Positions 1 to 64,000 of a DNA stretch of 64,000 bases are shown in pieces (positions within the stretch are counted from its first letter, which is position 1; every line of letters begins with the position of its first letter). The notes below the pieces were generated by a model, which saw only the letters and a list, made by a program, of their open reading frames with translations, did not search any database and was not told where the DNA came from. This DNA is from Pseudomonadota bacterium (GTDB lineage Bacteria; Pseudomonadota; Alphaproteobacteria; Kiloniellales; JACOMY01): the NCBI GenBank assembly GCA_029781795.1, contig JAKOWB010000276.1, positions 1-64,000 on the forward strand. The letters are read 5' to 3'. The translations under genes were made by a program, and so were the position numbers.

Positions 1-1
1 C

Positions 2-211
2 TTTTCCGCTCCGAGCGGCTTCGATGTGCTGGCGACCACCGAATCCGGCATCACCGCTCTGGTCCCATTCCAGCGCCGCGGGTCCGACCACGGCAGTGAG
101 CGCGCGGTCGGCATGGAGTCATCGTCGGTCATCGCCCGCAAGACCGGAAATCCACGAGTCGACTGGCAAGCGGAGCCTGAAGAACTTGGTCTCGATCTCT
201 ACCCGACCTAG
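2..211 (+). CDS. C-terminal fragment of an upstream gene, unknown product (partial)
   Basis: An open frame runs in from the left edge and ends at TAG 209-211, giving 69 residues that finish in GLDLYPT. The composition is mixed and protein-like. The competing frame here, a 5' extension of the next gene, is rich in Arg, Ser and Pro and looks non-coding. I therefore read this as the end of a gene that starts outside the window. I do not recognise the family. The next gene can start at TTG 216, right after this stop, so the two may be co-transcribed. Confidence 0.45.
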   Translation, partial: FSAPSGFDVLATTESGITALVPFQRRGSDHGSERAVGMESSSVIARKTGNPRVDWQAEPEELGLDLYPT

Positions 212-215
212 CTCG

Positions 216-1364
216 TTGCAGCCGGCTGGCGGCGCGAGCGGCGAAGAACCGGCGCGGCGCCGGCGCCGGCTTGGCCGCATCAGCGTCGACTTCCTGCCGG
301 ATACCTGGCGCGGTGCCCTGCATGGCGTGCTGCGGCAGGCCATAAGGGCCGAACGAACGGTCCATCCCAATGCGACCGCGGTGACCCTGACCGAGCGCGG
401 CCACGCCGTCTTTCCAGGCCGGCCCTATGCGATCTTCGTGGTGTTCAACCTGCAGCCGAGGATTCCCTCCTACGTGCGCCGCCATATCGAAGCGCTGGCG
501 GCGCACCGCATCAACACCGTGGTGGTGTCGAACAACCGGCGTCTGCCGGGATCCGAGGTCGCACGCCTGCTGCCGCACTGCTACGCCTACCTGGCGCGCT
601 TCAACCTCGGCTACGACTTCGGCGCCTACCGCGACGGCCTGGTCTGGCTGATGACCAGCGAGGGCGCGGCCGACAGCGCCGTGCTGTTCATGAATGACAG
701 CGTGCTCGGGCCCTTCGGCGACTACGGCAAGCTGCTGGAGCGCGTGGCCGGCGAGGAGCGCGCCCTGCTCTTCGGCCTGACCGACAGCCTGGAGCATCGC
801 TACCACCTGCAGACCTACTGGTTCGCCATCTCGGGCGCCGGCCTGCGGAATCCGCGTGTGCGGCGCTACTGGCTGCGCATGCCCTATTCGCGCAACAAGC
901 AGGACGCCATCGCCCGGCGCGAGCTGCGCCTGACCAACGACCTGACCCGTGCCGGCCTGGGGGTCGAGATCTTCTTCGACTACACGCGCCTGCAGAAGGC
1001 GGCGATCGCCTATTTCGACGACCTGATGGCGCGCGCCGCCGGCCGCGTCGGCGAGCTCGACACCGGGCTCGCCGCGCCCTTCGAGGACCAGATCATGGTC
1101 CGCGCGCGCATCTACCAGCCGATCCTGCGCATGCTGGTCAGCGGCACCAACCTCAACCCCAGCTTCTTCCTGTGGGAACCGCTGATCGCCCGCATGGGCT
1201 TCCCCTTCCTGAAGCGCGAGGTGCTGATGCAGGCGCAGGGCCGCACGCCCTTCTGGGGCGCAGGCGACCGTCTGATCGCCGAGAAGGGCCTGCCGCCGGA
1301 CATCATCCACGACTGCCTGCAGACGACGCTGCTGACTCACGCCGTCCAGCCGCGCTTCGACTGA
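216..1364 (+). CDS. Rhamnan synthesis protein F (RgpF)-like polysaccharide protein
   Basis: Likely a glycosyltransferase-type protein of cell-surface polysaccharide assembly in the RgpF family. Recognisable blocks are a beta-strand start FVVFN, then YVRRHIEAL, a VVVSNN strand, YDFGAYRDGL near residue 133 and FMNDSVLGPFG near residue 160, all typical of RgpF proteins. The frame is open back to position 24, but that stretch is low-complexity and overlaps the upstream gene. TTG 216 is the first usable start after the upstream stop; it lacks a good ribosome site, so the exact start is uncertain. A methyltransferase and a sulfotransferase follow with almost no gap, suggesting a polysaccharide-decorating operon. 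Acceptor and donor sugars cannot be read from the sequence. Confidence 0.7.
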   Translation: MQPAGGASGEEPARRRRRLGRISVDFLPDTWRGALHGVLRQAIRAERTVHPNATAVTLTERGHAVFPGRPYAIFVVFNLQPRIPSYVRRHIEALAAHRINTVVVSNNRRLPGSEVARLLPHCYAYLARFNLGYDFGAYRDGLVWLMTSEGAADSAVLFMNDSVLGPFGDYGKLLERVAGEERALLFGLTDSLEHRYHLQTYWFAISGAGLRNPRVRRYWLRMPYSRNKQDAIARRELRLTNDLTRAGLGVEIFFDYTRLQKAAIAYFDDLMARAAGRVGELDTGLAAPFEDQIMVRARIYQPILRMLVSGTNLNPSFFLWEPLIARMGFPFLKREVLMQAQGRTPFWGAGDRLIAEKGLPPDIIHDCLQTTLLTHAVQPRFD

Positions 1365-1367
1365 GCG

Positions 1368-2645
1368 ATGGACGGCGGGCAGCCCCCCATCGTCGGCCAG
1401 ACGTGCGAACGCTTCGCCGTGGACTGGCATGCCGAGCGCCGGACCGCCGCCACGCTGGACTGCCCCTATTGCCTGGAACGCTTCGAGGCTTTTCGCGCGC
1501 TGACGCTGCACTACCAGGGACAGGCCCTGGAAGGGGCCTTCTGTCCTTCCTGCGGCTCTTTCCGCTGGGTTCCCTATCCGACCGCCGAGGCGCTCGAGCG
1601 GCACGGCCGGGCGGCCGAGGCCGGGATCGAGGACAGTGCGCTCTTCGATCTCGGCATCGGCAATTCGCTGGCCGCCATCGTCGACTGCCTGGCTGGCATG
1701 ATGCCGGTCGCGGGCGGTTTCCGCTCGCTGCTGGACGTCGGCTGCGGCTTCGGCCTCTCGCTGCTGGTCTGTCGCGACGTGCTGCTGGCGCCGGCGCGGG
1801 GCATCGAACCCTCGGCGGCGGCCGGCGTCGGCCAGCGGATCCTCGGCCTGCCGATCGACCGCTGCTATCTGCACGAGCTGCGCGCGCGGCGGGGCGAGCG
1901 CTTCGACCTGGTGACCGCCTGTGGCGTGGTCGAGCACGTGCTGGACCCAATCGCCTTCCTTGGCGAGCTTTGGCAGGCCAGCGAAACCGCGGTCTCCTTC
2001 CTGGTCCCGCTGGCCGAGGGACTGACGCCCGAGTTGCCGCCACCGCGCCTGCTGAGCTGCCTGGCGCCGGGTTCGCACATCACGCTTCCCAGCGAGGCGG
2101 GATTGGCGCAGGCGGCCCGCCGCGTAGGGGCCGCCGAGGTCTATCTGCACCGGCAGCAGGAGCTGGCCATCGCCTGGTTCAGTCGCGTGCCGCTGCTGCG
2201 GCGCGACGAGGCGGAGCGTCAGGACCTCGCCTTCGGCGGCGCGTTGGCGGCCTTCGCCGCGGACCACCCCACCCTCGTCGAGGGCGGCCTTCAGCGTCTC
2301 CTGGTTCTCAGCAGCCAGCCGCGCCATCTGGCCTGGCGGGCGCTGTTCCTCGCCTTCGCCGAGAGCCGCGTCGAGGCGCTGCAGCCCGGCTGCACCGCGG
2401 GCGTGGCGTTCGATCCCGCCGCGCTGCCGGACTTCGCCTACGTCACTTTCTTCGTTGGCGCCCTGGCGGCGGTCGCGCGGGGCGACGTCACCGCCCAGCG
2501 TCACCGCTTCGCCGCGGCGCAGCGCTGCGTCCGGCACCTGAAGGCGCGCAGCCCCCTGCTGTCCACGGCCGCGACCCTCGTCGAGCCGGAGATCGACAGG
2601 CGACTTGCCGCCCTGGAGGAGCGCGATCCATGCCAGACAGCATGA
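1368..2645 (+). CDS. Class I SAM-dependent methyltransferase with N-terminal zinc ribbon
   Basis: A 425-residue protein. An N-terminal CxxC pair (C32/C35) and a second pair (C59/C62) form a probable zinc ribbon. Motif I of a class I methyltransferase, LLDVGCGFG, sits at residues 121-129, followed by an acidic strand end and the block GVVEHVLDP that resembles Methyltransf_11/23 folds. The C-terminal 180 residues are not recognised. The start ATG lies three bases after the upstream stop. The gene lies between an RgpF-like protein and a sulfotransferase, so modification of a glycan or a sugar-linked substrate is plausible, but the substrate is unknown. Confidence 0.65.
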   Translation: MDGGQPPIVGQTCERFAVDWHAERRTAATLDCPYCLERFEAFRALTLHYQGQALEGAFCPSCGSFRWVPYPTAEALERHGRAAEAGIEDSALFDLGIGNSLAAIVDCLAGMMPVAGGFRSLLDVGCGFGLSLLVCRDVLLAPARGIEPSAAAGVGQRILGLPIDRCYLHELRARRGERFDLVTACGVVEHVLDPIAFLGELWQASETAVSFLVPLAEGLTPELPPPRLLSCLAPGSHITLPSEAGLAQAARRVGAAEVYLHRQQELAIAWFSRVPLLRRDEAERQDLAFGGALAAFAADHPTLVEGGLQRLLVLSSQPRHLAWRALFLAFAESRVEALQPGCTAGVAFDPAALPDFAYVTFFVGALAAVARGDVTAQRHRFAAAQRCVRHLKARSPLLSTAATLVEPEIDRRLAALEERDPCQTA

Positions 2646-3715
2646 CAGCCGTGGCCCAGTCCTGGCCGGCCGTGAACCCCGGTTGGCTGACGCTCGCCGA
2701 CCCGGACGACTGGCCGCTGGTCGACCCGCCGCAGGTCAAGGCGCTGCTGCGCACCGCGCTGCAGCAGCGGCGCGACCGCATCCTCGCCAGCTTCGCCGCG
2801 CAGTTCGACGCGTTGCGGGCCTCGCTGCGCAAGCCGGCGCTCTTCTGGCCGCGGCGCGGCAGCTCGCGCTTCGACCGGCTGCTGCTGGTCGGCCAGCCGC
2901 GCTCGGGCAGCGCCTCGCTGACCAACCTGCTGCGCTTCGCCGGCACGGCGAACCGCACCATCACCAACCTGTTGCAGGGCGACTTCGCCGGCAGCGTGAT
3001 CGCACCCTTCGGCGACCCCTTCTGGTTCGACCTGACGCCCTACCTGCTGCCGGAGGAGACGCTGTCGGGAACGCATGCCCCGCCCTCGCCCTGCCTGGTC
3101 GAGTCGCTGCGGCAACGGCAGGGGCTCGGCATCGTGCTGACGGTGCGCGACCCGCGCGACGCCATCGTCAGCTTCGCGCGGCTGGCCGCCGCGGGCTGGG
3201 TCTTCCCGGGTTTCGCCAAGGGCGTGGCGCCGGCGGAGGCGCAGCGGGCGTCGGTCACCGGCCGCCTCTTCACACAGACCGGCGTCTGGGGCGAGGATCG
3301 CGGCGCACCCCAGATCTACCATGTGCCGAGCTACCTGAACTGGCTGCAGAGCGCGCTGATGCTGGCCGAGCTGCCCAACTGCGTCGTGCTGCGCTACGAG
3401 GAGGCCTTCGACCAGTCCGACGGCCGCGCGCTGTTCGAGCGCCTCTGCCAGGAAGCCATCTGCGGTGTCGACTGGCGGGACTTCGAGCAAGCCTATCACG
3501 GCACCATGCTGTTCCGGACCTTGACCGGCCGCGAGCCAGGGACACTCGATCCTTCGGCGCACCTGGCCCGCGGCAAGGTCGGATCCTGGCGCGACGAGTG
3601 GGCCGCCGACCTGGCGCTGCTGGACCATCCGGTCGTCCGAGCCTTCTGCGCGCGCTTTGGCTACGAGATGCCGGACAGCAGAGCGCCCGCCGGCAAACCG
3701 GCGGGCGCCGCCTAG
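2630..3715 (+). CDS. PAPS-dependent sulfotransferase
   Basis: Predicted to transfer sulfate from PAPS to an acceptor, probably a carbohydrate or lipid given the neighbours. The 5'-phosphosulfate loop is seen as LLVGQPRSGSASL (residues 86-98) and the 3'-phosphate motif as RDPRDAIVS (173-181). The start ATG 2630 has a strong GGAGGAG ribosome site and overlaps the upstream gene by 16 bases, which indicates translational coupling; ATG 2642 is an alternative. Length is 361 residues. The last codons contain a perfect hairpin that probably acts as a terminator against the convergent protease gene. Confidence 0.8.
   Translation: MPDSMTAVAQSWPAVNPGWLTLADPDDWPLVDPPQVKALLRTALQQRRDRILASFAAQFDALRASLRKPALFWPRRGSSRFDRLLLVGQPRSGSASLTNLLRFAGTANRTITNLLQGDFAGSVIAPFGDPFWFDLTPYLLPEETLSGTHAPPSPCLVESLRQRQGLGIVLTVRDPRDAIVSFARLAAAGWVFPGFAKGVAPAEAQRASVTGRLFTQTGVWGEDRGAPQIYHVPSYLNWLQSALMLAELPNCVVLRYEEAFDQSDGRALFERLCQEAICGVDWRDFEQAYHGTMLFRTLTGREPGTLDPSAHLARGKVGSWRDEWAADLALLDHPVVRAFCARFGYEMPDSRAPAGKPAGAA
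3683..3708. terminator. Hairpin at the 3' end of the sulfotransferase gene
   Basis: An 11-base perfect stem (3683-3693 pairs with 3698-3708) with a CAAA loop lies in the last codons before the stop. No long T tail follows. It stands between two convergent genes and would fold in either transcript, so a bidirectional terminator is the simplest reading. Confidence 0.5.
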
Positions 3716-3737
3716 ATCGGAACTGTGGCCGCCAGGG

Positions 3738-5189
<1,452 letters not shown>

Positions 5190-5477
5190 CGGTCGAAACC
5201 TCCTGTTGGTCTTGCCCGGTAGGGAAGCGCGACCGACCGACAGAAGAGTCGTCGGCCCTGTCGTGCGTACCTTTCCCAAGTCGGCGCGGGCGGGGGCGGG
5301 AAGCCGTCAAAACCGTGGCGGGAAGGTGGCCGGCCGTGAGGCAGGGCGTCGCAGCGCGACAAGGCGACACGCGACATCGGGGCAGGTCGGCGCGCGCGCA
5401 TCCGCGTCACGGTCCCCACGGATTCTGCTAGCCTTCGGGACGACAGGGGCAACGCGGCAAGGAAGGGACGCCAGGGA

Positions 5478-6599
5478 ATGCAGCTGCGGCAACGGCGCGA
5501 CGCCCTGGGCCTCGACCTGCCGGGCCTGCGCCGCAGCCTCTGGCTGCTGGCCGGGGATCCAGGGGAGTTGCCCGCGCTGCATGCCGTGGCGACGGCGGCC
5601 GTGGATGACCGGCCCGGAATCCTGCCGGTCTTCAGTGCCGCGTCCGGACCGGCGCTGGACGCCCTCGGCCGGCGCTTCCCGCAGGAAATCGTCGCACCCC
5701 TGCCGCGACCGGACGCGGCGGATCGCGCGATCGCCGCGCGTCGGCCGGTGGCAGCCGTGGTCTGCGGGCCGGATGCGGGCTGGCAGGCAGCCTGGCACGC
5801 GCAGCTCGAGGCACGGGGCGTACCGGTGATCCTGGCGCGGCAGGCGGCGGAGCTCTCCGCAGAGCGCCTGCGCGCCGCCCTGCCTCTGCTGGATGACAAC
5901 CGCCAGCTCCGCGAGAGCCTGCGCCACGCCAGCCGGCCGCGGCGCAGCCTCGGCTATCGCCTGGCCCGCCAGGCCAGCAAGCGCCTGGCGCGCCGCCGGC
6001 TCGGCAGCTTCGCCGCGATCGCCGCGCGCCTCGGCCCGGGGCGCCCGATCATCTGCCTCGGCAATGGCCCCTCGGCGCTCGCCCTGGACCCCGCGCTCCG
6101 GCGCGGCGCCCTGCTCTTCCGGGTCAACTGGCGCTGGCGCGACCAGGCGCCGTGGAACGACCCCGATCTGGTCTTCGTCGGCGACCCGGCGACCGTGACC
6201 GCGGTGCGGGCGCCGGTCTTCGCCTTCCAGCGCCGCGACAACCTGATCGAGGCGACCCGGCGCCATCTGGCGAGGCTGTCCTGGCCCAGCTTCGACCACG
6301 TCCTGCTGGACAGCCTTGTGCTGCCCGGCGCGCCGGAAGCGCTGCCGGCACGGCCGACCAACGGCGCGCTGATGATCGCCCTGGCCGTCGCGCTGGCGCC
6401 GCCCTGGCTGGCCATCGGCGGCATCGACCTCTTCGCCCATCCCGCCGGCCGCTACGCCGGCGACCCGCACGCCGCCGGCGGCTATTACCGGGCGCACGAG
6501 GCAGTGGTCGAACTGGATTTCCTGCGCCGCGTGCTGGCGGGCTACCGGGGCGAGTTGCGGCTCGCCCCTTCGCCGCTGGCAGAGGCGCTCGGCCGCTAG
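5478..6599 (+). CDS. Possible glycosyltransferase (KdtA-N-like plus sialyltransferase-like halves)
   Basis: A 373-residue protein without a clear family match. The first 140 residues contain an alternating beta/alpha pattern with GVPVILA near 114-120 that recalls the N-terminal half of Kdo transferases. The second half has the loop ICLGNGPSAL (192-201), followed by FRVNWRW and DLVFVGD, a pattern resembling the donor-binding region of GT29 sialyltransferases or MptE-like proteins. The join of these two halves is my inference. It is divergent from degP, with a 288-base gap holding no gene. Its 3' end overlaps the convergent DUF3574 gene by four bases. Confidence 0.45.
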   Translation: MQLRQRRDALGLDLPGLRRSLWLLAGDPGELPALHAVATAAVDDRPGILPVFSAASGPALDALGRRFPQEIVAPLPRPDAADRAIAARRPVAAVVCGPDAGWQAAWHAQLEARGVPVILARQAAELSAERLRAALPLLDDNRQLRESLRHASRPRRSLGYRLARQASKRLARRRLGSFAAIAARLGPGRPIICLGNGPSALALDPALRRGALLFRVNWRWRDQAPWNDPDLVFVGDPATVTAVRAPVFAFQRRDNLIEATRRHLARLSWPSFDHVLLDSLVLPGAPEALPARPTNGALMIALAVALAPPWLAIGGIDLFAHPAGRYAGDPHAAGGYYRAHEAVVELDFLRRVLAGYRGELRLAPSPLAEALGR

Positions 6600-7012
6600 C
6601 GGAAGGCGATGCAGGCCGGCCGTTCGACCGTCAGCACCGACTGCTGCTGAAAGCGCTCGCGATAGGCCGCGGCGATCGCGGCAATGGCGGGCTCGGCGGC
6701 CGCGCGGTCGAAGACGAAGAGCACCACCACCTTGCTGCGCTCGCTGATCGTGTGCCCCACGTCGCGGTCGAGCCAGCGGCCCGCCGCGTCCAGCGCGGTC
6801 AGGCCGTCGGGGAAGGCCGGCACCACGACCTGGTCCAGGAAGTCCTGCCACTCCGTCTCGCTGACCTCGCCGCCGGGCATGTCGCGGCCGAAATAGAGAT
6901 CGATCTCGCTGCCCGGCTCGCTGGGCGCCAGGCAGGCGGGCGTGGCGGCCGGCCTGGGATGCGCGCAACCGGCCAGGGCCAGGAGCAGCAGTGCGAGCGC
7001 GGAGCGGAGCAT
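6596..7012 (-). CDS. DUF3574 lipoprotein
   Basis: A 138-residue exported protein. The signal sequence ends in the lipobox LAGC with Cys16 as lipidation site. The mature part carries the DUF3574 signature: IDLYFGRDMPGG, VSETEWQDFLD, PAFPDGLT and ERSKVVVLF, ending in a YRERFQQQSVL block. The function of DUF3574 is not established. The TerB-domain gene ends ten bases upstream on the same strand, so the two are probably one transcript. Confidence 0.75.
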   Translation of the reverse strand: MLRSALALLLLALAGCAHPRPAATPACLAPSEPGSEIDLYFGRDMPGGEVSETEWQDFLDQVVVPAFPDGLTALDAAGRWLDRDVGHTISERSKVVVLFVFDRAAAEPAIAAIAAAYRERFQQQSVLTVERPACIAFR

Positions 7013-7021
7013 TGCGTGAGG

Positions 7022-7480
7022 CTAGCCCTGGCCGCCGCGGCGCGCCACCACCCGCTGCCGGGCGGCCGCGCGCTCCTGGTCGGAAACATAGACCAGGCCG
7101 GCGATGCGCCGGATCAGCGAATCCTCGAGCGGATCCAGCGTGCCGTCCGCCAGGGCCACCTCCCAGAGCATCTCGATCAGCTCGATTCGCTGGGCCTCGT
7201 CCAGCGCCGGCACCAGACGCCGGGTGAACTGGAACAGCTCCACGGCCTGCTCGGCCTGTTGTTCCGCCCGCTCCACCAGGCGGTCGAGGTCCGCGGCGGC
7301 CAGCCCGTAGCGCGCGGCGAGCAGGCGCTCGATGACCGCCCGCTCCGCCGGGGCGACGACCTCATCCATGCGGGCCGCCTCGACCAGCAGGGCTGCGACC
7401 GCCAGTTGCACATCGTCCAGACGGGCGAGCCCCTGAACCGATTTCGAGGCCGCCAGAAGTCGTTTCAGTTTCAACATCAT
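7022..7480 (-). CDS. TerB-domain (tellurite-resistance-like) protein
   Basis: A 152-residue, mainly helical, acidic protein with the TerB fold pattern: AVAALLVEAARMD (first helix with acidic end), AERAVIERLL, and a second similar unit EMLWEVALADGTLDPLED. The Asp and Glu at the repeat ends are the usual metal-binding positions of TerB. The frame is open to TTG 7492, but only ATG 7480 or 7477 has a GGTGGTG stretch in ribosome-site position, so I start at 7480. The molecular role of stand-alone TerB proteins is unclear. Confidence 0.7.
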   Translation of the reverse strand: MMLKLKRLLAASKSVQGLARLDDVQLAVAALLVEAARMDEVVAPAERAVIERLLAARYGLAAADLDRLVERAEQQAEQAVELFQFTRRLVPALDEAQRIELIEMLWEVALADGTLDPLEDSLIRRIAGLVYVSDQERAAARQRVVARRGGQG

Positions 7481-7716
7481 CTTCACCACCAATAAGAGTT
7501 GGAAGCGTCAATGCGTTACTTTTAGGTGCAAAAAACACGCAAAAGGCGCATTCGCCGTTGGTCTTTCCAGTTCGAAGATTTGAAGACTTCGCAATTGCAC
7601 AACGATTTCCTAGTGCATAAGAGTATGAGAACGGATCCCGGCAGGATTGGGCAATCTAGTTCCGGGATGGAGCCGGTCGCCACCAACTTGTGCGATCGGC
7701 AGGGGACAGGGAAAGA
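7481..7716. promoter_or_regulatory. AT-rich divergent control region upstream of the polyketide synthase
   Basis: These 236 bases are clearly lower in GC than either flank. They contain CGAAG/CTTCG arms (7573-7577 and 7587-7591), a GGCG-catt-CGCC hairpin near 7546-7557, and TTGCAC at 7595-7600 with an A/T-rich stretch about 17 bases further on that could be a sigma-70 promoter. A 64-codon open frame here (7526-7720) has no protein-like features. Divergent transcription of the TerB gene and the synthase operon probably starts here; the exact promoters are not fixed. Confidence 0.4.
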
Positions 7717-10700
7717 ATGACGACCAGGAACGATACTGCGCCACGTCCTGGCCAGATTGAGCGCTATGAAGAGCCGATTGCCATCGTCGGAATCGGCTGC
7801 CGCGTGCCCGGGGGCGCCAACAGCGCCCGCAGCTATTGGGACTTCCTCTGTGCCGGCAAGCTGGGCATCAGCGAGGTGCCGGCAGACCGCTGGGACGGCG
7901 ACCTGCTCTATGACCCGGAACCGGGCAAGCCCGGCCGGACCGTCACCAAATGGGGCGGGTTCGTCCCCGGTCTCGCGGACTTCGACAACACCTTCTTCGG
8001 TGTCTCCCCGCGCGAGGCGACCGCCATGGATCCGCAGCAGCGGGCCATGCTGCATGTCACCTGGGAGGCGCTGGAGGATGCCGGCCTGCCGCCCGAGCGC
8101 CTGGCCGGCAGCCGCACGGCGGTCTATGTCGGCGCCTCGATCAACGACTACACCCAGGTCCAGCGGCTGCGCGACACCGACGTCGATCCGCATTCCGGCA
8201 CCGGCAGCGCCATGGCGATCGTCGCCAACCGCATCTCGCACCGCTTCGACCTGCGCGGCCCCAGCGTGGTGGTGGACACCGCCTGCTCCTCCTCGCTGGT
8301 GGCGACCGACCTGGCGGTCCGGGCCCTGCTGCGCGACGACTGCACGCTGGCGCTGGCCGGCGGCGTCAATGGCCTGTTCGAGCCCGGTGTCTTCCTGAAC
8401 TTCAGCCGGGCGAACATGATGTCGCCCCGCGGCCGCTGCCACACCTTCGATGCCTCGGCTGACGGCTATGTCCGCGCCGAGGGCGCCGGCGTGGTGGTGC
8501 TGAAGCGCCTGTCCCAGGCGCTGGCCGACGGCGACCGCATCTACGCGCTGATTCACGGCACGGCCGTCAACCAGGACGGCCACACCTCGACCATCACCGT
8601 GCCCAGCGCGGACGCGCAGGCCAGCATGCTGCGGCTGGCGAACGCCCGTGCCGGCATCGAGCCGCTCGACGTCGGCTTCGTCGAGGCACACGGCACCGGC
8701 ACGCCGATCGGCGATCCGATCGAGGCGCATGCCATCGGCATGACCTACGGCAAGGCGCGCCTGGAACAGGGCGGCGTCGTGGTGGGCGCCGGCAAGACCA
8801 ATACCGGCCATGGCGAGTCCTTCGCCGGCATCCTCGGCCTGATCAAGACGGCGCTGGTGGTACAGAACGGCCAGGTGCCGCCCAACCTGAACTTCTCCAG
8901 CCCGAACCCCTACATTCCCTTCGCCGAGCTCGGCCTCGACCTGCCGCTCACCCTGCGCGAGTTCCCGAAGAGCCCCAAGGGCCGCTTCGCGGCGGTGAAC
9001 TCCTTCGGGTTCGGCGGTACCAATGCCTGTGCCGTGCTGGGCGAGGCACCGCGCGAGGCACGCCCGGTCCAGGTGCCGGTCAAGGGCAGCCCGCCGGCCA
9101 GCCTGCTGCTGCCGCTCTCGGCGGCGACGCCCAGCGCGCTGAAGACCAGTGCCGCCAGCCTGGCCGACCACCTGGAAGCGCATCCCGAGATCTCGCTGGC
9201 CGACGCGGCGGCGACCCTCACGCGTCATCGCGGCCAGCTGCAGCAGCGCCTGGTGGCCGACGCCGCCGACCGCGAGAGCTACATCACCGCGCTGCGCGCC
9301 TTCGCCGCCGACGAGCCGACCGCCGCCGCGACGCCGAACGCTCCGCTGGCCAGCGGGCGCGCCGGCGACGATCGCCGGCCGGTCTTCGTCTTCGCCGGCC
9401 AGGGCGGACAGTGGTGGGCGATGGGCCGCGAGCTCTTCGCCAAGGACAGGATCTACCGCCAGGCCATCGAAGAGTTCGAGGTGCCGTTCCGCAAGGTCGC
9501 GGGCTGGTCGATCATCGACGCGCTGCAGGCCGACGAGGCAGAGAGCCAGATCGACCGGACGCTGATTACTCAGCCGGCGATCTTCGCGCTGCAGGTCGGC
9601 CTGGTCAGCCGCTGGCGCGCCTGGGGCGTCGAGCCGGCCATCGTGCTGGGCCACAGCTTCGGCGAGGTCGGCGCCGCCTGGGCCGCCGGCGTGCTGAGTC
9701 TTGAGGAGGCCGCGCACGTCATCTTCCATCGCGCGCGCCTGTCGGGCGAGACCGAGGGCCGCGGCAGCATCATGGCGCTCGGCACCACGCCGGCCAAGGC
9801 GCGGGCGCTGCTCGCGCGTCATGGCACCCGCCGCATCGAGATCGCCGCGGTCAACGGCAGCGAAATGGTGAGCCTGGCCGGCGACCGCGAGGAGCTCGAC
9901 CAGCTGGCCGCCACGCTGCAGACGGAAGAGCCGGACCTCTTCATCCGGCCGATCCGCATGTCCTACGCGCCGCACACCTCGCTGATGGAGCCGATCCACG
10001 ACGAGCTGGTGCGGGAACTGGCGGCGGTCACGCCGCACCCGGCGGAGGTGCCGCTGATCTCCACCGTCAGCGGCGCACCGCTGGACGGCACCCTGATGGG
10101 CCCGGACTACTGGTGGCGCAACATCCGCCAGCCGGTGATGTTCAAGGCGGCGATCGACCATGCCGTCGCGCAGGGCCATCGCACCTTCCTCGAGATCGGC
10201 CCGCATTCCACGCTGTCCGGCCTCGTGCGCGCCGCGCTGTCGGAAGCCGGTGGCGGCAGCATCGTGCCGTCCCTGATCCGCGGCGAGCCCGAGGTGAAGA
10301 CCCTGCGCAGCGCGCTGGCCGGCCTGGCCGCCAGCGGCATCGACGTCGACTGGCAGGCGATCAACGGCCCCGCCGGCGCGCGCGTCGGACTGCCGGGCTA
10401 TCCCTGGGAGCAGCAGCGCTTCTGGATGGAGTCCGAGGGCTGGAGGCGGCAGTTCTTCCAGAAGCCGGTCAACATGCTGCTCGGCCGGCGCAGCTCGAAC
10501 CCGGAGCCGCAGTGGGACGGGCAGCTGGACATCCGCCAGCAGACCTTCCTGAAGGACCACGCGGTCGGCGGCTCGGTGATCTTCCCCGCCGCCGGCTACA
10601 TCGAGATCTTCCTGACCGCCGCGGCGGAGGTGCAGGGCGAGGGCCCGATCGAGCTGGAGGATATCCAGTTCAGCGAGGCGCTGGTGCTCGAGGCCGAACG

Positions 10701-13700
10701 GGTCGAGCTGATCCGCACGCGCTACGAGGAAGGGCGCCGCCGCTTCCAGATCTTCTCGCGCACGCTCGACGGCGACCCGGACTGGGTGCTCCGCGCCAGC
10801 GCCAAGCTGGGCTTCAGCAAGCCCGTGGCCGGCCCGGCCGAGCCGATCGAGCTGAAGAACAGGGGCAAGATCATCAAGCGCGAAGCCTTCTATGAAGGCA
10901 TCAACAAGGGCGGATTCGACTTCGGCCCGGCTTTCCAGAGCCTCTGGCGCCTCTACCCCGATTTCGACGAGTCGACGGGCGACATCCGGCTGAACGAGTC
11001 CCTGGCCGGCGAAGCCAGGCGCTATCACCTGCACCCGGCGCTGCTGGATGCCTGTCTGCAGGTCAGCAACGGCGCCGTCTTTCATCTCTCCGACATGGGC
11101 TACAGCGCGAAGACCGGCCTCAGGACCTATCTGCCGGTCCGCATGCAGCGCCTGCGCTGGTTCCGACAGCCCCCCAGCCGCATCCTGACCCGTGCGCGCA
11201 TGCGCCTGTTCAGCGAACTGCAGCACCAGTTCGATTTCCGGGTAACGGACGCCCGGGGCAACACGGTCGTCGAGATCGAGGGCTCGACCAGCCGCGCGCT
11301 GGGCAAGGGCAGCGCGGTGAACCGCCTGTCCGGCCCGCAGCAGGGCTATTACCACGAGACCTGGGTCGAGCGGGAAGCCGAGGCGCCGGCGAGCGAGGCG
11401 GCGCCAGGCACCTGGCTGTTGCTGGGCAAGGGCGGCGCGGTCGAGCACTCGCTGACGCGGCGCCTTGGCGGTGCCGGGCATCGTGTGCTGCATGGCCATG
11501 AACTGCTCGACCGTCTGGACGACAAGGAGACCTGGCTCGCCGCGCTCGACCGCCTCGCCGCCGAGGAAGTCAAGCTGACCGGCATCGTCCTGCTGACCGC
11601 GGCCGAACTGCCGCGCCATGCCCCCGATCCCGCCAGCCTGATGACCGAGCAGTCGGACCTGACGGCGGCCGAGATCGCCCTTGCCCAGGCCCTGGCCGAA
11701 CGCGACGGCCTGTCGCCCCGCCTCTTCGTCGTCACCAGCGGCTCGCAGCGCGTGCTGCCGGGCGACGACGGCGACGCCGGGACAGCCCTGCTGGTCCAGG
11801 CGCCGCTGTTCCATATGACACGCGTCGTGGCCACCGAGTTGCCGCGTCTGCGCGCGACGGCGTTGGACCTTCCGGCCGAAGCCGACGCCCGGTCGCTGAA
11901 GCAGCTCTGCGAGGAGATCCTGTCAGGCGGCAAGGAGCTTGAGGCGGCCTTCCGCGACGGCAAGCGCTTCGTCCGCCGCCTGGAACATGTCGTCCGCACC
12001 GACCTGCCGCCCGGCATCATGGGCGCCGCCACGGGCGAGCAGCCGGACGGCTGGAAACTGGCCATGCCGGGACCCGGCGTGATCGACGACCTGCGCCTGC
12101 GGGAGATGGTGCCGCCGGTCGCCGAGGCAGGCGAGGCCGTCATCGCGGTCAAGTCAGTCGGCCTCAACTTCCGCGACGTGATGGCGGCCACCGGCCTGCT
12201 GCCGGACGAGGCCGAGAGCGGCCCGGCCTGGCAGGCGCTGGGCCTGGAGTGCGCCGGCGAGGTGTTGAGCGTCGGCCGCGGCGTGAAGACCCTGAAGCCG
12301 GGCGACCGGGTGATGGCAGCGGCCAAGGGCTGCTTCCGCTCGCACCTGAAGATCCCGGCCGAGATGGCGTTCAAGATGCCGCGCGGCCTCGGCTACGTCG
12401 AGGCGGCGACCATCTCGTCGGCCTTCATGACCGCCTATCACGCACTGGTCGGCCTGGCTCGCCTGCAGAAGGGCGAGAAGGTGCTGATCCACATGGCGAC
12501 CGGCGGCGTCGGCCTGGCGGCCATCGAGATCGCCAAGCACGTCGGCGCCGAGATCTTTGCCACCGCCGGCAGCCCGGCCAAGCGCGAATTCCTGAAGAAG
12601 CACGGCATCAAGCACGTGATGGACTCGCGCTCGCTCGCCTTCGTCGACGAAGTGATGGCGACGACCGGCGGCAAGGGAGTCGATGTGGTGCTGAACGCAC
12701 TGGCCGGCGCCGCCATCGAAGGCGGCCTGCGGGTCCTGGCCCCCTTCGGCCGCTTCTGCGAGATCGGCAAGCGCGACATCTATGCCGACAGCGCCATCGG
12801 CCTCAGGCTGCTGCGCAACAACATTTCGTTCCACGCCATCGATCTGGCAGCGATGAGCGAACAGCGGCCCGATCTCAGCGCCAAGCTGTTCGGCGAGCTC
12901 GCCAAGCTGCTGGCCGACAAGAAGATCCGTCCGCTGCCGACCGATGTCTTCACCATCGACGAGGTGGCCGAGGCCTTCCGCCGCATGGCCAAGGCACAGC
13001 ACATCGGCAAGATCGTGGTGACGATGGACAAGCCGCCGCAGCGCGTCGAGAAGTCCATCGAGGTCGGGCCGAGGATCCGCGCCGACGGCGCCTATCTCAT
13101 CACCGGCGGCCTCAACGGTTTCGGTCTCGAGGTCGCCAAGAAGACCGCGGAACTCGGCGCCGGCTGCCTGGTGCTGATGAGCCGCTCCGGCGCAGCGACA
13201 CCGGAGGCCAAGAGCGCCGTGGCGCAGATGCGCCGGCGCGGCTGCAAGGTGCTGGTGGTCAAGGGCGACGTCACCAATGCCGACGACTGCCGGCGCGCCG
13301 TCGCCGCCGCCAACGACGCCGGCTTCCCGGTGCGCAGCGTCGTGCATGCCGCCGTGGTGCTGGACGATGCCTTCATCACGCAGCTGACGCGCGAGCGGCT
13401 TGACCGCGTCCTGGCGCCCAAGATGCTGGGTGCCTGGAACCTGCATCAGGCAACCTTGAAGCAGCCGCTCGAGGCCTTCGTCGGCTTCTCCTCGGTCGCC
13501 ACGCTGCTCGGCTCCACCGGCCAGGCGAACTACGTCGCCGGCAATGCCTTCGTCGATGCCCTGATGCGCTGGCGCCGCGCGCATGGCCTGCCCGGCCTCT
13601 CGATCGCCTGGGGCGCGCTCGGCGGTACCGGCCTGATCCAGCGCAACGAGGCGCTGCAGGGCTACATGCAGTCCATGGGCATCGAGCCGATCCCGATCGA

Positions 13701-15606
13701 CGACGCGCTCGAGGCGCTCGGCATCCTGCTGTGCATGGACCTGCCCTCGGCCGCATTCCTGGCGATCGACTGGCAGGCGCTGCGCCGCGTGGCGCCGGAT
13801 ATCGGCAACGCCACCCGTCTGGCCGACCTGGTGCAGGCCTTCTCGTCGGGCGCCGTCGGCGGCGGGCGCTTCCGCGCCGAACTGGCCGCCGCCGCGCCGG
13901 CGGCGCGCCCCGACATGCTGAACCGCTTCCTGGCCGAGCAGGTGGCCAAGGTGCTGAAGGTCGATCCGGACTCGATCGAGTTGGAGCGCCCGCTGGCCGA
14001 CCTCGGCCTCGACTCTTTGACCTCGTTCGAACTCAAGAACCGCATCGAAGCGGAGCTGGCGCTGAACCTGCCGGTCGGCCGCTTCCTGCAGCGCCCGACC
14101 CTGACGGGCCTGGCCAGTGCCATCCTCGAGGCGATCGAGAACAAGGCGCAGAACGATGCGGCGGCGACCGGCGGCGGCGCTGGCGCGCAGAGCCGCTTGC
14201 CGGCCAACGTGGAGATGCTGTGGCAGCTCTACAATCATGGCCTGCAGGCGACTGCCATGGCGGACTATTTCGAGCACGCCTTCGCCGTCAAGGTGCGGCT
14301 GACCCTGGACGAGACGCGCCTGCGCAACGCCTTCACCGAGGTCACGCGCCGCTACTCCAGCCTCCGCTCCAGCTTCCCGGCGATCGACGGCAAGCCGCAG
14401 CGCCGCGTCGCCGGCGAGCATCCGATCGGCCTCGAGGTGGTGGACGCCAGCCTGCTGGACGCCGCCGCCTTCGACGAGCTGCTGCAGGCTCGCGCCAAGG
14501 AGCTGCTCGACATCCAGAACGGCCCCCTGGTGCGGCTGCTGCTGCTGCGCCGGGGCGTCAACGAGGACGTGCTGATGCTGCGCGCCTCGCACGGCATCAT
14601 CGACGGCTGGTCGCTGGTGCTGCTGCTGGGCGAGCTGTTCGGCGCCTACTTCGGCGTCCAGGCCGTGCAGCAGGCGCAGAAGGCCGTCCAGCCGCTGGAG
14701 CTGGAAGAACTGGGCCAGTGGGAGGAAAGCTTCATCGGCAGCGAGGAGGGCCAGCGGCAGCTCGCCTACTGGAAGGGCGTCTTCGCCCAGCCGGTCGCTC
14801 CCTATCGCAGCTTCAACGGCCGGCCGCATCCGACCGGACCGCTGCGTGGCAGCGAACAGCGCCTGATCAAGCTGGGCCAGAGCCGCAGCGCCGCCGTGAA
14901 GACACTGGCGCGCGGCCGCAGCACCACCCCCTTCGCCCTGCTGCTGGTGCCGGCGGCGCTGGTCTATCGCGACGTGCTGGGACGCGACGAGCTGCTGCTG
15001 AGCAGCCTGGTCGCCGCCCGCACCCGGCCGGAGACGCTTGGTGCCATGGCGTGGCTGGCCAATCCGCTGGCCATGAAGCTGGATCTGTCGGGCCTGCGTG
15101 ACTTTGACGCGCTGGCCACGCAGGCGAGCGAGCAGGTGACGCAACTGCTGGCGAACCAGGAGCTGCCGGCCGCGCTGCTGCGCCAGTCCCTGGGCGGGCC
15201 GGCGGACTTCATGAGCGAGTTCGGCGACCTGGATCGCAGCCAGAGCGCCTGGCAGCAGATCGGATTCGAGGCGCGCCGCCCGGACAATCTGGAGGATGCC
15301 GGCTTCGGCCAGTTGATGCTAAATCAGGCCGGCACGCGCGTTCAGGTCGGCGAGCTGGATGTGGAGACCCTGGGGCTGAAGCGCGGCACGACGATGCGCG
15401 ACATGAATCTCAGGCCCAATGAAGTCGACGGCGAGATCTTCCTGCACTTCACCTACAATCGCGCGCTCTTCACCGCGACCGAGGCTGACGCCCTCGGGAC
15501 CCGCTATCTCGAACTGCTCGACCGGCTGCTGCAGGATCCCGGGCAGAAGCTGCCCGCGGCGCGCCCGCTGCTGGACATCGATCCCGCGACGCTGGCCGCC
15601 AAGTAG
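7717..15606 (+). CDS. Fully reducing type I polyketide synthase with C-terminal condensation/PapA-like acyltransferase domain
   Basis: A 2629-residue megasynthase. Domains in order: ketosynthase (about 20-450; C190 in TACSS, H325 in EAHGTG, H365 in TGHGES), acyltransferase (554-850; S647 in GHSFGE), dehydratase (930-1210; H948 in HxxxGxxxxP and D1111 in LLDACLQ), a degenerate structural KR (about 1230-1440), enoylreductase (1452-1770; NADPH loop TGGVGLAAIE), ketoreductase (1790-1975; Y1939, B-type LDD motif), ACP (2062-2140; S2100 in GLDSL) and a condensation-type acyltransferase (about 2150-2610; SHGIIDG with H2292). There is no thioesterase, so release is probably by acyl transfer to an alcohol or amine. 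One module with all reductive domains, used iteratively, would give a saturated chain. ATG 7717 is preceded by an AGGGAAAG ribosome site; GTG 7690 is less likely. Confidence 0.93.
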   Translation: MTTRNDTAPRPGQIERYEEPIAIVGIGCRVPGGANSARSYWDFLCAGKLGISEVPADRWDGDLLYDPEPGKPGRTVTKWGGFVPGLADFDNTFFGVSPREATAMDPQQRAMLHVTWEALEDAGLPPERLAGSRTAVYVGASINDYTQVQRLRDTDVDPHSGTGSAMAIVANRISHRFDLRGPSVVVDTACSSSLVATDLAVRALLRDDCTLALAGGVNGLFEPGVFLNFSRANMMSPRGRCHTFDASADGYVRAEGAGVVVLKRLSQALADGDRIYALIHGTAVNQDGHTSTITVPSADAQASMLRLANARAGIEPLDVGFVEAHGTGTPIGDPIEAHAIGMTYGKARLEQGGVVVGAGKTNTGHGESFAGILGLIKTALVVQNGQVPPNLNFSSPNPYIPFAELGLDLPLTLREFPKSPKGRFAAVNSFGFGGTNACAVLGEAPREARPVQVPVKGSPPASLLLPLSAATPSALKTSAASLADHLEAHPEISLADAAATLTRHRGQLQQRLVADAADRESYITALRAFAADEPTAAATPNAPLASGRAGDDRRPVFVFAGQGGQWWAMGRELFAKDRIYRQAIEEFEVPFRKVAGWSIIDALQADEAESQIDRTLITQPAIFALQVGLVSRWRAWGVEPAIVLGHSFGEVGAAWAAGVLSLEEAAHVIFHRARLSGETEGRGSIMALGTTPAKARALLARHGTRRIEIAAVNGSEMVSLAGDREELDQLAATLQTEEPDLFIRPIRMSYAPHTSLMEPIHDELVRELAAVTPHPAEVPLISTVSGAPLDGTLMGPDYWWRNIRQPVMFKAAIDHAVAQGHRTFLEIGPHSTLSGLVRAALSEAGGGSIVPSLIRGEPEVKTLRSALAGLAASGIDVDWQAINGPAGARVGLPGYPWEQQRFWMESEGWRRQFFQKPVNMLLGRRSSNPEPQWDGQLDIRQQTFLKDHAVGGSVIFPAAGYIEIFLTAAAEVQGEGPIELEDIQFSEALVLEAERVELIRTRYEEGRRRFQIFSRTLDGDPDWVLRASAKLGFSKPVAGPAEPIELKNRGKIIKREAFYEGINKGGFDFGPAFQSLWRLYPDFDESTGDIRLNESLAGEARRYHLHPALLDACLQVSNGAVFHLSDMGYSAKTGLRTYLPVRMQRLRWFRQPPSRILTRARMRLFSELQHQFDFRVTDARGNTVVEIEGSTSRALGKGSAVNRLSGPQQGYYHETWVEREAEAPASEAAPGTWLLLGKGGAVEHSLTRRLGGAGHRVLHGHELLDRLDDKETWLAALDRLAAEEVKLTGIVLLTAAELPRHAPDPASLMTEQSDLTAAEIALAQALAERDGLSPRLFVVTSGSQRVLPGDDGDAGTALLVQAPLFHMTRVVATELPRLRATALDLPAEADARSLKQLCEEILSGGKELEAAFRDGKRFVRRLEHVVRTDLPPGIMGAATGEQPDGWKLAMPGPGVIDDLRLREMVPPVAEAGEAVIAVKSVGLNFRDVMAATGLLPDEAESGPAWQALGLECAGEVLSVGRGVKTLKPGDRVMAAAKGCFRSHLKIPAEMAFKMPRGLGYVEAATISSAFMTAYHALVGLARLQKGEKVLIHMATGGVGLAAIEIAKHVGAEIFATAGSPAKREFLKKHGIKHVMDSRSLAFVDEVMATTGGKGVDVVLNALAGAAIEGGLRVLAPFGRFCEIGKRDIYADSAIGLRLLRNNISFHAIDLAAMSEQRPDLSAKLFGELAKLLADKKIRPLPTDVFTIDEVAEAFRRMAKAQHIGKIVVTMDKPPQRVEKSIEVGPRIRADGAYLITGGLNGFGLEVAKKTAELGAGCLVLMSRSGAATPEAKSAVAQMRRRGCKVLVVKGDVTNADDCRRAVAAANDAGFPVRSVVHAAVVLDDAFITQLTRERLDRVLAPKMLGAWNLHQATLKQPLEAFVGFSSVATLLGSTGQANYVAGNAFVDALMRWRRAHGLPGLSIAWGALGGTGLIQRNEALQGYMQSMGIEPIPIDDALEALGILLCMDLPSAAFLAIDWQALRRVAPDIGNATRLADLVQAFSSGAVGGGRFRAELAAAAPAARPDMLNRFLAEQVAKVLKVDPDSIELERPLADLGLDSLTSFELKNRIEAELALNLPVGRFLQRPTLTGLASAILEAIENKAQNDAAATGGGAGAQSRLPANVEMLWQLYNHGLQATAMADYFEHAFAVKVRLTLDETRLRNAFTEVTRRYSSLRSSFPAIDGKPQRRVAGEHPIGLEVVDASLLDAAAFDELLQARAKELLDIQNGPLVRLLLLRRGVNEDVLMLRASHGIIDGWSLVLLLGELFGAYFGVQAVQQAQKAVQPLELEELGQWEESFIGSEEGQRQLAYWKGVFAQPVAPYRSFNGRPHPTGPLRGSEQRLIKLGQSRSAAVKTLARGRSTTPFALLLVPAALVYRDVLGRDELLLSSLVAARTRPETLGAMAWLANPLAMKLDLSGLRDFDALATQASEQVTQLLANQELPAALLRQSLGGPADFMSEFGDLDRSQSAWQQIGFEARRPDNLEDAGFGQLMLNQAGTRVQVGELDVETLGLKRGTTMRDMNLRPNEVDGEIFLHFTYNRALFTATEADALGTRYLELLDRLLQDPGQKLPAARPLLDIDPATLAAK

Positions 15607-15627
15607 CGTCCCACGCATCGACCGGAC

Positions 15628-17961
15628 ATGAGCAGCGCAGATCAGCCGCGAAGCTGGCCGGGTCCCCGCGTCGAGCGGTTCGTCGAACGCGCCGCGACGG
15701 CGATCGTCGACCATCCCTGGCGCACGCTGCTGCTGGCCCTCGTCGTGCTGCTGGCCGGCATGTCCGGCCTGCCGAGGCTGCATTTCGACGCCGACAGCCG
15801 TGTCTTCTTCGGCAAGGACAATCCGCAGCGCCAGGCGCTCGACCACCTGGAGGACACCTTCGGGCGCTACAACTCGGTGGTCTTCATCGTCACCGCGAAG
15901 GACGGCAATCTCTTCACCAGGGACGTGCTGGAAGCGATCGACGAACTGACCAGGCGGGCCTGGCATGTCCCCTACTCGACGCGCGTCGACTCTATCGCCA
16001 CCTACCAGCGCACCCATGCCGAGGGCGACGACATCATCGTCGAGCCGCTCTACGAGGATCCCGCCGACCTCACGACCGAGGACCTGGCACGGGTCCGCGC
16101 GCTGGCGATCGGCGACAAGGAGCTGACCAGCCGTCTGGTTTCGGCCGACGGCCGCGTCACCGCCGTCGGCGTCGGATTGCAGCCGCCGCGCAAGAGCCGC
16201 GACGAGATCAAGGAGGTCGCCCAGTTCGCCCGCGAGCTGCAGGCAGAGATCGATGCCAAGTTCCCGTCGGTCGAGATCCGCCTGACCGGCGGCGTGATGG
16301 CCGATGTCACCTTCGCCGAGGCCGGCAAGCTCGACACCTCGACCCTGGTGCCGATCATGGGGCTCCTGATCGTCCTGTCGCTGACCATCGGCATGCGCTC
16401 GCTGGCGGCGACCATGATCACCATGCTGGTGGTCGCCTTCTCCTGCCTGGTCGCCCTGGGCGGCGCGGCGCTGCTGGGGATGAACCTGAACTCTGCCACC
16501 GGCGGCTCGCCGGTCATCATCATGACGCTCTGCATCGCGGACTGCGTGCACCTGATGACCACCATGGCGGTGAACATGCGGGCCGGGATGAGCCGGCGCG
16601 ACGCGCTGGTCCAGTCGCTGCGCTTCAATGCCGTCGCCATCTTCATGACGTCGTTCACCGACGTGTTGGGCTTCATGGCGCTGAACTTCGGCGATTCGCC
16701 GCCGCTGCAGGAGCTCGGCAACATCGTCTCGATCGGCGTCGTGGCCGGCTTCTTCTTCAGCGTCACCGTGGCGCCCGCGCTGCTGATGCTGATGCCCAGG
16801 CGCTGGCATGGCTTGAAGAACCTGGGCAGCGAGCGCTCGATGTCGCGCTTCGCCCGCTTCCTGGTGAACCGCCGGCGTGGCCTGATCACCGGCTATCTGC
16901 TGGTGGCGCTGGGCATGGCGCTGGGCCTGACGCAGATCGTCTACGACGACGACTTCATCAAGTACTTCGACGAATCCTTCGCCTTCCGGCGCGACACCGA
17001 GTACCTGCAGGACAACCTCACCGGCCTGCAGGCGCTGCAGTTCGCCCTGCCGGCGGGCGAGGAGAACGGCATCGTCCGGCCGGAGTACCTCAAGAAGGTC
17101 GACGCATTCGCCGAGTGGCTTCGCGCCCAGCCGCAGGTCGCGCACGTCAGCGCCGTCAGCGACATCGTCAAGACGCTGAACCGCAACCTCCACGGCGACG
17201 ACCCCGCCTTCGAGGTGGTGCCGGACCAGCGCGACCTGATCGCCCAGCTGCTGCTGTTCTACGAACTCTCGGTGCCCTATGGGCAGGATCTGACGACGCA
17301 GATCGACATCGCCAAGTCGACCACCAAGCTGACGGCGCAGCTGGTGCACGTCTCGGCACACGACATCAGACGGATCGGCGCGTCGGCGGAGGAATGGCTG
17401 CGGCAGAACGCGCCGGAGATGGCGAGCATCGCGACCGGGCTCTCCATGGCCTATGCCTACCTCTCCAAGGTCAATGTCGACGCCATGATCAACGGAACCT
17501 TCGTCGCGCTGACCCTGATTTCCATCACCATGTTCCTGGTCTTGCGCGACTGGCGGCTGGCGGCTCTCAGCCTGCTGCCCAACCTGATACCGGCGATCCA
17601 GGCGCTGGGCCTCTGGGGCTGGCTCGAGGGCGAGGTCAACCTTGCCGTCTCGGTCGTGGCCTCGATCTCCTTCGGCATCATCGTCGACGACACGACGCAC
17701 CTGCTGGCGAAGTTCGCGCAGGCCCGCGCGCACGGACTGGACCGCCGCGCCGCGGCCGAGGAAACCTTGTCCGAGGTCGGCTTCGCCGTCATCCTGACCT
17801 CGTTCGTGCTGGTTGCCGGCTTCGTCGTGCTCTCGGTGTCGGGCTTCGCGGTGTCGCACCAGATGGGCCTCTTGACGGCAATCACCATCGGCATCGCGAT
17901 CTTCGCCGAGTTCTGCATGATGCCGGCCCTGCTCATGTGGTCGAAGAGGAGCCCCGGATGA
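15628..17961 (+). CDS. MMPL-family RND exporter
   Basis: A 777-residue inner-membrane transporter. It has the MMPL/RND duplicated layout: TM1 near residues 32-50, a periplasmic loop, a bundle of five TM segments around 235-395, TM7 near 420, a second periplasmic loop and a final TM bundle from about 630 to 770. The motif IADCVHL in the first bundle and IVDDTTHLLAKF in the second hold the acidic and His residues of proton-coupled RND lipid exporters. It starts 21 bases after the synthase stop, so co-transcription is near certain. By position it should export the synthase product or a lipid made from it. Confidence 0.88.
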   Translation: MSSADQPRSWPGPRVERFVERAATAIVDHPWRTLLLALVVLLAGMSGLPRLHFDADSRVFFGKDNPQRQALDHLEDTFGRYNSVVFIVTAKDGNLFTRDVLEAIDELTRRAWHVPYSTRVDSIATYQRTHAEGDDIIVEPLYEDPADLTTEDLARVRALAIGDKELTSRLVSADGRVTAVGVGLQPPRKSRDEIKEVAQFARELQAEIDAKFPSVEIRLTGGVMADVTFAEAGKLDTSTLVPIMGLLIVLSLTIGMRSLAATMITMLVVAFSCLVALGGAALLGMNLNSATGGSPVIIMTLCIADCVHLMTTMAVNMRAGMSRRDALVQSLRFNAVAIFMTSFTDVLGFMALNFGDSPPLQELGNIVSIGVVAGFFFSVTVAPALLMLMPRRWHGLKNLGSERSMSRFARFLVNRRRGLITGYLLVALGMALGLTQIVYDDDFIKYFDESFAFRRDTEYLQDNLTGLQALQFALPAGEENGIVRPEYLKKVDAFAEWLRAQPQVAHVSAVSDIVKTLNRNLHGDDPAFEVVPDQRDLIAQLLLFYELSVPYGQDLTTQIDIAKSTTKLTAQLVHVSAHDIRRIGASAEEWLRQNAPEMASIATGLSMAYAYLSKVNVDAMINGTFVALTLISITMFLVLRDWRLAALSLLPNLIPAIQALGLWGWLEGEVNLAVSVVASISFGIIVDDTTHLLAKFAQARAHGLDRRAAAEETLSEVGFAVILTSFVLVAGFVVLSVSGFAVSHQMGLLTAITIGIAIFAEFCMMPALLMWSKRSPG

Positions 17962-18752
17962 TGCGACAGCTGCTCGCCGCCCTCGTCCTGACCCTGGCCG
18001 CGATCGGCGCCGCCGCGGCGGAGACGCCCGAGGAGAAAGGGTTTCGCCTGGCCCAGGAGGCCAAGGCCCAGGCCGAGGGATACAAGTACAGCACCGCCTC
18101 CGGGCGCATGATCCTGCGCACCGCCAGCGGTGCCAGCAGCGAACGCCAGTTCATCACGCAGGCGGTCGAGGTCGGCGACGGCGAGGATCGCGGCATGCTG
18201 GTCTTCACCTATCCGCCCGATATCGCGCGGACGGCGCTGCTGACGATCGGCAACAAGAGTGATGACGACGACCAGTGGCTCTACCTGCCGGCCCTGAAGC
18301 GGGTGAAGCGCATCAGCGCCGGCGGCAAGACCGGCTCCTTCGTCGGCAGCGAGTTTTCCTTCGAGGACCTGAGCGCCCCGCAGATCGAGGACTACACCCA
18401 CGTCTGGCTGCGCGAGGAACCCTGCCCCGGCCACGCCGAGATCCAGTGCGACGTGGTCGAGCGGCGGCCAAAGGACGAGGAGTCGGGCTACACCCGCATC
18501 GTCTCCTGGCAGGACCAGACCAACTACCGGTCCTACTACACGGAGTTCTACGACCGGAAGGACGCGCTGCTGAAGACTCTCACCTCCTACGACTACAAGC
18601 TCTACAAGGACCGCTTCTGGCGCGCCTCGCGGCTGGTGATGAGCAATGTGGTGACCGGCAAGAGCACCGAGATGATCTGGGAGTCCTTCGACTTCGACAC
18701 GCCGCTGGCGGCCGACGACTTCACCACGCGCGCCCTCGAGCGATTGCAATAG
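17958..18752 (+). CDS. LolA-like periplasmic outer-membrane lipoprotein-sorting family protein
   Basis: A 264-residue secreted protein; the signal peptide is about residues 1-21 (cleavage after AAAA). The mature part has the features of the LolA-like family often encoded beside RND lipid exporters: DQWLYLPALKRVKRI, FVGSEFSFEDL and a C-terminal TEMIWESFDF. It is expected to bind a lipid in the periplasm and carry it from the RND pump to the outer membrane. The start ATG overlaps the stop of the exporter gene (ATGATGA) and has a GAGGAG ribosome site, showing tight coupling. Confidence 0.82.
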   Translation: MMRQLLAALVLTLAAIGAAAAETPEEKGFRLAQEAKAQAEGYKYSTASGRMILRTASGASSERQFITQAVEVGDGEDRGMLVFTYPPDIARTALLTIGNKSDDDDQWLYLPALKRVKRISAGGKTGSFVGSEFSFEDLSAPQIEDYTHVWLREEPCPGHAEIQCDVVERRPKDEESGYTRIVSWQDQTNYRSYYTEFYDRKDALLKTLTSYDYKLYKDRFWRASRLVMSNVVTGKSTEMIWESFDFDTPLAADDFTTRALERLQ

Positions 18753-18782
18753 TAGGCGAAGCCATTGATTTGGCTTGAATAG

Positions 18783-18811
18783 TTGCGGCTGCGGGCCAGC
18801 CCGGTTAAGAT
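18783..18811 (+). promoter_or_regulatory. Possible internal promoter before the beta-barrel gene
   Basis: TTGCGG (18783-18788) and TAAGAT (18806-18811) are separated by 17 bases in the 126-base gap between the LolA-like gene and the beta-barrel gene. The match to a sigma-70 promoter is moderate and rests on sequence only. Confidence 0.3.
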
Positions 18812-18878
18812 GCTGCGCTGGATCGGGGTCCGTCGGCACGGAACCAGGGCGGGCCGGCCAGTGTGGGGGAACGAGGGA

Positions 18879-20228
18879 ATGGCTCAACGACACCGCCTGC
18901 TTGCCTGCACCGCGCTTGCCGCGGCGCTGCTCGCGTCGCCGGCGGTGCAGGCGGCGAGCCTCGACGCCGGTGCCGAAATCTGGTTCGACAACCGCCTCTT
19001 CTTCCAGCCGCCGGAATGGGAAGGGCAGACCGATGCCCGGCTGCAGCCCTCGATCGCGGCCACCGCCGACCTGACGCTGACCTCGAAGGCGGGACACGAC
19101 ACGCTGCGCCTGGTGCCCTTCGGTCGCATCGACCCCTACGTGACCGACCGCAGCCATTGGGACATCCGCGAAGGCTACTACCTGCACCAGGACGACGGCT
19201 GGGACCTGCTGGTCGGTGCCAGCCGCGTCTTCTGGGGCGTCACCGAGAGCCGCCATCTGGTCAACATCATCAACCAGTCGGACTATCTCGAGGATATCGA
19301 CGGCGAGGACTACCTGGGCCAGCCGATGGTCAACCTCAGCATTTTCGGCGACTGGGGCACGCTCGACCTCTTTGCCATGACCGGTTTCCGCGAGCGGCAG
19401 TTCCCCAACAACGCGGGCCGCTACAGCCTGCCGATCTCGATCGACGAGGGCGCGGCCGAGTTCGAATCCGACCTGAAGCACTGGCAGCCGGATCTGGCGG
19501 TGCACTTCCGCACCACGCTGGACAATTGGGATTTCGGCCTGTCGCACTTCTATGGCACCAGCCGCGACCCGCGCTTCCAGGTGGTGCTGGATCCGGCGGC
19601 CCGCTTCCTGCCCGCGTCGGTGCAGAACCAGCTGAAGTCGCTGTCGATCGACGACCTGAACAAGGTCGACGACCTGCTCGCGGGAACCGGCATCAGCACC
19701 CCGCAGGCGCTGCACATCGCCGATTCCTTCATCTCCCTGGCGCCGGTCTACGACATCATCAACCAGTCCGGCATCGAGGCGCTCGGCGTCTATGACGACC
19801 TGCTGCTGAAGTTCGAGGGCGTGACCATCACCGGCCACGGCGGCGACCGCATCTGGTCGGCGGTCGGCGGGTTCGAGTACACCTTCACCGACTTCGCCTC
19901 CAGCGGCTTCGACCTGGGGCTGCTGGGCGAGGCGATCTACGACAGCCGCGACCTGGACGACGGCCCCTACACCATCTTCGACAACGACATCTTCGCTGGC
20001 GTCCGCCTGTCCTTCAACGACCTCGACACAACCAGCGTCCTCGTCGGCGGCTATGTCGACTGGAAGCTCGGCACCACGATCCTCACCGCCGAGATCGAGC
20101 GCCGCATCTTCGACAACATCAAGCTGTCGGTCGAGGCGCGCGGCTATCCCTACGTCAGCGACCAGGATCCCCTCGCCGTCTTCAAGCAGGACAGCTACGT
20201 CCAGGTCCGCCTGTCCTTCTTCTTCTAG
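18879..20228 (+). CDS. Outer-membrane beta-barrel protein linked to RND exporter
   Basis: A 449-residue protein with a signal peptide (cleavage near residue 25, AVQA). The remainder alternates polar and aromatic residues as in beta-strands and ends in LSFFF, a C-terminal aromatic of the type recognised by the BAM machinery. Segments such as FWGVTESRHLVNIINQ and FGDWGTLDLFAMTGFRERQFP occur in uncharacterised barrel proteins found near RND and LolA-like genes. Start ATG 18879 is chosen for its position at the signal peptide and the purine-rich GAACGAGGGA before it. It probably forms the outer-membrane exit or acceptor for the exported lipid. Substrate specificity is unknown. Confidence 0.7.
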   Translation: MAQRHRLLACTALAAALLASPAVQAASLDAGAEIWFDNRLFFQPPEWEGQTDARLQPSIAATADLTLTSKAGHDTLRLVPFGRIDPYVTDRSHWDIREGYYLHQDDGWDLLVGASRVFWGVTESRHLVNIINQSDYLEDIDGEDYLGQPMVNLSIFGDWGTLDLFAMTGFRERQFPNNAGRYSLPISIDEGAAEFESDLKHWQPDLAVHFRTTLDNWDFGLSHFYGTSRDPRFQVVLDPAARFLPASVQNQLKSLSIDDLNKVDDLLAGTGISTPQALHIADSFISLAPVYDIINQSGIEALGVYDDLLLKFEGVTITGHGGDRIWSAVGGFEYTFTDFASSGFDLGLLGEAIYDSRDLDDGPYTIFDNDIFAGVRLSFNDLDTTSVLVGGYVDWKLGTTILTAEIERRIFDNIKLSVEARGYPYVSDQDPLAVFKQDSYVQVRLSFFF

Positions 20229-20234
20229 GCTGCG

Positions 20235-21449
20235 ATGCCGACCGCGCCCGAGGTCGCCGTCATCGGCGGCGGCCCCGCCGGGCTCGCCGCCGCCGAGGTC
20301 CTGGCCGGCGCCGGCCGGCGGGTCGCGGTCTTCGAGGCCATGCCGTCGCTCGCCCGCAAGTTCCTGATGGCCGGACGCGGCGGGCTCAACCTCACGCACA
20401 GCGAGTCACTTGATGGCTTCCTCGGGCGCTACCGCGGCAGCGTGGCACCGCGCCTGGCCGAAGCGATCCGCGCCTTTCCGCCCGCCGCCCTGACCGCCTG
20501 GGCCGAGGGCCTGGGACAGCCGACCTTCGTCGGCTCCAGCGGCCGTGTCTTTCCTCGCGCCATGAAGGCCTCGCCCCTGCTGCGTGCCTGGCTGGCCCGG
20601 CTCGACACCCTGGGCGTCGCCCTCTTCCCGGGCCACCGCTGGCTGGGCTGGGACAGCGACCGACGCCTGCGTTTCGCCACCCCGTCGGGCGAGCTGACGC
20701 TCCATCCCGCGGCGACGCTGCTGGCGCTGGGCGGCGCAAGCTGGCCGCGTCTCGGCGGCGACGGCGCCTGGCTGCCGCTGCTGACCGAAGCCGGCGTAGC
20801 GAGCGCGCCGCTCGCGCCGGCCAACTGCGGCTTCCGCGTGGCCTGGTCCGAGCATCTGCGACAGCGTTTTGCCGGTGCGCCGCTGAAGCCGGTGACGCTG
20901 TCGTTCGCCGGCCGCGCGCTGCAGGGCGAATGCGTCATCACCACCGAGGGGCTGGAAGGCGGCGCGCTCTACGCGCTGTCGGCCGACCTGCGCGAAGCGA
21001 TCGCGCGGCAAGGCAGCGCCGTGCTGACGCTCGACCTGCGCCCGCACCTGGACGAGGCGACGCTGGCGCGGCGCCTCGCCGACCGCGGCGGCGCGCCCTC
21101 GCTGGCAACGCGGCTGCGCAAGGCCGGTGGCCTGTCGCCCGCCGCCGCCGCGCTGCTGCGCGAGGCCGGGCCGCCGCCGCCGGCCGCCGCGGACCTGGCC
21201 AGGCGCATCAAGGCGCTGCCCCTGACCCTGACGGGCACCGGCGCCCTGGCGCGCGCCATCTCGACCGCGGGCGGGGTCGCCGAGGCCGCGCTGGACGCAC
21301 GGTGGATGCTGCGCGCCCTGCCGGGGACCTTCCTCGCCGGGGAGATGCTGGACTGGGAGGCGCCGACCGGCGGCTACCTGCTGCAGGGCTGTTTCGCCAG
21401 CGGCCGCGCCGCGGCGGCCGGCCTGCTGGCCTGGCTGGCTCAGAGATAG
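20235..21449 (+). CDS. HI0933/YhiN-type FAD-dependent oxidoreductase (TIGR03862-like)
   Basis: A 404-residue flavoprotein. The N-terminal dinucleotide-binding loop is GGGPAG (11-16), followed by the family motif KFLMAGRGGLNLTHSE and, near the C-terminus, GEMLDWEAPTGGYLLQGCFASG, which closes the FAD site in this family. Related proteins include BaiN-like flavoproteins; the biological substrate is mostly unknown. It begins six bases after the beta-barrel stop, so it may belong to the lipid export operon, though the family is also common elsewhere. Its end overlaps the convergent sulfotransferase gene by ten bases. Confidence 0.85.
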   Translation: MPTAPEVAVIGGGPAGLAAAEVLAGAGRRVAVFEAMPSLARKFLMAGRGGLNLTHSESLDGFLGRYRGSVAPRLAEAIRAFPPAALTAWAEGLGQPTFVGSSGRVFPRAMKASPLLRAWLARLDTLGVALFPGHRWLGWDSDRRLRFATPSGELTLHPAATLLALGGASWPRLGGDGAWLPLLTEAGVASAPLAPANCGFRVAWSEHLRQRFAGAPLKPVTLSFAGRALQGECVITTEGLEGGALYALSADLREAIARQGSAVLTLDLRPHLDEATLARRLADRGGAPSLATRLRKAGGLSPAAAALLREAGPPPPAAADLARRIKALPLTLTGTGALARAISTAGGVAEAALDARWMLRALPGTFLAGEMLDWEAPTGGYLLQGCFASGRAAAAGLLAWLAQR

Positions 21450-22600
21450 CCGTAGCGCCGCATCATCGGGCCGCAGTAGGCCTCGATGACCGCCGCCTGC
21501 TCGGGTGTGAGCTGCGGCTGCTGCGCGGGGCGAAAGTGCCCGCCTTCCGCCAGCGGCGTCAGGGCCGCTTCCAGCGGACCGAAGTCGCCAAGGTCGAGGT
21601 CGGCATAGACCTGCCGCAGGACCGTGATCGGATCGGCGACGAGATCCTCGTAGCGGATCTCGACCAGGTTTCCCGCGGGCACCAGGTGCCGCGTCTGCTC
21701 GTAGTGCTCGAACAGGCGCCGGAAGCGCAGGAACCCGCGGCGCGACGCGTTCGCCGGCCAACGGCGACTCATCTGACCCATCGGACCCAGCAGGCCGATC
21801 ATCTTCACCATCGAGGGCACGACCGCGCGCGGATCGCGCACGATGTGCAGCACCTTGAGATCGGGATAGAGCCGCGCCAGGGTTTCCAGGCGACCGAGGT
21901 GGGGCGGCGATTTCAGCACCAGGCGCTGCCCCGCCTTGCCGACCATCACCGCGCGGAAGAAGCGCCGCATCTTGCGATCGAACCGCGCCTGCTCCGCCGG
22001 CGTCAGGGTCGCCGGCGCCAGCCGCCGCAGCGTCTCGTCGGCGGCGAAGGGAAACATCAGTTCCTCGTAGGGACTGGGCGCCCCGGTCATCAGCAGCGCA
22101 AACTCGTCCTCCTGCGGCAAGGTGAGGTCGAAGGTCATGAAGTCCATCGGCCGCTGCCGCGGCGCGACGAGCCTGCTGAGCCAGCGCACGACGTAGCGCG
22201 AGCGCTGGAAGTGCACCGGGCAGAAGCAGGCATAGCCGTCCGGCCAGGCGTGCTTCGGGTCCTTCGCCAGTAGTTCATGCAGCAGCGTGGTGCCACTGCG
22301 CCAGTGGCCGACGACGAACAGCGGCGCCGTCACTTCCGCGCGCGCGATCCGCCGCCCATAGAGCAGCGCCGTGTAGGAGCCGACGAAGGAGTTGATCAGC
22401 GACAGCAGGGTTATCAGCACCGCGCGCGGCCAATAGCTCGGCGAGACGCGGAAGCGGTGGCGGGCCAGCAGCGCGATCCAGACCCGAAAGGGGATGCCGA
22501 ACCAGATCAGCGGCAGGTTGATGTCGCTCTTGGGCCTCGGCTGCGGAAAGAGGTCGTCTGGGACCTCCGGCAGACCAGCGTCACTCGGCACTTCGGCCAT
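21440..22600 (-). CDS. Membrane-associated sulfotransferase-family protein
   Basis: A 386-residue protein. The 5'-phosphosulfate loop is VVGHWRSGTTLLHELL (about 97-110) and the 3'-phosphate motif is VRDPRAVVPSM. A hydrophobic stretch around residues 58-82 suggests membrane contact. The start ATG 22600 has GGGGGA before it; a longer frame reaches 22657 without signal. The best resemblance is to bacterial sulfotransferases acting on lipids or glycans. It is convergent with the flavoprotein of the polyketide locus, so a link to that lipid is possible but not shown. Confidence 0.78.
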   Translation of the reverse strand: MAEVPSDAGLPEVPDDLFPQPRPKSDINLPLIWFGIPFRVWIALLARHRFRVSPSYWPRAVLITLLSLINSFVGSYTALLYGRRIARAEVTAPLFVVGHWRSGTTLLHELLAKDPKHAWPDGYACFCPVHFQRSRYVVRWLSRLVAPRQRPMDFMTFDLTLPQEDEFALLMTGAPSPYEELMFPFAADETLRRLAPATLTPAEQARFDRKMRRFFRAVMVGKAGQRLVLKSPPHLGRLETLARLYPDLKVLHIVRDPRAVVPSMVKMIGLLGPMGQMSRRWPANASRRGFLRFRRLFEHYEQTRHLVPAGNLVEIRYEDLVADPITVLRQVYADLDLGDFGPLEAALTPLAEGGHFRPAQQPQLTPEQAAVIEAYCGPMMRRYGYL

Positions 22601-22792
22601 GTCCCCCAAAGCCCCCACCCTGCGAGCGGATCGGCAGGGCCAGGACGCACTCGGCAAATCCGACGCCTCTCGGGCGGAACCTTAGCAATTAATTAGGATT
22701 TTCCGAGCAGGGATTTAGCAGGCACTGGCCTGCATGGGGGCCTAGGGTCCCGGCGCGCCAGAGAGCGCACCAGATCGAAAGGAAACCGAGCC

Positions 22793-23476
22793 GTGACCGC
22801 GCAGCGCTTCGATATCTATGCCCCGATCCACAAGGCCTTCCGCCTGCTGATGACCGAGACCCTGGTCGCCGTCGGCCGAGTCGACGAGAACGACCTGCCG
22901 CAGGTCGAGCAGACACTGGGCCAGGTCGGCCGCCTGCTCGCCTTCTGCCGCATGCATGTCGAGGACGAGAACCGCTTCGTGCACAGCGCCATCCTGGCGC
23001 GGCGCCCCGCCGGCGCGCTGCAGACCCAGCAGGACCACGAGCATCACCTGTCCGACATCGCCGCCCTCGAGGCGCTGGCCGCCGAGGCCGGCGCCGCCAC
23101 CGGCCCGGCGCGCGCCCAGCGGCTGCACCAGCTCTACCGCGCGCTGGCTCGCTTCATCGGCGAGAACCTGGTGCACATGGAGGTCGAGGAGTCGGAGAAC
23201 AACGCGGCGCTCTGGTCGCTCTACAGCGACCAGGAGATCCTGGCGATCCATGACCAGATCCTGGCCTCGCTGCCGCCGGAGGCGGCGATGGCCGGCCTGG
23301 TGATGATCGTGCAGGCCTCGCGCCCCAGCGAGCGTGCCGGGATGCTGGGCGGGATGGCCAGGACCATGCCGGCGCCGGCCTTCGACGCGGTGCTGGAGGC
23401 GATCCGCCCGGCGCTCTCGCCGCTCGACCGGCAGAAGCTCTCGCTGGCGCTGGAGCAGCAGGCGCTGGCCGCCTGA
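22793..23476 (+). CDS. Hemerythrin-like (HHE-domain) protein
   Basis: A 227-residue helical protein with the spaced His and acidic residues of a diiron or haem-binding HHE fold: H13, H55 and E59 in HVEDE, H82/H84/H85 in DHEHH, H128 with E132 in HMEVEE. The last 80 residues form extra helices. The start is GTG 22793 with AAGGAAA before it; no ATG lies in frame nearby. Related proteins bind O2, NO or iron; which applies here is unknown. The 192-base gap to the divergent sulfotransferase gene contains an AT-rich patch (22685-22705) that could hold promoters for both. Confidence 0.72.
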   Translation: MTAQRFDIYAPIHKAFRLLMTETLVAVGRVDENDLPQVEQTLGQVGRLLAFCRMHVEDENRFVHSAILARRPAGALQTQQDHEHHLSDIAALEALAAEAGAATGPARAQRLHQLYRALARFIGENLVHMEVEESENNAALWSLYSDQEILAIHDQILASLPPEAAMAGLVMIVQASRPSERAGMLGGMARTMPAPAFDAVLEAIRPALSPLDRQKLSLALEQQALAA

Positions 23477-23482
23477 GGCGTG

Positions 23483-24805
23483 CTACATCTCGATGAGACG
23501 GACCGGCCGCGCCACCGCCAGGCGGAAGCGGCCGCGTCCGGTCTTCTCGATGGCAAGGCCCGCCGCCTTCTCCGCCAGGCGCCGCTGCAGCAGGATCAGC
23601 CGCGCCTCCAGGTTCTCGGCGTGGGCCGGCAGGCGCAGCGCCGGGTCGAGCCTGAGCTCGCGGTTGGTGAACTCCTCCCGGCCCGTCTTCTCGCGCGCGA
23701 GCAGCAGCCGCCAGAGGATGGCGCCGGCCACGCCCTTGATCAGGTAGTCCTCGGCCAGGAAGACGCTGTCGTTGACCGCATAGTGCCTCAGCTCCATCGG
23801 CGGACCGTCGCCCGGCGGCGGCGGCGCGGGTGCCCGCCGCGCCCGTGTCGCCGGCGTCGCGGCGGGCCTGAGGCGCGTCGCCAGTGCCGAGGCCAGCACG
23901 GTCAGCGCATCCTCCTCGTCATAGCCGAACCGCAGCTCTCCCGGGTCCTCGACGAAGAGCACGCCGAGCAGTCCCCGGCCGTCCTCGACCGGCACCGCGA
24001 GCTGGCTGCCCGGCGCGGCGAGGCCGGGAAAGGGGATCTCGTTCTCCAGGCCGGCCACGCCCGCCTGCCCTTTCAGGGTGCGCGCGTAGGCCTGGTCGAC
24101 CGTCATATGGCCGATGCGGATCGGCGTGCGTTCGCGCGCCGCCACGCCGATCACGCCCTGACCCAGGGCGATCTCGGAGCCGATGCCGGAATCGGGATAG
24201 CCGAGGCTCGCCAGCGTGTAGAGCCGCTGGCCATCGGCGGTGGGCAGCAGCAACGCCGCGTGACGCACGCGGAAGCGCTGCGCCAGGTCCTGCATCAGGC
24301 CGTCGAGCGCCGCCTCGAGCGAGGGCGCGGCGGCGAGGCGGCCGACACTGGCGCGCAGGGCCGGCAGCAGCGGCGCCGCCGGCGCACGCGGCGGCAGGCC
24401 CTCGCCCGGCAGGGCGACCAGCCGCTCCACCCGGCAGATGTCGGCGCCCAGCAGGCGGAAGACCCCGACCATGCCGCTGTGCGAGGCGATGCCGGCGAGC
24501 TTCGCCTTCATTGACTCGAACAGCGGCCCCTCGGTCTCGGTCCTGAGGTAGCGGATGGTCAGGCGGTAGCTGCGCGCCGAGGTCGGGTCGATCAGCTGCA
24601 GCTCCGCCACCGGATGGGCCAGCAGGTTGGCGCGGGTCTTGTTGAAGAACTGGTAGGAAAGCGCGACGTGCTCCTCGTCGAGGTAATGCACCTGCGAGAG
24701 GTAGGTGACGTTGGGCCAGCCGTCCGGCGCGACCGTGGCGATGCCGGCCGGGATCACCCCTTCGAAGCAGCCGCGGATCGCGCCGAGGCGCGGCTGCCCG
24801 CTCAT
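23483..24805 (-). CDS. Pyridoxamine-phosphate-oxidase-like flavin-binding protein with GAF domain
   Basis: A 440-residue, three-part protein. Residues 1-130 form a PNPOx-like split barrel (GIATVAPDGWPNVTYLSQV, with NKTRANLLAHP). Residues about 150-310 form a GAF domain (LGQGVIGVAARERTPIRI, AVPVEDGRGLLGVLFVEDP). The C-terminal 100 residues resemble a winged-helix domain (NDSVFLAEDYLIKGVAG). It may be a redox- or ligand-sensing protein rather than an enzyme; this is inference. The start overlaps the stop of the upstream flavin-fold gene (ATGA), so the two are coupled. Confidence 0.7.
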   Translation of the reverse strand: MSGQPRLGAIRGCFEGVIPAGIATVAPDGWPNVTYLSQVHYLDEEHVALSYQFFNKTRANLLAHPVAELQLIDPTSARSYRLTIRYLRTETEGPLFESMKAKLAGIASHSGMVGVFRLLGADICRVERLVALPGEGLPPRAPAAPLLPALRASVGRLAAAPSLEAALDGLMQDLAQRFRVRHAALLLPTADGQRLYTLASLGYPDSGIGSEIALGQGVIGVAARERTPIRIGHMTVDQAYARTLKGQAGVAGLENEIPFPGLAAPGSQLAVPVEDGRGLLGVLFVEDPGELRFGYDEEDALTVLASALATRLRPAATPATRARRAPAPPPPGDGPPMELRHYAVNDSVFLAEDYLIKGVAGAILWRLLLAREKTGREEFTNRELRLDPALRLPAHAENLEARLILLQRRLAEKAAGLAIEKTGRGRFRLAVARPVRLIEM

Positions 24806-25281
24806 GGCGCCACCGGCAGGCTGCAGCCGGCGCGCGGGCCCGGCGTCTGGTCGAACAGCAGGCGCGGCTGGAACGAGACCGCCACCAGACCGCCCTTGGC
24901 ACCGGCCAGCACGGCCTCGAGGAAGCGCCCGCCATGCCCCAGCGGCGACAGCTCCGCATCCATCGCCGCCAGGTAGCGTACCGGCAGGTCGCGGTCGCGC
25001 GGGCCAAGCGGCGAGACCTGCACCGCGTCGCCCTTGATCTGCAGCGTGCGGTTGGTCTGCGGCCGGCTGAACATCACGGCGATTGGCCCGCCTGCCTCGA
25101 GCGCGCCCAGCAGCTCCGCCCCCTCGTCGTCGCGCAGCACCACCAGCAGGCGGCCGCTGCGCTCGAGCAGTCGGCAGCCGATGGCGCGCGCCATCGCCGG
25201 CCGCCCCTCGCCGTCGGCCGCGGCCACCAGGATCGAAACGCCCGACTGCACGAAGGCGACGGCATCGGCGGAAAGCTGCAT
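24802..25281 (-). CDS. Small pyridoxamine-phosphate-oxidase-like split-barrel protein
   Basis: A 159-residue protein with a single split-barrel pattern: VSILVAAADGEGRPAMARAIG, then LLVVLRDDEGAELLGAL and FSRPQTNRTLQIKGDAV, typical for FMN- or haem-binding PNPOx-like folds. It is immediately upstream of, and overlaps by four bases with, a larger protein carrying the same fold plus GAF. No strong ribosome site precedes ATG 25281. Function unknown. Confidence 0.7.
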   Translation of the reverse strand: MQLSADAVAFVQSGVSILVAAADGEGRPAMARAIGCRLLERSGRLLVVLRDDEGAELLGALEAGGPIAVMFSRPQTNRTLQIKGDAVQVSPLGPRDRDLPVRYLAAMDAELSPLGHGGRFLEAVLAGAKGGLVAVSFQPRLLFDQTPGPRAGCSLPVAP

Positions 25282-25351
25282 GGGCCGGATGATAGGCGGG
25301 CGCCGGCATCGCCGGAAGCAGCCCGGGCGTCGCGGGCAGGCGGCGCGACGA

Positions 25352-26167
25352 TCAGCCCACAGGCGGCGCCTCGTCCAGCACGGCGACGCGGTGCATCTCG
25401 CGGCGGAAGCCGTGGTAGTCGTTCATCGGCAAATGCTGGGTGCAGCGGTTGTCCCAGAAAGCCAGCGATCCGGGGACCCAGGCCAGGCGCCAGACGTGCT
25501 CGGCCCGGGTGGCATGGTGGAACAGCCAGTCGAGCAGCGGCCGGCTCTCGTCGGCCGTCATGTTGCGGAACCGCGTGGTGTAGGTCTTGTTGACGAAGAG
25601 CAGCTTGCGGCCCGTCTCGGGATGCACCCGCACCACCGGATGCTCGTGACTCATGTTGACGTAGTCCGCCGGGTCGCCGCCGTAGCCCTGGTTCGGCACG
25701 TCGCTCTCGTGCAGCGCGACCAGGCCCTCCAGCAGCTCCTTCATGCCGTCCGACAGGGTGTCGTAGGCCAGGTACATGTTGGCGAAAAGCGTGTCGCCGC
25801 CCTTCGGCGGCGTCTCCAGCGCATAGAGCAGCGAGCCGAGCAGCGGGCGGGGCAGGAAGGAGACGTCGGCGTGCCACTGGCCGCCGAAGACGATGCGGCC
25901 CTCCTTCTCCTTCACCACGCGCAGCACGTCGGGGTGGCCCGGCAGCTGCTTGGCGTTCTGGAACTTGAAGACATGCAGCGGGCCGAAGTTGCGGGCGAAG
26001 GCCTTGTGCTGCTCGACCGTCAGCGACTGCTCGCGGAACACCAGGACCTGGTGCTCCAGCAGCGCCTGACGGATCGCCGCCACGGCGTTGCCGCCCTGCG
26101 GCTGCGCCAGGTCGATGTCGAAGACCTCGGCGCCCAGCGCCCCGCCCCTGGCCGGTACCACCCGCAT
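25352..26167 (-). CDS. TauD/TfdA-family Fe(II)/2-oxoglutarate dioxygenase
   Basis: A 271-residue non-haem iron dioxygenase. Iron ligands are H99 and D101 (WHADVSF) and H245 (TQH); R256 and R260 are placed as in TauD for 2-oxoglutarate binding. Length and motif spacing fit the TauD/TfdA family, whose members hydroxylate taurine, herbicides, sulfate esters and others; the substrate here is not evident. ATG 26167 is preceded by AGGCGG, and the longer frame to 26221 lacks a site. It is divergent from an XRE-cupin regulator, which may control it. Confidence 0.87.
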   Translation of the reverse strand: MRVVPARGGALGAEVFDIDLAQPQGGNAVAAIRQALLEHQVLVFREQSLTVEQHKAFARNFGPLHVFKFQNAKQLPGHPDVLRVVKEKEGRIVFGGQWHADVSFLPRPLLGSLLYALETPPKGGDTLFANMYLAYDTLSDGMKELLEGLVALHESDVPNQGYGGDPADYVNMSHEHPVVRVHPETGRKLLFVNKTYTTRFRNMTADESRPLLDWLFHHATRAEHVWRLAWVPGSLAFWDNRCTQHLPMNDYHGFRREMHRVAVLDEAPPVG

Positions 26168-26348
26168 GCCGCCTGCTCTCCCTGCCGGACCCGGCGGATG
26201 ATCGTCAGTGCCCCGCGCCAAGGCAACCGCACCGCGCGCGGGTCAGCTCGGCGTGCGGGTCGCACGGCGGCCGCCGCGCGACACCCCCGCCGTTGACTTG
26301 TGCTTCCCTGCCTTCCACCGTGCGCCAATGCAACCTGGAGGGCGAGGG

Positions 26349-27011
26349 ATGCTGGACAGCGACCGCGTCGCGCGCGAGATCGGCCGGCGCCTGCGCGCGC
26401 AGCGCACCGCGCGCGGACTGACGCTGCGCATGCTGGCGCGGCAGGCCGGTGTCTCCGAGGCGCTGCTGTCGCGCATCGAGCGCGGCCAGGTCGCGACCAC
26501 CGTGGCCAACCTGGTCACGCTGGCGGCCTGCCTCGGCGTCGGCCTGGGCGAGATTTTCGCCGGCGCCGAGAGCGCCGAGCCGCCGCCGAGCTATGCCCTG
26601 ACCCGCGCGCGCGAGGTCGAGACCCTGCCGACCACCAGCGCGCACGGCTACGAGTACCGGCCGCTCAGCGCTGGCCTGAAGTCGGCGCCGCTCAACGCGC
26701 TGCTGGTCACCTATCAGGGCGCCACGCCGGAGTCCTGGCTGACGCATCCCGGCTACGAGCTGCTCTACGTGGTCTCTGGCCGGCTGCGCTTCCAGATCGG
26801 CGAGGAGACGCTCTTCCTCGGCCCCGGCGACTGCCTGCTGTTCGATTCGCGCCAGCCGCACGCAGCCGAGAGCCTGGGCGCCAAGCCGGCGCGCACCTTG
26901 ATGGTGCTGGCGCGCGATCCGGCCGCCGCGCCGGCGACCGATTCCGCGCCGCTGCACCCCGCGCTCGAGCCGTCGAGCAAGCCTCCGCCGCGCCGCCGGC
27001 GCAGCGGCTAG
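26349..27011 (+). CDS. XRE-family transcriptional regulator with C-terminal cupin
   Basis: A 220-residue regulator. Residues 6-62 form a Cro/CI-type HTH (LTLRMLARQAGVSEALLSRIERG); residues about 110-190 form a cupin sensor (HPGYELLYVVSGRLRFQIGEE). The Arg-rich tail is probably disordered. ATG 26349 follows a GGAGGG ribosome site. Such proteins repress or activate adjacent metabolic genes upon binding a small effector. The neighbours are a TauD-type dioxygenase (divergent) and a cupin (downstream), the likely targets. Confidence 0.87.
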   Translation: MLDSDRVAREIGRRLRAQRTARGLTLRMLARQAGVSEALLSRIERGQVATTVANLVTLAACLGVGLGEIFAGAESAEPPPSYALTRAREVETLPTTSAHGYEYRPLSAGLKSAPLNALLVTYQGATPESWLTHPGYELLYVVSGRLRFQIGEETLFLGPGDCLLFDSRQPHAAESLGAKPARTLMVLARDPAAAPATDSAPLHPALEPSSKPPPRRRRSG

Positions 27012-27012
27012 G

Positions 27013-27051
27013 CTTGCACCAGGCGCAAGTTCTCTTGACTTCGGGTGCAAG
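27013..27051. promoter_or_regulatory. Inverted repeats around the -35 region of the cupin gene
   Basis: CTTGCACC (27013-27020) and GGTGCAAG (27044-27051) are exact inverted copies. Inside them CAAG-ttct-CTTG (27026-27037) is a second palindrome that runs into TTGACT (27035-27040), a good -35 box. The arrangement suits an operator, possibly for the XRE-cupin regulator encoded just upstream. Confidence 0.4.
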
Positions 27052-27096
27052 CGAGCGTTCACTGCCCTGCCTGTTGCCTATGTCGGGAGCAAGACC

Positions 27097-27522
27097 ATGA
27101 GCGAGCAGAAGCACCACGGACCGGAGTACGTCCACGTCGACGAGCGGCCCTGGGAGACGCTCCGCTTCCCCGGCCAGACCAGCAAGATGATCTTCCATCC
27201 GCGCCCGGAACGCCCGACCGAGCCCAACGCGGGCCTGGTGCGCTACGAGCCGGGCGCCCATCACCCCTTCCACAAGCACGACTTCGCCCAGGTCTGGTAC
27301 ATCCTCGAGGGCGAGTTCGAGATCGGCGGCAAGACCTGGGGCCCCGGCACCATGGTCTATCACCCCGATCCGCACTACGAGCATGACCTTTCGACCAAGA
27401 CCGGCGGCACCATGTTCTTCGTGCAGTACCAGGGGCCGACCACCGGCGGCCGGCCGATCTACGACAAGCGCTTCAACCTGGAGAAGCGCCGCGACCTGGC
27501 CGAGGAGAACCTGGAGCGCTGA
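27097..27522 (+). CDS. Cupin-domain protein
   Basis: A 141-residue single cupin. The first motif is HHPFHKHDFAQVWYILEG with candidate metal ligands H59, H61 and Q65; the second motif contributes H89, H93 or H96 in YHPDPHYEH. No other domain is seen. It may be a small metalloenzyme or a ligand-binding protein; reaction unknown. It lies 85 bases after the XRE-cupin regulator with an operator-like inverted repeat between them, so it is probably regulated by that protein. Confidence 0.78.
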   Translation: MSEQKHHGPEYVHVDERPWETLRFPGQTSKMIFHPRPERPTEPNAGLVRYEPGAHHPFHKHDFAQVWYILEGEFEIGGKTWGPGTMVYHPDPHYEHDLSTKTGGTMFFVQYQGPTTGGRPIYDKRFNLEKRRDLAEENLER

Positions 27523-27663
27523 GGCCGGCTCGCTGCCCGGTTTGTCGGCGGGGCGCGCACAGGCCTATCATCCAGCCTTCCCGGCGCGACGGCGGCCCAG
27601 GCGGACCGCGGCGACCGGGCCGTCCGCGGGGCGGGCGGCAAACTCTTGCCGGAGGAACGCGCC

Positions 27664-28242
27664 ATGCCAGAGACCATTTCGATCCATCCCGCGGTGGACG
27701 GCGGCGTCAAGCCGGGCTCCCAGGACTTCGCCGGGGGCACGTTGACCTGTCACTGCAAGGACAGGCCGGTCACGGTGAGGATCGGCGCGCAGGTCGCGCA
27801 CAATCACGCCTGCGGCTGTACCAAGTGCTGGAAGCCCGACGGGGCCACCTTCTCGGTCATCGCCGTGGTACCGCGCGACAAGGTCCAGGTCACCGCCAAC
27901 GGCGACAAGCTGAAGATCGTCGACGAGAAGGCGGCGATCCAACGCCATGCCTGCAGCGGCTGCGGCGTGCATATGTTCGGCCGCATCGAGAACAAGGCGC
28001 ATCCCTTCTACGGGCTCGACTTCGTCCACACCGAGCTGTCGAAGGACAAGGGCTGGGCGGCGCCGGAGTTCGCCGCCTTCGTCTCCTCGATCATCGAGAG
28101 CGGCACGCCGCCGGCGAAGATGAGCGCGATCCGCGCCCGCCTGCGCAATCTGGGGCTGGAGCCCTATGACTGCCTCTCGCCGCCGCTGATGGACGCCATT
28201 GCCACCCACGTGGCCAAGGCCAGCGGCAAGCTGGCGAGTTGA
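27664..28242 (+). CDS. gfa: S-(hydroxymethyl)glutathione synthase (Gfa)
   Basis: Speeds the condensation of formaldehyde with glutathione, the first step of glutathione-dependent formaldehyde detoxification. The 192-residue length is normal. Zinc ligands of the GFA fold are visible: C29 and C31 (TCHCKD), C50, C52 and C55 (CGCTKC), and C97 and C100 (CSGC). ATG 27664 is preceded by GGAGGAA. No formaldehyde dehydrogenase gene is adjacent. A formate dehydrogenase locus lies 16 kb away, which would suit formaldehyde-to-formate-to-CO2 flow, but this is inference. Confidence 0.92.
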
Positions 28243-28292
28243 CCGGTCGGCCGGCGGCGGGAGCCGCCCCGCCGCCGGCCGCCGATCGGAGC

Positions 28293-28601
28293 ATGAAGCA
28301 GCCCTCGCCCTGCCAGACCTGCGGCGCCTGCTGCGCCTACTCCGCCGACTGGCCGCGCGCCACGCTGGAGAGCGAGGCCGAACTGGCGCGCATGCCGGCG
28401 CGCCATTTCGACCTGAAGGCCGGCCGCATGCGGTGCATCGGCGAACGTTGCAGCGCCCTTGTCGGCAAGGTCGGCGAGGCCACGGCCTGCGCCATCTATC
28501 CCCAGCGTCCGCTGGTCTGCCGGGACTGCGAGCCGGGCGACGAGGCCTGCGCTATCGCCCGCTCGCATTTCGGCCTGGCGCCGCTGGCGCCGCCCGGCTG
28601 A
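28293..28601 (+). CDS. YkgJ-family cysteine-cluster protein
   Basis: A 102-residue protein with a metal-binding Cys set: CQTCGACC near residue 7, then MRCIGERCSAL, ACAIYPQRPLVCRDC, typical of the YkgJ/UPF0153 group (zinc or iron-sulfur binding). A TTG 28239 in the same frame overlaps the gfa stop, but ATG 28293 has a GGAG site and begins right at the conserved part. Function unknown. Confidence 0.72.
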   Translation: MKQPSPCQTCGACCAYSADWPRATLESEAELARMPARHFDLKAGRMRCIGERCSALVGKVGEATACAIYPQRPLVCRDCEPGDEACAIARSHFGLAPLAPPG

Positions 28602-28605
28602 GGCC

Positions 28606-29112
28606 TCAGAAGGGCCCCATGTAGTCGCCCTTGCCCAGCGCCACGCCCTGGCCGCGCAGGATGTCGTAGGCCGTGGTGACGTGGAAGAAGAAGTGCGGGA
28701 AGGCATAGGTCATGAGGAAGGCGACGGCCGAGAGCGTCTTCGGCTGCTGCTGGATCGTCAGCTTGATCTCGCGCCCGGCGCCGGCATCCACGTCGGCCGC
28801 CTTCAGCGTCTTCAGGAAGTCCTGCGTCTTGGCAAGGCGGGCACGCAGGTCGGCAAAGCTCGCCTCCTTGTCCTCGTACTTCGGGATCTCCTGCCCGGCC
28901 AGGCGCGCGCCGGCGCCCTTGGCGAAGTCGCTGGCGAGCTGCACCTGCTTGGTCAGGGAGAACATGTCGGGCGCCAGGCGGGCATTCAGGAAGACGGCGG
29001 GGTCGATCTTGCGCGCCGTCGCATCGGCCTCGGCCTTGTCGAGCACGGCTTGCAGGTTGCTCAGCATACGCTGGAATACCGGGACCGAGATCTGATGCAG
29101 CGACAGCGACAT
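28606..29112 (-). CDS. DUF1993-family protein
   Basis: A 168-residue soluble protein matching DUF1993: it begins SLHQISVPVFQRMLSNL, with ARLAPDMFSLTKQVQLASDFAKG and a C-terminal HFFFHVTTAYDILRGQG. The fold is expected to be a DinB-like four-helix bundle; no activity is assigned. ATG 29112 has an AGGAGG ribosome site. It is convergent with the Cys-cluster gene, with four bases between the stops. Confidence 0.82.
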   Translation of the reverse strand: MSLSLHQISVPVFQRMLSNLQAVLDKAEADATARKIDPAVFLNARLAPDMFSLTKQVQLASDFAKGAGARLAGQEIPKYEDKEASFADLRARLAKTQDFLKTLKAADVDAGAGREIKLTIQQQPKTLSAVAFLMTYAFPHFFFHVTTAYDILRGQGVALGKGDYMGPF

Positions 29113-29306
29113 GGGTGGCTCCTCCTGGCCTGCCGGAATGGCGGGCCGAACGATGGCGCGGCCGTGCCCGTTGCACCAGTTGCGTGCGGACCCAAGCTGT
29201 CTTGCAAAAAGGTCGTGAATCCTTGGCGGATCGGCTAGGACAACCCCATTAGCCTCATGGGATTGGCCGCCGGGGCGGCGGCCGGAACGACGGGAGACCG
29301 ACCAGA

Positions 29307-30371
29307 ATGCGACAGTTTCTGCTGGCCACGGCCGCCACCCTCACCCTCGCCCTGACGGCGCCGTCAGGCGACGCCGCCACGCCGAAGAGCGCCCTTGGCG
29401 CCGTCGCCGTCTCGCCCGATGGCGCGACCGTCGCCGCCGCCGGCGACAACTTCACGCTCTACCTCGTCGACGCCGCGAACCTGCAGGTGCGGCAGCGCAT
29501 CTACCTCGGCACCAATCCGCAGGAGCTCTACTACAGCGCCGACGGCAAGACCCTGGCGGTCTTCACCCTGGACGACGAAGTCGTCCTCTACTCGACAGAG
29601 GACTGGAAGCCCAGGGCGACGATCGGCAATCGCATCCAGCAGGTGGCGCACGCCGCGGCGGCCGACTCGCTGGTGCTGCTGGGCAGCAGCAAGCGCGACA
29701 AGGACAACAACTACGAGACGCCGATCACCGTGATCGCGCTGGCCAACGGCGGCGTGAAGCTCGAGGCCGTGCTGAAGGCCGATGTCGCCGCGATCGCAGC
29801 GCAGCCCGACGCCGGCGCCTTCATCGCCATGACCAAACAGGTCAAGGACGAGAAGGAAGAGAAGGCCGAGCCACCGAAGGACCTCAGCGCCACGGAGAAG
29901 AAGAACTTCAAGCAGCAGCACGACGGCAACGTCGCCGAGATCCTGGTGCTCGACGCCAGCGGGTCGGAGACCGCGCGCCAGCCCTCGTGGTTCAGCCAGT
30001 CGGGCAGCCTGACCGGCGTGTTCAACGGCAGCGAGGCCTGGTTCCTCGGCTACAGCAACGAGAACATCCGCCTCAAGGCCGACGGCAGCATCATCGACTT
30101 CTTCGAGGGGCCGAGCAGCTACAACTATGGCATCGGCGTCTCGGCCGACCAGACGCAGGTAGCACTGGGCAACCTGCGCACCGGCAGCATCCTCGACCCC
30201 GCGACTGGCGCCTCGGTCGTGTTCAAACTGGACCAGCTCCAGGGCTGGCCGGAGTACATCAAGGACCTGGCCTTCGCGCCCGACGGTTCGGTCTTCGCCG
30301 GTACCACCTCCTACCGCCTGGTGCACATCGGCGCCGACGGCAAGGTGATCCAGGCGGCGCCGATCTACTGA
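29307..30371 (+). CDS. Secreted WD40-like beta-propeller protein
   Basis: A 354-residue protein with a signal peptide (about 1-23) and repeated motifs of the type AVSPDGATVAAAGDN, YYSADGKTLAVF, AFAPDGSVFAG, indicating a beta-propeller of roughly seven blades. A Lys/Glu-rich insertion (about 175-205, VKDEKEEKAEPPKD) interrupts the propeller. No catalytic motif is seen; a periplasmic scaffold is likely. A GGGAG site precedes ATG 29307. The 3' end overlaps the convergent CoA-transferase-like gene by seven bases. Confidence 0.7.
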   Translation: MRQFLLATAATLTLALTAPSGDAATPKSALGAVAVSPDGATVAAAGDNFTLYLVDAANLQVRQRIYLGTNPQELYYSADGKTLAVFTLDDEVVLYSTEDWKPRATIGNRIQQVAHAAAADSLVLLGSSKRDKDNNYETPITVIALANGGVKLEAVLKADVAAIAAQPDAGAFIAMTKQVKDEKEEKAEPPKDLSATEKKNFKQQHDGNVAEILVLDASGSETARQPSWFSQSGSLTGVFNGSEAWFLGYSNENIRLKADGSIIDFFEGPSSYNYGIGVSADQTQVALGNLRTGSILDPATGASVVFKLDQLQGWPEYIKDLAFAPDGSVFAGTTSYRLVHIGADGKVIQAAPIY

Positions 30372-31084
30372 GCGAAGACGCGGGCGTGGAAGGCGGGATA
30401 GAGGTCGGCCAGCAGCGGTGCGACCTCGCCCCGCAGCAGGCCGATCGCCTCCACTGCGGGCGCCGGAGTCTCCGGTACCCGGTCGGGACAGACGAAGGCG
30501 AAGCCGGTCTGGTCGCGCACCTCTTCCAGCGTGTGGCCGGGATGGATCGAGGCGAGGCGGAAGCCGCCACCTTCGAAGGCGAAAGCGCAGAGCGGCGTGA
30601 CCAGGGCCACGGGTCCGCCACGGCGCCAGACGCCCGGCGGGCTGGTGCCCGGGGCCGAGACGAAGTCGACCCTTTCCACCAGTGAGCGGCGCGAGTGCTC
30701 GCTGCGGAACAGGATGACGCGCGGCACGGCGAAATAGAGCAGGCCCGAACCCCAGGAACCCGGGAAGCGCGCCTTGGGCGCCGCGTAGTCGCCGACGGCG
30801 ACGAGGTTGATGTTGCCCTGGCCGTCGATCTGCGCGCCGGACAGGAAGAAGGCGTCGAGCCGCCCCTGCCCCGCCAGGTCGAAGAGCTCGCGCCCGCCGT
30901 CGGTGAAGCTGCTGAACTCGGGGAACTGCTGCATCGAGATGCGCGCCGCGCCGCTGCCCAGCCGCCGCGCCAGCAGCGCCGCCGCCGCCGGGATCGGCGA
31001 ATTGGCGCCGATGGCGACGTGGCGCGTGCCATCCAGCAGGCGACGCACCGTCTCGATCAGGTAGAACTCCGCCGGCAGGCTCAT
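30365..31084 (-). CDS. CoA-transferase family protein, subunit B (IpdB/GctB-like)
   Basis: A 239-residue partner of the next upstream gene, whose stop overlaps this start (ATGA). The fold signature of family I CoA-transferases is seen: HVAIGANSPIPAAAALLA, FFLSGAQIDGQGNINL and GSWGSGLLYF. The usual catalytic Glu motif (SENG type) is not obvious; the region reads ISMQQFPEFSSFT. That is closer to IpdB, where the pair acts as a CoA-thioester ring-opening hydrolase, than to true transferases. As the last gene of the dctPQM-aroQ operon it probably acts on a CoA ester formed downstream of quinate or another imported acid. Confidence 0.72.
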   Translation of the reverse strand: MSLPAEFYLIETVRRLLDGTRHVAIGANSPIPAAAALLARRLGSGAARISMQQFPEFSSFTDGGRELFDLAGQGRLDAFFLSGAQIDGQGNINLVAVGDYAAPKARFPGSWGSGLLYFAVPRVILFRSEHSRRSLVERVDFVSAPGTSPPGVWRRGGPVALVTPLCAFAFEGGGFRLASIHPGHTLEEVRDQTGFAFVCPDRVPETPAPAVEAIGLLRGEVAPLLADLYPAFHARVFAQ

Positions 31085-31899
31085 CGCCGCCCCTCCGGCC
31101 CCAGCACCCAACGCTCGAGATAGGTCTGGAAGCCCTCGGCCGTGGCGGCGAGGCGCAGGTACTCCGCCAGATGCGCCGTATCCTCGGGGTAGCGCTCGCC
31201 GAACTTCAGCGGCCAGGCGCCCCGGGGCGCCACCGCGATGCCCTGGACGTAGAGACTGGTGATGACGGCCGGCGCCAGCAGCTCGTCGTCCAGCAGGTTG
31301 CCGGGGCGGACTTCCTCAACCGTCACCAGGCTGCCGGCGGCGGCATGCGCCAGGGTGAAGAGCTCGCGCCGCCGGCCGACCCAGACGTTGCCGGCCTCGT
31401 CGGCGAAGGGCGCGTGGAACAGCGCGATGTCGGGCCGGATCGCCGGCACCAGCAGGATGGGATCGCCACCATCGCCCAGCGGGTTGTCGACCACCTTCCA
31501 GTCGTCCCGCATGCGGATCAGGTCGGAGCCGATGACGCCGCGCAGCGGCATGAAGGGCACGCCCTTCTCCGCCGCCTGCAGCGCGGCGTGGATCGCCGGG
31601 CAGGTGGCGTCGCGGATGGTCAGGGTGCCGGCCTTGGCCGCGGCGGCGAAGCGCGGTCCGGCGCCGGCCTCGCCCAGCGCCACGGCCGAGGTCTCGATCG
31701 CCTTCAAGGCCCCGGCGCCGACCAGCAGGTCGGCCTGCAGGCCCGAGGTCGGCAGTGTCACCAGTGTCAGGTCGCGCGCGCCGCGCCGGATCAGCGCCCG
31801 GGTCGCCGCCATGGCGACGCCCGAATAGTCCGGGCCCACCGCGACGGTGGCGCCGTCGGGGATCTGCCGGGCGAGCTCCTCGAGCGAAAGGATCTGCAT
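31081..31899 (-). CDS. CoA-transferase family protein, subunit A (IpdA/GctA-like)
   Basis: A 272-residue subunit. Signature parts are IPDGATVAVGPDYSGVAMAA near the N-terminus, FMPLRGVIGSDLIRM and ALFHAPFADEAGNVWVG, as in the alpha chain of glutaconate-CoA-transferase-like proteins and IpdA. It is translated just before and coupled to subunit B. The gap to aroQ is 39 bases, same strand. The acid or CoA ester used is not known. Confidence 0.75.
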   Translation of the reverse strand: MQILSLEELARQIPDGATVAVGPDYSGVAMAATRALIRRGARDLTLVTLPTSGLQADLLVGAGALKAIETSAVALGEAGAGPRFAAAAKAGTLTIRDATCPAIHAALQAAEKGVPFMPLRGVIGSDLIRMRDDWKVVDNPLGDGGDPILLVPAIRPDIALFHAPFADEAGNVWVGRRRELFTLAHAAAGSLVTVEEVRPGNLLDDELLAPAVITSLYVQGIAVAPRGAWPLKFGERYPEDTAHLAEYLRLAATAEGFQTYLERWVLGPEGRR

Positions 31900-31938
31900 G
31901 GCGGCGAGGCTAGCACGGCCACGCGCGGCCTGGCGAAG

Positions 31939-32370
31939 CTACCCCGCCAGCCTGCCCTTCAGCGCGCGCAGGGCGGCCAGGTAGCCCTCGGGCCCCAGGC
32001 CGGCGATGACGCCGGTGGCAGCCTGCGAGACCAGGGACTTGTGGTAGAGCGGCTCGCGCCGGTGGATGTTCGAGATATGCACCTCGAAGATCGGGCCGGG
32101 GAACATCTTCAGCGCGTCGAGCAGCGCCAGCGAGGTGAAGGAGAAGGCGGCCGGGTTGATGACGATGCCGGCGGCGCGGTCGATCGCCTCGTGCACCCAC
32201 TCGATGAGCTCAGTCTCGCTGTTGGTCTGGCGGAACTCGATGGCAAGCGCCGGGTCGAGTGCGCGGCAGCTCGTCTCGATCTGGGCGAGGGTCGTGGTGC
32301 CATAGATCTCGGGCTCGCGCGTGCCCAGGCGGTTGAGATTGGGACCGTTCAGCACGAAGACCGGGCGCAT
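31939..32370 (-). CDS. aroQ: Type II 3-dehydroquinate dehydratase (divergent, probably catabolic)
   Basis: Converts 3-dehydroquinate to 3-dehydroshikimate. The 143-residue length and the motifs [10 protein letters not shown], catalytic R18 and Y23 (REPEIYG), N72 and [10 protein letters not shown] fit type II enzymes. Two usual active-site residues differ: the His of the NPGAYTHTS motif is Phe (F78), and the second Arg of AREEFR is Tyr (Y109). Genes around it (TRAP transporter, quinate/shikimate dehydrogenase, QuiC) suggest catabolism rather than aromatic amino-acid synthesis. Activity on dehydroquinate should not be taken for granted given the substitutions. Confidence 0.82.
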
Positions 32371-32375
32371 GGGCG

Positions 32376-33677
32376 TTATCCCTTGTAGCCGACCAGGCGC
32401 GGCAGCCAGAGCACCAGGTCGGGGATGAAGGTGATGAGGGCCAGGGCCACCAGCAACGCCACCAGGAAGGGCAGCACGTCGCGCACGATGGCCTTCAGCG
32501 GCTGGCCGGAGATGCTGGCGACGACGAAGAGCAGCAGGCCATAGGGCGGCGTGATCAGGCCGATCATGATGTTGACCACCACCATGACGCCGAAGTGCAC
32601 CATGTCGATGCCCAGCGCCTGCGCCGTCGGCACGAAGACCGGCACGATCACCAGCAGGATGGCCGTGCCCTCCAGCACGCAGCCGAGCAGCAGCAGGATG
32701 GCGTTGACCATCAGCAGGAACTCGATGGGCGAGAGGCTCCAGCCCGCCATGATGGCGCGCAGGGTCGCCGGGATGTTCTCGATGGTGATGACGTAGTTGA
32801 AGACCAGCGCGCCGGCGATCAGCATGCCGATCGAGGCCGTCGCGCGGGCGCTGGACAGCAGCGAATCGTAGAGCTGGCGCAGGCGGACGTTGCGGTAGAG
32901 CAGGCTGGACACGAGCAGCGCATAGAGCGCCGCGACGGCCGCCGCCTCTGTCGGCGTCATCACGCCGCCGTAGATGCCGCCCAGCAGCACCACCGGCATC
33001 ATCAGCGCCGGGAAGGCCCGCCCGGTGACCCGCGGCAGCTCGCGCAGCCGCACCGGCGCCTCGACCGGGAAGCGGCGGCGGCGCGCGATTACCGAGACGA
33101 TCACCATCAGCGTGACGCCCATCAACAGGCCCGGCACCACGCCGCCGAGGAAGAGGTAGCCGATGGAGGCGTCCGACACGAGGGCATAGAGGATCATCGG
33201 GATCGAGGGCGGGATGATCGGCCCGATCACCGCCGAGGCGGCGGTCAGCGCGGCGGCGAAACTGGCGGGATAGCGCCCCTCGCGCGTCATCATGGCCTGC
33301 ATGATGCGGCCGGTGCCGGCGGCGTCGGCGATGGCCGAGCCCGACATGCCGGCGAAGATGATCGACTGCAGGATGTTCACCTGGGCGAGGCCGCCGCGGA
33401 AGCGCCCGACCAGCGCGTTGCAGAACATCACCAGCCGCTCGGTGATGGAGCCGACGTTCATCAGCTCGGCCGCCAGGATGAAGAGCGGCACCGCCAGCAG
33501 CACATAGCTGGTGTAGAGGCCGTTCAAAAGCTGCTCGGCCGCGGTGCCGAGGTCCTGGCCGTCAAGCAGCAGGAAAAGGATCGAGCCGGCGATCATGGCG
33601 TGACCCACCGGCAGGCCCAGCAGCGCCAGCACGGTGATGGCGATCAGCGCCAGGGTGAAGGGATCGGCCAGGGTCAG
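32376..33677 (-). CDS. dctM: TRAP transporter large permease (DctM), system 1
   Basis: A 433-residue integral membrane protein with 12 or more TM segments and the TRAP-M patterns [28 protein letters not shown] and [12 protein letters not shown]. The nearest standard start in frame is GTG 33632, but that cuts off a normal DctM N-terminus ([12 protein letters not shown]). CTG 33677 overlaps the dctQ stop as CTGA and has GGAGGA in ideal ribosome position, so I start there. It works with DctQ and DctP to import an organic acid, probably quinate or shikimate, driven by an ion gradient. Confidence 0.88.
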
Positions 33678-34207
33678 GGTCCTCCGCCCTGGTCCTCGCC
33701 GCGCGTGGCGGGATCCTGGTCGCTGTCCAGGATGGCGCGCCAGCCGAGCCAGAGGTAGCGCAGGATCGCCGCGACGCTGAACACCAGGAAGATGGCGTAG
33801 AGCCAGTCGAAGCGGATATCGAGATAGGCGGTCTTCTGCACCTTCATGAAGGTGACGTAGTCGGTCGCCGCCGGCAGCGAGAGGGCATAGAGCGCGACCA
33901 GCCCGATGGCGCTCAGCAGCACCATGACGCGCTTCGCCTTGCGGCCGGCGCCGCCATAGAGGATGTCGAAGCGGATCTCGTCCTTCTCGCGCACCACGAA
34001 GGCGGCGCCCCAGAGCACCAGCCAGAGCCAGGCGATGATCGAGAGCTCCGAGGTCCAGCCGACCGGCAGGTTCAGCACATAGCGGAAGACGATCTGCAGG
34101 ATGAAGCCGACGAACATCACGGCCAGCAGCAGCGCGGCGACATTCTCGGCCCGGCGCAGCAGCCAGCCGCCGATCCGCCGGGTCCTGCCCCTGCTGCGCT
34201 CCGCCAT
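33674..34207 (-). CDS. dctQ: TRAP transporter small permease (DctQ), system 1
   Basis: A 177-residue membrane protein with four TM segments and the DctQ block WTSELSIIAWLWLVLWGAAF followed by VREKDEIRFD. ATG 34207 has a GGAGGG site; the frame continues to 34258 without one. It lies between dctP and dctM and overlaps dctM by four bases. Confidence 0.87.
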   Translation of the reverse strand: MAERSRGRTRRIGGWLLRRAENVAALLLAVMFVGFILQIVFRYVLNLPVGWTSELSIIAWLWLVLWGAAFVVREKDEIRFDILYGGAGRKAKRVMVLLSAIGLVALYALSLPAATDYVTFMKVQKTAYLDIRFDWLYAIFLVFSVAAILRYLWLGWRAILDSDQDPATRGEDQGGGP

Positions 34208-34275
34208 GGCTCGTCCCTCCCTCGCCTCAGCTTGCGCCGCCGGCACCCGGACCATCAATGCCGCCGCAACGCGCA

Positions 34276-34302
34276 GCGGGGGCGGCTCGCCGCCGCCCCC
34301 GC
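34276..34302 (-). other. Intercistronic hairpin between dctP and dctQ, system 1
   Basis: An 11-base perfect GC stem (34276-34286 with 34292-34302) and a five-base loop lie in the 127-base gap between dctP and dctQ. No T run follows, so full termination is unlikely. Hairpins after a binding-protein gene commonly protect the upstream mRNA and raise binding-protein amounts; that role here is inference. System 2 has an equivalent structure. Confidence 0.5.
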
Positions 34303-34334
34303 CGCCCCGCCGCTGGAGCCGGGCAGCCCTGGGA

Positions 34335-35324
34335 TCAGACCGCGTTGATGCGGTCGATCATGCCGGCCGGCCAGGACTTGGCCAGCTCGGACTCGAGGTA
34401 GACCTTCTGCACATGGCTGCGGAAGGCCGCCACGTCGGGCGTGTAGAGGTCGAGACCCTGCTGCTTCATGAAGTCGACCAGTTCGACCTCGCGCTTCTCG
34501 TGCTCGGCCGTGCTCCACTCGATGGCGGCGTCGGCGGCGGCCTGGAACGAGGCGCGCTGCGTGTCGCTCATCTCTTCCCAGACCTTGTTCGACACGGTGA
34601 GCAGGTCGAAGCCGACCAGGTGCGAGGTCAGCACGATCTGCGACATGACCTCGTAGAACTTCATGTTCTGCACGTTCGGCAGCGGGTTGTCCTGGCCGTC
34701 GATCGCGCCGGACTGCAGGCCGGTATAGACCTCGGCATAGGCCATCGGCGTCGGGTTGGCGCCCAGCGCCGCGCCGAGGAACTGCCAGGCATCGCCGCCC
34801 GGCATGCGCAGCTTGATGCCGGCCATGTCGGCCGGCGTGTTGATCTTCTTCTTCGGCTTCAGGCCGACCTGGCGCACGCCGAAGTAGGTCGGGCCCAGGA
34901 TGTGCACGCCGAGCTGCTCGCTCGCCATCTGCTTCAGCTCGGCGCCGACGTCGCCGGCGAAGGTCGCGCGCAGGTGCGCGGCGTCGCGGAAGAGGTAGCC
35001 GGAGGTGACGATCGACCAGGCCGGGATCTGGTTGGAGATGTCCTGCGGCGCGATATTGCCCATCTCCAGGTTGCCGCGCTGCAGGGCCACCAGCTCGGTA
35101 CCCTGCTTGAACAGCGTGCCGCCGTAGTAGGGCTCGAAATCGAAGTCGCCGGCGATCGCCTCGCCGAACATCGCGGCCATCTTGGCGCGGATATCCTGGT
35201 CGGAGAACACGGCCGAGAAGCGCAGCTTCTTCTTGTCGGCGGCGTGCACGGCGGGCGCCGCTGCCAGCGCCATCAGGGCGGCACCGCCCAGCACGATCTC
35301 ACGACGGCTCAACTTGGCATTCAT
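34335..35324 (-). CDS. dctP: TRAP transporter substrate-binding protein (DctP), system 1
   Basis: A 329-residue periplasmic receptor. The signal region has SRREIV at residues 6-11, a possible Tat signal, then a hydrophobic core ending VHAA. Mature motifs fit DctP: GGTLFKQGTELVALQRGNLEMG, and the block LKLRMPGG-type (here IKLRMPGG) with YTGLQSGAIDGQDNP. GAGGAAA precedes ATG 35324. Transcription probably starts at the operator-overlapped promoter in 35371-35400. Confidence 0.9.
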   Translation of the reverse strand: MNAKLSRREIVLGGAALMALAAAPAVHAADKKKLRFSAVFSDQDIRAKMAAMFGEAIAGDFDFEPYYGGTLFKQGTELVALQRGNLEMGNIAPQDISNQIPAWSIVTSGYLFRDAAHLRATFAGDVGAELKQMASEQLGVHILGPTYFGVRQVGLKPKKKINTPADMAGIKLRMPGGDAWQFLGAALGANPTPMAYAEVYTGLQSGAIDGQDNPLPNVQNMKFYEVMSQIVLTSHLVGFDLLTVSNKVWEEMSDTQRASFQAAADAAIEWSTAEHEKREVELVDFMKQQGLDLYTPDVAAFRSHVQKVYLESELAKSWPAGMIDRINAV

Positions 35325-35370
35325 GGTTTCCTCCCTTGCTCGGCCTTACCGGCGGCCGCTTGTTGCCGCA

Positions 35371-35400
35371 ACTATGGACGAAATAGTTAGTTTAAGTCAA
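35371..35400 (-). promoter_or_regulatory. Promoter and TetR-type operator (site A) upstream of dctP
   Basis: On the minus strand TTGACT (35395-35400) and CATAGT (35371-35376) are 18 bases apart. Between them lies ACGAAATAGTTAGT (35378-35391), related to two more sites next to the TetR gene. The -35 box falls in the last codons of the quinate/shikimate dehydrogenase gene, so dctPQM-aroQ can be transcribed apart from it. Confidence 0.6.
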
Positions 35401-36328
35401 CGCGACCTGGCGCCAGGGCGTCGAAGTGGGCCGAGACCGCGTCGGGATCCGGCGTCCGGCCGGTGAAGAGCGTGAAGGCACGCACGGCCTGGAAGATCGC
35501 CATGCCGCGGCCCGGCTGCACGCGGCAGCCGCGCGCCCGCGCCGCCCGCACCAGGTCGGTTTCCTCGGGGAAATAGATGACGTCGGCGACCCAGAGGTCG
35601 GGCCGGAGCGCATCCAGCGGCAAGGGGCTGCCCGGATACTTGTCCATGCCGATCGGCGTGCAGTTCACCAGGCCCTGGACGCCAGCGATGGCGCCGCGCA
35701 GGTCGCCGGCCGGCCACGCGGCCGTGGCTCCGCCCCAGCCCTGGATCCGCTCCACCAGGTCGCTCGCACGCGCCTGGTCCAGGTCGTAGACGGCGATACG
35801 GCCGGCGCCGCGCTCGGCCAGGGCGCGCGCCACGGCGGCGCCGGCCCCGCCGGCCCCCAGCAGCAGCACGCGCTCCAGCGGCGCACCCGGCAGCTCGCGC
35901 CCCAGGCTCTCGCCGAAGCCGGAGCAGTCGGTGTTGTGGCCCTCGGCGCGGCCGTCGCGGAACACCACGGTATTGACCGCGCCGATCGCCGCCGCGTCGG
36001 GCGCCAGCCAGTCGAGGTGCCGGATCACCGCCTGCTTGAAGGGATGCGTGACGTTCACGCCGGCCAGGCCGCGCTCGGCCGCCGCGCGCAGCACCTCCGC
36101 CAGCGCCGTGTCGGGCAGGCCCATGCGGTCGAAGTCGAAGAGGTGATAGCGGTAGTCGAGGCCGAGCCGCCGACCCTCGGCCTCGTGCATGCCGGGCGTG
36201 CGCGACTGGCCGATGGCGCGGCCGATCAGCCCGGCGGCGATGCCGGCCGCCGGCAGCCCGGCGAGCGCCGCGGTCCCCTCCGGCTCCTCGCCCTTGCGGG
36301 CCGCCAAACCCGGCGACGTTGTTCCCAT
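35387..36328 (-). CDS. aroE: Quinate/shikimate dehydrogenase (AroE family, catabolic type)
   Basis: Oxidises quinate or shikimate with NAD(P). The 313-residue protein shows SRTPGMHEAEG, catalytic K98 in NVTHPFKQ, D134 in GHNTDCSGF, the nucleotide loop GAGGAG (158-163), and a C-terminal GMAIFQAVRAFTLFTG. These resemble the Corynebacterium quinate/shikimate dehydrogenase more than biosynthetic AroE. The acidic VYDLDQARA at the end of the second strand suggests NAD rather than NADP. Start ATG 36328 has no clear ribosome site. The gene is divergent from the TetR regulator, with a shared operator region. Confidence 0.85.
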   Translation of the reverse strand: MGTTSPGLAARKGEEPEGTAALAGLPAAGIAAGLIGRAIGQSRTPGMHEAEGRRLGLDYRYHLFDFDRMGLPDTALAEVLRAAAERGLAGVNVTHPFKQAVIRHLDWLAPDAAAIGAVNTVVFRDGRAEGHNTDCSGFGESLGRELPGAPLERVLLLGAGGAGAAVARALAERGAGRIAVYDLDQARASDLVERIQGWGGATAAWPAGDLRGAIAGVQGLVNCTPIGMDKYPGSPLPLDALRPDLWVADVIYFPEETDLVRAARARGCRVQPGRGMAIFQAVRAFTLFTGRTPDPDAVSAHFDALAPGRVDLN

Positions 36329-36372
36329 CGGCTGACTTGCGCTAGTGAATGGTGGTGAAGTCCAGGTCCGCC

Positions 36373-36401
36373 ACTATGTACGGACTGGTTAGTTTAGTCA
36401 A
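36373..36401 (-). promoter_or_regulatory. Promoter and TetR-type operator (site B) in the dehydrogenase-tetR gap
   Basis: On the minus strand TTGACT (36396-36401) and CATAGT (36373-36378) are exactly 17 bases apart. The spacer holds ACGGACTGGTTAGT (36380-36393), matching sites A and C at 11 and 10 of 14 positions. It would drive the quinate/shikimate dehydrogenase gene and lies 42 bases upstream of the TetR start, so autoregulation is likely too. Confidence 0.65.
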
Positions 36402-36442
36402 TGCGCGGCCCGCTGCCGCGCCGTGGGAAGGGCGCGAGTGTC

Positions 36443-37141
36443 ATGAGCAAGGTGCGCAAGCCGATGACGGCCAAGTCCAAGCAGCCCGCCGGGCGTGCCC
36501 CGGTGGCGGCGAAGCCGGCGCCGACGCGCACCCAGGACCCCGACGGCACCAAGCTGAACATCCTGGAGGTGGCGACCCGCGAATTCGCCGAGTACGGACT
36601 GGCCGGCGCGCGCATCGACGAGATCGCGGCCAAGACCAAGTCCAGCAAGCGCATGATCTACTACTACTTCGGCGACAAGGAGGGGCTCTACCTCAAGGTC
36701 CTGGAGCAGGCCTACGGCCGCGTGCGCGCGCTGGAGGCGACGCAGGACCTCGATCACCTGCCGCCGCGGGACGCGCTGCGCCGGCTGGTCGAGCTGACCT
36801 TCGACCACCACGCCACCCACGAGGATTTCATCCGCCTGGTGATGATCGAGAACATCCACCACGGCAGCTTCCTCAGCCAGTCGCGTACCATCCGCGAACT
36901 GAACAGCGCCGCCATCGACACCGTCGCCGGCATCTACAGGCGCGGGCTGGCCGAAGGCGCCTTCCGCCCCGGCCTCGACCCGCTGGACCTGCACTGGCAG
37001 ATCTCGGCGCTCTGCTTCTTCAACGTCTCCAACCGCGCCACCTTCTCCAAGATCTTCGGCCGCGACCTGGGGACCCGGCCGGCGCAGGCGCGCCTGAAGC
37101 GCATCGCCGTGGAGACGATCGAGCGCTACTGTACCGCCTGA
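36443..37141 (+). CDS. TetR-family transcriptional regulator
   Basis: A 232-residue regulator. A basic N-terminal tail (1-30) precedes the TetR HTH (about 36-82: ATREFAEYGLAGARIDEIA, then SSKRMIYYYFGDKEGLY). The C-terminal helical part should bind the effector, presumably a compound of the quinate/shikimate/protocatechuate route. ATG 36443 follows GGAAGGGCGAG; ATG 36401 lies inside the divergent -35 box and is unlikely. Three similar palindromic sites flank the neighbouring genes and are its probable operators. Confidence 0.88.
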   Translation: MSKVRKPMTAKSKQPAGRAPVAAKPAPTRTQDPDGTKLNILEVATREFAEYGLAGARIDEIAAKTKSSKRMIYYYFGDKEGLYLKVLEQAYGRVRALEATQDLDHLPPRDALRRLVELTFDHHATHEDFIRLVMIENIHHGSFLSQSRTIRELNSAAIDTVAGIYRRGLAEGAFRPGLDPLDLHWQISALCFFNVSNRATFSKIFGRDLGTRPAQARLKRIAVETIERYCTA

Positions 37142-37156
37142 CGCCCGCGCCGCCGC

Positions 37157-37204
37157 TTGACCGCGGCGCATCGTCTCCGCATATTGTACGAACTAGTCCG
37201 TTAC
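37157..37204 (+). promoter_or_regulatory. Promoter and TetR-type operator (site C) upstream of quiC
   Basis: TTGACC (37157-37162) and CATATT (37180-37185) are 17 bases apart. Immediately after, ACGAACTAGTCCGT (37188-37201) is a near-perfect palindrome (six of seven pairs) covering the likely transcription start. It is the best of the three related sites. Confidence 0.7.
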
Positions 37205-37220
37205 GTGACGGGAGGCGACC

Positions 37221-39083
37221 TTGCTGCGCACCAGCATCGCGACGGTGTCGCTCTCCGGCGACCTGGACGGCAAGCTGACCGCCATCGCCGCCGCCGGCTT
37301 CGACGGGGTCGAGATCTTCGAGAACGACTTCCTGGCCTATCCCGCCGGCGCCGCCGAGGTAGGCCGCATGGTCCGCGATGCTGGGCTCGAGGTCGTGGTC
37401 TTCCAGCCGTTCCGCGACTTCGAAGGCCTGCCCGACCCGCAGCGCAGCCGCGCCTTCGACCGTGCCGAGCGCAAGTTCGACGTGATGCAGGCGCTGGGCA
37501 CCGACCTCATGCTGGTCTGCTCCAACGTCTCGCCGGCCGCGCTGGGCGGCATCGACCGCGCCGCCGCCGACTTCCGCGAGCTGGGCGAGCGCGCGGCGCG
37601 CCGGGGCCTGCGTATCGCCTACGAGGCGCTGGCCTGGGGCCGCCACGTCAGCGTCCACCGCGATGCCTGGGAGGTGGTGCGCCGCGCCGACCACCCCGCC
37701 GTGGGACTGGTGCTGGACTCCTTCCACACCCTGGCGCGCGGCCTGGACCCGGACACGATCCGCTCCATCCCCGGCGACCGCATCTTCCTGGTGCAGGTGG
37801 CCGACGCGCCGCTGCTGCAGATGGACTATCTCTCCTGGAGCCGGCACTTCCGCTGCATGCCGGGCCAGGGCGGCCTGCCGGTCGACCGCTTCCTCGGCGC
37901 TGTCGCCGCCACCGGATACCAGGGCTTCCTCTCGCTCGAGGTCTTCAACGACCTGTTCCGCGCCGGCTCGGCCCGGCAGGTTGCCACCGACGGGCGGCGC
38001 TCGCTGCTGGCCGCCGCCGACCGCATCGCCGGCGAGCGCCTGCTGCCGCCGCGCGTCCAACCGCAGGGCCTCGAGTTCGTCGAGTTCGCCGCCGACGAAG
38101 AGAGCGGCGCCGAGCTCGGCCGCCTCTTCGCCGCGCTCGGCTTCGCCCGCGCCGGGCGGCACCTGAGCAAGGAAGTCGAGTGGTGGCGCCAGGGCGCCAT
38201 CAACCTGGTCATCAACTGCGAGCGCGAGGGCTTCGCCCACGCCTTCTACATCACCCACGGGCCCGGCGTCTGCGCGCTGGGCCTCAAGGTGCCGGACGCG
38301 GGCGCCGCGATGGCCCGCGCCCGCGCCCTGCTGGCCGACGAGTTCCACCAGGCCGTGCCGCCCGGCCAGCTCGAGGTGCCGGCGATCCGCGGCCTCGGCG
38401 GCAGCCTGGTCTATTTCCTCGACGCCGGCAGCGCGCTGGCCGCGGTCTGGGAACGCGAGTTCCGCGCGGTTCCGCAGGACAGCGCCTTCTCGGGCGACGC
38501 CGGCCTGACGGGGCACGATCACCTGGTGCAGTCGATGGACCAGGGCGAGATGCCGACCTGGCTGCTCTACTACACCACGCTCTTCGCGCTCGACCGTACG
38601 CCCGAGCTCGACATCGCCGATCCTGGCGGGCTGATCCGCAGCCAGGTGGTGCAGGCGGCGGACGGCGCGCTGCGCATCGCGCTGAACGGCACGCGGAGCC
38701 AGCGCACCCTTTCCGGCCGCTTCCTGGCCGAGTTCTTCGGCGCCGGCGTGCAGCACCTGGCCTTCGCCAGCCGCGACATCTTCGCCACGGCCACCCGCCT
38801 CAGGGCCGCTGGCGTCGCGCTGCTGGAGATCCCGGAGAACTACTACGACGACCTGGAGGCGCGCCTCGGACTGGAGCCGGACTTCCTGGAGAGCCTGCGG
38901 CGCAACGGCCTGCTCTACGACCGCGACGAGGGCGGCGCGTTCCTGCAGCTCTACACCCTGCCCTTCGCCGGCCGCTTCTTCTTTGAGATCGTCGAGCGGC
39001 GCGGCGCCTATGGCGGCTTCGGCGCGGCCAACGCGGCGGTACGCCTGGCCATGCAGTCGCGCAGCGTCGAGGCGCTGCGCTGA
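37221..39083 (+). CDS. quiC: 3-Dehydroshikimate dehydratase, QuiC type (TIM barrel fused to HPPD-like domain)
   Basis: Converts 3-dehydroshikimate to protocatechuate. The 620-residue fusion has an N-terminal xylose-isomerase-like barrel (1-275) with metal ligands E135, D166, Q192 and E240, one off the positions I recall for Pseudomonas QuiC1. The C-terminal VOC/4-hydroxyphenylpyruvate-dioxygenase-like domain (about 285-620) has H434, H512 and E589 as a 2-His-1-Glu triad. The start is TTG 37221, with a GGGAGG site. It is preceded by a promoter with a TetR-type operator. No ring-cleavage gene for protocatechuate is present in the window. Confidence 0.9.
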   Translation: MLRTSIATVSLSGDLDGKLTAIAAAGFDGVEIFENDFLAYPAGAAEVGRMVRDAGLEVVVFQPFRDFEGLPDPQRSRAFDRAERKFDVMQALGTDLMLVCSNVSPAALGGIDRAAADFRELGERAARRGLRIAYEALAWGRHVSVHRDAWEVVRRADHPAVGLVLDSFHTLARGLDPDTIRSIPGDRIFLVQVADAPLLQMDYLSWSRHFRCMPGQGGLPVDRFLGAVAATGYQGFLSLEVFNDLFRAGSARQVATDGRRSLLAAADRIAGERLLPPRVQPQGLEFVEFAADEESGAELGRLFAALGFARAGRHLSKEVEWWRQGAINLVINCEREGFAHAFYITHGPGVCALGLKVPDAGAAMARARALLADEFHQAVPPGQLEVPAIRGLGGSLVYFLDAGSALAAVWEREFRAVPQDSAFSGDAGLTGHDHLVQSMDQGEMPTWLLYYTTLFALDRTPELDIADPGGLIRSQVVQAADGALRIALNGTRSQRTLSGRFLAEFFGAGVQHLAFASRDIFATATRLRAAGVALLEIPENYYDDLEARLGLEPDFLESLRRNGLLYDRDEGGAFLQLYTLPFAGRFFFEIVERRGAYGGFGAANAAVRLAMQSRSVEALR

Positions 39084-39087
39084 CGGG

Positions 39088-40392
39088 CTAGTGCGAGGCC
39101 ATCTCGGCCGGCAGCCAGGTGGCGATGCCGGGCAGCAGCATCAGCAGGCAGACAGCCAGCACCAGCAGCAGGAAGAAAGGAAAGGCGGCGCGGGCGATGG
39201 TGCCCAGCCCCTGCCCGGTCAGGCCCTGCAGCACGAAGAGGTTGAAGCCCACCGGCGGGGTGATCTGCGCCATCTCGACCACCAGCACCAGGTAGACGCC
39301 GAACCAGATGGAATCGATGCCGGCCTCGCGCACCATCGGCAGGATCACCGCCGTGGTCAGCACCACGATCGAGATGCCGTCGAGGAAGCAGCCGAGCAGG
39401 ATGAAGAACAGCGTCAGCGCCGCCAGCAGGACATAGGGCGAGAGCTGCATCTCCTTGATCCAGATCGCCAGGTGGCGCGGGATGCCGGTATAGCCCATGG
39501 CGGCGGTGAGGTAGGCCGCGCCGGCCAGGATGAAGGCGATCATGCAGGAGGTGCGCGCCGCCGCCAGCAGCCCGTCGCGGAAGCTCGCCCAGGTGAGGTC
39601 CCCGGCCAGCCTGGTCAGCAGCAGCGCGCCGGCCACACCCACTGCCGCCGCATCAGTCGGGCTGGCGATGCCGCCGTAGATCGTGCCGATCACCAGCAGG
39701 ATCAGCAGCACCACCGGCAGCAGCCGCCCCAGCGCGCGCAGCTTGGCGCGGAAGGGCACCGGCGGCTCGGCCGGCGGCACCTTGCCGGGGTGCAGCAGCG
39801 ACCAGAGGGCGATGAACCCCATGAAGAGCGCCATGACCAGCAGGCCGGGCAGCACGCCGGCGACGAAGAGCCGGGCGATGGATTCCTCCGCCGCCACGCC
39901 ATAGACGATCATGATGATCGAAGGCGGGATCAGCAGGCCGAGCGTGCCGGAGCCGGCGATCGAGCCCAGGATCATGCGCTGGTCGTAGCCGCGGCGCTGC
40001 AGTTCCGGGATGGCGATCTTGCCGATCGTGGCGCAGGTCGCCGCCGAGGAGCCGGAGACCGCGGCGAAGAGGCCGCAGCCCAGCACGTTGGTGTGCAGCA
40101 GGCGCCCCGGCAGGCGCCTGAGCCACGGCGAGAGGCCGCTGAAGAGGTCGCCGGAGAGGCGCGAGCGGAAGAGGATCTCGCCCATCCAGATGAAGAGCGG
40201 CAGCGCCACCAGGGTCCACTCGGCCTGGCCGCTCCAGACCGTCGAGGCGAGGATCGAACCGGCGGGGCGCGAGGTGAAGAAGGCGATGCCGACATAGCCG
40301 ACGCCGACCAGCGAGACCGCGACCCAGAGACCGCTGCCGAGCAGCAGGAGCAGCAGCGCCAGCAGGGTCAGCGCGGTGAGCAGGTCGTCCAC
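39088..40392 (-). CDS. dctM: TRAP transporter large permease (DctM), system 2
   Basis: A 434-residue polytopic permease with FAAVSGSSAATCATIGKIAIPE, LLIPPSIIMIVYGVAAEES and AQITPPVGFNLFVLQGLTG, all DctM family markers. The start is GTG 40392, one base after the dctQ stop. It is convergent with quiC (four bases between stops). The substrate is not evident; closeness to quiC suggests an aromatic or alicyclic acid. Confidence 0.9.
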   Translation of the reverse strand: MDDLLTALTLLALLLLLLGSGLWVAVSLVGVGYVGIAFFTSRPAGSILASTVWSGQAEWTLVALPLFIWMGEILFRSRLSGDLFSGLSPWLRRLPGRLLHTNVLGCGLFAAVSGSSAATCATIGKIAIPELQRRGYDQRMILGSIAGSGTLGLLIPPSIIMIVYGVAAEESIARLFVAGVLPGLLVMALFMGFIALWSLLHPGKVPPAEPPVPFRAKLRALGRLLPVVLLILLVIGTIYGGIASPTDAAAVGVAGALLLTRLAGDLTWASFRDGLLAAARTSCMIAFILAGAAYLTAAMGYTGIPRHLAIWIKEMQLSPYVLLAALTLFFILLGCFLDGISIVVLTTAVILPMVREAGIDSIWFGVYLVLVVEMAQITPPVGFNLFVLQGLTGQGLGTIARAAFPFFLLLVLAVCLLMLLPGIATWLPAEMASH

Positions 40393-40393
40393 G

Positions 40394-40969
40394 TCAGAGT
40401 TCCTCGCCCGCGCGCTCGAGCAGCGCCTGCTCCGCCGCCTGCTCGGCCAACTGATAGGCCGTGGGCCGGCGGCCGAGCGCGGTGGCCCATTCGTCGGCCA
40501 CCGCCACGGCGAAGACCAGCGTGCCCAGGGCCATCACCGCCTGCGGAATCCACAAGGGGATGGCCAGCAGGCCGGTCGAGACGTCGCCGAAGCGGAAGGA
40601 GCCCCAGGCGAGCTTGCCGAAGAACCAGGTGAAGCCCGCGGCGACGGCGAAGGCGATGGTCAGGCAGGCCAGTTCGGCGATCCGCCGCCCGCCGAGGGGC
40701 AGGCGCCGCAGCAGCATGTTGACGCGGATGTGCGCGCCGGCGCGGAAGGAGCCGGCCAGCGCCAGGAAGGAGGCGGCCGCCATCAGGTAGCCGGCGATCT
40801 CGGCATAGGACGGGATCAGCAGGCCGAGCGGCACGGCGCCCGAGAGCTGCATCACCCGGTCGATCAGGTTGAAGGCCACCTGGACCAGCACGATGAGCAG
40901 GATCACCACCAGCGCCAGGGCGGCGGCGATCAGGGCAGCACGATAGAGCCGGTCGAGAAAACGCCGCAT
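40394..40969 (-). CDS. dctQ: TRAP transporter small permease (DctQ), system 2
   Basis: A 191-residue four-TM protein with SYAEIAGYLMAAASFLALAGSFRAGAHIRV in DctQ style (here shown in part: the core is AGYLMAAASFLAL). ATG 40969 is used. TTG 40993 in the same frame lies inside the stem of a strong hairpin, so it is a poor start. The C-terminal tail is Ala/Glu-rich. Confidence 0.85.
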   Translation of the reverse strand: MRRFLDRLYRAALIAAALALVVILLIVLVQVAFNLIDRVMQLSGAVPLGLLIPSYAEIAGYLMAAASFLALAGSFRAGAHIRVNMLLRRLPLGGRRIAELACLTIAFAVAAGFTWFFGKLAWGSFRFGDVSTGLLAIPLWIPQAVMALGTLVFAVAVADEWATALGRRPTAYQLAEQAAEQALLERAGEEL

Positions 40970-40978
40970 CGGGCGGTC

Positions 40979-41011
40979 GGGGCCGGCCGGCAAGTCCTGC
41001 CGGCCGGCCCC
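40979..41011 (-). other. Intercistronic hairpin between dctP and dctQ, system 2
   Basis: A perfect 14-base GC stem (40979-40992 with 40998-41011) and a five-base AGTCC loop. It fills the 49-base gap between dctP and dctQ. There is no T tail, so it fits an mRNA-stabilising or partial-attenuation element that sets binding protein above permease. This role is inferred. Confidence 0.6.
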
Positions 41012-41018
41012 CGCGCAC

Positions 41019-41993
41019 TTACATCTTGTAGGCGTCGAGGATGGCCTGACCGGGGCCGCCGGCCTTCTCCTGCCACTCCTGCGTCATGGTCTCGCCGATC
41101 TTCTTCAGGCCGGCCTTCAGGGCGTCGCTCGGCGGCAGCACCTGCACGCCGTTGTCGGCCAGGGTCTTCAGCTGGGTGGCGTTCTCCTCCTGGCTCATCT
41201 TCCAGCCGCGCTCCTCGGCCGCCTTGGCGGTGGCCAGCAGGGCGTCGCGCTGGCCCTGGTCCAGGGCGTCGAAGACCTCCTTGTTCATCACCACCACGTT
41301 CTTCGGCAGCCAGGCCTGGGTGTCGTAGTAGTACTTCAGGAAGTCCCAGACCTTCGAGTTCACGCCGGTGGAGGAGGAGGTGATCATGGCTTCGACCCGC
41401 CCGGTGGCGAAGGCCTGGGCGATGTCAGCCGCCTCGATCTGCGTCGGCACCGCGCCGGCGAGCTGCGCCAGCCGCTCGGTGGCGGCGTTGTAGCTGCGGA
41501 ACTTCAGGCCGGCCAGGTCCTCGACCTTGGTGATCTCCTTGTTGGCGTAGATGCCCTGCGGCGGCCAGGCCACGGCATAGAGCAGCACCAGGTTCTGCTC
41601 GGCCAGCAGCGCGGCGACCTGCTCGCGCGAGGCCTGGTAGAGCTTCCAGGCGTCCTCGTAGCCGGTGGCCAGGAAGGGCACCGAGTCGACGCCGAAGACC
41701 GGGTTCTCGTTCGAGATCGAGGAGAGCAGGAACTCGCCGATCTGCACCTGGCCGCTGCGCACAGCGTTCTTGATCTCGGGGTGCTTCACCAGCGAGCCGT
41801 TGGGATGCACCGTGATGTCGATGCCACCATTGGTCGCCGCCTTCAGCTCTTCGGCGAAGGTGATGATGTTGCGGGTGTGGAAATTGCCTTCGGCGTAGGG
41901 CGTCGGCATGTCCCAGCTGTCCGCCAGGGCGGCGGAGGCGTAGCCGAGGCTGGCCGTGACGGCGGCGGCCGCGAGAATCCTGCTCAAGATCAT
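41019..41993 (-). CDS. dctP: TRAP transporter substrate-binding protein (DctP), system 2
   Basis: A 324-residue periplasmic binding protein. Signal peptide about 1-24 (ending ALA-DSW). Mature motifs: VHPNGSLVKHPEIKNAVRSGQVQIGE, LKFRSYNAATERLAQLAGAVP and FATGRVEAMITSS, as in DctP proteins for organic acids. ATG 41993 has an AAGGAGGT site. No TetR-type operator was found upstream, unlike system 1. Confidence 0.9.
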   Translation of the reverse strand: MILSRILAAAAVTASLGYASAALADSWDMPTPYAEGNFHTRNIITFAEELKAATNGGIDITVHPNGSLVKHPEIKNAVRSGQVQIGEFLLSSISNENPVFGVDSVPFLATGYEDAWKLYQASREQVAALLAEQNLVLLYAVAWPPQGIYANKEITKVEDLAGLKFRSYNAATERLAQLAGAVPTQIEAADIAQAFATGRVEAMITSSSTGVNSKVWDFLKYYYDTQAWLPKNVVVMNKEVFDALDQGQRDALLATAKAAEERGWKMSQEENATQLKTLADNGVQVLPPSDALKAGLKKIGETMTQEWQEKAGGPGQAILDAYKM

Positions 41994-42096
41994 TCCAGGG
42001 ACCTCCTTGTTCAGAGCGCTTCGTTGTCGCATTGAAGGCAGCGAGCCTAGCCCGGCGCCGACAGGGTCCACAACGCCGCTCTGCCAGCCGACGTGG

Positions 42097-43131
42097 TCAG
42101 AGCCGCAAGACCCCGCCGATCGCCAGGAAGACGATCCGGTCCGGCGCGATGCCCTGGCTCGCCGCCACTCGCGCCAGCATGGCACGCATCTCGCCGGGGT
42201 CTTCGCCGCCCAGCGGATAGGTTCCCCAGTGCACCATCAGGGCACGCCTCGCCCCCAGGTCGAGGAAGGCCCGCACCACCTGTGGCGGCGCCATGTGCAT
42301 ACCCGCGTCGGAACCGCTCGGCTCGTAGCCGCCGAGATTGAAGACCACCAGGTCGATGCCCGGCCCGCCGCGGCCGATGCTGGTGAAATGGGGGCCGTAT
42401 CCGCTGTCGCCCGCCAGATAGACGCGGCGCCCGCCCGCCTCGAGCATCCAGGAGCCCCAGAGGGAGCGATCGCGGTCGAACAGGCCGCGACCCGATTCGT
42501 GCTGGGACGGCAGCAGCGTGGCGGTGACGCCACCCAGCCGGACACTGTCGCCCCAGTCGAGCGCCCTGGTCGCACAGTCCAGGCCCTCGCCGTCGTCGAG
42601 TCCCAGAGGCACCAGGCAGGCGGCGCCCGCCGCGGCGACCGCGTTCACCGTGTCCGGCTCGAAGTGGTCGTAGTGGTCGTGGGTCAGCAGGATCGCCGCA
42701 ACGTCAGCGAGGTCCGCAGGCGTCACCGGCGGCGCGCTGAGGCGCGGCGGGCCAAGCGGCGGGATGGGCGTCAGCTCGGCGCCGAACACGGGATCGAGGA
42801 GCACCACCGTGCCGGCCAGACGCAGGCGCACCGTGCCGTGGCCCAGCCACTGCACGGCGTCCGCTTCCCCGCTCGCCGCCCAGGCGGCGCGCGCCTCGTC
42901 CCCTGTCAGCGCCGGCGCCACGCCGGCCGTGTCGTCCGCGAACGCCAGGCGCAGGCGATCGAGCAGGAAGGGCAGCGGAGCCTCGCCGGTGACGCCGGTC
43001 TCATTGGCAAAGCCGGCCACGCGATGATGGGCCGGGGTGCCGGGCTGATGCTGGCCAACCTGCGCGCAGCCGGCGCAAAGCACCGCCAGCAGAAGGGCCC
43101 TTCCCGCCCGCCGTACACCCGCACTCGCCAT
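42097..43131 (-). CDS. MBL-fold lipoprotein hydrolase (NAPE-PLD/RomA-like)
   Basis: A 344-residue protein. The N-terminal signal ends with a lipobox-like LCAGC (Cys22). The metallo-beta-lactamase core shows GHGTVRLRLAG, the zinc motif HDHYDH (151-156), an acidic LAGDSGYGPHF and a final HWGTYPLG. This order is that of NAPE-phospholipase-D-like and RomA-like hydrolases, which act on phospholipids or phosphate esters; the exact substrate is unknown. A GAGGT site precedes ATG 43131. Confidence 0.82.
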   Translation of the reverse strand: MASAGVRRAGRALLLAVLCAGCAQVGQHQPGTPAHHRVAGFANETGVTGEAPLPFLLDRLRLAFADDTAGVAPALTGDEARAAWAASGEADAVQWLGHGTVRLRLAGTVVLLDPVFGAELTPIPPLGPPRLSAPPVTPADLADVAAILLTHDHYDHFEPDTVNAVAAAGAACLVPLGLDDGEGLDCATRALDWGDSVRLGGVTATLLPSQHESGRGLFDRDRSLWGSWMLEAGGRRVYLAGDSGYGPHFTSIGRGGPGIDLVVFNLGGYEPSGSDAGMHMAPPQVVRAFLDLGARRALMVHWGTYPLGGEDPGEMRAMLARVAASQGIAPDRIVFLAIGGVLRL

Positions 43132-43276
43132 CGATCCGACCTCGCTGGCCGACGGAGCGCCGCGGCGGCAGGACCCGGCGGGATCGCCCGCTTGCCCTGC
43201 GGCGGCAAGCCTCTATATCGTGACCGACCAAGGCATGAAAAGCCGCTTGAGCGATCATCAACCAGGGGAAACGGCC

Positions 43277-43414
43277 ATGAAAGTCTTCGCGCTGTCTGCG
43301 CTCGTCGCCATCGTCCTGGCGATCGGGACCTACTTCGTGCTGTCGGGCATGCAGGAATCGTCCCGCATGGCCTACGCCACCGATTCCGTCCGCCTGGACA
43401 GCGCCACCAACTAG
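43277..43414 (+). CDS. Very small membrane protein (45 residues)
   Basis: One TM helix (about residues 3-24, SALVAIVLAIGTYFVL) followed by a short polar tail with YATDSVRLD. ATG 43277 has an AGGGGAAA site at good spacing. The layout (TM helix, short linker, Tyr-x-x-x-Ser-x-Arg tail) recalls tiny proteins common in alphaproteobacteria whose tails end around STRVGDPG; function unknown. The stop is eight bases before the start of a gene without a standard start codon, which may depend on translation of this one. Confidence 0.6.
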   Translation: MKVFALSALVAIVLAIGTYFVLSGMQESSRMAYATDSVRLDSATN

Positions 43415-43422
43415 GCGCGCCG

Positions 43423-44697
43423 CTGCGATCCCTGCTGGCCGCGCTGCTGCTCTGCTGTCTCGCCGCCGCGGCGGCGGGGCAGGAGTTGCGCGGCCACGGC
43501 GGACCGGTGCGCGGCATCGCCGTCTCGCCCGATGGCGCGACGGCCATGACGGTTTCCTTCGACCAGTCGGCGATCCGCTGGACCCTCGCCACCGCCACGG
43601 CCGAGGCCGTGCTGCGTGGCCACGAGGGTGCGGTGAACGCGGTCGTCGCGCTGCCCGACGGCGGCTTCGCCACCGCCGGCGACGATGGCCGCATCCTCCT
43701 CTGGCCGCCCGGCAGCCGTGCCCCTGCCCTGGCCATCCAGGCCGGGGCGGCGCCGATCGCCGCCCTGGCGCTGGCGCCCGACGGCACGCTGCTGGCAGCG
43801 GCCGGCTGGGATGGCAGCATCCGGCTCTGGTCGATGGACGGCGCCGCCCGAGGCGAGCGGCTGGGCCACCAGGGCCCGGTCAGCGACGTCGCCTTCCGGC
43901 CCGATGGCACACTGGCCTCCACCGGCGCCGATGCCACGCTGCGGCTCTGGCCGAGCGACGGGAGTGCGCCGACCGTGCTGCGGTTCGACACGCCGCTGCA
44001 CCACGTCAGGGTGGCGCCGGACGGGCAGATGGTGGTGGCCGGCGCCGACGGCACCCTGCGCTTCCTCGACGCCGCGGGGCAGGAGCAGGGTCGGCTTGAG
44101 GTGGCGCCGACCCCGGTGATCGCGCTGGCGCTCGCGCCCGACGGCAGCCGCCTCGCGGCCGGCGGCGTGCGCGGCAGCGTCTCGCTGGTCGAGCTGGCGA
44201 CGCGGCGGATCACGGCCAGTCTGGTCGGGCCCGGCGTGCCGGTCTGGTCGCTCGCCTTCACGCCCGACGGCAAGGAGATCCTGACCGGCGGCGCCGACCG
44301 CCTGGTGCGCCGCTGGGACGCGGCCAGCGGCGCGCCGATCGGACCCAACCCGCCGCCGGTCGGCGAGGACCCGCTGGCCGCCTTCGCCGGCGAACGCGGG
44401 GCCGAGGTCTTCCGCGCCTGCGCCGCCTGCCACACCCTGACCGCCGACGGCGGCAACCGCGCCGGCCCGACGCTGCACGGCCTCTTCGGCCGGCGCATCG
44501 CCAGCGTGCCGGACTACCCCTACTCGCCCGGCCTGAAGGAGCTCGACATCGTCTGGAACGCCGAGACCCTGACGCAGCTCTTCACGCTGGGGCCGATGCG
44601 CTACACCCCCGGCACCAAGATGCCCGAGCAGACCATCGGCACGGCCGAGGACCTGGCGGCCTTGATCGAGTTCCTGAGGCGGGCGACGGCGGACTAG
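43423..44697 (+). CDS. Periplasmic WD40 beta-propeller fused to cytochrome c
   Basis: A 424-residue exported protein. The signal peptide runs through SLLAALLLCCLAAAAAG. Residues about 25-310 form a WD40 propeller (repeats of the type AVSPDGATAMTVSFD, ALAPDGTLLAAAGWDGSIRLW). The C-terminal domain is a class I cytochrome c with CAACH (C333, C336, H337) and axial Met400 in KMPEQ. No ATG, GTG or TTG exists in frame near the signal peptide. CTG 43423, just after the stop of the tiny upstream gene, is the only sensible start. It probably carries electrons in the periplasm; the partner is unknown, but formate dehydrogenase genes follow. Confidence 0.75.
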   Translation: MRSLLAALLLCCLAAAAAGQELRGHGGPVRGIAVSPDGATAMTVSFDQSAIRWTLATATAEAVLRGHEGAVNAVVALPDGGFATAGDDGRILLWPPGSRAPALAIQAGAAPIAALALAPDGTLLAAAGWDGSIRLWSMDGAARGERLGHQGPVSDVAFRPDGTLASTGADATLRLWPSDGSAPTVLRFDTPLHHVRVAPDGQMVVAGADGTLRFLDAAGQEQGRLEVAPTPVIALALAPDGSRLAAGGVRGSVSLVELATRRITASLVGPGVPVWSLAFTPDGKEILTGGADRLVRRWDAASGAPIGPNPPPVGEDPLAAFAGERGAEVFRACAACHTLTADGGNRAGPTLHGLFGRRIASVPDYPYSPGLKELDIVWNAETLTQLFTLGPMRYTPGTKMPEQTIGTAEDLAALIEFLRRATAD

Positions 44698-46742
44698 TTG
44701 AGCGGGTCCTCGTCGCCGCGCTCGGCGCGCTCGCGCAGATAGTCCTCGGTGGTGCGCGGCTTGGGGCGGGCCGGGGCGCCGTGCGGGTCGAAGTCCTCGT
44801 TCATCACCGCCTCGACGCGGCAGTCGGGACACATCTTCACCACGGCGATGCGCTTGGCATTCCCGCCGCTGTACATCCAGTGCTGGCCCTCCAGCTTGGC
44901 GGCGATGCGCTCGATCGTGCTGCGCGTGCCGAAGGGCTTGCCGCAGGTGATGCAGTGGAAGGGCTCCTCCTGCTTCAGCACCACCGCCGGCGCCGCCCAG
45001 GCCGCCGGGGCCAGCCGCGGCTCCAGCGTGATGACCCGCTCGGGGCAGGTCGCCTGGCAGAGTCCGCACTGCACGCAGAGCGCCTCTTCGAAGGTCAGCG
45101 TCGGCTTCTCCGCCTGGTCGCCCAGCGCGTGCGTCGGACAGGTCGCGACGCACGCGAGGCAGAGCGTGCAGCCCGCCGTGTCCACCAGCACCCGGCCGAA
45201 GGGCGCCTTGGCCGGCAGCTCGATCACCTCCGGCTGGCGCGGCGCCAGGTCCTGCAGCACCGTCAGCACCAGGCGCAGCAGGCCGCGCCCGCTGTCCAGC
45301 GGCAGGAAGCTGGAGGGCCGCGCCACGCCGGGACCGCGCGGCAGCGACCTCAGCGCCGCGGCCATCTGGTCGGGATCGTCGAAGGCAAGCTGGCGGCAGA
45401 GCTCGCCGCCGAGGCCCTGGGCCGCCAGGATGCGGTTGGCGAAATCCAGCGTGCGCTGCAGGCCGCTGTCGTCGTGGCGCGGACGGGCGCGGGTGAGCAG
45501 CGCCACCGCGACGGCGCCGTAGGCCACGGCGCCGGCCAGGATCTCCAGCCCGACCTGCGTCACCTCGTTCACCATCAGGGGCAGGACGCGCGCCGGCAGG
45601 CCATTGCCCTGGCGCGCCAGGGCATCGATCAGCGGCTGGCCATGCTCGCCGTCGTGCAGCAGCAGGACCGGCGCCGCGCCGCCGGTTGCGGCAAAGGTCA
45701 GCAGCAGCGCTCGAATGCGGCGCAGCAGCGCGTCGGGCGGCGGCATGGCATAGACCGCCGCGCCGGTCGGACAGACCGCCGCGCAGGCGCCGCAGCCGGC
45801 GCAGATGTTGGGATCGATCGACACCTGGTTCCCGGCCGGCGTGATCGCGCCGGTGGGACAGAGCTCGAGGCAGCGCGTGCAGCCGGTCTTCTTGTTGCGG
45901 CCATGCGCGCAGAGCGACTCGGTGAAGGTGACGTAGCGCGGCCGGTCGAAGGTGCCGGTGAGCTGCGCCGCCTCGAAGATCGCGCGCTCCACCGCCAGCG
46001 GGTCGCCGGGATCGGCCCTGAGGTAGCCCGGGCGCAGATCGGCGGCGGGAAACAGCGCCTCGCCACCCGACAGGTCCAGCAGGATGTCGCATTCGGAGGT
46101 CGCACCGTCGCGCGGCGCGCCGAAGCTGAGCGCACCGCGCGAGGAGGGCGCCGGTTGCGCGTAGTCGTCCACCGTCAGCGTGAAGGCGCCGAGGTAGCCG
46201 CTGGCCTTGCGCACCCGCCCGCGCAGCACCGGGAACTCGGCCACCGCGGGCGGCGCTATCTCCTCGGCCCGGCGCAGCAGCACCGTGACGTCGAGGTGCG
46301 GCGCCAGGCGCCGACCGGCCGCCACCGCCACCTCGTCGCGGCCATAGATCAGCAGCACGCCCTGGCTTTCCAGGGTGACGAAGGGGGTCTCCGGCAGCGG
46401 CTCGGCGGCGGCGGCCAGCAGCGCCGCCATCTTCGGCCCGGCCGCGCCGGCCTCGTCCGACCAGCCGGCAGTCTCGCGCAGGTTGGCGAAAGCCAGCGGC
46501 CTCTCGAAGCCAGCCTCCGCCGCCAGGTCGCCGAACAGCGGCGCCTCCTGCGTGCAGCCGACCAGCAGGCCGGCCTCGCCGGCATCGCCCAGGGCCTTCT
46601 GGAAGCGGCCCAGCTCGGCGCGGCAGAGCTGGCGATGGCTGCTCAGCGCCGCGCCCTGGCAGGCGCGTGCCAGCGCGCCCTCGTCCAGCGGCATGCTGCT
46701 TTCGCAGGAGCAGACCAGGACCGTCTTGCGATCCAACGCCAT
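44694..46742 (-). CDS. Formate-dehydrogenase-linked multi-cluster iron-sulfur protein
   Basis: A 682-residue protein with at least four [4Fe-4S] motifs: C288/C291/C295 and C314/C317/C320/C324 in the middle, then CTLCLACVATCP and CVQCGLCQATCP nearer the end, plus C-terminal CxxC pairs (CITC, CPDC) that may bind zinc. The N-terminal 270 residues have further Cys (C11, C13, C40, C63) and no recognised fold. Related proteins are encoded next to formate dehydrogenase operons in alphaproteobacteria. It may handle electrons or cluster/cofactor insertion for the enzyme. A GGGAGA site precedes ATG 46742. It is divergent from the rest of the locus. Confidence 0.78.
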   Translation of the reverse strand: MALDRKTVLVCSCESSMPLDEGALARACQGAALSSHRQLCRAELGRFQKALGDAGEAGLLVGCTQEAPLFGDLAAEAGFERPLAFANLRETAGWSDEAGAAGPKMAALLAAAAEPLPETPFVTLESQGVLLIYGRDEVAVAAGRRLAPHLDVTVLLRRAEEIAPPAVAEFPVLRGRVRKASGYLGAFTLTVDDYAQPAPSSRGALSFGAPRDGATSECDILLDLSGGEALFPAADLRPGYLRADPGDPLAVERAIFEAAQLTGTFDRPRYVTFTESLCAHGRNKKTGCTRCLELCPTGAITPAGNQVSIDPNICAGCGACAAVCPTGAAVYAMPPPDALLRRIRALLLTFAATGGAAPVLLLHDGEHGQPLIDALARQGNGLPARVLPLMVNEVTQVGLEILAGAVAYGAVAVALLTRARPRHDDSGLQRTLDFANRILAAQGLGGELCRQLAFDDPDQMAAALRSLPRGPGVARPSSFLPLDSGRGLLRLVLTVLQDLAPRQPEVIELPAKAPFGRVLVDTAGCTLCLACVATCPTHALGDQAEKPTLTFEEALCVQCGLCQATCPERVITLEPRLAPAAWAAPAVVLKQEEPFHCITCGKPFGTRSTIERIAAKLEGQHWMYSGGNAKRIAVVKMCPDCRVEAVMNEDFDPHGAPARPKPRTTEDYLRERAERGDEDPLN

Positions 46743-46787
46743 CCATCTCTCCCTGTCGGCGCCCTCTTGGCGGGCACTCGCTTCTCG

Positions 46788-46816
46788 TTGACTTGGGCAG
46801 CTTATATGAAACTAGA
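46788..46816 (+). promoter_or_regulatory. Candidate promoter of the formate dehydrogenase accessory operon
   Basis: TTGACT (46788-46793) and ACTAGA (46811-46816) are 17 bases apart in an AT-rich patch of the 140-base divergent gap. The -35 is good and the -10 is weak. Confidence 0.35.
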
Positions 46817-46882
46817 GTGAAGCAAACCAACAGGCAGCCCGCATCGCCCCACCGGCGGCAGGGTCGCCACGGGGAGAACTGC

Positions 46883-47641
46883 ATGGCCGGGTCATCGCGG
46901 ACCGCGCCGGACGCCTTCGCCGCGCTGCAGGAGATCGACCTGCCGCCGGGCTTCACGCTGATCGCGCTGCGCGAGCTGGGCGACGCCTTCGCCCATGCCA
47001 TGGAGGTCGCCCCGCGCCACGGCGCCGGCACGCTGGTCTGGGTGCGCCGCTTCGACCTGGTGGAGTTCGCCGTGGTGCTGGAGCCGGAGGAGCCGCTCGC
47101 CACCGCGCGCCTGGCGCAGTACGCCGGCATGAACGCGCTGGCCGACATGCTGTCCTTCCACGCCCCGCCCGAACGCTCAATCGCATTCGACTGGCCCGAC
47201 GGCCTGCTGCTGGACGGCGGCCTGCTGGGCGGCGGGCGGCTGGGCTGGCCGGCCGGCACGGCGGAGGACGCCGTGCCCGACTTCCTGGTGTTCGGCGCTA
47301 TGCTGCGCTTCTCGGCCATGACGCCGGACGCCGCGGGCCTGCACAGCCGCGGCATCGCGCTGGACGACGAGGGGTTGGCCGAGGTCGCCTTCCCCGAGCT
47401 GATCGGCAGCTTCTGCCGCCACTTCATGACCGCGGTCAACGACTGGACCGACCTCGGCCCGCGCGCCGTCGTCGAGCACTGGCTGGAGCGTCTGCCGGCG
47501 ATACCGGAGGTCAGCCAGGGCATCGGCCCCGAGGGCGACCTGCTGCGCCATCGCGGCGGCAAGACCGAGCGGCAGAGCCTCGGCGCGGCGCTGGCGACGC
47601 CGGGCTGGCTGGATCCCGAGCGGGGCGAGCCATGGCTCTGA
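46883..47641 (+). CDS. Biotin/lipoate-protein-ligase-like protein of the formate dehydrogenase locus
   Basis: A 252-residue protein of the BPL_LplA_LipB_2 type. It keeps the fold pattern FTLIALRELGDAFAHAM, SIAFDWPDGLLLDGG and LGGGRLGWPAGT but lacks an obvious lysyl-lipoate or biotinyl-adenylate motif set. It is found as the first gene of a conserved accessory block with formate dehydrogenase. Whether it has ligase activity is unknown. ATG 46883 follows GGGGAGAA. Confidence 0.7.
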   Translation: MAGSSRTAPDAFAALQEIDLPPGFTLIALRELGDAFAHAMEVAPRHGAGTLVWVRRFDLVEFAVVLEPEEPLATARLAQYAGMNALADMLSFHAPPERSIAFDWPDGLLLDGGLLGGGRLGWPAGTAEDAVPDFLVFGAMLRFSAMTPDAAGLHSRGIALDDEGLAEVAFPELIGSFCRHFMTAVNDWTDLGPRAVVEHWLERLPAIPEVSQGIGPEGDLLRHRGGKTERQSLGAALATPGWLDPERGEPWL

Positions 47642-48180
47642 AGCTGCCGCGCACCATCCGTCTCGATCCCTCGGACCGCTTCGTCTTCGCCCAGGCGGCG
47701 GAGCCCGGCGAATGGGCGGTGTCGGGCGCCTTCGCCTTCCACGGCGCCGTCCCCGAGCAGCTTTCGTCCAAGGCACGCACGGCTTTCCGTTCCGGCTTCC
47801 TCGGCGTCGAAAGCCTCGGCTGGTCGACCCTGGTGGTGGTGCAGGAGGCCAGCGACGCCGAGCGCGCCGGGGCCGTGGAGGCGCTGGCGCAAGGACTGGT
47901 CGCCCGATTCGGCGCGCCCGATCTGGCCGTCGCCCGCCTCGCCGCCGAGGAGGAGGTCGCCTTCGCCGCCTCGCTCTGCGATCACCCGGCGCAGACCCTG
48001 GTGGCGGTGCAGCGCCTCTTCGAGCAGGGCGAGATCCGCGAGCGCTTCCGCACGCTGACGCCGCGCGCCGACCGCGGCGACACCAGCTTCCGCGCCTTCG
48101 AGTTCTTCCAGAGCGACGAGGACGAGGCGCCGGCCGAGCAGGTCGACCTGCTGGGACTGGAGCGGAAGGCACCGTCATGA
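47632..48180 (+). CDS. DUF6505-like protein of the formate dehydrogenase block
   Basis: A 182-residue soluble protein beginning LKLPRTIRLDPSDRFVF, with SGAFAF and a central GFLGVESLGWSTLVVV. Family assignment rests on the pattern and on gene order and is not checked. It overlaps the ligase-like gene by ten bases and DUF6352 by four. Role unknown, probably in assembly of the dehydrogenase. Confidence 0.62.
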   Translation: MALKLPRTIRLDPSDRFVFAQAAEPGEWAVSGAFAFHGAVPEQLSSKARTAFRSGFLGVESLGWSTLVVVQEASDAERAGAVEALAQGLVARFGAPDLAVARLAAEEEVAFAASLCDHPAQTLVAVQRLFEQGEIRERFRTLTPRADRGDTSFRAFEFFQSDEDEAPAEQVDLLGLERKAPS

Positions 48181-49187
48181 ACGAGTTCTGGATCTCCTCC
48201 GGCCATCAGCTGCTGGACCTGACGCCGGGCGGCGGGCTGCTGCTCAGCGACGATTTCCTGCGCGCCTATCTGGCGCGGCCGGAGCTGATGCCACCGCCCG
48301 AGGCCTGCGAAGCCGAGCGCGCGCTGCACGCGCGTCTGCTGGAGCGCCCCCGCGATCCGGTGAGCGCCGGGCAGCTGGCCGCCCTGGCCGATCCCGACGC
48401 GCGGGAGAACTGGGCGCTCATGCTGGCCTTCCGCGACCGCCTGCTGGCGGCGTCGAGCCTGGAGGCCGCCTATGTCCGGCTGATCCGCGAGGGCATCGGG
48501 CGCACCCCGCCGCTGTTCCTCGACCAGCTCGTGCACGTGATCCTGCGCCGGGCACTGGACGGCCTGGAGGATCCCTTCGTCGCGCGTGCCGGCGAGTGCT
48601 TTTTCCGGCCGCAGAAGGTGACCTTCCACGAGGGCACGGTCCTGCTGGCCGATGCCGAGCTGATCGAACAGCACGAGCGCGACCGCCATGCTTCGCCCCT
48701 GCTGGGGTTGCTGGGCGGGCCGGCGGTGAGCGAGCTGACGGTGCTGCGGCCGGAGAACGCCGCCGGCTACTGGGCGCGCAGCGACGCCTTCGACATGGTG
48801 CTGGACCTGAACGGCGAGCCGAGTGGCCGGGCCGCCCTGGCCACCGCCCTGGTGCGCTGGATCCGCCAGATCCATGGCCTGGAGGCGACGATCCAGCCGC
48901 TGCCGCGGATCGAGGACGCCGACTGGCGCTGGTTCGTCGGCCTGGACAGCGAGGCCACCGCCATCGGCAACGCGCTCTGGTCCGGCGAGCGCCTGCCCGC
49001 CGAGCGGCAGGACCAGGTGCTGGCCCTGTTCCGCGCCGACTTCGCGCCCGGCGCGCCGCTGGTGCCGCAGGTCGAGGGCCGGCCGATCTACCTGCTGCTG
49101 GCCAGCACGCCCGAGCATCGCCTGCGCCTGAAGCCGCAGAACCTGGTCACCGGCCTGCCGCTGCTGGCCAACGTCATGGCGAACTGA
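48177..49187 (+). CDS. DUF6352-like protein of the formate dehydrogenase block
   Basis: A 336-residue protein beginning MNEFWISSGHQLLDLTPGG. Conserved-looking parts are FLDQLVHVILRRALDGLEDPF, ECFFRPQKVTFHEG and YWARSDAFDMVLDL. No cofactor motif is seen. It is translationally coupled to the upstream gene (ATGA). It probably helps maturation or insertion of the molybdenum enzyme; not established. Confidence 0.65.
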   Translation: MNEFWISSGHQLLDLTPGGGLLLSDDFLRAYLARPELMPPPEACEAERALHARLLERPRDPVSAGQLAALADPDARENWALMLAFRDRLLAASSLEAAYVRLIREGIGRTPPLFLDQLVHVILRRALDGLEDPFVARAGECFFRPQKVTFHEGTVLLADAELIEQHERDRHASPLLGLLGGPAVSELTVLRPENAAGYWARSDAFDMVLDLNGEPSGRAALATALVRWIRQIHGLEATIQPLPRIEDADWRWFVGLDSEATAIGNALWSGERLPAERQDQVLALFRADFAPGAPLVPQVEGRPIYLLLASTPEHRLRLKPQNLVTGLPLLANVMAN

Positions 49188-49198
49188 GGGGCGCGCGC

Positions 49199-49708
49199 AT
49201 GGCGATCGAAACCATCACCCTGGGCGTCGTGGCCGAGCGCCGGCCCTCGGACAACCGCTGGGTCGACCACAGCTGGGCGCCGGTCGCGCTGCTGCCGGGC
49301 CTGCCCGCCGCGGCGCCGGGGACGCTGCTGGGCGAAGAGCAGGGACGACAGCGCTACTACCTCGGCAGCGGCGAAATCGGCCTCTTTCCCAGCGACACGG
49401 CGAACCTGCGCGAGAACCTGGAGACCGGCCAGCCGCGGGTCTGGATCGCCCTGCGCCCGACCGACTCGCCGCCTGGCCTGAAGCTGATCGGCATCGCCGC
49501 CGATCCGGCGGAGGGCGAGAGCTTCAGCGAGGTGCCCGGCGACCTGGTAGAGACCCTGCCGATGCCGCCGGCGCTGGTCGACCGGGTAGCCGCCTTCGTC
49601 GCGGCCAATCACGTCGAGCGCCCCTTCTTCAAGCGCAGGCGCGATCGGGCCGACCCCGAGAGCCTGGCGCAGCGCAGGCGCCGGTCGACCGAGGACGACG
49701 AGTCGTGA
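49199..49708 (+). CDS. DUF3305 protein
   Basis: A 169-residue protein with the DUF3305 pattern: LGVVAERRPSDNRWVDHSWAP, YYLGSGEIGLFPSDTANLRENL and FSEVPGDLVETLPMP. The C-terminus is strongly basic. DUF3305 and DUF3306 genes pair up with formate dehydrogenase in proteobacteria; a biochemical role is not known. The start is 11 bases after the DUF6352 stop. Confidence 0.8.
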   Translation: MAIETITLGVVAERRPSDNRWVDHSWAPVALLPGLPAAAPGTLLGEEQGRQRYYLGSGEIGLFPSDTANLRENLETGQPRVWIALRPTDSPPGLKLIGIAADPAEGESFSEVPGDLVETLPMPPALVDRVAAFVAANHVERPFFKRRRDRADPESLAQRRRRSTEDDES

Positions 49709-50340
49709 GCGCGAAGCCGCCGGCACCGGACGGCAAGGAGGGCGGCTTCCTGGCGCGCTGGTCGCGGCGCAAGCAGGAGAGCACCGAGGTGCCGGAGCGG
49801 GCAACGGCAGCGGAACCGCCCCCCGCCCCGCCGCCCACTGTGGAAGATGAGCCAGAGGTGCCGCTCGAGGAGCTGCCGCCGCTCGAGTCGATCGACGCCA
49901 ACACCGACCTGCGGCCCCTGCTGAAGCGCCGCCTGCCGCCGGCCTGGCGCCAGGCCGCCTTGCGGCGGGTCTGGGCCGCCGACCCCGCTATCCGCGGCTT
50001 CAAGGGCCTGGCCGAGTACGACTGGGACTTCACCATCGGCGGCGACGCGCCGGGCTTCTGCCCGCTGCGCTCTCCCGCAGATGCCAGGCTGCTGCTGGCG
50101 CGGATGCTCGGCACGGCCGCGCCCGAGCCGGCCGAGCGCCCGGAAGCGCCGCGCTCCGCAGCCACCCCGGATCCGGCCTCGCCGGCGGCCGAACCGCCCC
50201 CTGGCGCACAAAATGGTGAACCACCCGCGGACGTTGCAGTGCAAAATGACCTAAGATTGCCTACCACTGCTCAAAATGACAAAGAAGATGAAGTAAAACC
50301 CCGGCAAAGACGGCGCGGAGGCTCGGCGACGCCTCGATAA
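49705..50340 (+). CDS. DUF3306 protein
   Basis: A 211-residue protein: FLARWSRRKQE near the N-terminus, the core LRRVWAADPAIRGFKGLAEYDWDF, then a Pro/Ala-rich and finally charged tail. Start GTG 49705 overlaps the DUF3305 stop (GTGA). The last 45 codons are AT-rich and contain three CAAAATG copies (50209, 50242, 50272), giving AQN or VQN repeats, unlike the rest of the gene. The tail may overlap control sequences for the downstream genes. Confidence 0.78.
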   Translation: MSAKPPAPDGKEGGFLARWSRRKQESTEVPERATAAEPPPAPPPTVEDEPEVPLEELPPLESIDANTDLRPLLKRRLPPAWRQAALRRVWAADPAIRGFKGLAEYDWDFTIGGDAPGFCPLRSPADARLLLARMLGTAAPEPAERPEAPRSAATPDPASPAAEPPPGAQNGEPPADVAVQNDLRLPTTAQNDKEDEVKPRQRRRGGSATPR

Positions 50341-50366
50341 AGCTTTGCCCGACTTGCCATTACTTG

Positions 50367-50396
50367 TTGCCGACCTTCCCGATAGCCATTCATTAT
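50367..50396 (+). promoter_or_regulatory. Candidate promoter of the formate dehydrogenase structural operon
   Basis: TTGCCG (50367-50372) and CATTAT (50391-50396) with 18 bases between lie in the AT-rich gap before the HTH-TorD gene. The position suits a promoter for the chaperone and fdh subunit genes. Confidence 0.4.
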
Positions 50397-50415
50397 CAGT
50401 CCCAGAACAACGCGA

Positions 50416-51213
50416 ATGGGCAACGAACTCATGCGCGATCAGGGACTGGAGAGAGCCATCAATGCAGCAGGCGGCGTACGGGCCCTGGCCCGGCTCGTCG
50501 GCGTGTCCCAGCCGGCCGTGTCCAACTGGACGCGGGTGCCGGCCGATCGCGTCCTCACAGTCGAGAGCCTGACCAAGGTGTCGCGCAACGAGCTGCGCCC
50601 CGATCTCTATCCGGCCGAGCCTGCCGCGGACGCTGCTGCCCTCGACGCGGTGGATGCCGCGCGGGCGGACGAGTACCTGCTGCTCGGCAGGCTGCTGTGG
50701 CGCCAGCCCGACGCGGCGCTGCTCGAGATGCTGGCGGACCTGCCGGGCGACCCCAGCGAACTCGGCATGGCGCACCTCGCCCTGGCCGAGGCGGCGCGGG
50801 CTGCGACGCTGGATCAGGTGCAGCGGGAGTTCTTCCAGCTTTTCATCGGCCTGGGGCGCGGCGAGCTGCTGCCCTTCGCCTCCTACTACCTCACCGGTTT
50901 CCTGCACGAGCGCCCGCTGGCCAAGGTGCGCGAGGACCTGCTGCAGCTCGGCGTCGAACGGGTGGAGAACGCCCGCGAGCCGGAAGACCACATCGCGGTG
51001 CTCTGCGAGGTGATGGCCGGCATGATCCGCGGCGATTTCGCCGCCGAAGAACTGGACGAGCAGACTTTCTTCACGCGGCACCTGAAGACCTGGGCGCCGC
51101 GCTTCTTCGCCGATCTCAGTGTCGCCAAGGCGGCGACCTTCTATCGTCCGGTCGGGGTGATCGGCCGCCTGCTGATGGATATCGAAAGCCAGGCCTACGA
51201 GCTCGCCCGTTGA
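50416..51213 (+). CDS. TorD-family chaperone with N-terminal Cro/YdaS-like HTH domain
   Basis: A 265-residue fusion. Residues about 8-68 form a Cro/YdaS-type HTH (LERAINAAGGVRALARLVG, VSQPAVSNWTRVPADRV). Residues about 80-265 are a TorD/DmsD-like all-helical chaperone (QREFFQLFIGLGRGELLPFASYYLTGFLHERPL, quoted in part: FIGLGRGELLPFASYYL). TorD proteins bind Tat signal peptides and guard molybdoenzyme folding before export. The HTH could make it a regulator that senses unfilled apoenzyme; this is inference. ATG 50416 and ATG 50431 are both possible starts, neither with a strong site. Confidence 0.8.
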   Translation: MGNELMRDQGLERAINAAGGVRALARLVGVSQPAVSNWTRVPADRVLTVESLTKVSRNELRPDLYPAEPAADAAALDAVDAARADEYLLLGRLLWRQPDAALLEMLADLPGDPSELGMAHLALAEAARAATLDQVQREFFQLFIGLGRGELLPFASYYLTGFLHERPLAKVREDLLQLGVERVENAREPEDHIAVLCEVMAGMIRGDFAAEELDEQTFFTRHLKTWAPRFFADLSVAKAATFYRPVGVIGRLLMDIESQAYELAR

Positions 51214-51247
51214 GCGTCGTGGCCATAGCGGAAGGGGAGTGAGCGCC

Positions 51248-51451
51248 ATGTCCGAAGCCAAGCAGAAGAAGCCGGTCGGTCGCCGTGGCTTCCTGAAGAC
51301 GCTGGGTGCGGGTGCCGGTGCGGTGGCGGCGGTGCCGCTGGCCGCGGGCGGCGCGCAGGCCCTGACCGTCAGCGAGGAAGAGGCCCGCGCCCGCTACCAG
51401 GAGAGCGACGAGGTCAAGACCTTCTACCGCGTCTGCGGCTACGAGAGCTGA
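51248..51451 (+). CDS. Small Tat-signal protein of formate dehydrogenase
   Basis: A 67-residue protein that is mostly a twin-arginine signal: GRRGFLKTLGAGAGAVAAVP, then a short acidic tail ending TFYRVCGYES. ATG 51248 has a GGGGAG site. Such small proteins regularly precede the alpha subunit gene in this enzyme type. It may be a small subunit or help export; the exact role is unknown. Confidence 0.78.
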   Translation: MSEAKQKKPVGRRGFLKTLGAGAGAVAAVPLAAGGAQALTVSEEEARARYQESDEVKTFYRVCGYES

Positions 51452-51464
51452 GGAGCCAACAGCC

Positions 51465-54398
51465 ATGCTGATCAAGCGCAAGCAGGCCTTCCAGACCCAC
51501 AGCCGGCTGAGTCAGGCCGTCGCCTCGCTGTCGGGCGGCGCGCTCGACCGCCGCAGCTTCCTGAAGCAGGCCGGCCTCGGCGCCGGCGGTGTCGCCGCGA
51601 TCGGCACGCTCGGCTTCGGCGCCGTGCGCAAGGCCGAGGCCGGCGCCATGACGCCGGGTGTGGAGATCATCCGCAAGAAGAACATCTGCACCCACTGCTC
51701 GGTCGGCTGCACGGTCATCGCCGAGGTGCAGAACGGCGTGTGGACCGGCCAGGAGCCCGGCTGGCTCAGTCCGATCAACCGTGGCTCGCACTGCGCCAAG
51801 GGCGCCTCGGTGCGCGAGCTGGTGCACGGCGATCGCCGCCTGAAGTATCCGATGAAGCTGGTCGGCGGCGAGTGGCAGAAGATCTCGTGGGAGCAGGCGA
51901 TCGACGAGATCGGCGACAAGCTGATGCAGATCCGCGAGCAGTCGGGGCCGGACTCGGTCTACTGGCTCGGCTCGGCCAAGTTCTCCAACGAGGGCTCCTA
52001 CCTCAACCGCAAGCTGGCCGCCTTCTGGGGCACCAACTCGGTCGACCATCAGGCCCGCATCTGCCACTCCACCACCGTCGCCGGCGTCGCCAATACCTGG
52101 GGCTACGGCGCCATGACCAACAGCTACAACGACATCCGCAACGCCAAGACCATGATCATCATGGGCGGCAATCCGGCCGAGGCGCACCCGGTGTCGCTGC
52201 AGCACCTGCTGGCCGGCAAGGAGCTGAACAAGGCCAACTTCATCGTCATCGACCCGCGCTTCACCCGCACCGCGGCGCACGCCACCGAGTACGTGCGCAT
52301 CCGCTCGGGCACCGACATCGCGGTGATCTATGGCCTGCTGTGGCACATCTTCGAGAACGGCTGGGAGGACAAGACCTTCATCGCCCAGCGCGTCTACGGC
52401 ATGGACAAGGTGCGCGAAGAGGTCAAGAAGTGGACGCCTGAGGAGGTCGAGAAGGTCACCGGCGTGCCCGGCGAGCAGCTGAAGCGTGTCGCCGAGAAGT
52501 TCGCCAAGGAGAAGCCGGCGACGCTGATCTGGTGCATGGGCGCGACCCAGCACACCGTCGGCACCGCCAACGTGCGCGCCTTCTGCATCCTGCTGCTGGC
52601 AACCGGCAATGTCGGCGGCTTCGGCAACGGCGCCAACATCTTCCGCGGCCACTGCAACGTGCAGGGCGCCACGGACCTCGGCCTCGACGTCGTCACCCTG
52701 CCGCTCTACTACGGCCTCGCCGAGGGCGCCTGGAAGCACTGGTGCCGCGTCTGGGAGGTCGACTACGACTGGATGCAGGGCCGCTTCGCCAGCAAGGAGA
52801 TGATGGAGAAGTCCGGCATCCCCTCGACCCGCTGGTTCGACGCGGTGCTGCTGCCCAAGGACCAGGTGCAGCAGGCCGACAACGTGCGCGCCATGATGGT
52901 CTTCGGCCACGGCGGCAACACCATCGTGCGCATGCCCGAGATGGTGAAGGGTCTGGAGAAGCTGGACCTGATGGTCGTGGCCGACCCGCACCCCACCACT
53001 TTCGCCGTGGTGTCGGAGCGCAAGGACAACACCTACCTGCTGCCGATCTGCACGCAGTTCGAATGCGACGGCTCGCGCACGGCCTCCAACCGCTCCATCC
53101 AATGGGGCGAGAAGGTGGTCGAGCCGATCTTCGAGTCGAAGAACGACTACGAGGTCATGTACCTCATCGCGCAGAAGCTCGGCTTCGCCGACAAGATGTT
53201 CAAGAACATCAAGGTGGAGAACAACCAGCCCTTGGCGGAGGACATCCTGCGCGAGATCAACCGCGGCGGCTGGTCGACCGGCTACTGCGGCCAGTCGCCC
53301 GAGCGGCTGAAGGCGCACATGGCTAACCAGGACAAGTTCGACATCGTCACGCTGCGCGCGCCGGCCGACGTGCCCGAGGTGGGCGGCGACTACTACGGCC
53401 TGCCCTGGCCCTGCTGGGGCACGCCGGCGCTGCGCCATCCCGGCACCCACCAGCTCTACAACACCAACCTGCACGTGATGGACGGTGGCGGCACCTTCCG
53501 CGCCCGCTTCGGCGTGGAGCGGGAGGAGAAGGACGCCAACGGCAACGTGGTCTCGAAGTCGAACCTGCTGGCCGAGGGCTCCTATTCCAAGGGGTCCGAA
53601 ATCACCGACGGCTACCCGCAGTTCACCCTCGGCGTGCTGAAGAAGCTGGGCTGGGATACCGACCTGACGGCCGACGAGCTGGCGACGATCATGAGGGTCG
53701 GCGGCGAGAAGGCCGACGACGTCTCCTGGTCGACCGACCTGTCGGGCGGCATCCAGCGCGTCGCGCTGATGCATGGCTGCATCCCCTTCGGCAACGGCAA
53801 GGCCCGGGCCAACGCCTGGAACCTGCCGGACCCGATCCCGGTCCACCGCGAGCCGATCTACACCCCGCGGCCGGAGCTGGTGGCGACCTATCCGACGCTG
53901 CCGGATGCCGTGCAGTTCCGCGTGCCGAACATCGGCTTCACGGTGCAGGCCTCGGCCGTCGAGCGCGGCGTCGCCAAGGACTTCCCGCTGATCCTCACCT
54001 CCGGCCGCCTGGTCGAGTACGAGGGCGGCGGCGAGGAGACCCGCTCCAACGTCTGGCTGGCCGAGTTGCAGCAGCAGATGTTCGTCGAGATCAACCCGGC
54101 CGACGCCTCGGCCCGCGGCATCGTCGACGGCCAGTGGGTCTGGGTCACCGGCGCCGAGAACGGCTCCAAGACCAAGGTCAAGGCGCTGGTCACCGAGCGC
54201 GTCGGCAAGGGCGTCGCCTGGATGCCCTTCCACTTCGCCGGCTGGTTCCAGGGCGTGGACCAGCGCAGCAAGTACCCTGAAGGCGCCGATCCGATCGTGC
54301 TGGGCGAGAGCGTGAATACGCTCACGACCTACGGCTTCGATCCGGTGACGGGCATGCAGGAACCCAAGGCCACGCTCTGTCAGATCGCGGCGGCGTAA
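51465..54398 (+). CDS. fdhA: Formate dehydrogenase alpha subunit (periplasmic, molybdopterin, Cys type)
   Basis: The catalytic subunit that oxidises formate to CO2. The 977-residue protein starts with a Tat-like region (DRRSFLKQAGLG, 28-39), then an N-terminal [4Fe-4S] set C75, C78, C82, C110. The metal ligand is C200 followed by H201 in ARICHSTTV, at the place of selenocysteine in FdnG, so no UGA read-through is needed. Later blocks (GGNPAEAHPV, FGHGGNT, the C-terminal MopB fold with LTSGRLVEYEGGGEETRSN, in part) bind the pterin. GAGGAGCC precedes ATG 51465. Beta and gamma subunits follow. Confidence 0.95.
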   Translation: MLIKRKQAFQTHSRLSQAVASLSGGALDRRSFLKQAGLGAGGVAAIGTLGFGAVRKAEAGAMTPGVEIIRKKNICTHCSVGCTVIAEVQNGVWTGQEPGWLSPINRGSHCAKGASVRELVHGDRRLKYPMKLVGGEWQKISWEQAIDEIGDKLMQIREQSGPDSVYWLGSAKFSNEGSYLNRKLAAFWGTNSVDHQARICHSTTVAGVANTWGYGAMTNSYNDIRNAKTMIIMGGNPAEAHPVSLQHLLAGKELNKANFIVIDPRFTRTAAHATEYVRIRSGTDIAVIYGLLWHIFENGWEDKTFIAQRVYGMDKVREEVKKWTPEEVEKVTGVPGEQLKRVAEKFAKEKPATLIWCMGATQHTVGTANVRAFCILLLATGNVGGFGNGANIFRGHCNVQGATDLGLDVVTLPLYYGLAEGAWKHWCRVWEVDYDWMQGRFASKEMMEKSGIPSTRWFDAVLLPKDQVQQADNVRAMMVFGHGGNTIVRMPEMVKGLEKLDLMVVADPHPTTFAVVSERKDNTYLLPICTQFECDGSRTASNRSIQWGEKVVEPIFESKNDYEVMYLIAQKLGFADKMFKNIKVENNQPLAEDILREINRGGWSTGYCGQSPERLKAHMANQDKFDIVTLRAPADVPEVGGDYYGLPWPCWGTPALRHPGTHQLYNTNLHVMDGGGTFRARFGVEREEKDANGNVVSKSNLLAEGSYSKGSEITDGYPQFTLGVLKKLGWDTDLTADELATIMRVGGEKADDVSWSTDLSGGIQRVALMHGCIPFGNGKARANAWNLPDPIPVHREPIYTPRPELVATYPTLPDAVQFRVPNIGFTVQASAVERGVAKDFPLILTSGRLVEYEGGGEETRSNVWLAELQQQMFVEINPADASARGIVDGQWVWVTGAENGSKTKVKALVTERVGKGVAWMPFHFAGWFQGVDQRSKYPEGADPIVLGESVNTLTTYGFDPVTGMQEPKATLCQIAAA

Positions 54399-54410
54399 GG
54401 AGACCAACCG

Positions 54411-55007
54411 ATGGCACGCGTCAAATTCCTCTGCGACGGCGATCGCTGCATCGAATGCAACGCCTGCGTGACGGCCTGCAAGAACGAGAACGAGGTGCCC
54501 TGGGGCATCAACCGCCGGCGCGTCGTCACCATCAACGACGGCAAGCCCGGTGAGCGCTCGGTCTCCATGGCCTGCATGCACTGCAACGACGCGCCCTGCG
54601 CGGCGGTCTGCCCGGTGGACTGCTTCTTCACCACCGCCGACGGCGTGGTGCTGCACTCCAAGGACATCTGCATCGGCTGCGGCTACTGCTTCTATGCCTG
54701 CCCCTTCGGCGCGCCGCAGTACCCGCAGGTCGGCAACTTCGGATCGCGCGGCAAGATGGACAAGTGCACCTACTGCGCCGGCGGACCGGAGGCCGACAAC
54801 TCGCCCGAGGAGTACGCCAAGTACGGTGCCAACCGTCTGGCCGAGGGCAAGCTGCCGCTCTGCGCCGAGATGTGCTCGACCAAGTCGCTGCTGGCCGGCG
54901 ATGGCGAGGTCATCGCCAAGATCTACAAGGAACGCGTGGTGACCCGCGGCTACGGCTCGGGTGCCTGGGGCTGGCAGACGGCCTATCAGGAAACCATCGC
55001 GACGTGA
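54411..55007 (+). CDS. fdh3B: Formate dehydrogenase beta subunit, four [4Fe-4S] ferredoxin (Fdh3B type)
   Basis: A 198-residue electron-transfer subunit. Cys sets are CIECNACVTACK (first), CMHCNDAPCAAVCP (second), CIGCGYCFYACP (third) and CTYC with a late CAEMC (fourth). It passes electrons from the alpha subunit to the membrane cytochrome. It starts 13 bases after the alpha stop. Confidence 0.94.
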   Translation: MARVKFLCDGDRCIECNACVTACKNENEVPWGINRRRVVTINDGKPGERSVSMACMHCNDAPCAAVCPVDCFFTTADGVVLHSKDICIGCGYCFYACPFGAPQYPQVGNFGSRGKMDKCTYCAGGPEADNSPEEYAKYGANRLAEGKLPLCAEMCSTKSLLAGDGEVIAKIYKERVVTRGYGSGAWGWQTAYQETIAT

Positions 55008-55066
55008 TGCCGGCCGGCGGGGCGACGCTCCGCCTGGAAGAGCAGACGGGAGGAAAGGGTGAAGCC

Positions 55067-56044
55067 ATGACAATCACCGCAAGCATGACCCGGGCGATGC
55101 GATTCTTCGGCTGGCTGGCCGTGCTGCTGGTCCTGGCCCTGTCGGTGCCGCAGCCCGCGGCGGCCCAGACCAGCGAGCAGCAGCTGCTGGAGGAACTGCA
55201 GAAGGTGCAGGGCCGGGTTACCATTCCAGATGCCAAGTCCGGCGTGCTGATCCAGCCCGAAGGCGTGTCCTGGCGCGACTTCCAGCGCGATACCCTGCCG
55301 CTCGTCGGCTGGATCGCGGTGGTCGGCATGATCGTGTTGCTGGCCGCCTTCTACCTGATCCGCGGCAAGGTCAGGATCAAGGCCGGCCCCTCGGGCCGCA
55401 AGATCCTGCGCTTCCATGCCTTCGAGCGCTTCGTTCACTGGCTGACGGCGAGCTGCTTCATCGTCCTGGGGCTGACCGGCCTCAACATCTCCTTCGGCCG
55501 CTCGATCATCCAGCCGATCATCGGCGACAGCGCATTCTCGACCCTGACGCAGTGGGGCAAGTATGCGCACGACTATCTCGCCCTGCCCTTCGTCATCGGC
55601 CTGGTGCTGATGCTGGTGATCTGGGTGAAGGACAACCTGCCGACCCGCCTCGACCTCGTCTGGCTGAAGCAGGGCGGCGGCATCCTCGGCGACAGGCACC
55701 CGCCGGCGAAGAAGTTCAATGCCGGCCAGAAGCTGGTGTTCTGGACCGTCATCCTGGGCGGCGCCGGCATGGCCATCACCGGCTATCTGCTGCTCTTCCC
55801 CTTCACCGCGACCGACATCGACGGCCAGCAGACCGCCGCCATCGTGCACGGCCTGATCGGCCTGGTGATGATCGGCGTGATCCTGGCGCACATCTACATC
55901 GGCACCATCGGCATGGAGGGCGCCTTCGACGCCATGGGTACCGGCCAGGTGGACGAGAACTGGGCCAAGGAGCACCACAGCCTCTGGGTCGAGAAGAAGC
56001 ATGGCCAGGCCGCCAAGGGCGGCATGACCCAGCCGGCCGAATAG
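55067..56044 (+). CDS. Formate dehydrogenase gamma subunit, cytochrome b
   Basis: A 325-residue membrane subunit carrying b haems and passing electrons to quinone. It has an N-terminal signal-like segment (about 10-33), a periplasmic stretch, and four TM helices. Haem-ligand candidates are in FHAFERFVHWLTA, YAHDYLALP, IVHGLIGLVM and ILAHIYIGTIG. A GGGAGGAAAG site precedes ATG 55067. A strong hairpin terminator follows. Confidence 0.93.
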   Translation: MTITASMTRAMRFFGWLAVLLVLALSVPQPAAAQTSEQQLLEELQKVQGRVTIPDAKSGVLIQPEGVSWRDFQRDTLPLVGWIAVVGMIVLLAAFYLIRGKVRIKAGPSGRKILRFHAFERFVHWLTASCFIVLGLTGLNISFGRSIIQPIIGDSAFSTLTQWGKYAHDYLALPFVIGLVLMLVIWVKDNLPTRLDLVWLKQGGGILGDRHPPAKKFNAGQKLVFWTVILGGAGMAITGYLLLFPFTATDIDGQQTAAIVHGLIGLVMIGVILAHIYIGTIGMEGAFDAMGTGQVDENWAKEHHSLWVEKKHGQAAKGGMTQPAE

Positions 56045-56071
56045 CCGGCCCGGCGAGCTTCACCCGCGCCG

Positions 56072-56104
56072 ACGGCGCCGGCCCCCGGGCCGGCGCCGTT
56101 CTCG
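56072..56104 (+). terminator. Terminator of the formate dehydrogenase operon
   Basis: A perfect 13-base GC-rich stem (56072-56084 with 56087-56099) with a tight loop, followed by a short T-rich stretch ending in TTT. It lies 28 bases after the gamma-subunit stop. Confidence 0.7.
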
Positions 56105-56211
56105 TTTGCGGGGCGGCGCGCCGCCGCGATCCGCACCGTGACCGAGGGCAATCTCTCGCGAAGTGGGCACCGTTTCGCGTGAAGACAAAGCGTGAAATCA
56201 ATAGGTAGCTG

Positions 56212-56248
56212 GAGCGGTTCGATTCAATCAGAAGCGAAACCGCTCTAG
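56212..56248. repeat. Imperfect palindrome GAGCGGTT...AACCGCTC
   Basis: GAGCGGTT-CGATT (56212-56224) pairs with AAGCGAAACCGCTC (56232-56245) with one bulge and a loop of about seven bases, and ends in CTAG. It covers the stop of the GMC oxidoreductase gene. The pattern resembles extragenic palindromes common in alphaproteobacterial genomes, and may act as a terminator for the minus-strand gene. Confidence 0.5.
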
Positions 56249-57861
56249 CCGGCGTCCGCCAGGATCAGCTCTGCGGCGCGCCAGGCCAGCATGATGACCG
56301 GGGCGTTGGTGTTGCCGCTGGTGATATTGGGAAAGGCAGAAGCGTCGACCACGCGCAGGCCGCCGAGACCGCGCAGCCTGAGGCGGGAATCCAGCACCGA
56401 GTCCGCCGCGTTCCGGCCCATGCGGCAGGTGCAGGAGGCATGGAAGACCGTGCCGCTGCGCTGGCGGATGTCGGCGATCAGGTCGGCCTCGGCGACCACG
56501 TCGGGGCCGGGCTTGATCTCGCGTTCGATCACCTTCCCCATGGCCGGCGTCGCCGCCAGGCGGCGCAGGAAGCGCACCGCCTGCAGCATCTCGGTCATGT
56601 CGTTCTCGGTCGCGTAGGCGCGCGATGCGATGCGTGGCGGCGCCAGCGGGTCCGGCCCGGCGATCTCGACCTGCCCGCGGCTCTCCGGCCGCGTGTTGGA
56701 GAGGCCGAGAGCCAGCGCCGGATAGGGGTCCGGCGCCAGCAGCGGCCGGCTGCCGCTCTTCGCCCGCAGGGTGGTCAGGAGCTGCAGGTAGAGCTGCATG
56801 TTGGGTCGCGGCTGCTCCGGCGCGGTGCGGAAGAAGCCGCCGGCCTGGTTCACCGACATGGCCAGCGGCCCGCGCCGAGTCAGCAGGTAGCGCGCGCCCG
56901 ACCAGAGGCGGCGGGTAAGGCTCGCCAGCTCCTGGTTCAGGGTCGGTCCGCGCGTGGCGTAGTAGTAGTTGATGCCGACGTGATCCTGCAGGTTGCGCCC
57001 GACGTTGGCGTTCTCCAGCGCGACCGCGATGCCGTGGCCTTGCAGAAGCTGCCCCGGCCCGATGCCGGACAGCTGCAGCAGCTGCGGCGTGTTCACCGCG
57101 CCGGCCGACAGGATCACCTCGCGCCGCGCCGTCACCTGGCGCCGCTCGCCACCCAGGATCACCTCGACCCCGGTGCAGCGCCCCTCGTCCAGCAGCAGGC
57201 GCGTCGCCTGCGCGCCGGTAACGACCTCGAGGTTCGCGCGTCCCTTGGCGGGCCTGAGGAAGGCCACGGCGGTCGAGGCGCGGCGCCCGCCGCGCGCGGT
57301 GATCTGATAGAAGCCGGCGCCTTCCTGCCGGGCACCGTTGAAGTCGGGATTGGTGGGAAGCTGCAGCTCGGCGCAACCCGCCAGGTAGGCACCGACCAGT
57401 GGGTGCGCCTCGCGGCTGACGTCGTGGATCGGCAGCGGGCCCCCCGTGCCGCGCCAGGCATCGGCGCCGGCCTCGTTGTCCTCCAGCGCCTTGAAGGCCG
57501 GCAGCACCGAGGCGTAGCTCCAGCCGGCATCGCCGGTCGCCGCTGCCCAGTCGTCGAAGTCGGCCGGGTTGCCGCGGATCCAGACCATGGCGTTGATCGA
57601 GCTGGAGCCGCCCAGCACCTTGCCACGCGGCCAGTAGTCCTGGCGGCCCGCCAGGCCCGGATCGGCCTCGGTGCGATAGGCCCAGTTGACCCGCCGGTCA
57701 TAGAAGATCTTGCCGTAACCGAGCGGCGTGGAGATCCAGAAGTTGCGGTCGCTGCCCCCGGCCTCGAGCAGCAGCACGCTGTGCCGGCCGCCGGCGCTGA
57801 GCCGCTCGGCCAGGACGCAACCGGACGAGCCGGCACCGACGATGACGAAATCCGCTTCCAA
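56245..57861 (-). CDS. GMC-family FAD-dependent oxidoreductase (choline/alcohol dehydrogenase-like)
   Basis: A 538-residue flavoenzyme that oxidises an alcohol. FAD loop GAGSSG (9-14), the GMC signature GGSSSINAMVWIRG, the second signature with SAGAVNTPQLLQLSGIG, and C-terminal VFHASCTCRMG with the active-site region FPNITSGNTNAPV. TTG 57861 is the start: it begins at the conserved N-terminus and has GGAGGGG before it; no ATG is close. The natural alcohol is unknown. Confidence 0.9.
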   Translation of the reverse strand: MEADFVIVGAGSSGCVLAERLSAGGRHSVLLLEAGGSDRNFWISTPLGYGKIFYDRRVNWAYRTEADPGLAGRQDYWPRGKVLGGSSSINAMVWIRGNPADFDDWAAATGDAGWSYASVLPAFKALEDNEAGADAWRGTGGPLPIHDVSREAHPLVGAYLAGCAELQLPTNPDFNGARQEGAGFYQITARGGRRASTAVAFLRPAKGRANLEVVTGAQATRLLLDEGRCTGVEVILGGERRQVTARREVILSAGAVNTPQLLQLSGIGPGQLLQGHGIAVALENANVGRNLQDHVGINYYYATRGPTLNQELASLTRRLWSGARYLLTRRGPLAMSVNQAGGFFRTAPEQPRPNMQLYLQLLTTLRAKSGSRPLLAPDPYPALALGLSNTRPESRGQVEIAGPDPLAPPRIASRAYATENDMTEMLQAVRFLRRLAATPAMGKVIEREIKPGPDVVAEADLIADIRQRSGTVFHASCTCRMGRNAADSVLDSRLRLRGLGGLRVVDASAFPNITSGNTNAPVIMLAWRAAELILADAG

Positions 57862-58040
57862 GACGGCCCCTCCAGGCTGCCGGGCGGAGTATCGAAGGTC
57901 GCCGAGGGGGCTGGCAAACGAAGGAAAGAGCCTCTGAGGCGAAGTTTTCTTGCGTCTGGGTATCCGCACGGCGGCCGGGAACACCCGGGCAGGCAGCCGC
58001 ATTCTCTCTCCGAGAGGCGGTTTCGCAAGGAGACCTGGCC

Positions 58041-58298
58041 ATGCCCCGGCAGGGCGATGACGACAGACGCGAAGAGGAGGTGCGCTACCTGGGCGACGAC
58101 ACCTTGTCGAGCGGCATGCTCTGCGACGGCGACGATGAGCCGCGCGGCGCCAGGACCGTTCGCGACCGCGATGTCCTCGGCGACGAGCGCGGCTTCCTCG
58201 ACCGCCTGACCGACCAGGTCTATGCCTGGATGGGCGACGAGGACGCGCGCTACCGCCGCGCCCAGGACCGCAGGGAGGCGCCGCGCCGCCGACGCTAG
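58041..58298 (+). CDS. Small charged protein (85 residues), unknown function
   Basis: A highly charged, largely disordered protein with one conserved-looking segment, RGFLDRLTDQVYAWMGDEDA, similar to a short motif (D-x-SWFGDEEA type) seen at the N-terminus of some rhizobial stress or BON-domain proteins. A clear AAGGAGA ribosome site precedes ATG 58041, which argues that it is real. Function unknown. Confidence 0.6.
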   Translation: MPRQGDDDRREEEVRYLGDDTLSSGMLCDGDDEPRGARTVRDRDVLGDERGFLDRLTDQVYAWMGDEDARYRRAQDRREAPRRRR

Positions 58299-58380
58299 GC
58301 ACCGCCAGTCACCTTCGCCGCATGCCGCCATGCGGAACTGCGGCGGCAGCACGGATCGGCCAGCGGCTAGGCTGCGGCCC

Positions 58381-59235
58381 ATGGCACCGCCTGTCATCCG
58401 CACCAACCACGCCGGTCCCGCGCGTCAGCCGCGCACGCATGGCTTCACCCTGCCCCCTGGCGCCTGCGACACGCACATCCACGTGCTGGGTCCCTATGAC
58501 CGCCACCCGCTTCTGGTGACGCGCATGCTGGAGCCACCGCCGGCCACGGCCGAGGATTTCCGCGACACCATCATGCCGCTGGGCATCCAGCGCGCCATCG
58601 TGGTGCAGCCCAGCGTCTATGCCACCGACAACCGCTGCACGCTCGAGGCCGTGTCCATCCTGGGCGCCGGCGCCCGCGCGGTGGCGGTGATCGAGCCGGA
58701 CATCGCCGACGCCGAGCTGGCCGCGCTGCAAGCCGCGGGCGTGCGCGGCGTGCGGCTGCAGTCGATCGCCGCCGGCGGGCAGAGCCCCGACCTCTACGAG
58801 GCGGTGGCGCGGCGCATCCGACCGCTCGGCTGGCACCTGCAGCTCTATGTCGACGCCCGCTCGCTGCCGCCGATCCTGCCGCTGCTGCGCGGCCTCGGCG
58901 TGCCGCTGGTCTTCGACCACATGGCGCAGATCGACAGCGAGAGCGGCGAGGACGAGCCCGGCTTCGCCGCGCTGCTGGACCTGCTGCGCGAGGGCCTCGC
59001 CTGGGTGAAGCTCAGCAACTCCTTCTACGTGCCGCGGCCGGCGCGCGCCCGCGCGCTCTTCGCCGCCAACCCGTCGCGCTGCCTCTGGGGCAGCGACTGG
59101 CCGCACATGGCCGAGATGGACCCCGAGGTGCCGGACGAGGGCCAGCTGCTGGCACGCCTGGCCGAGTGGTTCCCCGACCCGGCGGCGCGGCGCGCCATCC
59201 TGGCCGACAACCCGGACGCGCTCTACTTCCGTTGA
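58381..59235 (+). CDS. Amidohydrolase, 2-pyrone-4,6-dicarboxylate lactonase (LigI)-like
   Basis: A 284-residue TIM-barrel hydrolase. Metal and catalytic markers: CDTHIHVLGP with H32 and H34, LVFDHMAQ in the middle and LWGSDWPH near the C-terminus. This fits the LigI-type family, which hydrolyses lactones of aromatic breakdown such as 2-pyrone-4,6-dicarboxylate. Protocatechuate from QuiC, 20 kb away, can be broken down via such lactones in some bacteria, but a link is not shown. ATG 58381 is taken because it begins near the conserved N-terminus. Confidence 0.8.
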   Translation: MAPPVIRTNHAGPARQPRTHGFTLPPGACDTHIHVLGPYDRHPLLVTRMLEPPPATAEDFRDTIMPLGIQRAIVVQPSVYATDNRCTLEAVSILGAGARAVAVIEPDIADAELAALQAAGVRGVRLQSIAAGGQSPDLYEAVARRIRPLGWHLQLYVDARSLPPILPLLRGLGVPLVFDHMAQIDSESGEDEPGFAALLDLLREGLAWVKLSNSFYVPRPARARALFAANPSRCLWGSDWPHMAEMDPEVPDEGQLLARLAEWFPDPAARRAILADNPDALYFR

Positions 59236-59273
59236 GGCGAGCGCGCCTTCGCCGCTTCCCGTCAGGCGCGGAT

Positions 59274-59290
59274 CGGCCGCGCGGCGGCCG
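59274..59290. terminator. Short hairpin between convergent genes
   Basis: CGGCCGC (59274-59280) and GCGGCCG (59284-59290) form a seven-base stem with a three-base loop in the 67-base gap between the LigI-like gene and the PPIase gene. No T tail is seen, so confidence is limited. Confidence 0.3.
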
Positions 59291-59302
59291 GGGCGGGGCG
59301 TT

Positions 59303-60100
59303 TCACGGCCGCTCCAGGCCCTCCAGATCGATGCCCTCGACCCGCGACCTGGCGGCGAGCTGGCGGAGGTAATGCGCCACCGCCTTGTTCCAGAGCACTG
59401 CCTCCAGGTAGGCGGCGACGCGCTCGCGCACGGCCTCGAAGGGCAGTTCGGCCCCCAGGTGCTTGCGCTCCAGGCGCAGGACATGGATGCCATAGCGCGT
59501 GCTGACAGGGACGGGGCAAAGCTGACCTTCCTCGAGATTGCAGAGGAAGGTCTCGAACTCAGGCACCGTCTGGCCGCGGGTGAGCTGGCCGAGGTGCCCT
59601 CCCTGCGCCCGTGACGGACAGGCCGAGTGCGCCTCGGCCAGGGCGGCGAAGCTCCCGGGCCTGCGCTCCAGCTCGGCGATCAGCGACTTCGCCAGCGTCT
59701 CGGCGGCGAGCCGCGCCTCGACATCCTCGGCCGCCGCCGGCAGCAGGATGTGCCGCGCCTCGAAGATGTCCGCGCCGCGGAATCGCCCGCGGTTCTTGTC
59801 GAAGTAGCGGCGGCAGCTGGCCTCGTCCGGCGGCTCCACCCTCACCTTCTCCTCCAGCAGGCCGCGCACCAGCGCGTCCTCCTCGGTCTCGAGGCGTCCC
59901 TGGTCGTCCGCTTCCGGCGGGCTGTCGATGCCCTCGCGCCGGGCTTCCTGGAGCAGCAGCTCGCGCAGCACGAGGGCCCGCGCGGCGCCGCGCAAGGCTT
60001 CCGACGGGTCGCCCGCCGGGTGGTTCTGCGCCTCGCGCAGCAGGGCCTGCGGCGGCAGCGGCACGCCATTGACCGAGATCTCCGGCAAGGGCGCGCTCAT
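59303..60100 (-). CDS. Parvulin-type peptidyl-prolyl isomerase linked to nitrate reductase
   Basis: A 265-residue PpiC/NifM-like protein without a signal peptide. The N-terminal helical part (1-105) precedes a parvulin domain (about 110-215: FEARHILLPAA, FAALAEAHSACPSRAQGGHLG, VPVSTRYGIHVLRLERK). It is coupled to narI by a four-base overlap, so it probably assists nitrate reductase folding or maturation. Similar genes end nar operons in several proteobacteria. Confidence 0.83.
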   Translation of the reverse strand: MSAPLPEISVNGVPLPPQALLREAQNHPAGDPSEALRGAARALVLRELLLQEARREGIDSPPEADDQGRLETEEDALVRGLLEEKVRVEPPDEASCRRYFDKNRGRFRGADIFEARHILLPAAAEDVEARLAAETLAKSLIAELERRPGSFAALAEAHSACPSRAQGGHLGQLTRGQTVPEFETFLCNLEEGQLCPVPVSTRYGIHVLRLERKHLGAELPFEAVRERVAAYLEAVLWNKAVAHYLRQLAARSRVEGIDLEGLERP

Positions 60101-60792
60101 CGGGCCGGCCTCCGGCTGCGTGCCACCTGATAGCCGGGCCGCCAGAGGTAGCGCAGTGGCGCCGACAGCATGTGCACCAGACGGGTGTAGGGGAAGACCA
60201 GCAGGATGGTGAGGCCGAGGAAGAGGTGCAGCTTGAAGATCGGGTTGGCCTCGGCGACCAGGTCGGCGACACCGCCCTGGAAGGTGAAGATGCCCTGTGC
60301 CCAGGTCATGAAACGCACCATCTCGCCGCCGTCCAGATGGTTGAGCGAGACCGGGATGGTGGCGACGCCGAGCAGGAGCTGGACGAACAGCAGCACCAGG
60401 ATGGCAATGTCGGCGAAGCTGGAGGTCCGGCGGATCCGCGGGTCGAGCAGCCGGCGATGCAGCAGCAGCCCGGCGCCGGCCAGCGCCAGCACCCCGGCGA
60501 CGCCGCCGGCGACGATGGCCAGCAGCTGCTTCGACCCGTGGCTGATACCCAGCGCGTCGAACACCGCGATCGGCGTCAGCAGCCCGACCAGGTGACCGAA
60601 GAAGATCACCAGCACGCCGGCGTGGAACAGCACCGAGCCCCAGATGAGCTGCCTGCGGCGCAGCAGCTGGCTGGACCCCGAACGCCAGCCATAGGGCTCG
60701 CGCTCATAGCGCAGCAGCGTGCCGATCGCCAGCACGGCGAGCGCGATGTAGGGATAGATGCCGAAGAAGAGCGTATTGAGGAACTGTGCCAT
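60097..60792 (-). CDS. narI: Respiratory nitrate reductase gamma subunit (cytochrome b)
   Basis: A 231-residue membrane subunit with five TM helices. Haem b ligands are H57 and H67 (FHAGVLVIFFGH) and H189 and H207 (LHLFLGL, RLVHML), close to the positions in E. coli NarI. It oxidises quinol and passes electrons to NarH. The gap to narJ is three bases. Confidence 0.95.
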   Translation of the reverse strand: MAQFLNTLFFGIYPYIALAVLAIGTLLRYEREPYGWRSGSSQLLRRRQLIWGSVLFHAGVLVIFFGHLVGLLTPIAVFDALGISHGSKQLLAIVAGGVAGVLALAGAGLLLHRRLLDPRIRRTSSFADIAILVLLFVQLLLGVATIPVSLNHLDGGEMVRFMTWAQGIFTFQGGVADLVAEANPIFKLHLFLGLTILLVFPYTRLVHMLSAPLRYLWRPGYQVARSRRPAR

Positions 60793-60795
60793 GCC

Positions 60796-61515
60796 TCATC
60801 CTCCCCTCGTGGCGGGTGCCGGCCGATCGGCCGGCCGCTGCGCGGCGCGGAGCTGCCGGCGAATGCGGTCGGGGCCGCAGTCGCCCTCGCCCTGCCCGTG
60901 GGCGCCGAAGGTCACCGCCTCCTCCTCCCAGATGCGGTCGAGGGCGGCGAGGTCGGCGGGATCGTCGTCGGGCTGCTGCATCAGCGCCGCGACGGCGGCC
61001 TGCTGCGGCCGTTCCGTGGCAAGCGATTCCACCGCGCGCAGCACCGTGGCATAGCCGCTGCCGCGCTTCTCCAGCCGTTCGCGCAGGGCGGTGACGATGT
61101 GCAGCGGCTGCTGCAGCAGCTCGCGTGCCTCGGCCAGGGGCAGCAGCGACAGGAACTCCAGGAACAGCGGCAGGAAGTCGGGCAGCTCGCGCGCCGCGAT
61201 CCGCAGCCCCCGCTCCTCGTAGAGCGCCAGCAGGTCGACCATCGCCTGGCCCCGCTCGCGGCTTTCGCCGTGCACGTGCTCGAAGAGATGCAGCGACAGC
61301 GAGCGCGTGCGATCGAACAGGAAGACATAGCGCTGCTGCAGCTCCAGCAGGTCCTCGGCGATGAGGGACTCCAGGAAGTCCGCCAGTGCCGGCCATGTCG
61401 AGGGCTCGACCAGCCCCTCCCGCCGCAGCACGCGACCGATCTCGGGCAGCGCCGCCTGCAGCTCCTCGGACGGATAGGTCAGCAGGGCCGAAAGGGCCTT
61501 GAAGCTGGCGGTCAT
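60796..61515 (-). CDS. narJ: Nitrate reductase molybdenum cofactor assembly chaperone
   Basis: A 239-residue TorD-superfamily chaperone for NarG. It begins FKALSALLTYPSEELQAALPEI and has the family core LQQRYVFLFDRTRSLSLHLFEHVHGESRERGQAM (in part: FDRTRSLSLHLFEHVHG). The C-terminal 40 residues are polar. The start shares one base with the narH stop (TGATG) and has GGAGG before it. It helps insert the molybdenum cofactor and is not part of the final enzyme. Confidence 0.94.
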   Translation of the reverse strand: MTASFKALSALLTYPSEELQAALPEIGRVLRREGLVEPSTWPALADFLESLIAEDLLELQQRYVFLFDRTRSLSLHLFEHVHGESRERGQAMVDLLALYEERGLRIAARELPDFLPLFLEFLSLLPLAEARELLQQPLHIVTALRERLEKRGSGYATVLRAVESLATERPQQAAVAALMQQPDDDPADLAALDRIWEEEAVTFGAHGQGEGDCGPDRIRRQLRAAQRPADRPAPATRGG

Positions 61516-63041
61516 CAGAAGACCTCCGTCGGTGTCTGCACCGTCTTCTTGCGCTTGCCGCCGAACAGGTCGACGCCGCTGCTGCCGCCGGAGCAGCCGT
61601 TGCCGAACGAGAAGCCGCAGGAGCCGCGCACGTCGTAGGCGTCCTCGCCTACCTCGCGATGCGAGGTCGGGATGACGAAGCGGTCCTCGTAGTTGGCGAT
61701 CGCCATCACGTGATACATCTCCTCGATCTGCCGGCCGGTCAGGCCGACGCGGGAGGCAAGCTCCTCGTCCAGGACGCCGTCGATGCTCTTGGCGCGCATG
61801 TAGCCGCGCATGGCCAGCATGCGCTCCAGCGCCTGGACGATGGGTTCGTCCTTGCCGGCGGTCAGCAGGTTGGCGAGATAGCGGACCGGGATGCGCAGGC
61901 TGCGCACGTCGGGCATCTCGCCATCGCTGCCGATGCGCCCGGCCGCCGCCGCCGACTGGATCGGCGAGAGCGGCGGCACGTACCAGACCATCGGCAGCGT
62001 GCGGTACTCGGGATGCAGCGGGAAGGCGACCTTCCACTCCATCGCCATGCGATAGACCGGCGAGCTTCGCGCCGCCTCCAGCCAGGCTTCCGGCACGCCG
62101 TCGCGGCGGGCCTGCTCGACGACCGCCGGATCGTTCGGGTCGAGGAAGATGTCGAGCTGCGCCTGGTAGAGGTCCTGCGGGTCGGCGACCGAGGCCGCCG
62201 CCTCGATGCGGTCGGCGTCATAGAGCAGGACGCCGAGGTAGCGGATGCGGCCGACGCAGGTCTCGGAACAGACGGTGGGCTGGCCCGCCTCGATGCGCGG
62301 GTAGCAGAAGATGCACTTCTCCGACTTACCCGACGACCAGTTGTAGTAGATCTTCTTGTAGGGACAGCCCGAGACGCACATGCGCCAGCCGCGGCAGCGT
62401 TCCTGGTCGATCAGCACGATGCCGTCCTCCTCGCGCTTGTAGATCGCGCCCGAGGGACAGGCCGCCACGCAGGTCGGGTTCAGGCAATGCTCGCAGAGCC
62501 GCGGCAGGTACATCATGAAGGTGTTCTCGAACTGGCCGTAGATCTCCTTCTCGATGCCGGCGAAGTTCGCGTCCTGCGAGCGCTTGGCGAACTCGCCGCC
62601 CAGGATCTCCTCCCAGTTCGGCCCCCATTCGATCTTCTCCATGCGCTCGCCGGTCAGCAGCGAGCGCGGCCGCGCCGTCGGCGCCGCCTTCGATTCCGGC
62701 GCCGTCTGCTGGTGCTCGTAGTCGATGGTGACGGGCTCGTTGTAGTCGTCGATCTCGGGCAGGTCGGGGTTGGCGAAGATCTTCGCCTGGATGCGCCACT
62801 TCGGGCCCATCTTCGGCCGGATCCGGCCGCTCCGGGTCCGCACCCAGCCGCCGTTCCAGCGCCGCTGGTTCTCCCAGTCCTTGGGATAGCCGATGCCCGG
62901 CTTGGTCTCGACGTTGTTGAACCAGGCGTATTCCATGCCCTCGCGGTTGGTCCAGACGTTCTTGCAGGTGACCGAACAGGTGTGACAGCCGATGCACTTG
63001 TCCAGGTTCAGCACCATGCCGATCTGCGCGCGGATCTTCAT
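61515..63041 (-). CDS. narH: Respiratory nitrate reductase beta subunit
   Basis: A 508-residue iron-sulfur subunit. The first Cys set is C16, C19, C22, C26 (CIGCHTCSVTCK); later sets are CEHCLNPTCVAACP, CRGWRMCVSGCP, where Trp replaces a Cys as in the [3Fe-4S] site of NarH, and CIFC with CSETCVG. It connects NarI haems with the NarG cluster at the cytoplasmic side. The start overlaps the narG stop by four bases (ATGA). Confidence 0.96.
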   Translation of the reverse strand: MKIRAQIGMVLNLDKCIGCHTCSVTCKNVWTNREGMEYAWFNNVETKPGIGYPKDWENQRRWNGGWVRTRSGRIRPKMGPKWRIQAKIFANPDLPEIDDYNEPVTIDYEHQQTAPESKAAPTARPRSLLTGERMEKIEWGPNWEEILGGEFAKRSQDANFAGIEKEIYGQFENTFMMYLPRLCEHCLNPTCVAACPSGAIYKREEDGIVLIDQERCRGWRMCVSGCPYKKIYYNWSSGKSEKCIFCYPRIEAGQPTVCSETCVGRIRYLGVLLYDADRIEAAASVADPQDLYQAQLDIFLDPNDPAVVEQARRDGVPEAWLEAARSSPVYRMAMEWKVAFPLHPEYRTLPMVWYVPPLSPIQSAAAAGRIGSDGEMPDVRSLRIPVRYLANLLTAGKDEPIVQALERMLAMRGYMRAKSIDGVLDEELASRVGLTGRQIEEMYHVMAIANYEDRFVIPTSHREVGEDAYDVRGSCGFSFGNGCSGGSSGVDLFGGKRKKTVQTPTEVF

Positions 63042-64000
63042 TCTGCCGCCTCCTTTGCCGGTCCCTCGAGCCAGTCGACCTTGTTCATCTTGCGCACCAC
63101 GACGAACTCGTCGCGGTTGGAGCCGACCGTGCCGTAGTAGTTGAAGCCGTAGGCGAGCTGCGCATAGCCGCCGATCATGTGCGTCGGCTTCAGCACCGCG
63201 CGGGTCACCGAGTTGTGGATGCCGCCGCGCTGCCCGGTGGTCTCGGCGCCGGGGACGTTCACGATCTTCTCCTGCGCGTGGTACATGAAGAGCGTGCCCT
63301 CCTTGATGCGCTGGGAGACGACGGCACGGGCGACCAGCGCGCCGTTGGCGTTGTAGGCCTCGACCCAGTCGTTGTCGGCGATGCCGGCACGCCGGGCGTC
63401 GACCTCCGACAGCCAGACGATCGGCCCGCCGCGCGACAGCGTCAGCATCATCAGGTTGTCGGTGTAGGTGGAGTGGATGCCCCACTTCTGGTGCGGCGTG
63501 ATGAAGTTCAGCACCACCTGCGGGTTGCCGTTGCCCTTGCTCTCGATCACCGGCGCCACCGACCGGGTGTCGATCGGCGGGCGATAGACACAGAGCGCCT
63601 CGCCGAAGGCGCGCATCCAGAGGTGATCCTGGTAGAGCTGCTGCCGGCCGGTCAGCGTGCGCCAGGGAATCAGCTCGTGCACGTTGGTGTAGCCGGCGTT
63701 GTAGCAGACCTTCTCGGACTCGATGCCGGACCAGGTCGGCGAGGAGATGATCTTGCGCGGCTGGGCGACCACGTCGCGGAAGCGGATCTTCTCGTCCTCC
63801 TTCGGCACCGCCAGGTGGCTGTGGTCGCGCCCGGTGTTGGCGCCGAGCGCCTGCCAGGCCTTGACCGCGACCTCGCCGTTGGTCTCCGGCGCCAGCATCA
63901 GGATCACCTCGGTGGCGTCGATGTCGCTGTCGATCCGCGCCATGCCCTTGGTCGGGCCCTCGTCGGCGACCGTGCCGTTCAGGGCCCGCAGGTTCTCCAC
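63038..64000 (-). CDS. narG: Respiratory nitrate reductase alpha subunit, C-terminal part (cut by window edge)
   Basis: Only the last 320 residues or so of NarG are in the window; the gene continues beyond position 64000. Recognisable C-terminal parts are YNAGYTNVHELIPWRTLTGRQ, QKWGIHSTYTDNLMMLTL, FMYHAQEKIVNVPG and THMIGGYAQLAYGFNYYG, all typical for NarG. It is the molybdopterin subunit that reduces nitrate to nitrite in the cytoplasm. Followed by narH, narJ, narI and a PPIase in one operon. Confidence 0.95.
   Translation of the reverse strand: MENLRALNGTVADEGPTKGMARIDSDIDATEVILMLAPETNGEVAVKAWQALGANTGRDHSHLAVPKEDEKIRFRDVVAQPRKIISSPTWSGIESEKVCYNAGYTNVHELIPWRTLTGRQQLYQDHLWMRAFGEALCVYRPPIDTRSVAPVIESKGNGNPQVVLNFITPHQKWGIHSTYTDNLMMLTLSRGGPIVWLSEVDARRAGIADNDWVEAYNANGALVARAVVSQRIKEGTLFMYHAQEKIVNVPGAETTGQRGGIHNSVTRAVLKPTHMIGGYAQLAYGFNYYGTVGSNRDEFVVVRKMNKVDWLEGPAKEAAE

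Follow-up and report, generated by a model that had tools for sequence, protein, structure and literature searches.

A polyketide synthase-exporter locus of Alphaproteobacteria predicted to make and export a polyketide-derived lipid

We analyzed a window of 64,000 nucleotides that begins at the first base of a 155,976-base contig in a fragmented alphaproteobacterial assembly (454 contigs, 96.6% complete, 7.8% estimated contamination). Four genes follow one another on its plus strand: a type I polyketide synthase (PKS; 7717-15606), an MMPL/HAE3-like RND pump of 777 amino acids (15628-17961), a secreted LolA-fold protein of 264 amino acids resembling periplasmic lipid carriers (17958-18752) and an outer-membrane beta-barrel of 449 amino acids with a signal peptide (18879-20228). 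The PKS and pump genes are 21 nt apart, the start of the LolA-like gene overlaps the pump stop by 4 nt (ATGA), and 126 nt separate the LolA-like gene from the barrel gene. G+C content by codon position favors these four frames over the long antisense ORFs. A first-pass annotation of the sequence had described the same four-gene set, including the overlap and the signal-bearing barrel, and ORFs, Pfam matches and AF2 models bear it out. Two further genes were absent from that account: an HI0933-like flavoprotein (20235-21449, plus strand; PF03486, 212 bits), which starts 6 nt past the barrel gene, and, convergent with it, a PAPS-type sulfotransferase of the Sulfotransfer_3 family (21440-22657, minus strand; PF13469, 117 bits). 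The flavoprotein is an operon member only by spacing, and the searches made in related PKS loci reported no homologue of it. A scan for sigma-70 sites and terminators identified no promoter-like site upstream of the PKS, counts being near those of shuffled sequence.

The PKS gene runs from an ATG at 7717 to a stop at 15606 and encodes 2629 amino acids; the first in-frame GTG lies at 7690. Pfam recognizes KS, AT, DH, ER, KR and ACP domains, followed by a C-terminal Condensation (C) domain (PF00668, 130 bits versus a cut-off of 30.6). By inspection, we found DTACSSS, EAHGTGT and NTGH in the KS, GHSFG in the AT, HxxxGxxxxP and HPALLDACLQ in the DH, nucleotide loops in the ER and KR, the S-Y-N residues of the KR and GLDSL in the ACP. 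A single chain with this domain order and intact catalytic motifs is a fully reducing type I PKS, in agreement with the single reducing module and terminal condensation-type domain annotated at first. The protein has neither an A domain nor a TE, and no FAAL or FadD loader gene adjoins it. The AT motifs HAFH and YASH are used to assign the extender unit; the window PKS carries neither, having instead the YAPH also found in three related loci described below (L211, L261 and L262), a motif that points to no particular extender.

In the C domain, the HHxxxDG signature of NRPS-type Condensation domains reads SHGIIDG: the first His is replaced by Ser, and the second, catalytic His is kept together with the Asp and the Gly. 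The active site thus appears usable, and the best solved relatives of the domain are the C domains of teixobactin, tyrocidine and similar NRPSs. The parallel with mycobacterial PapA acyltransferases drawn in the first-pass annotation does not extend to family membership, as Pfam assigns the domain to Condensation (PF00668) and no PapA occurs among the solved relatives listed. We also rejected membership of the Pks2 phthioceranate synthases (NF041183), for which the score is 1372 bits against a curated cut-off of 2400. Conservation within the enzyme is lowest in the C domain, which shares 24% identity with its counterpart in L211 compared with 56% for the ACP, a divergence that would fit acceptors differing between lineages. 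When the C domain was searched alone, no close homologue was found in 60 relatives, 385 genomes of the class and 399 of the phylum; the domain is so divergent that such a search misses related loci. The impression of a singleton locus that it gave was discarded when a PKS link appeared on reading the DNA around many pumps. The same genome also carries C domains on two NRPS contigs (C292 and C371), which we rejected as candidates since they are separate from the contig of the locus.

The pump matches PF03176 above its cut-off (125 bits); its best NCBIfam match is the HAE3 RND family (TIGR00921), at 183.8 bits, which is under the curated cut-off of 351.9 for membership. The LolA-like protein belongs to PF17131 (192.6 bits versus a cut-off of 30) and has a LolA fold: its AF2 model (pLDDT 90) matches a Vibrio structure, PDB 3bk5, at 47% identity and TM 0.96, as well as Porphyromonas gingivalis LolA3 and a DUF1329 protein. 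The barrel ORF opens at 18783, with a likely start at 18879 that provides the signal peptide. No Pfam family matches the barrel; its AF2 model (pLDDT 91, 41 homologues aligned) shows about 20 strand segments and resembles AlgE, porins and chitoporin, with TM scores of about 0.4-0.55. The alignments behind the models held 42 barrel and 49 LolA-like sequences. On this model, we take the barrel to be of the outer-membrane channel type and assign it to no particular family.

Pump, LolA-like protein and barrel form a widespread cassette, mostly without a PKS. At E <= 1e-110, homologues 33-44% identical to the window pump are present in 58 of the 376 genomes sampled from the class and in 39 of the 399 sampled from the phylum, or about 10% of the sampled Pseudomonadota; both counts apparently include the window's own genome. 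A pattern scan of the genomes of 84,980 species retrieved 31 cassette loci, in Gamma- and Alphaproteobacteria, Nitrospirota, Verrucomicrobiota, Magnetococcales and Bacteriovorax (Bdellovibrionota). Both partner genes are nearby in 109 of 136 pump loci, some of the others being cut by contig or read ends. Many cassettes are preceded by a gene of the TetR family, of which several unrelated types occur, or by one of HxlR type. A PKS is found nearby in only three (L211, L208 and L199) of about 100 exporter loci having at least 8 kb upstream, in none of the cassettes from the genome-wide pump scan and in none of 17 further pump loci. Since most cassettes lack a PKS, the exporter by itself does not imply the lipid product proposed below, and it could have an independent substrate.

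Several cassette relatives have particular arrangements. In Bacteriovorax, an MMPL pump and a LolA-like protein are fused in one chain (L084, 2720-5812), which argues that the two act together. Two pump homologues without LolA-like or barrel genes (L079 and L093) share a conserved neighborhood that includes genes for a DEAD-box-like helicase and for oxidoreductase-like proteins. The window also contains, at 5478-6599, a gene with a weak match to the N-terminal domain of Kdo-transferases (20.9 bits, under the cut-off), and L041 and its relatives likewise have a gene with a Kdo-transferase domain close to the cassette.

The first-pass annotation had suggested looking for co-occurrence of the four genes in other genomes, and we indeed found that they recur beyond close relatives. 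The PKS-C protein and the exporter trio are together, in a conserved operon-like order, in five genomes from three alphaproteobacterial families: the window (f1), three genomes of a second family (f46: G320, G805 and G806) and one of a third (f30: G598), the latter four lying outside the window's order. In L211 (G320), a PKS of the same architecture, 47% identical to the window PKS through the ACP, is followed by genes for the pump, the LolA-like protein, a phosphopantetheinyl transferase (PPTase)-like protein and the barrel, and its stop overlaps the pump start by 4 nt. Two congeners share this PKS, their C domain being 83% identical, and have the same order: L262 (G806) through the barrel, with the LolA gene detected by tblastn, and L261 (G805) up to the PPTase-like gene, the contig ending before the barrel. 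Other genomes of this genus lack the C domain, so that the locus is patchy. The PPTase-like gene, inside the operon in all three genomes, matches the ACPS superfamily weakly (25.4 bits, cut-off 25) and has the PPTase motifs VGID and WTAFEAFLK; its position speaks for the coupling, as it links carrier-protein chemistry with export. In L208 (G598), genes for a PKS (40% identity to the window PKS through the ACP), a separate Condensation protein (motif HHAISDG), a sulfotransferase, the pump, the LolA-like protein and the barrel are closely packed, with several overlaps. Past its ACP, the L208 PKS has a region that is C-domain-like by alignment and has no Pfam match, the intact C domain being the separate gene.

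Other synthases were considered as counterparts and rejected. In two genomes of the same order, a gene for an HR-PKS of about 2540 amino acids is followed by one for a protein with the class I/II aminotransferase fold (L112, 2439-11625; L113, 279-9287), and the DNA read around them holds no exporter cassette; these loci possibly encode a long-chain amino-alcohol or sphingolipid-like pathway.

We built a phylogeny of 37 pumps, with UFBoot/SH-aLRT supports. The window pump joins those of L211, L261 and L262 at 98/93, and a branch supported at 94/95 separates these four and the L208 pump from the remaining 32. When pump, LolA-like protein and barrel are concatenated, the PKS-C-linked four are separated from the other 21 with an SH-aLRT of 99. 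Long branches lead to L208, to the window and to the L211 group, whose grouping together could be partly an artefact, the placement of L208 being less certain than the junction of the window with L211. An earlier pump tree lacking L211 and L208 placed the window beside L079 and L093, with a long-branch warning. On the simplest reading, one exporter lineage would have become tied to the PKS-C type, and is now found in the three families.

The mycobacterial sulfolipid-1 system includes a sulfotransferase, and so do two of the PKS-exporter loci, the window and L208; Stf0 belongs to a family other than Sulfotransfer_3. The window enzyme is 34% identical to the one in the L208 operon (E 5e-70), and inspection shows RSGTT and RDP, motifs that a PAPS enzyme is expected to have. 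Among 74 genomes, mostly carriers of the exporter cassette, only two gave homologues at E <= 1e-25, that of the window and G598, both of which have a PKS-exporter locus; the f46 genomes gave none. The gene is on the strand opposite to the operon in the window and within the operon in L208. The sulfotransferase is probably part of the system, as a tailoring enzyme, and sulfation of the product is plausible.

Taken together, we consider it fairly probable that the locus is a dedicated operon for the synthesis and export of a polyketide-derived lipid. Comparative genomics supports a coupling of polyketide-lipid synthesis to export across two membranes: the DNA directly shows which genes are present, that they are laid out like an operon and recur in three families, and that the PKS-linked exporters apparently form a separate lineage within the widespread cassette family. 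We infer that the product is a lipid and that the C domain transfers the chain in cis to an alcohol or amine. In the mechanism suggested by the domains, the single-module PKS would act iteratively to build a fully reduced acyl chain on the ACP, and the C domain would release it onto a nucleophile, which may be an alcohol, an amine or a carrier-bound partner. The nearby sulfotransferase may then add a polar sulfate. Judging from folds and known analogues, the MMPL pump would lift the lipid out of the inner membrane, the LolA-fold protein would take it over the periplasm with the acyl chain shielded, and the barrel would let it enter or cross the outer membrane.

The first-pass annotation knew of no described system with exactly this set, and our literature search found no described system that combines a PKS-C protein with an MMPL-LolA-barrel exporter. 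By analogy, however, a system of this kind is already known in Gram-negative bacteria. The aryl polyene (APE) cluster of E. coli CFT073 encodes ApeL (LolA-like), ApeM (RND) and ApeN (LolB-like) (PMC8253772). As in the window, a polyketide-type acyl chain and its transport are encoded in one cluster, and APE moves the chain to the outer membrane through an RND protein and a LolA-like carrier. APE differs in that its enzymes are discrete and FAS-like (type II) and that it has a LolB-like protein; the operon studied here has a type I PKS with a fused C domain and a beta-barrel instead, and by these features is not an APE cluster. A conceptual parallel is offered by the heterocyst glycolipids of cyanobacteria, which are PKS-made and exported by DevBCA, a transporter class other than that of the window.

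The same annotation saw in the locus a Gram-negative equivalent of mycobacterial lipid systems. Of this proposal, the recurrent PKS-C/exporter set stands, whereas membership of the Pks2 and PapA families does not. The sulfolipid-1 system includes Pks2, PapA1 and MmpL8 (PMC9989471), and the locus is comparable in its Mas/Pks2-like single fully reducing module, its acyltransferase of the condensation superfamily and its MMPL pump. Unlike that system, the locus has a fused, NRPS-type C domain and a Sulfotransfer_3 enzyme, lacks a FadD loader beside the PKS, and belongs to a Gram-negative envelope with a LolA-fold carrier and a barrel. We may tentatively hypothesize a Gram-negative counterpart of the sulfolipid pathway, in which a PKS with its own acyltransferase domain makes a sulfated polyketide lipid for delivery to the outer membrane, the exporter having been recruited once from the widespread cassette and kept with the PKS across alphaproteobacterial families; this narrower proposal is possible rather than probable.

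Alternatively, the PKS might make a secreted small molecule, such as a lipopeptide-like compound or an acyl amide, the cassette serving as a pump for hydrophobe efflux and self-protection. A PKS relative as close as that of L211 is a PKS-NRPS hybrid: P0003 (L105, 2000-12847; 47% identity through the ACP) has the same KS-AT-DH-ER-KR-ACP-C order, but runs on into A and carrier domains and ends in a region of about 400 amino acids without a Pfam match. The 20 kb read around it include no exporter cassette. In L199 and L254, a small ORF and a full MMPL-LolA-barrel cassette follow, on the same strand, a PKS/NRPS assembly line that looks trans-AT and terminates in a thioesterase. The L199 exporter falls outside the PKS-C-linked group in the pump tree, and we regard this as an independent pairing of the exporter with a natural-product pathway, a separate case. 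Furthermore, AmeABCD of Castellaniella defragrans, which confers monoterpene tolerance and is tied to terpene metabolism (PMC6394551), also combines an HAE3-type RND pump with a periplasmic protein of the LolA superfamily (DUF1329) and a protein of the outer membrane. AmeABCD has no PKS, its AmeA is a DUF1302 protein and it includes a fourth protein, AmeC, whereas the window barrel has no Pfam match and inspection of the operon found no AmeC-type gene. The absence of A and TE domains from the window PKS argues against a small molecule, as does that of further biosynthetic enzymes from the operon, except perhaps the sulfotransferase and the flavoprotein, while a hydrophobic chain fits both the LolA-fold carrier and a synthase with one, fully reducing, module. 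We therefore judge this alternative unlikely.

It is less likely still that the cassette keeps an ancestral traffic of long-chain hydrocarbons or fatty acids, to which the PKS would be a loosely coupled accessory. Such a role would agree with the wide distribution of PKS-free cassettes, often with TetR-type regulators, and with the induction on C28 alkane of TOL_3187/TOL_3188 in Thalassolituus oleivorans (PMC6304351). The latter has the composition of the window cassette, with MMPL and LolA-like domains and then a porin-like gene, although MMPL and LolA are there in one protein and no PKS is reported. Loose coupling is difficult to reconcile with the repeated occurrence, in several families, of overlapping same-strand genes for PKS, pump and PPTase or sulfotransferase, and with the distinct lineage of the PKS-linked exporters. 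A chance neighborhood of separate transcription units, to which the rarity of PKS pairing might point, is very improbable given the 21-nt spacing in the window, the 4-nt overlap in L211 and a gene order kept in five genomes of three families.

How Gram-negative bacteria transport unusual lipids over the periplasm and the outer membrane is poorly known. With synthesis and export of a polyketide-derived lipid as the favored reading, the locus brings together in one operon the putative maker of a cargo and three candidate transport steps, so that the cargo and each step can be approached by knockout. It also suggests a function for the widespread and barely studied MMPL-LolA-barrel cassette, and the bacteria that carry this group of clusters likely make undescribed, possibly sulfated, outer-membrane lipids.
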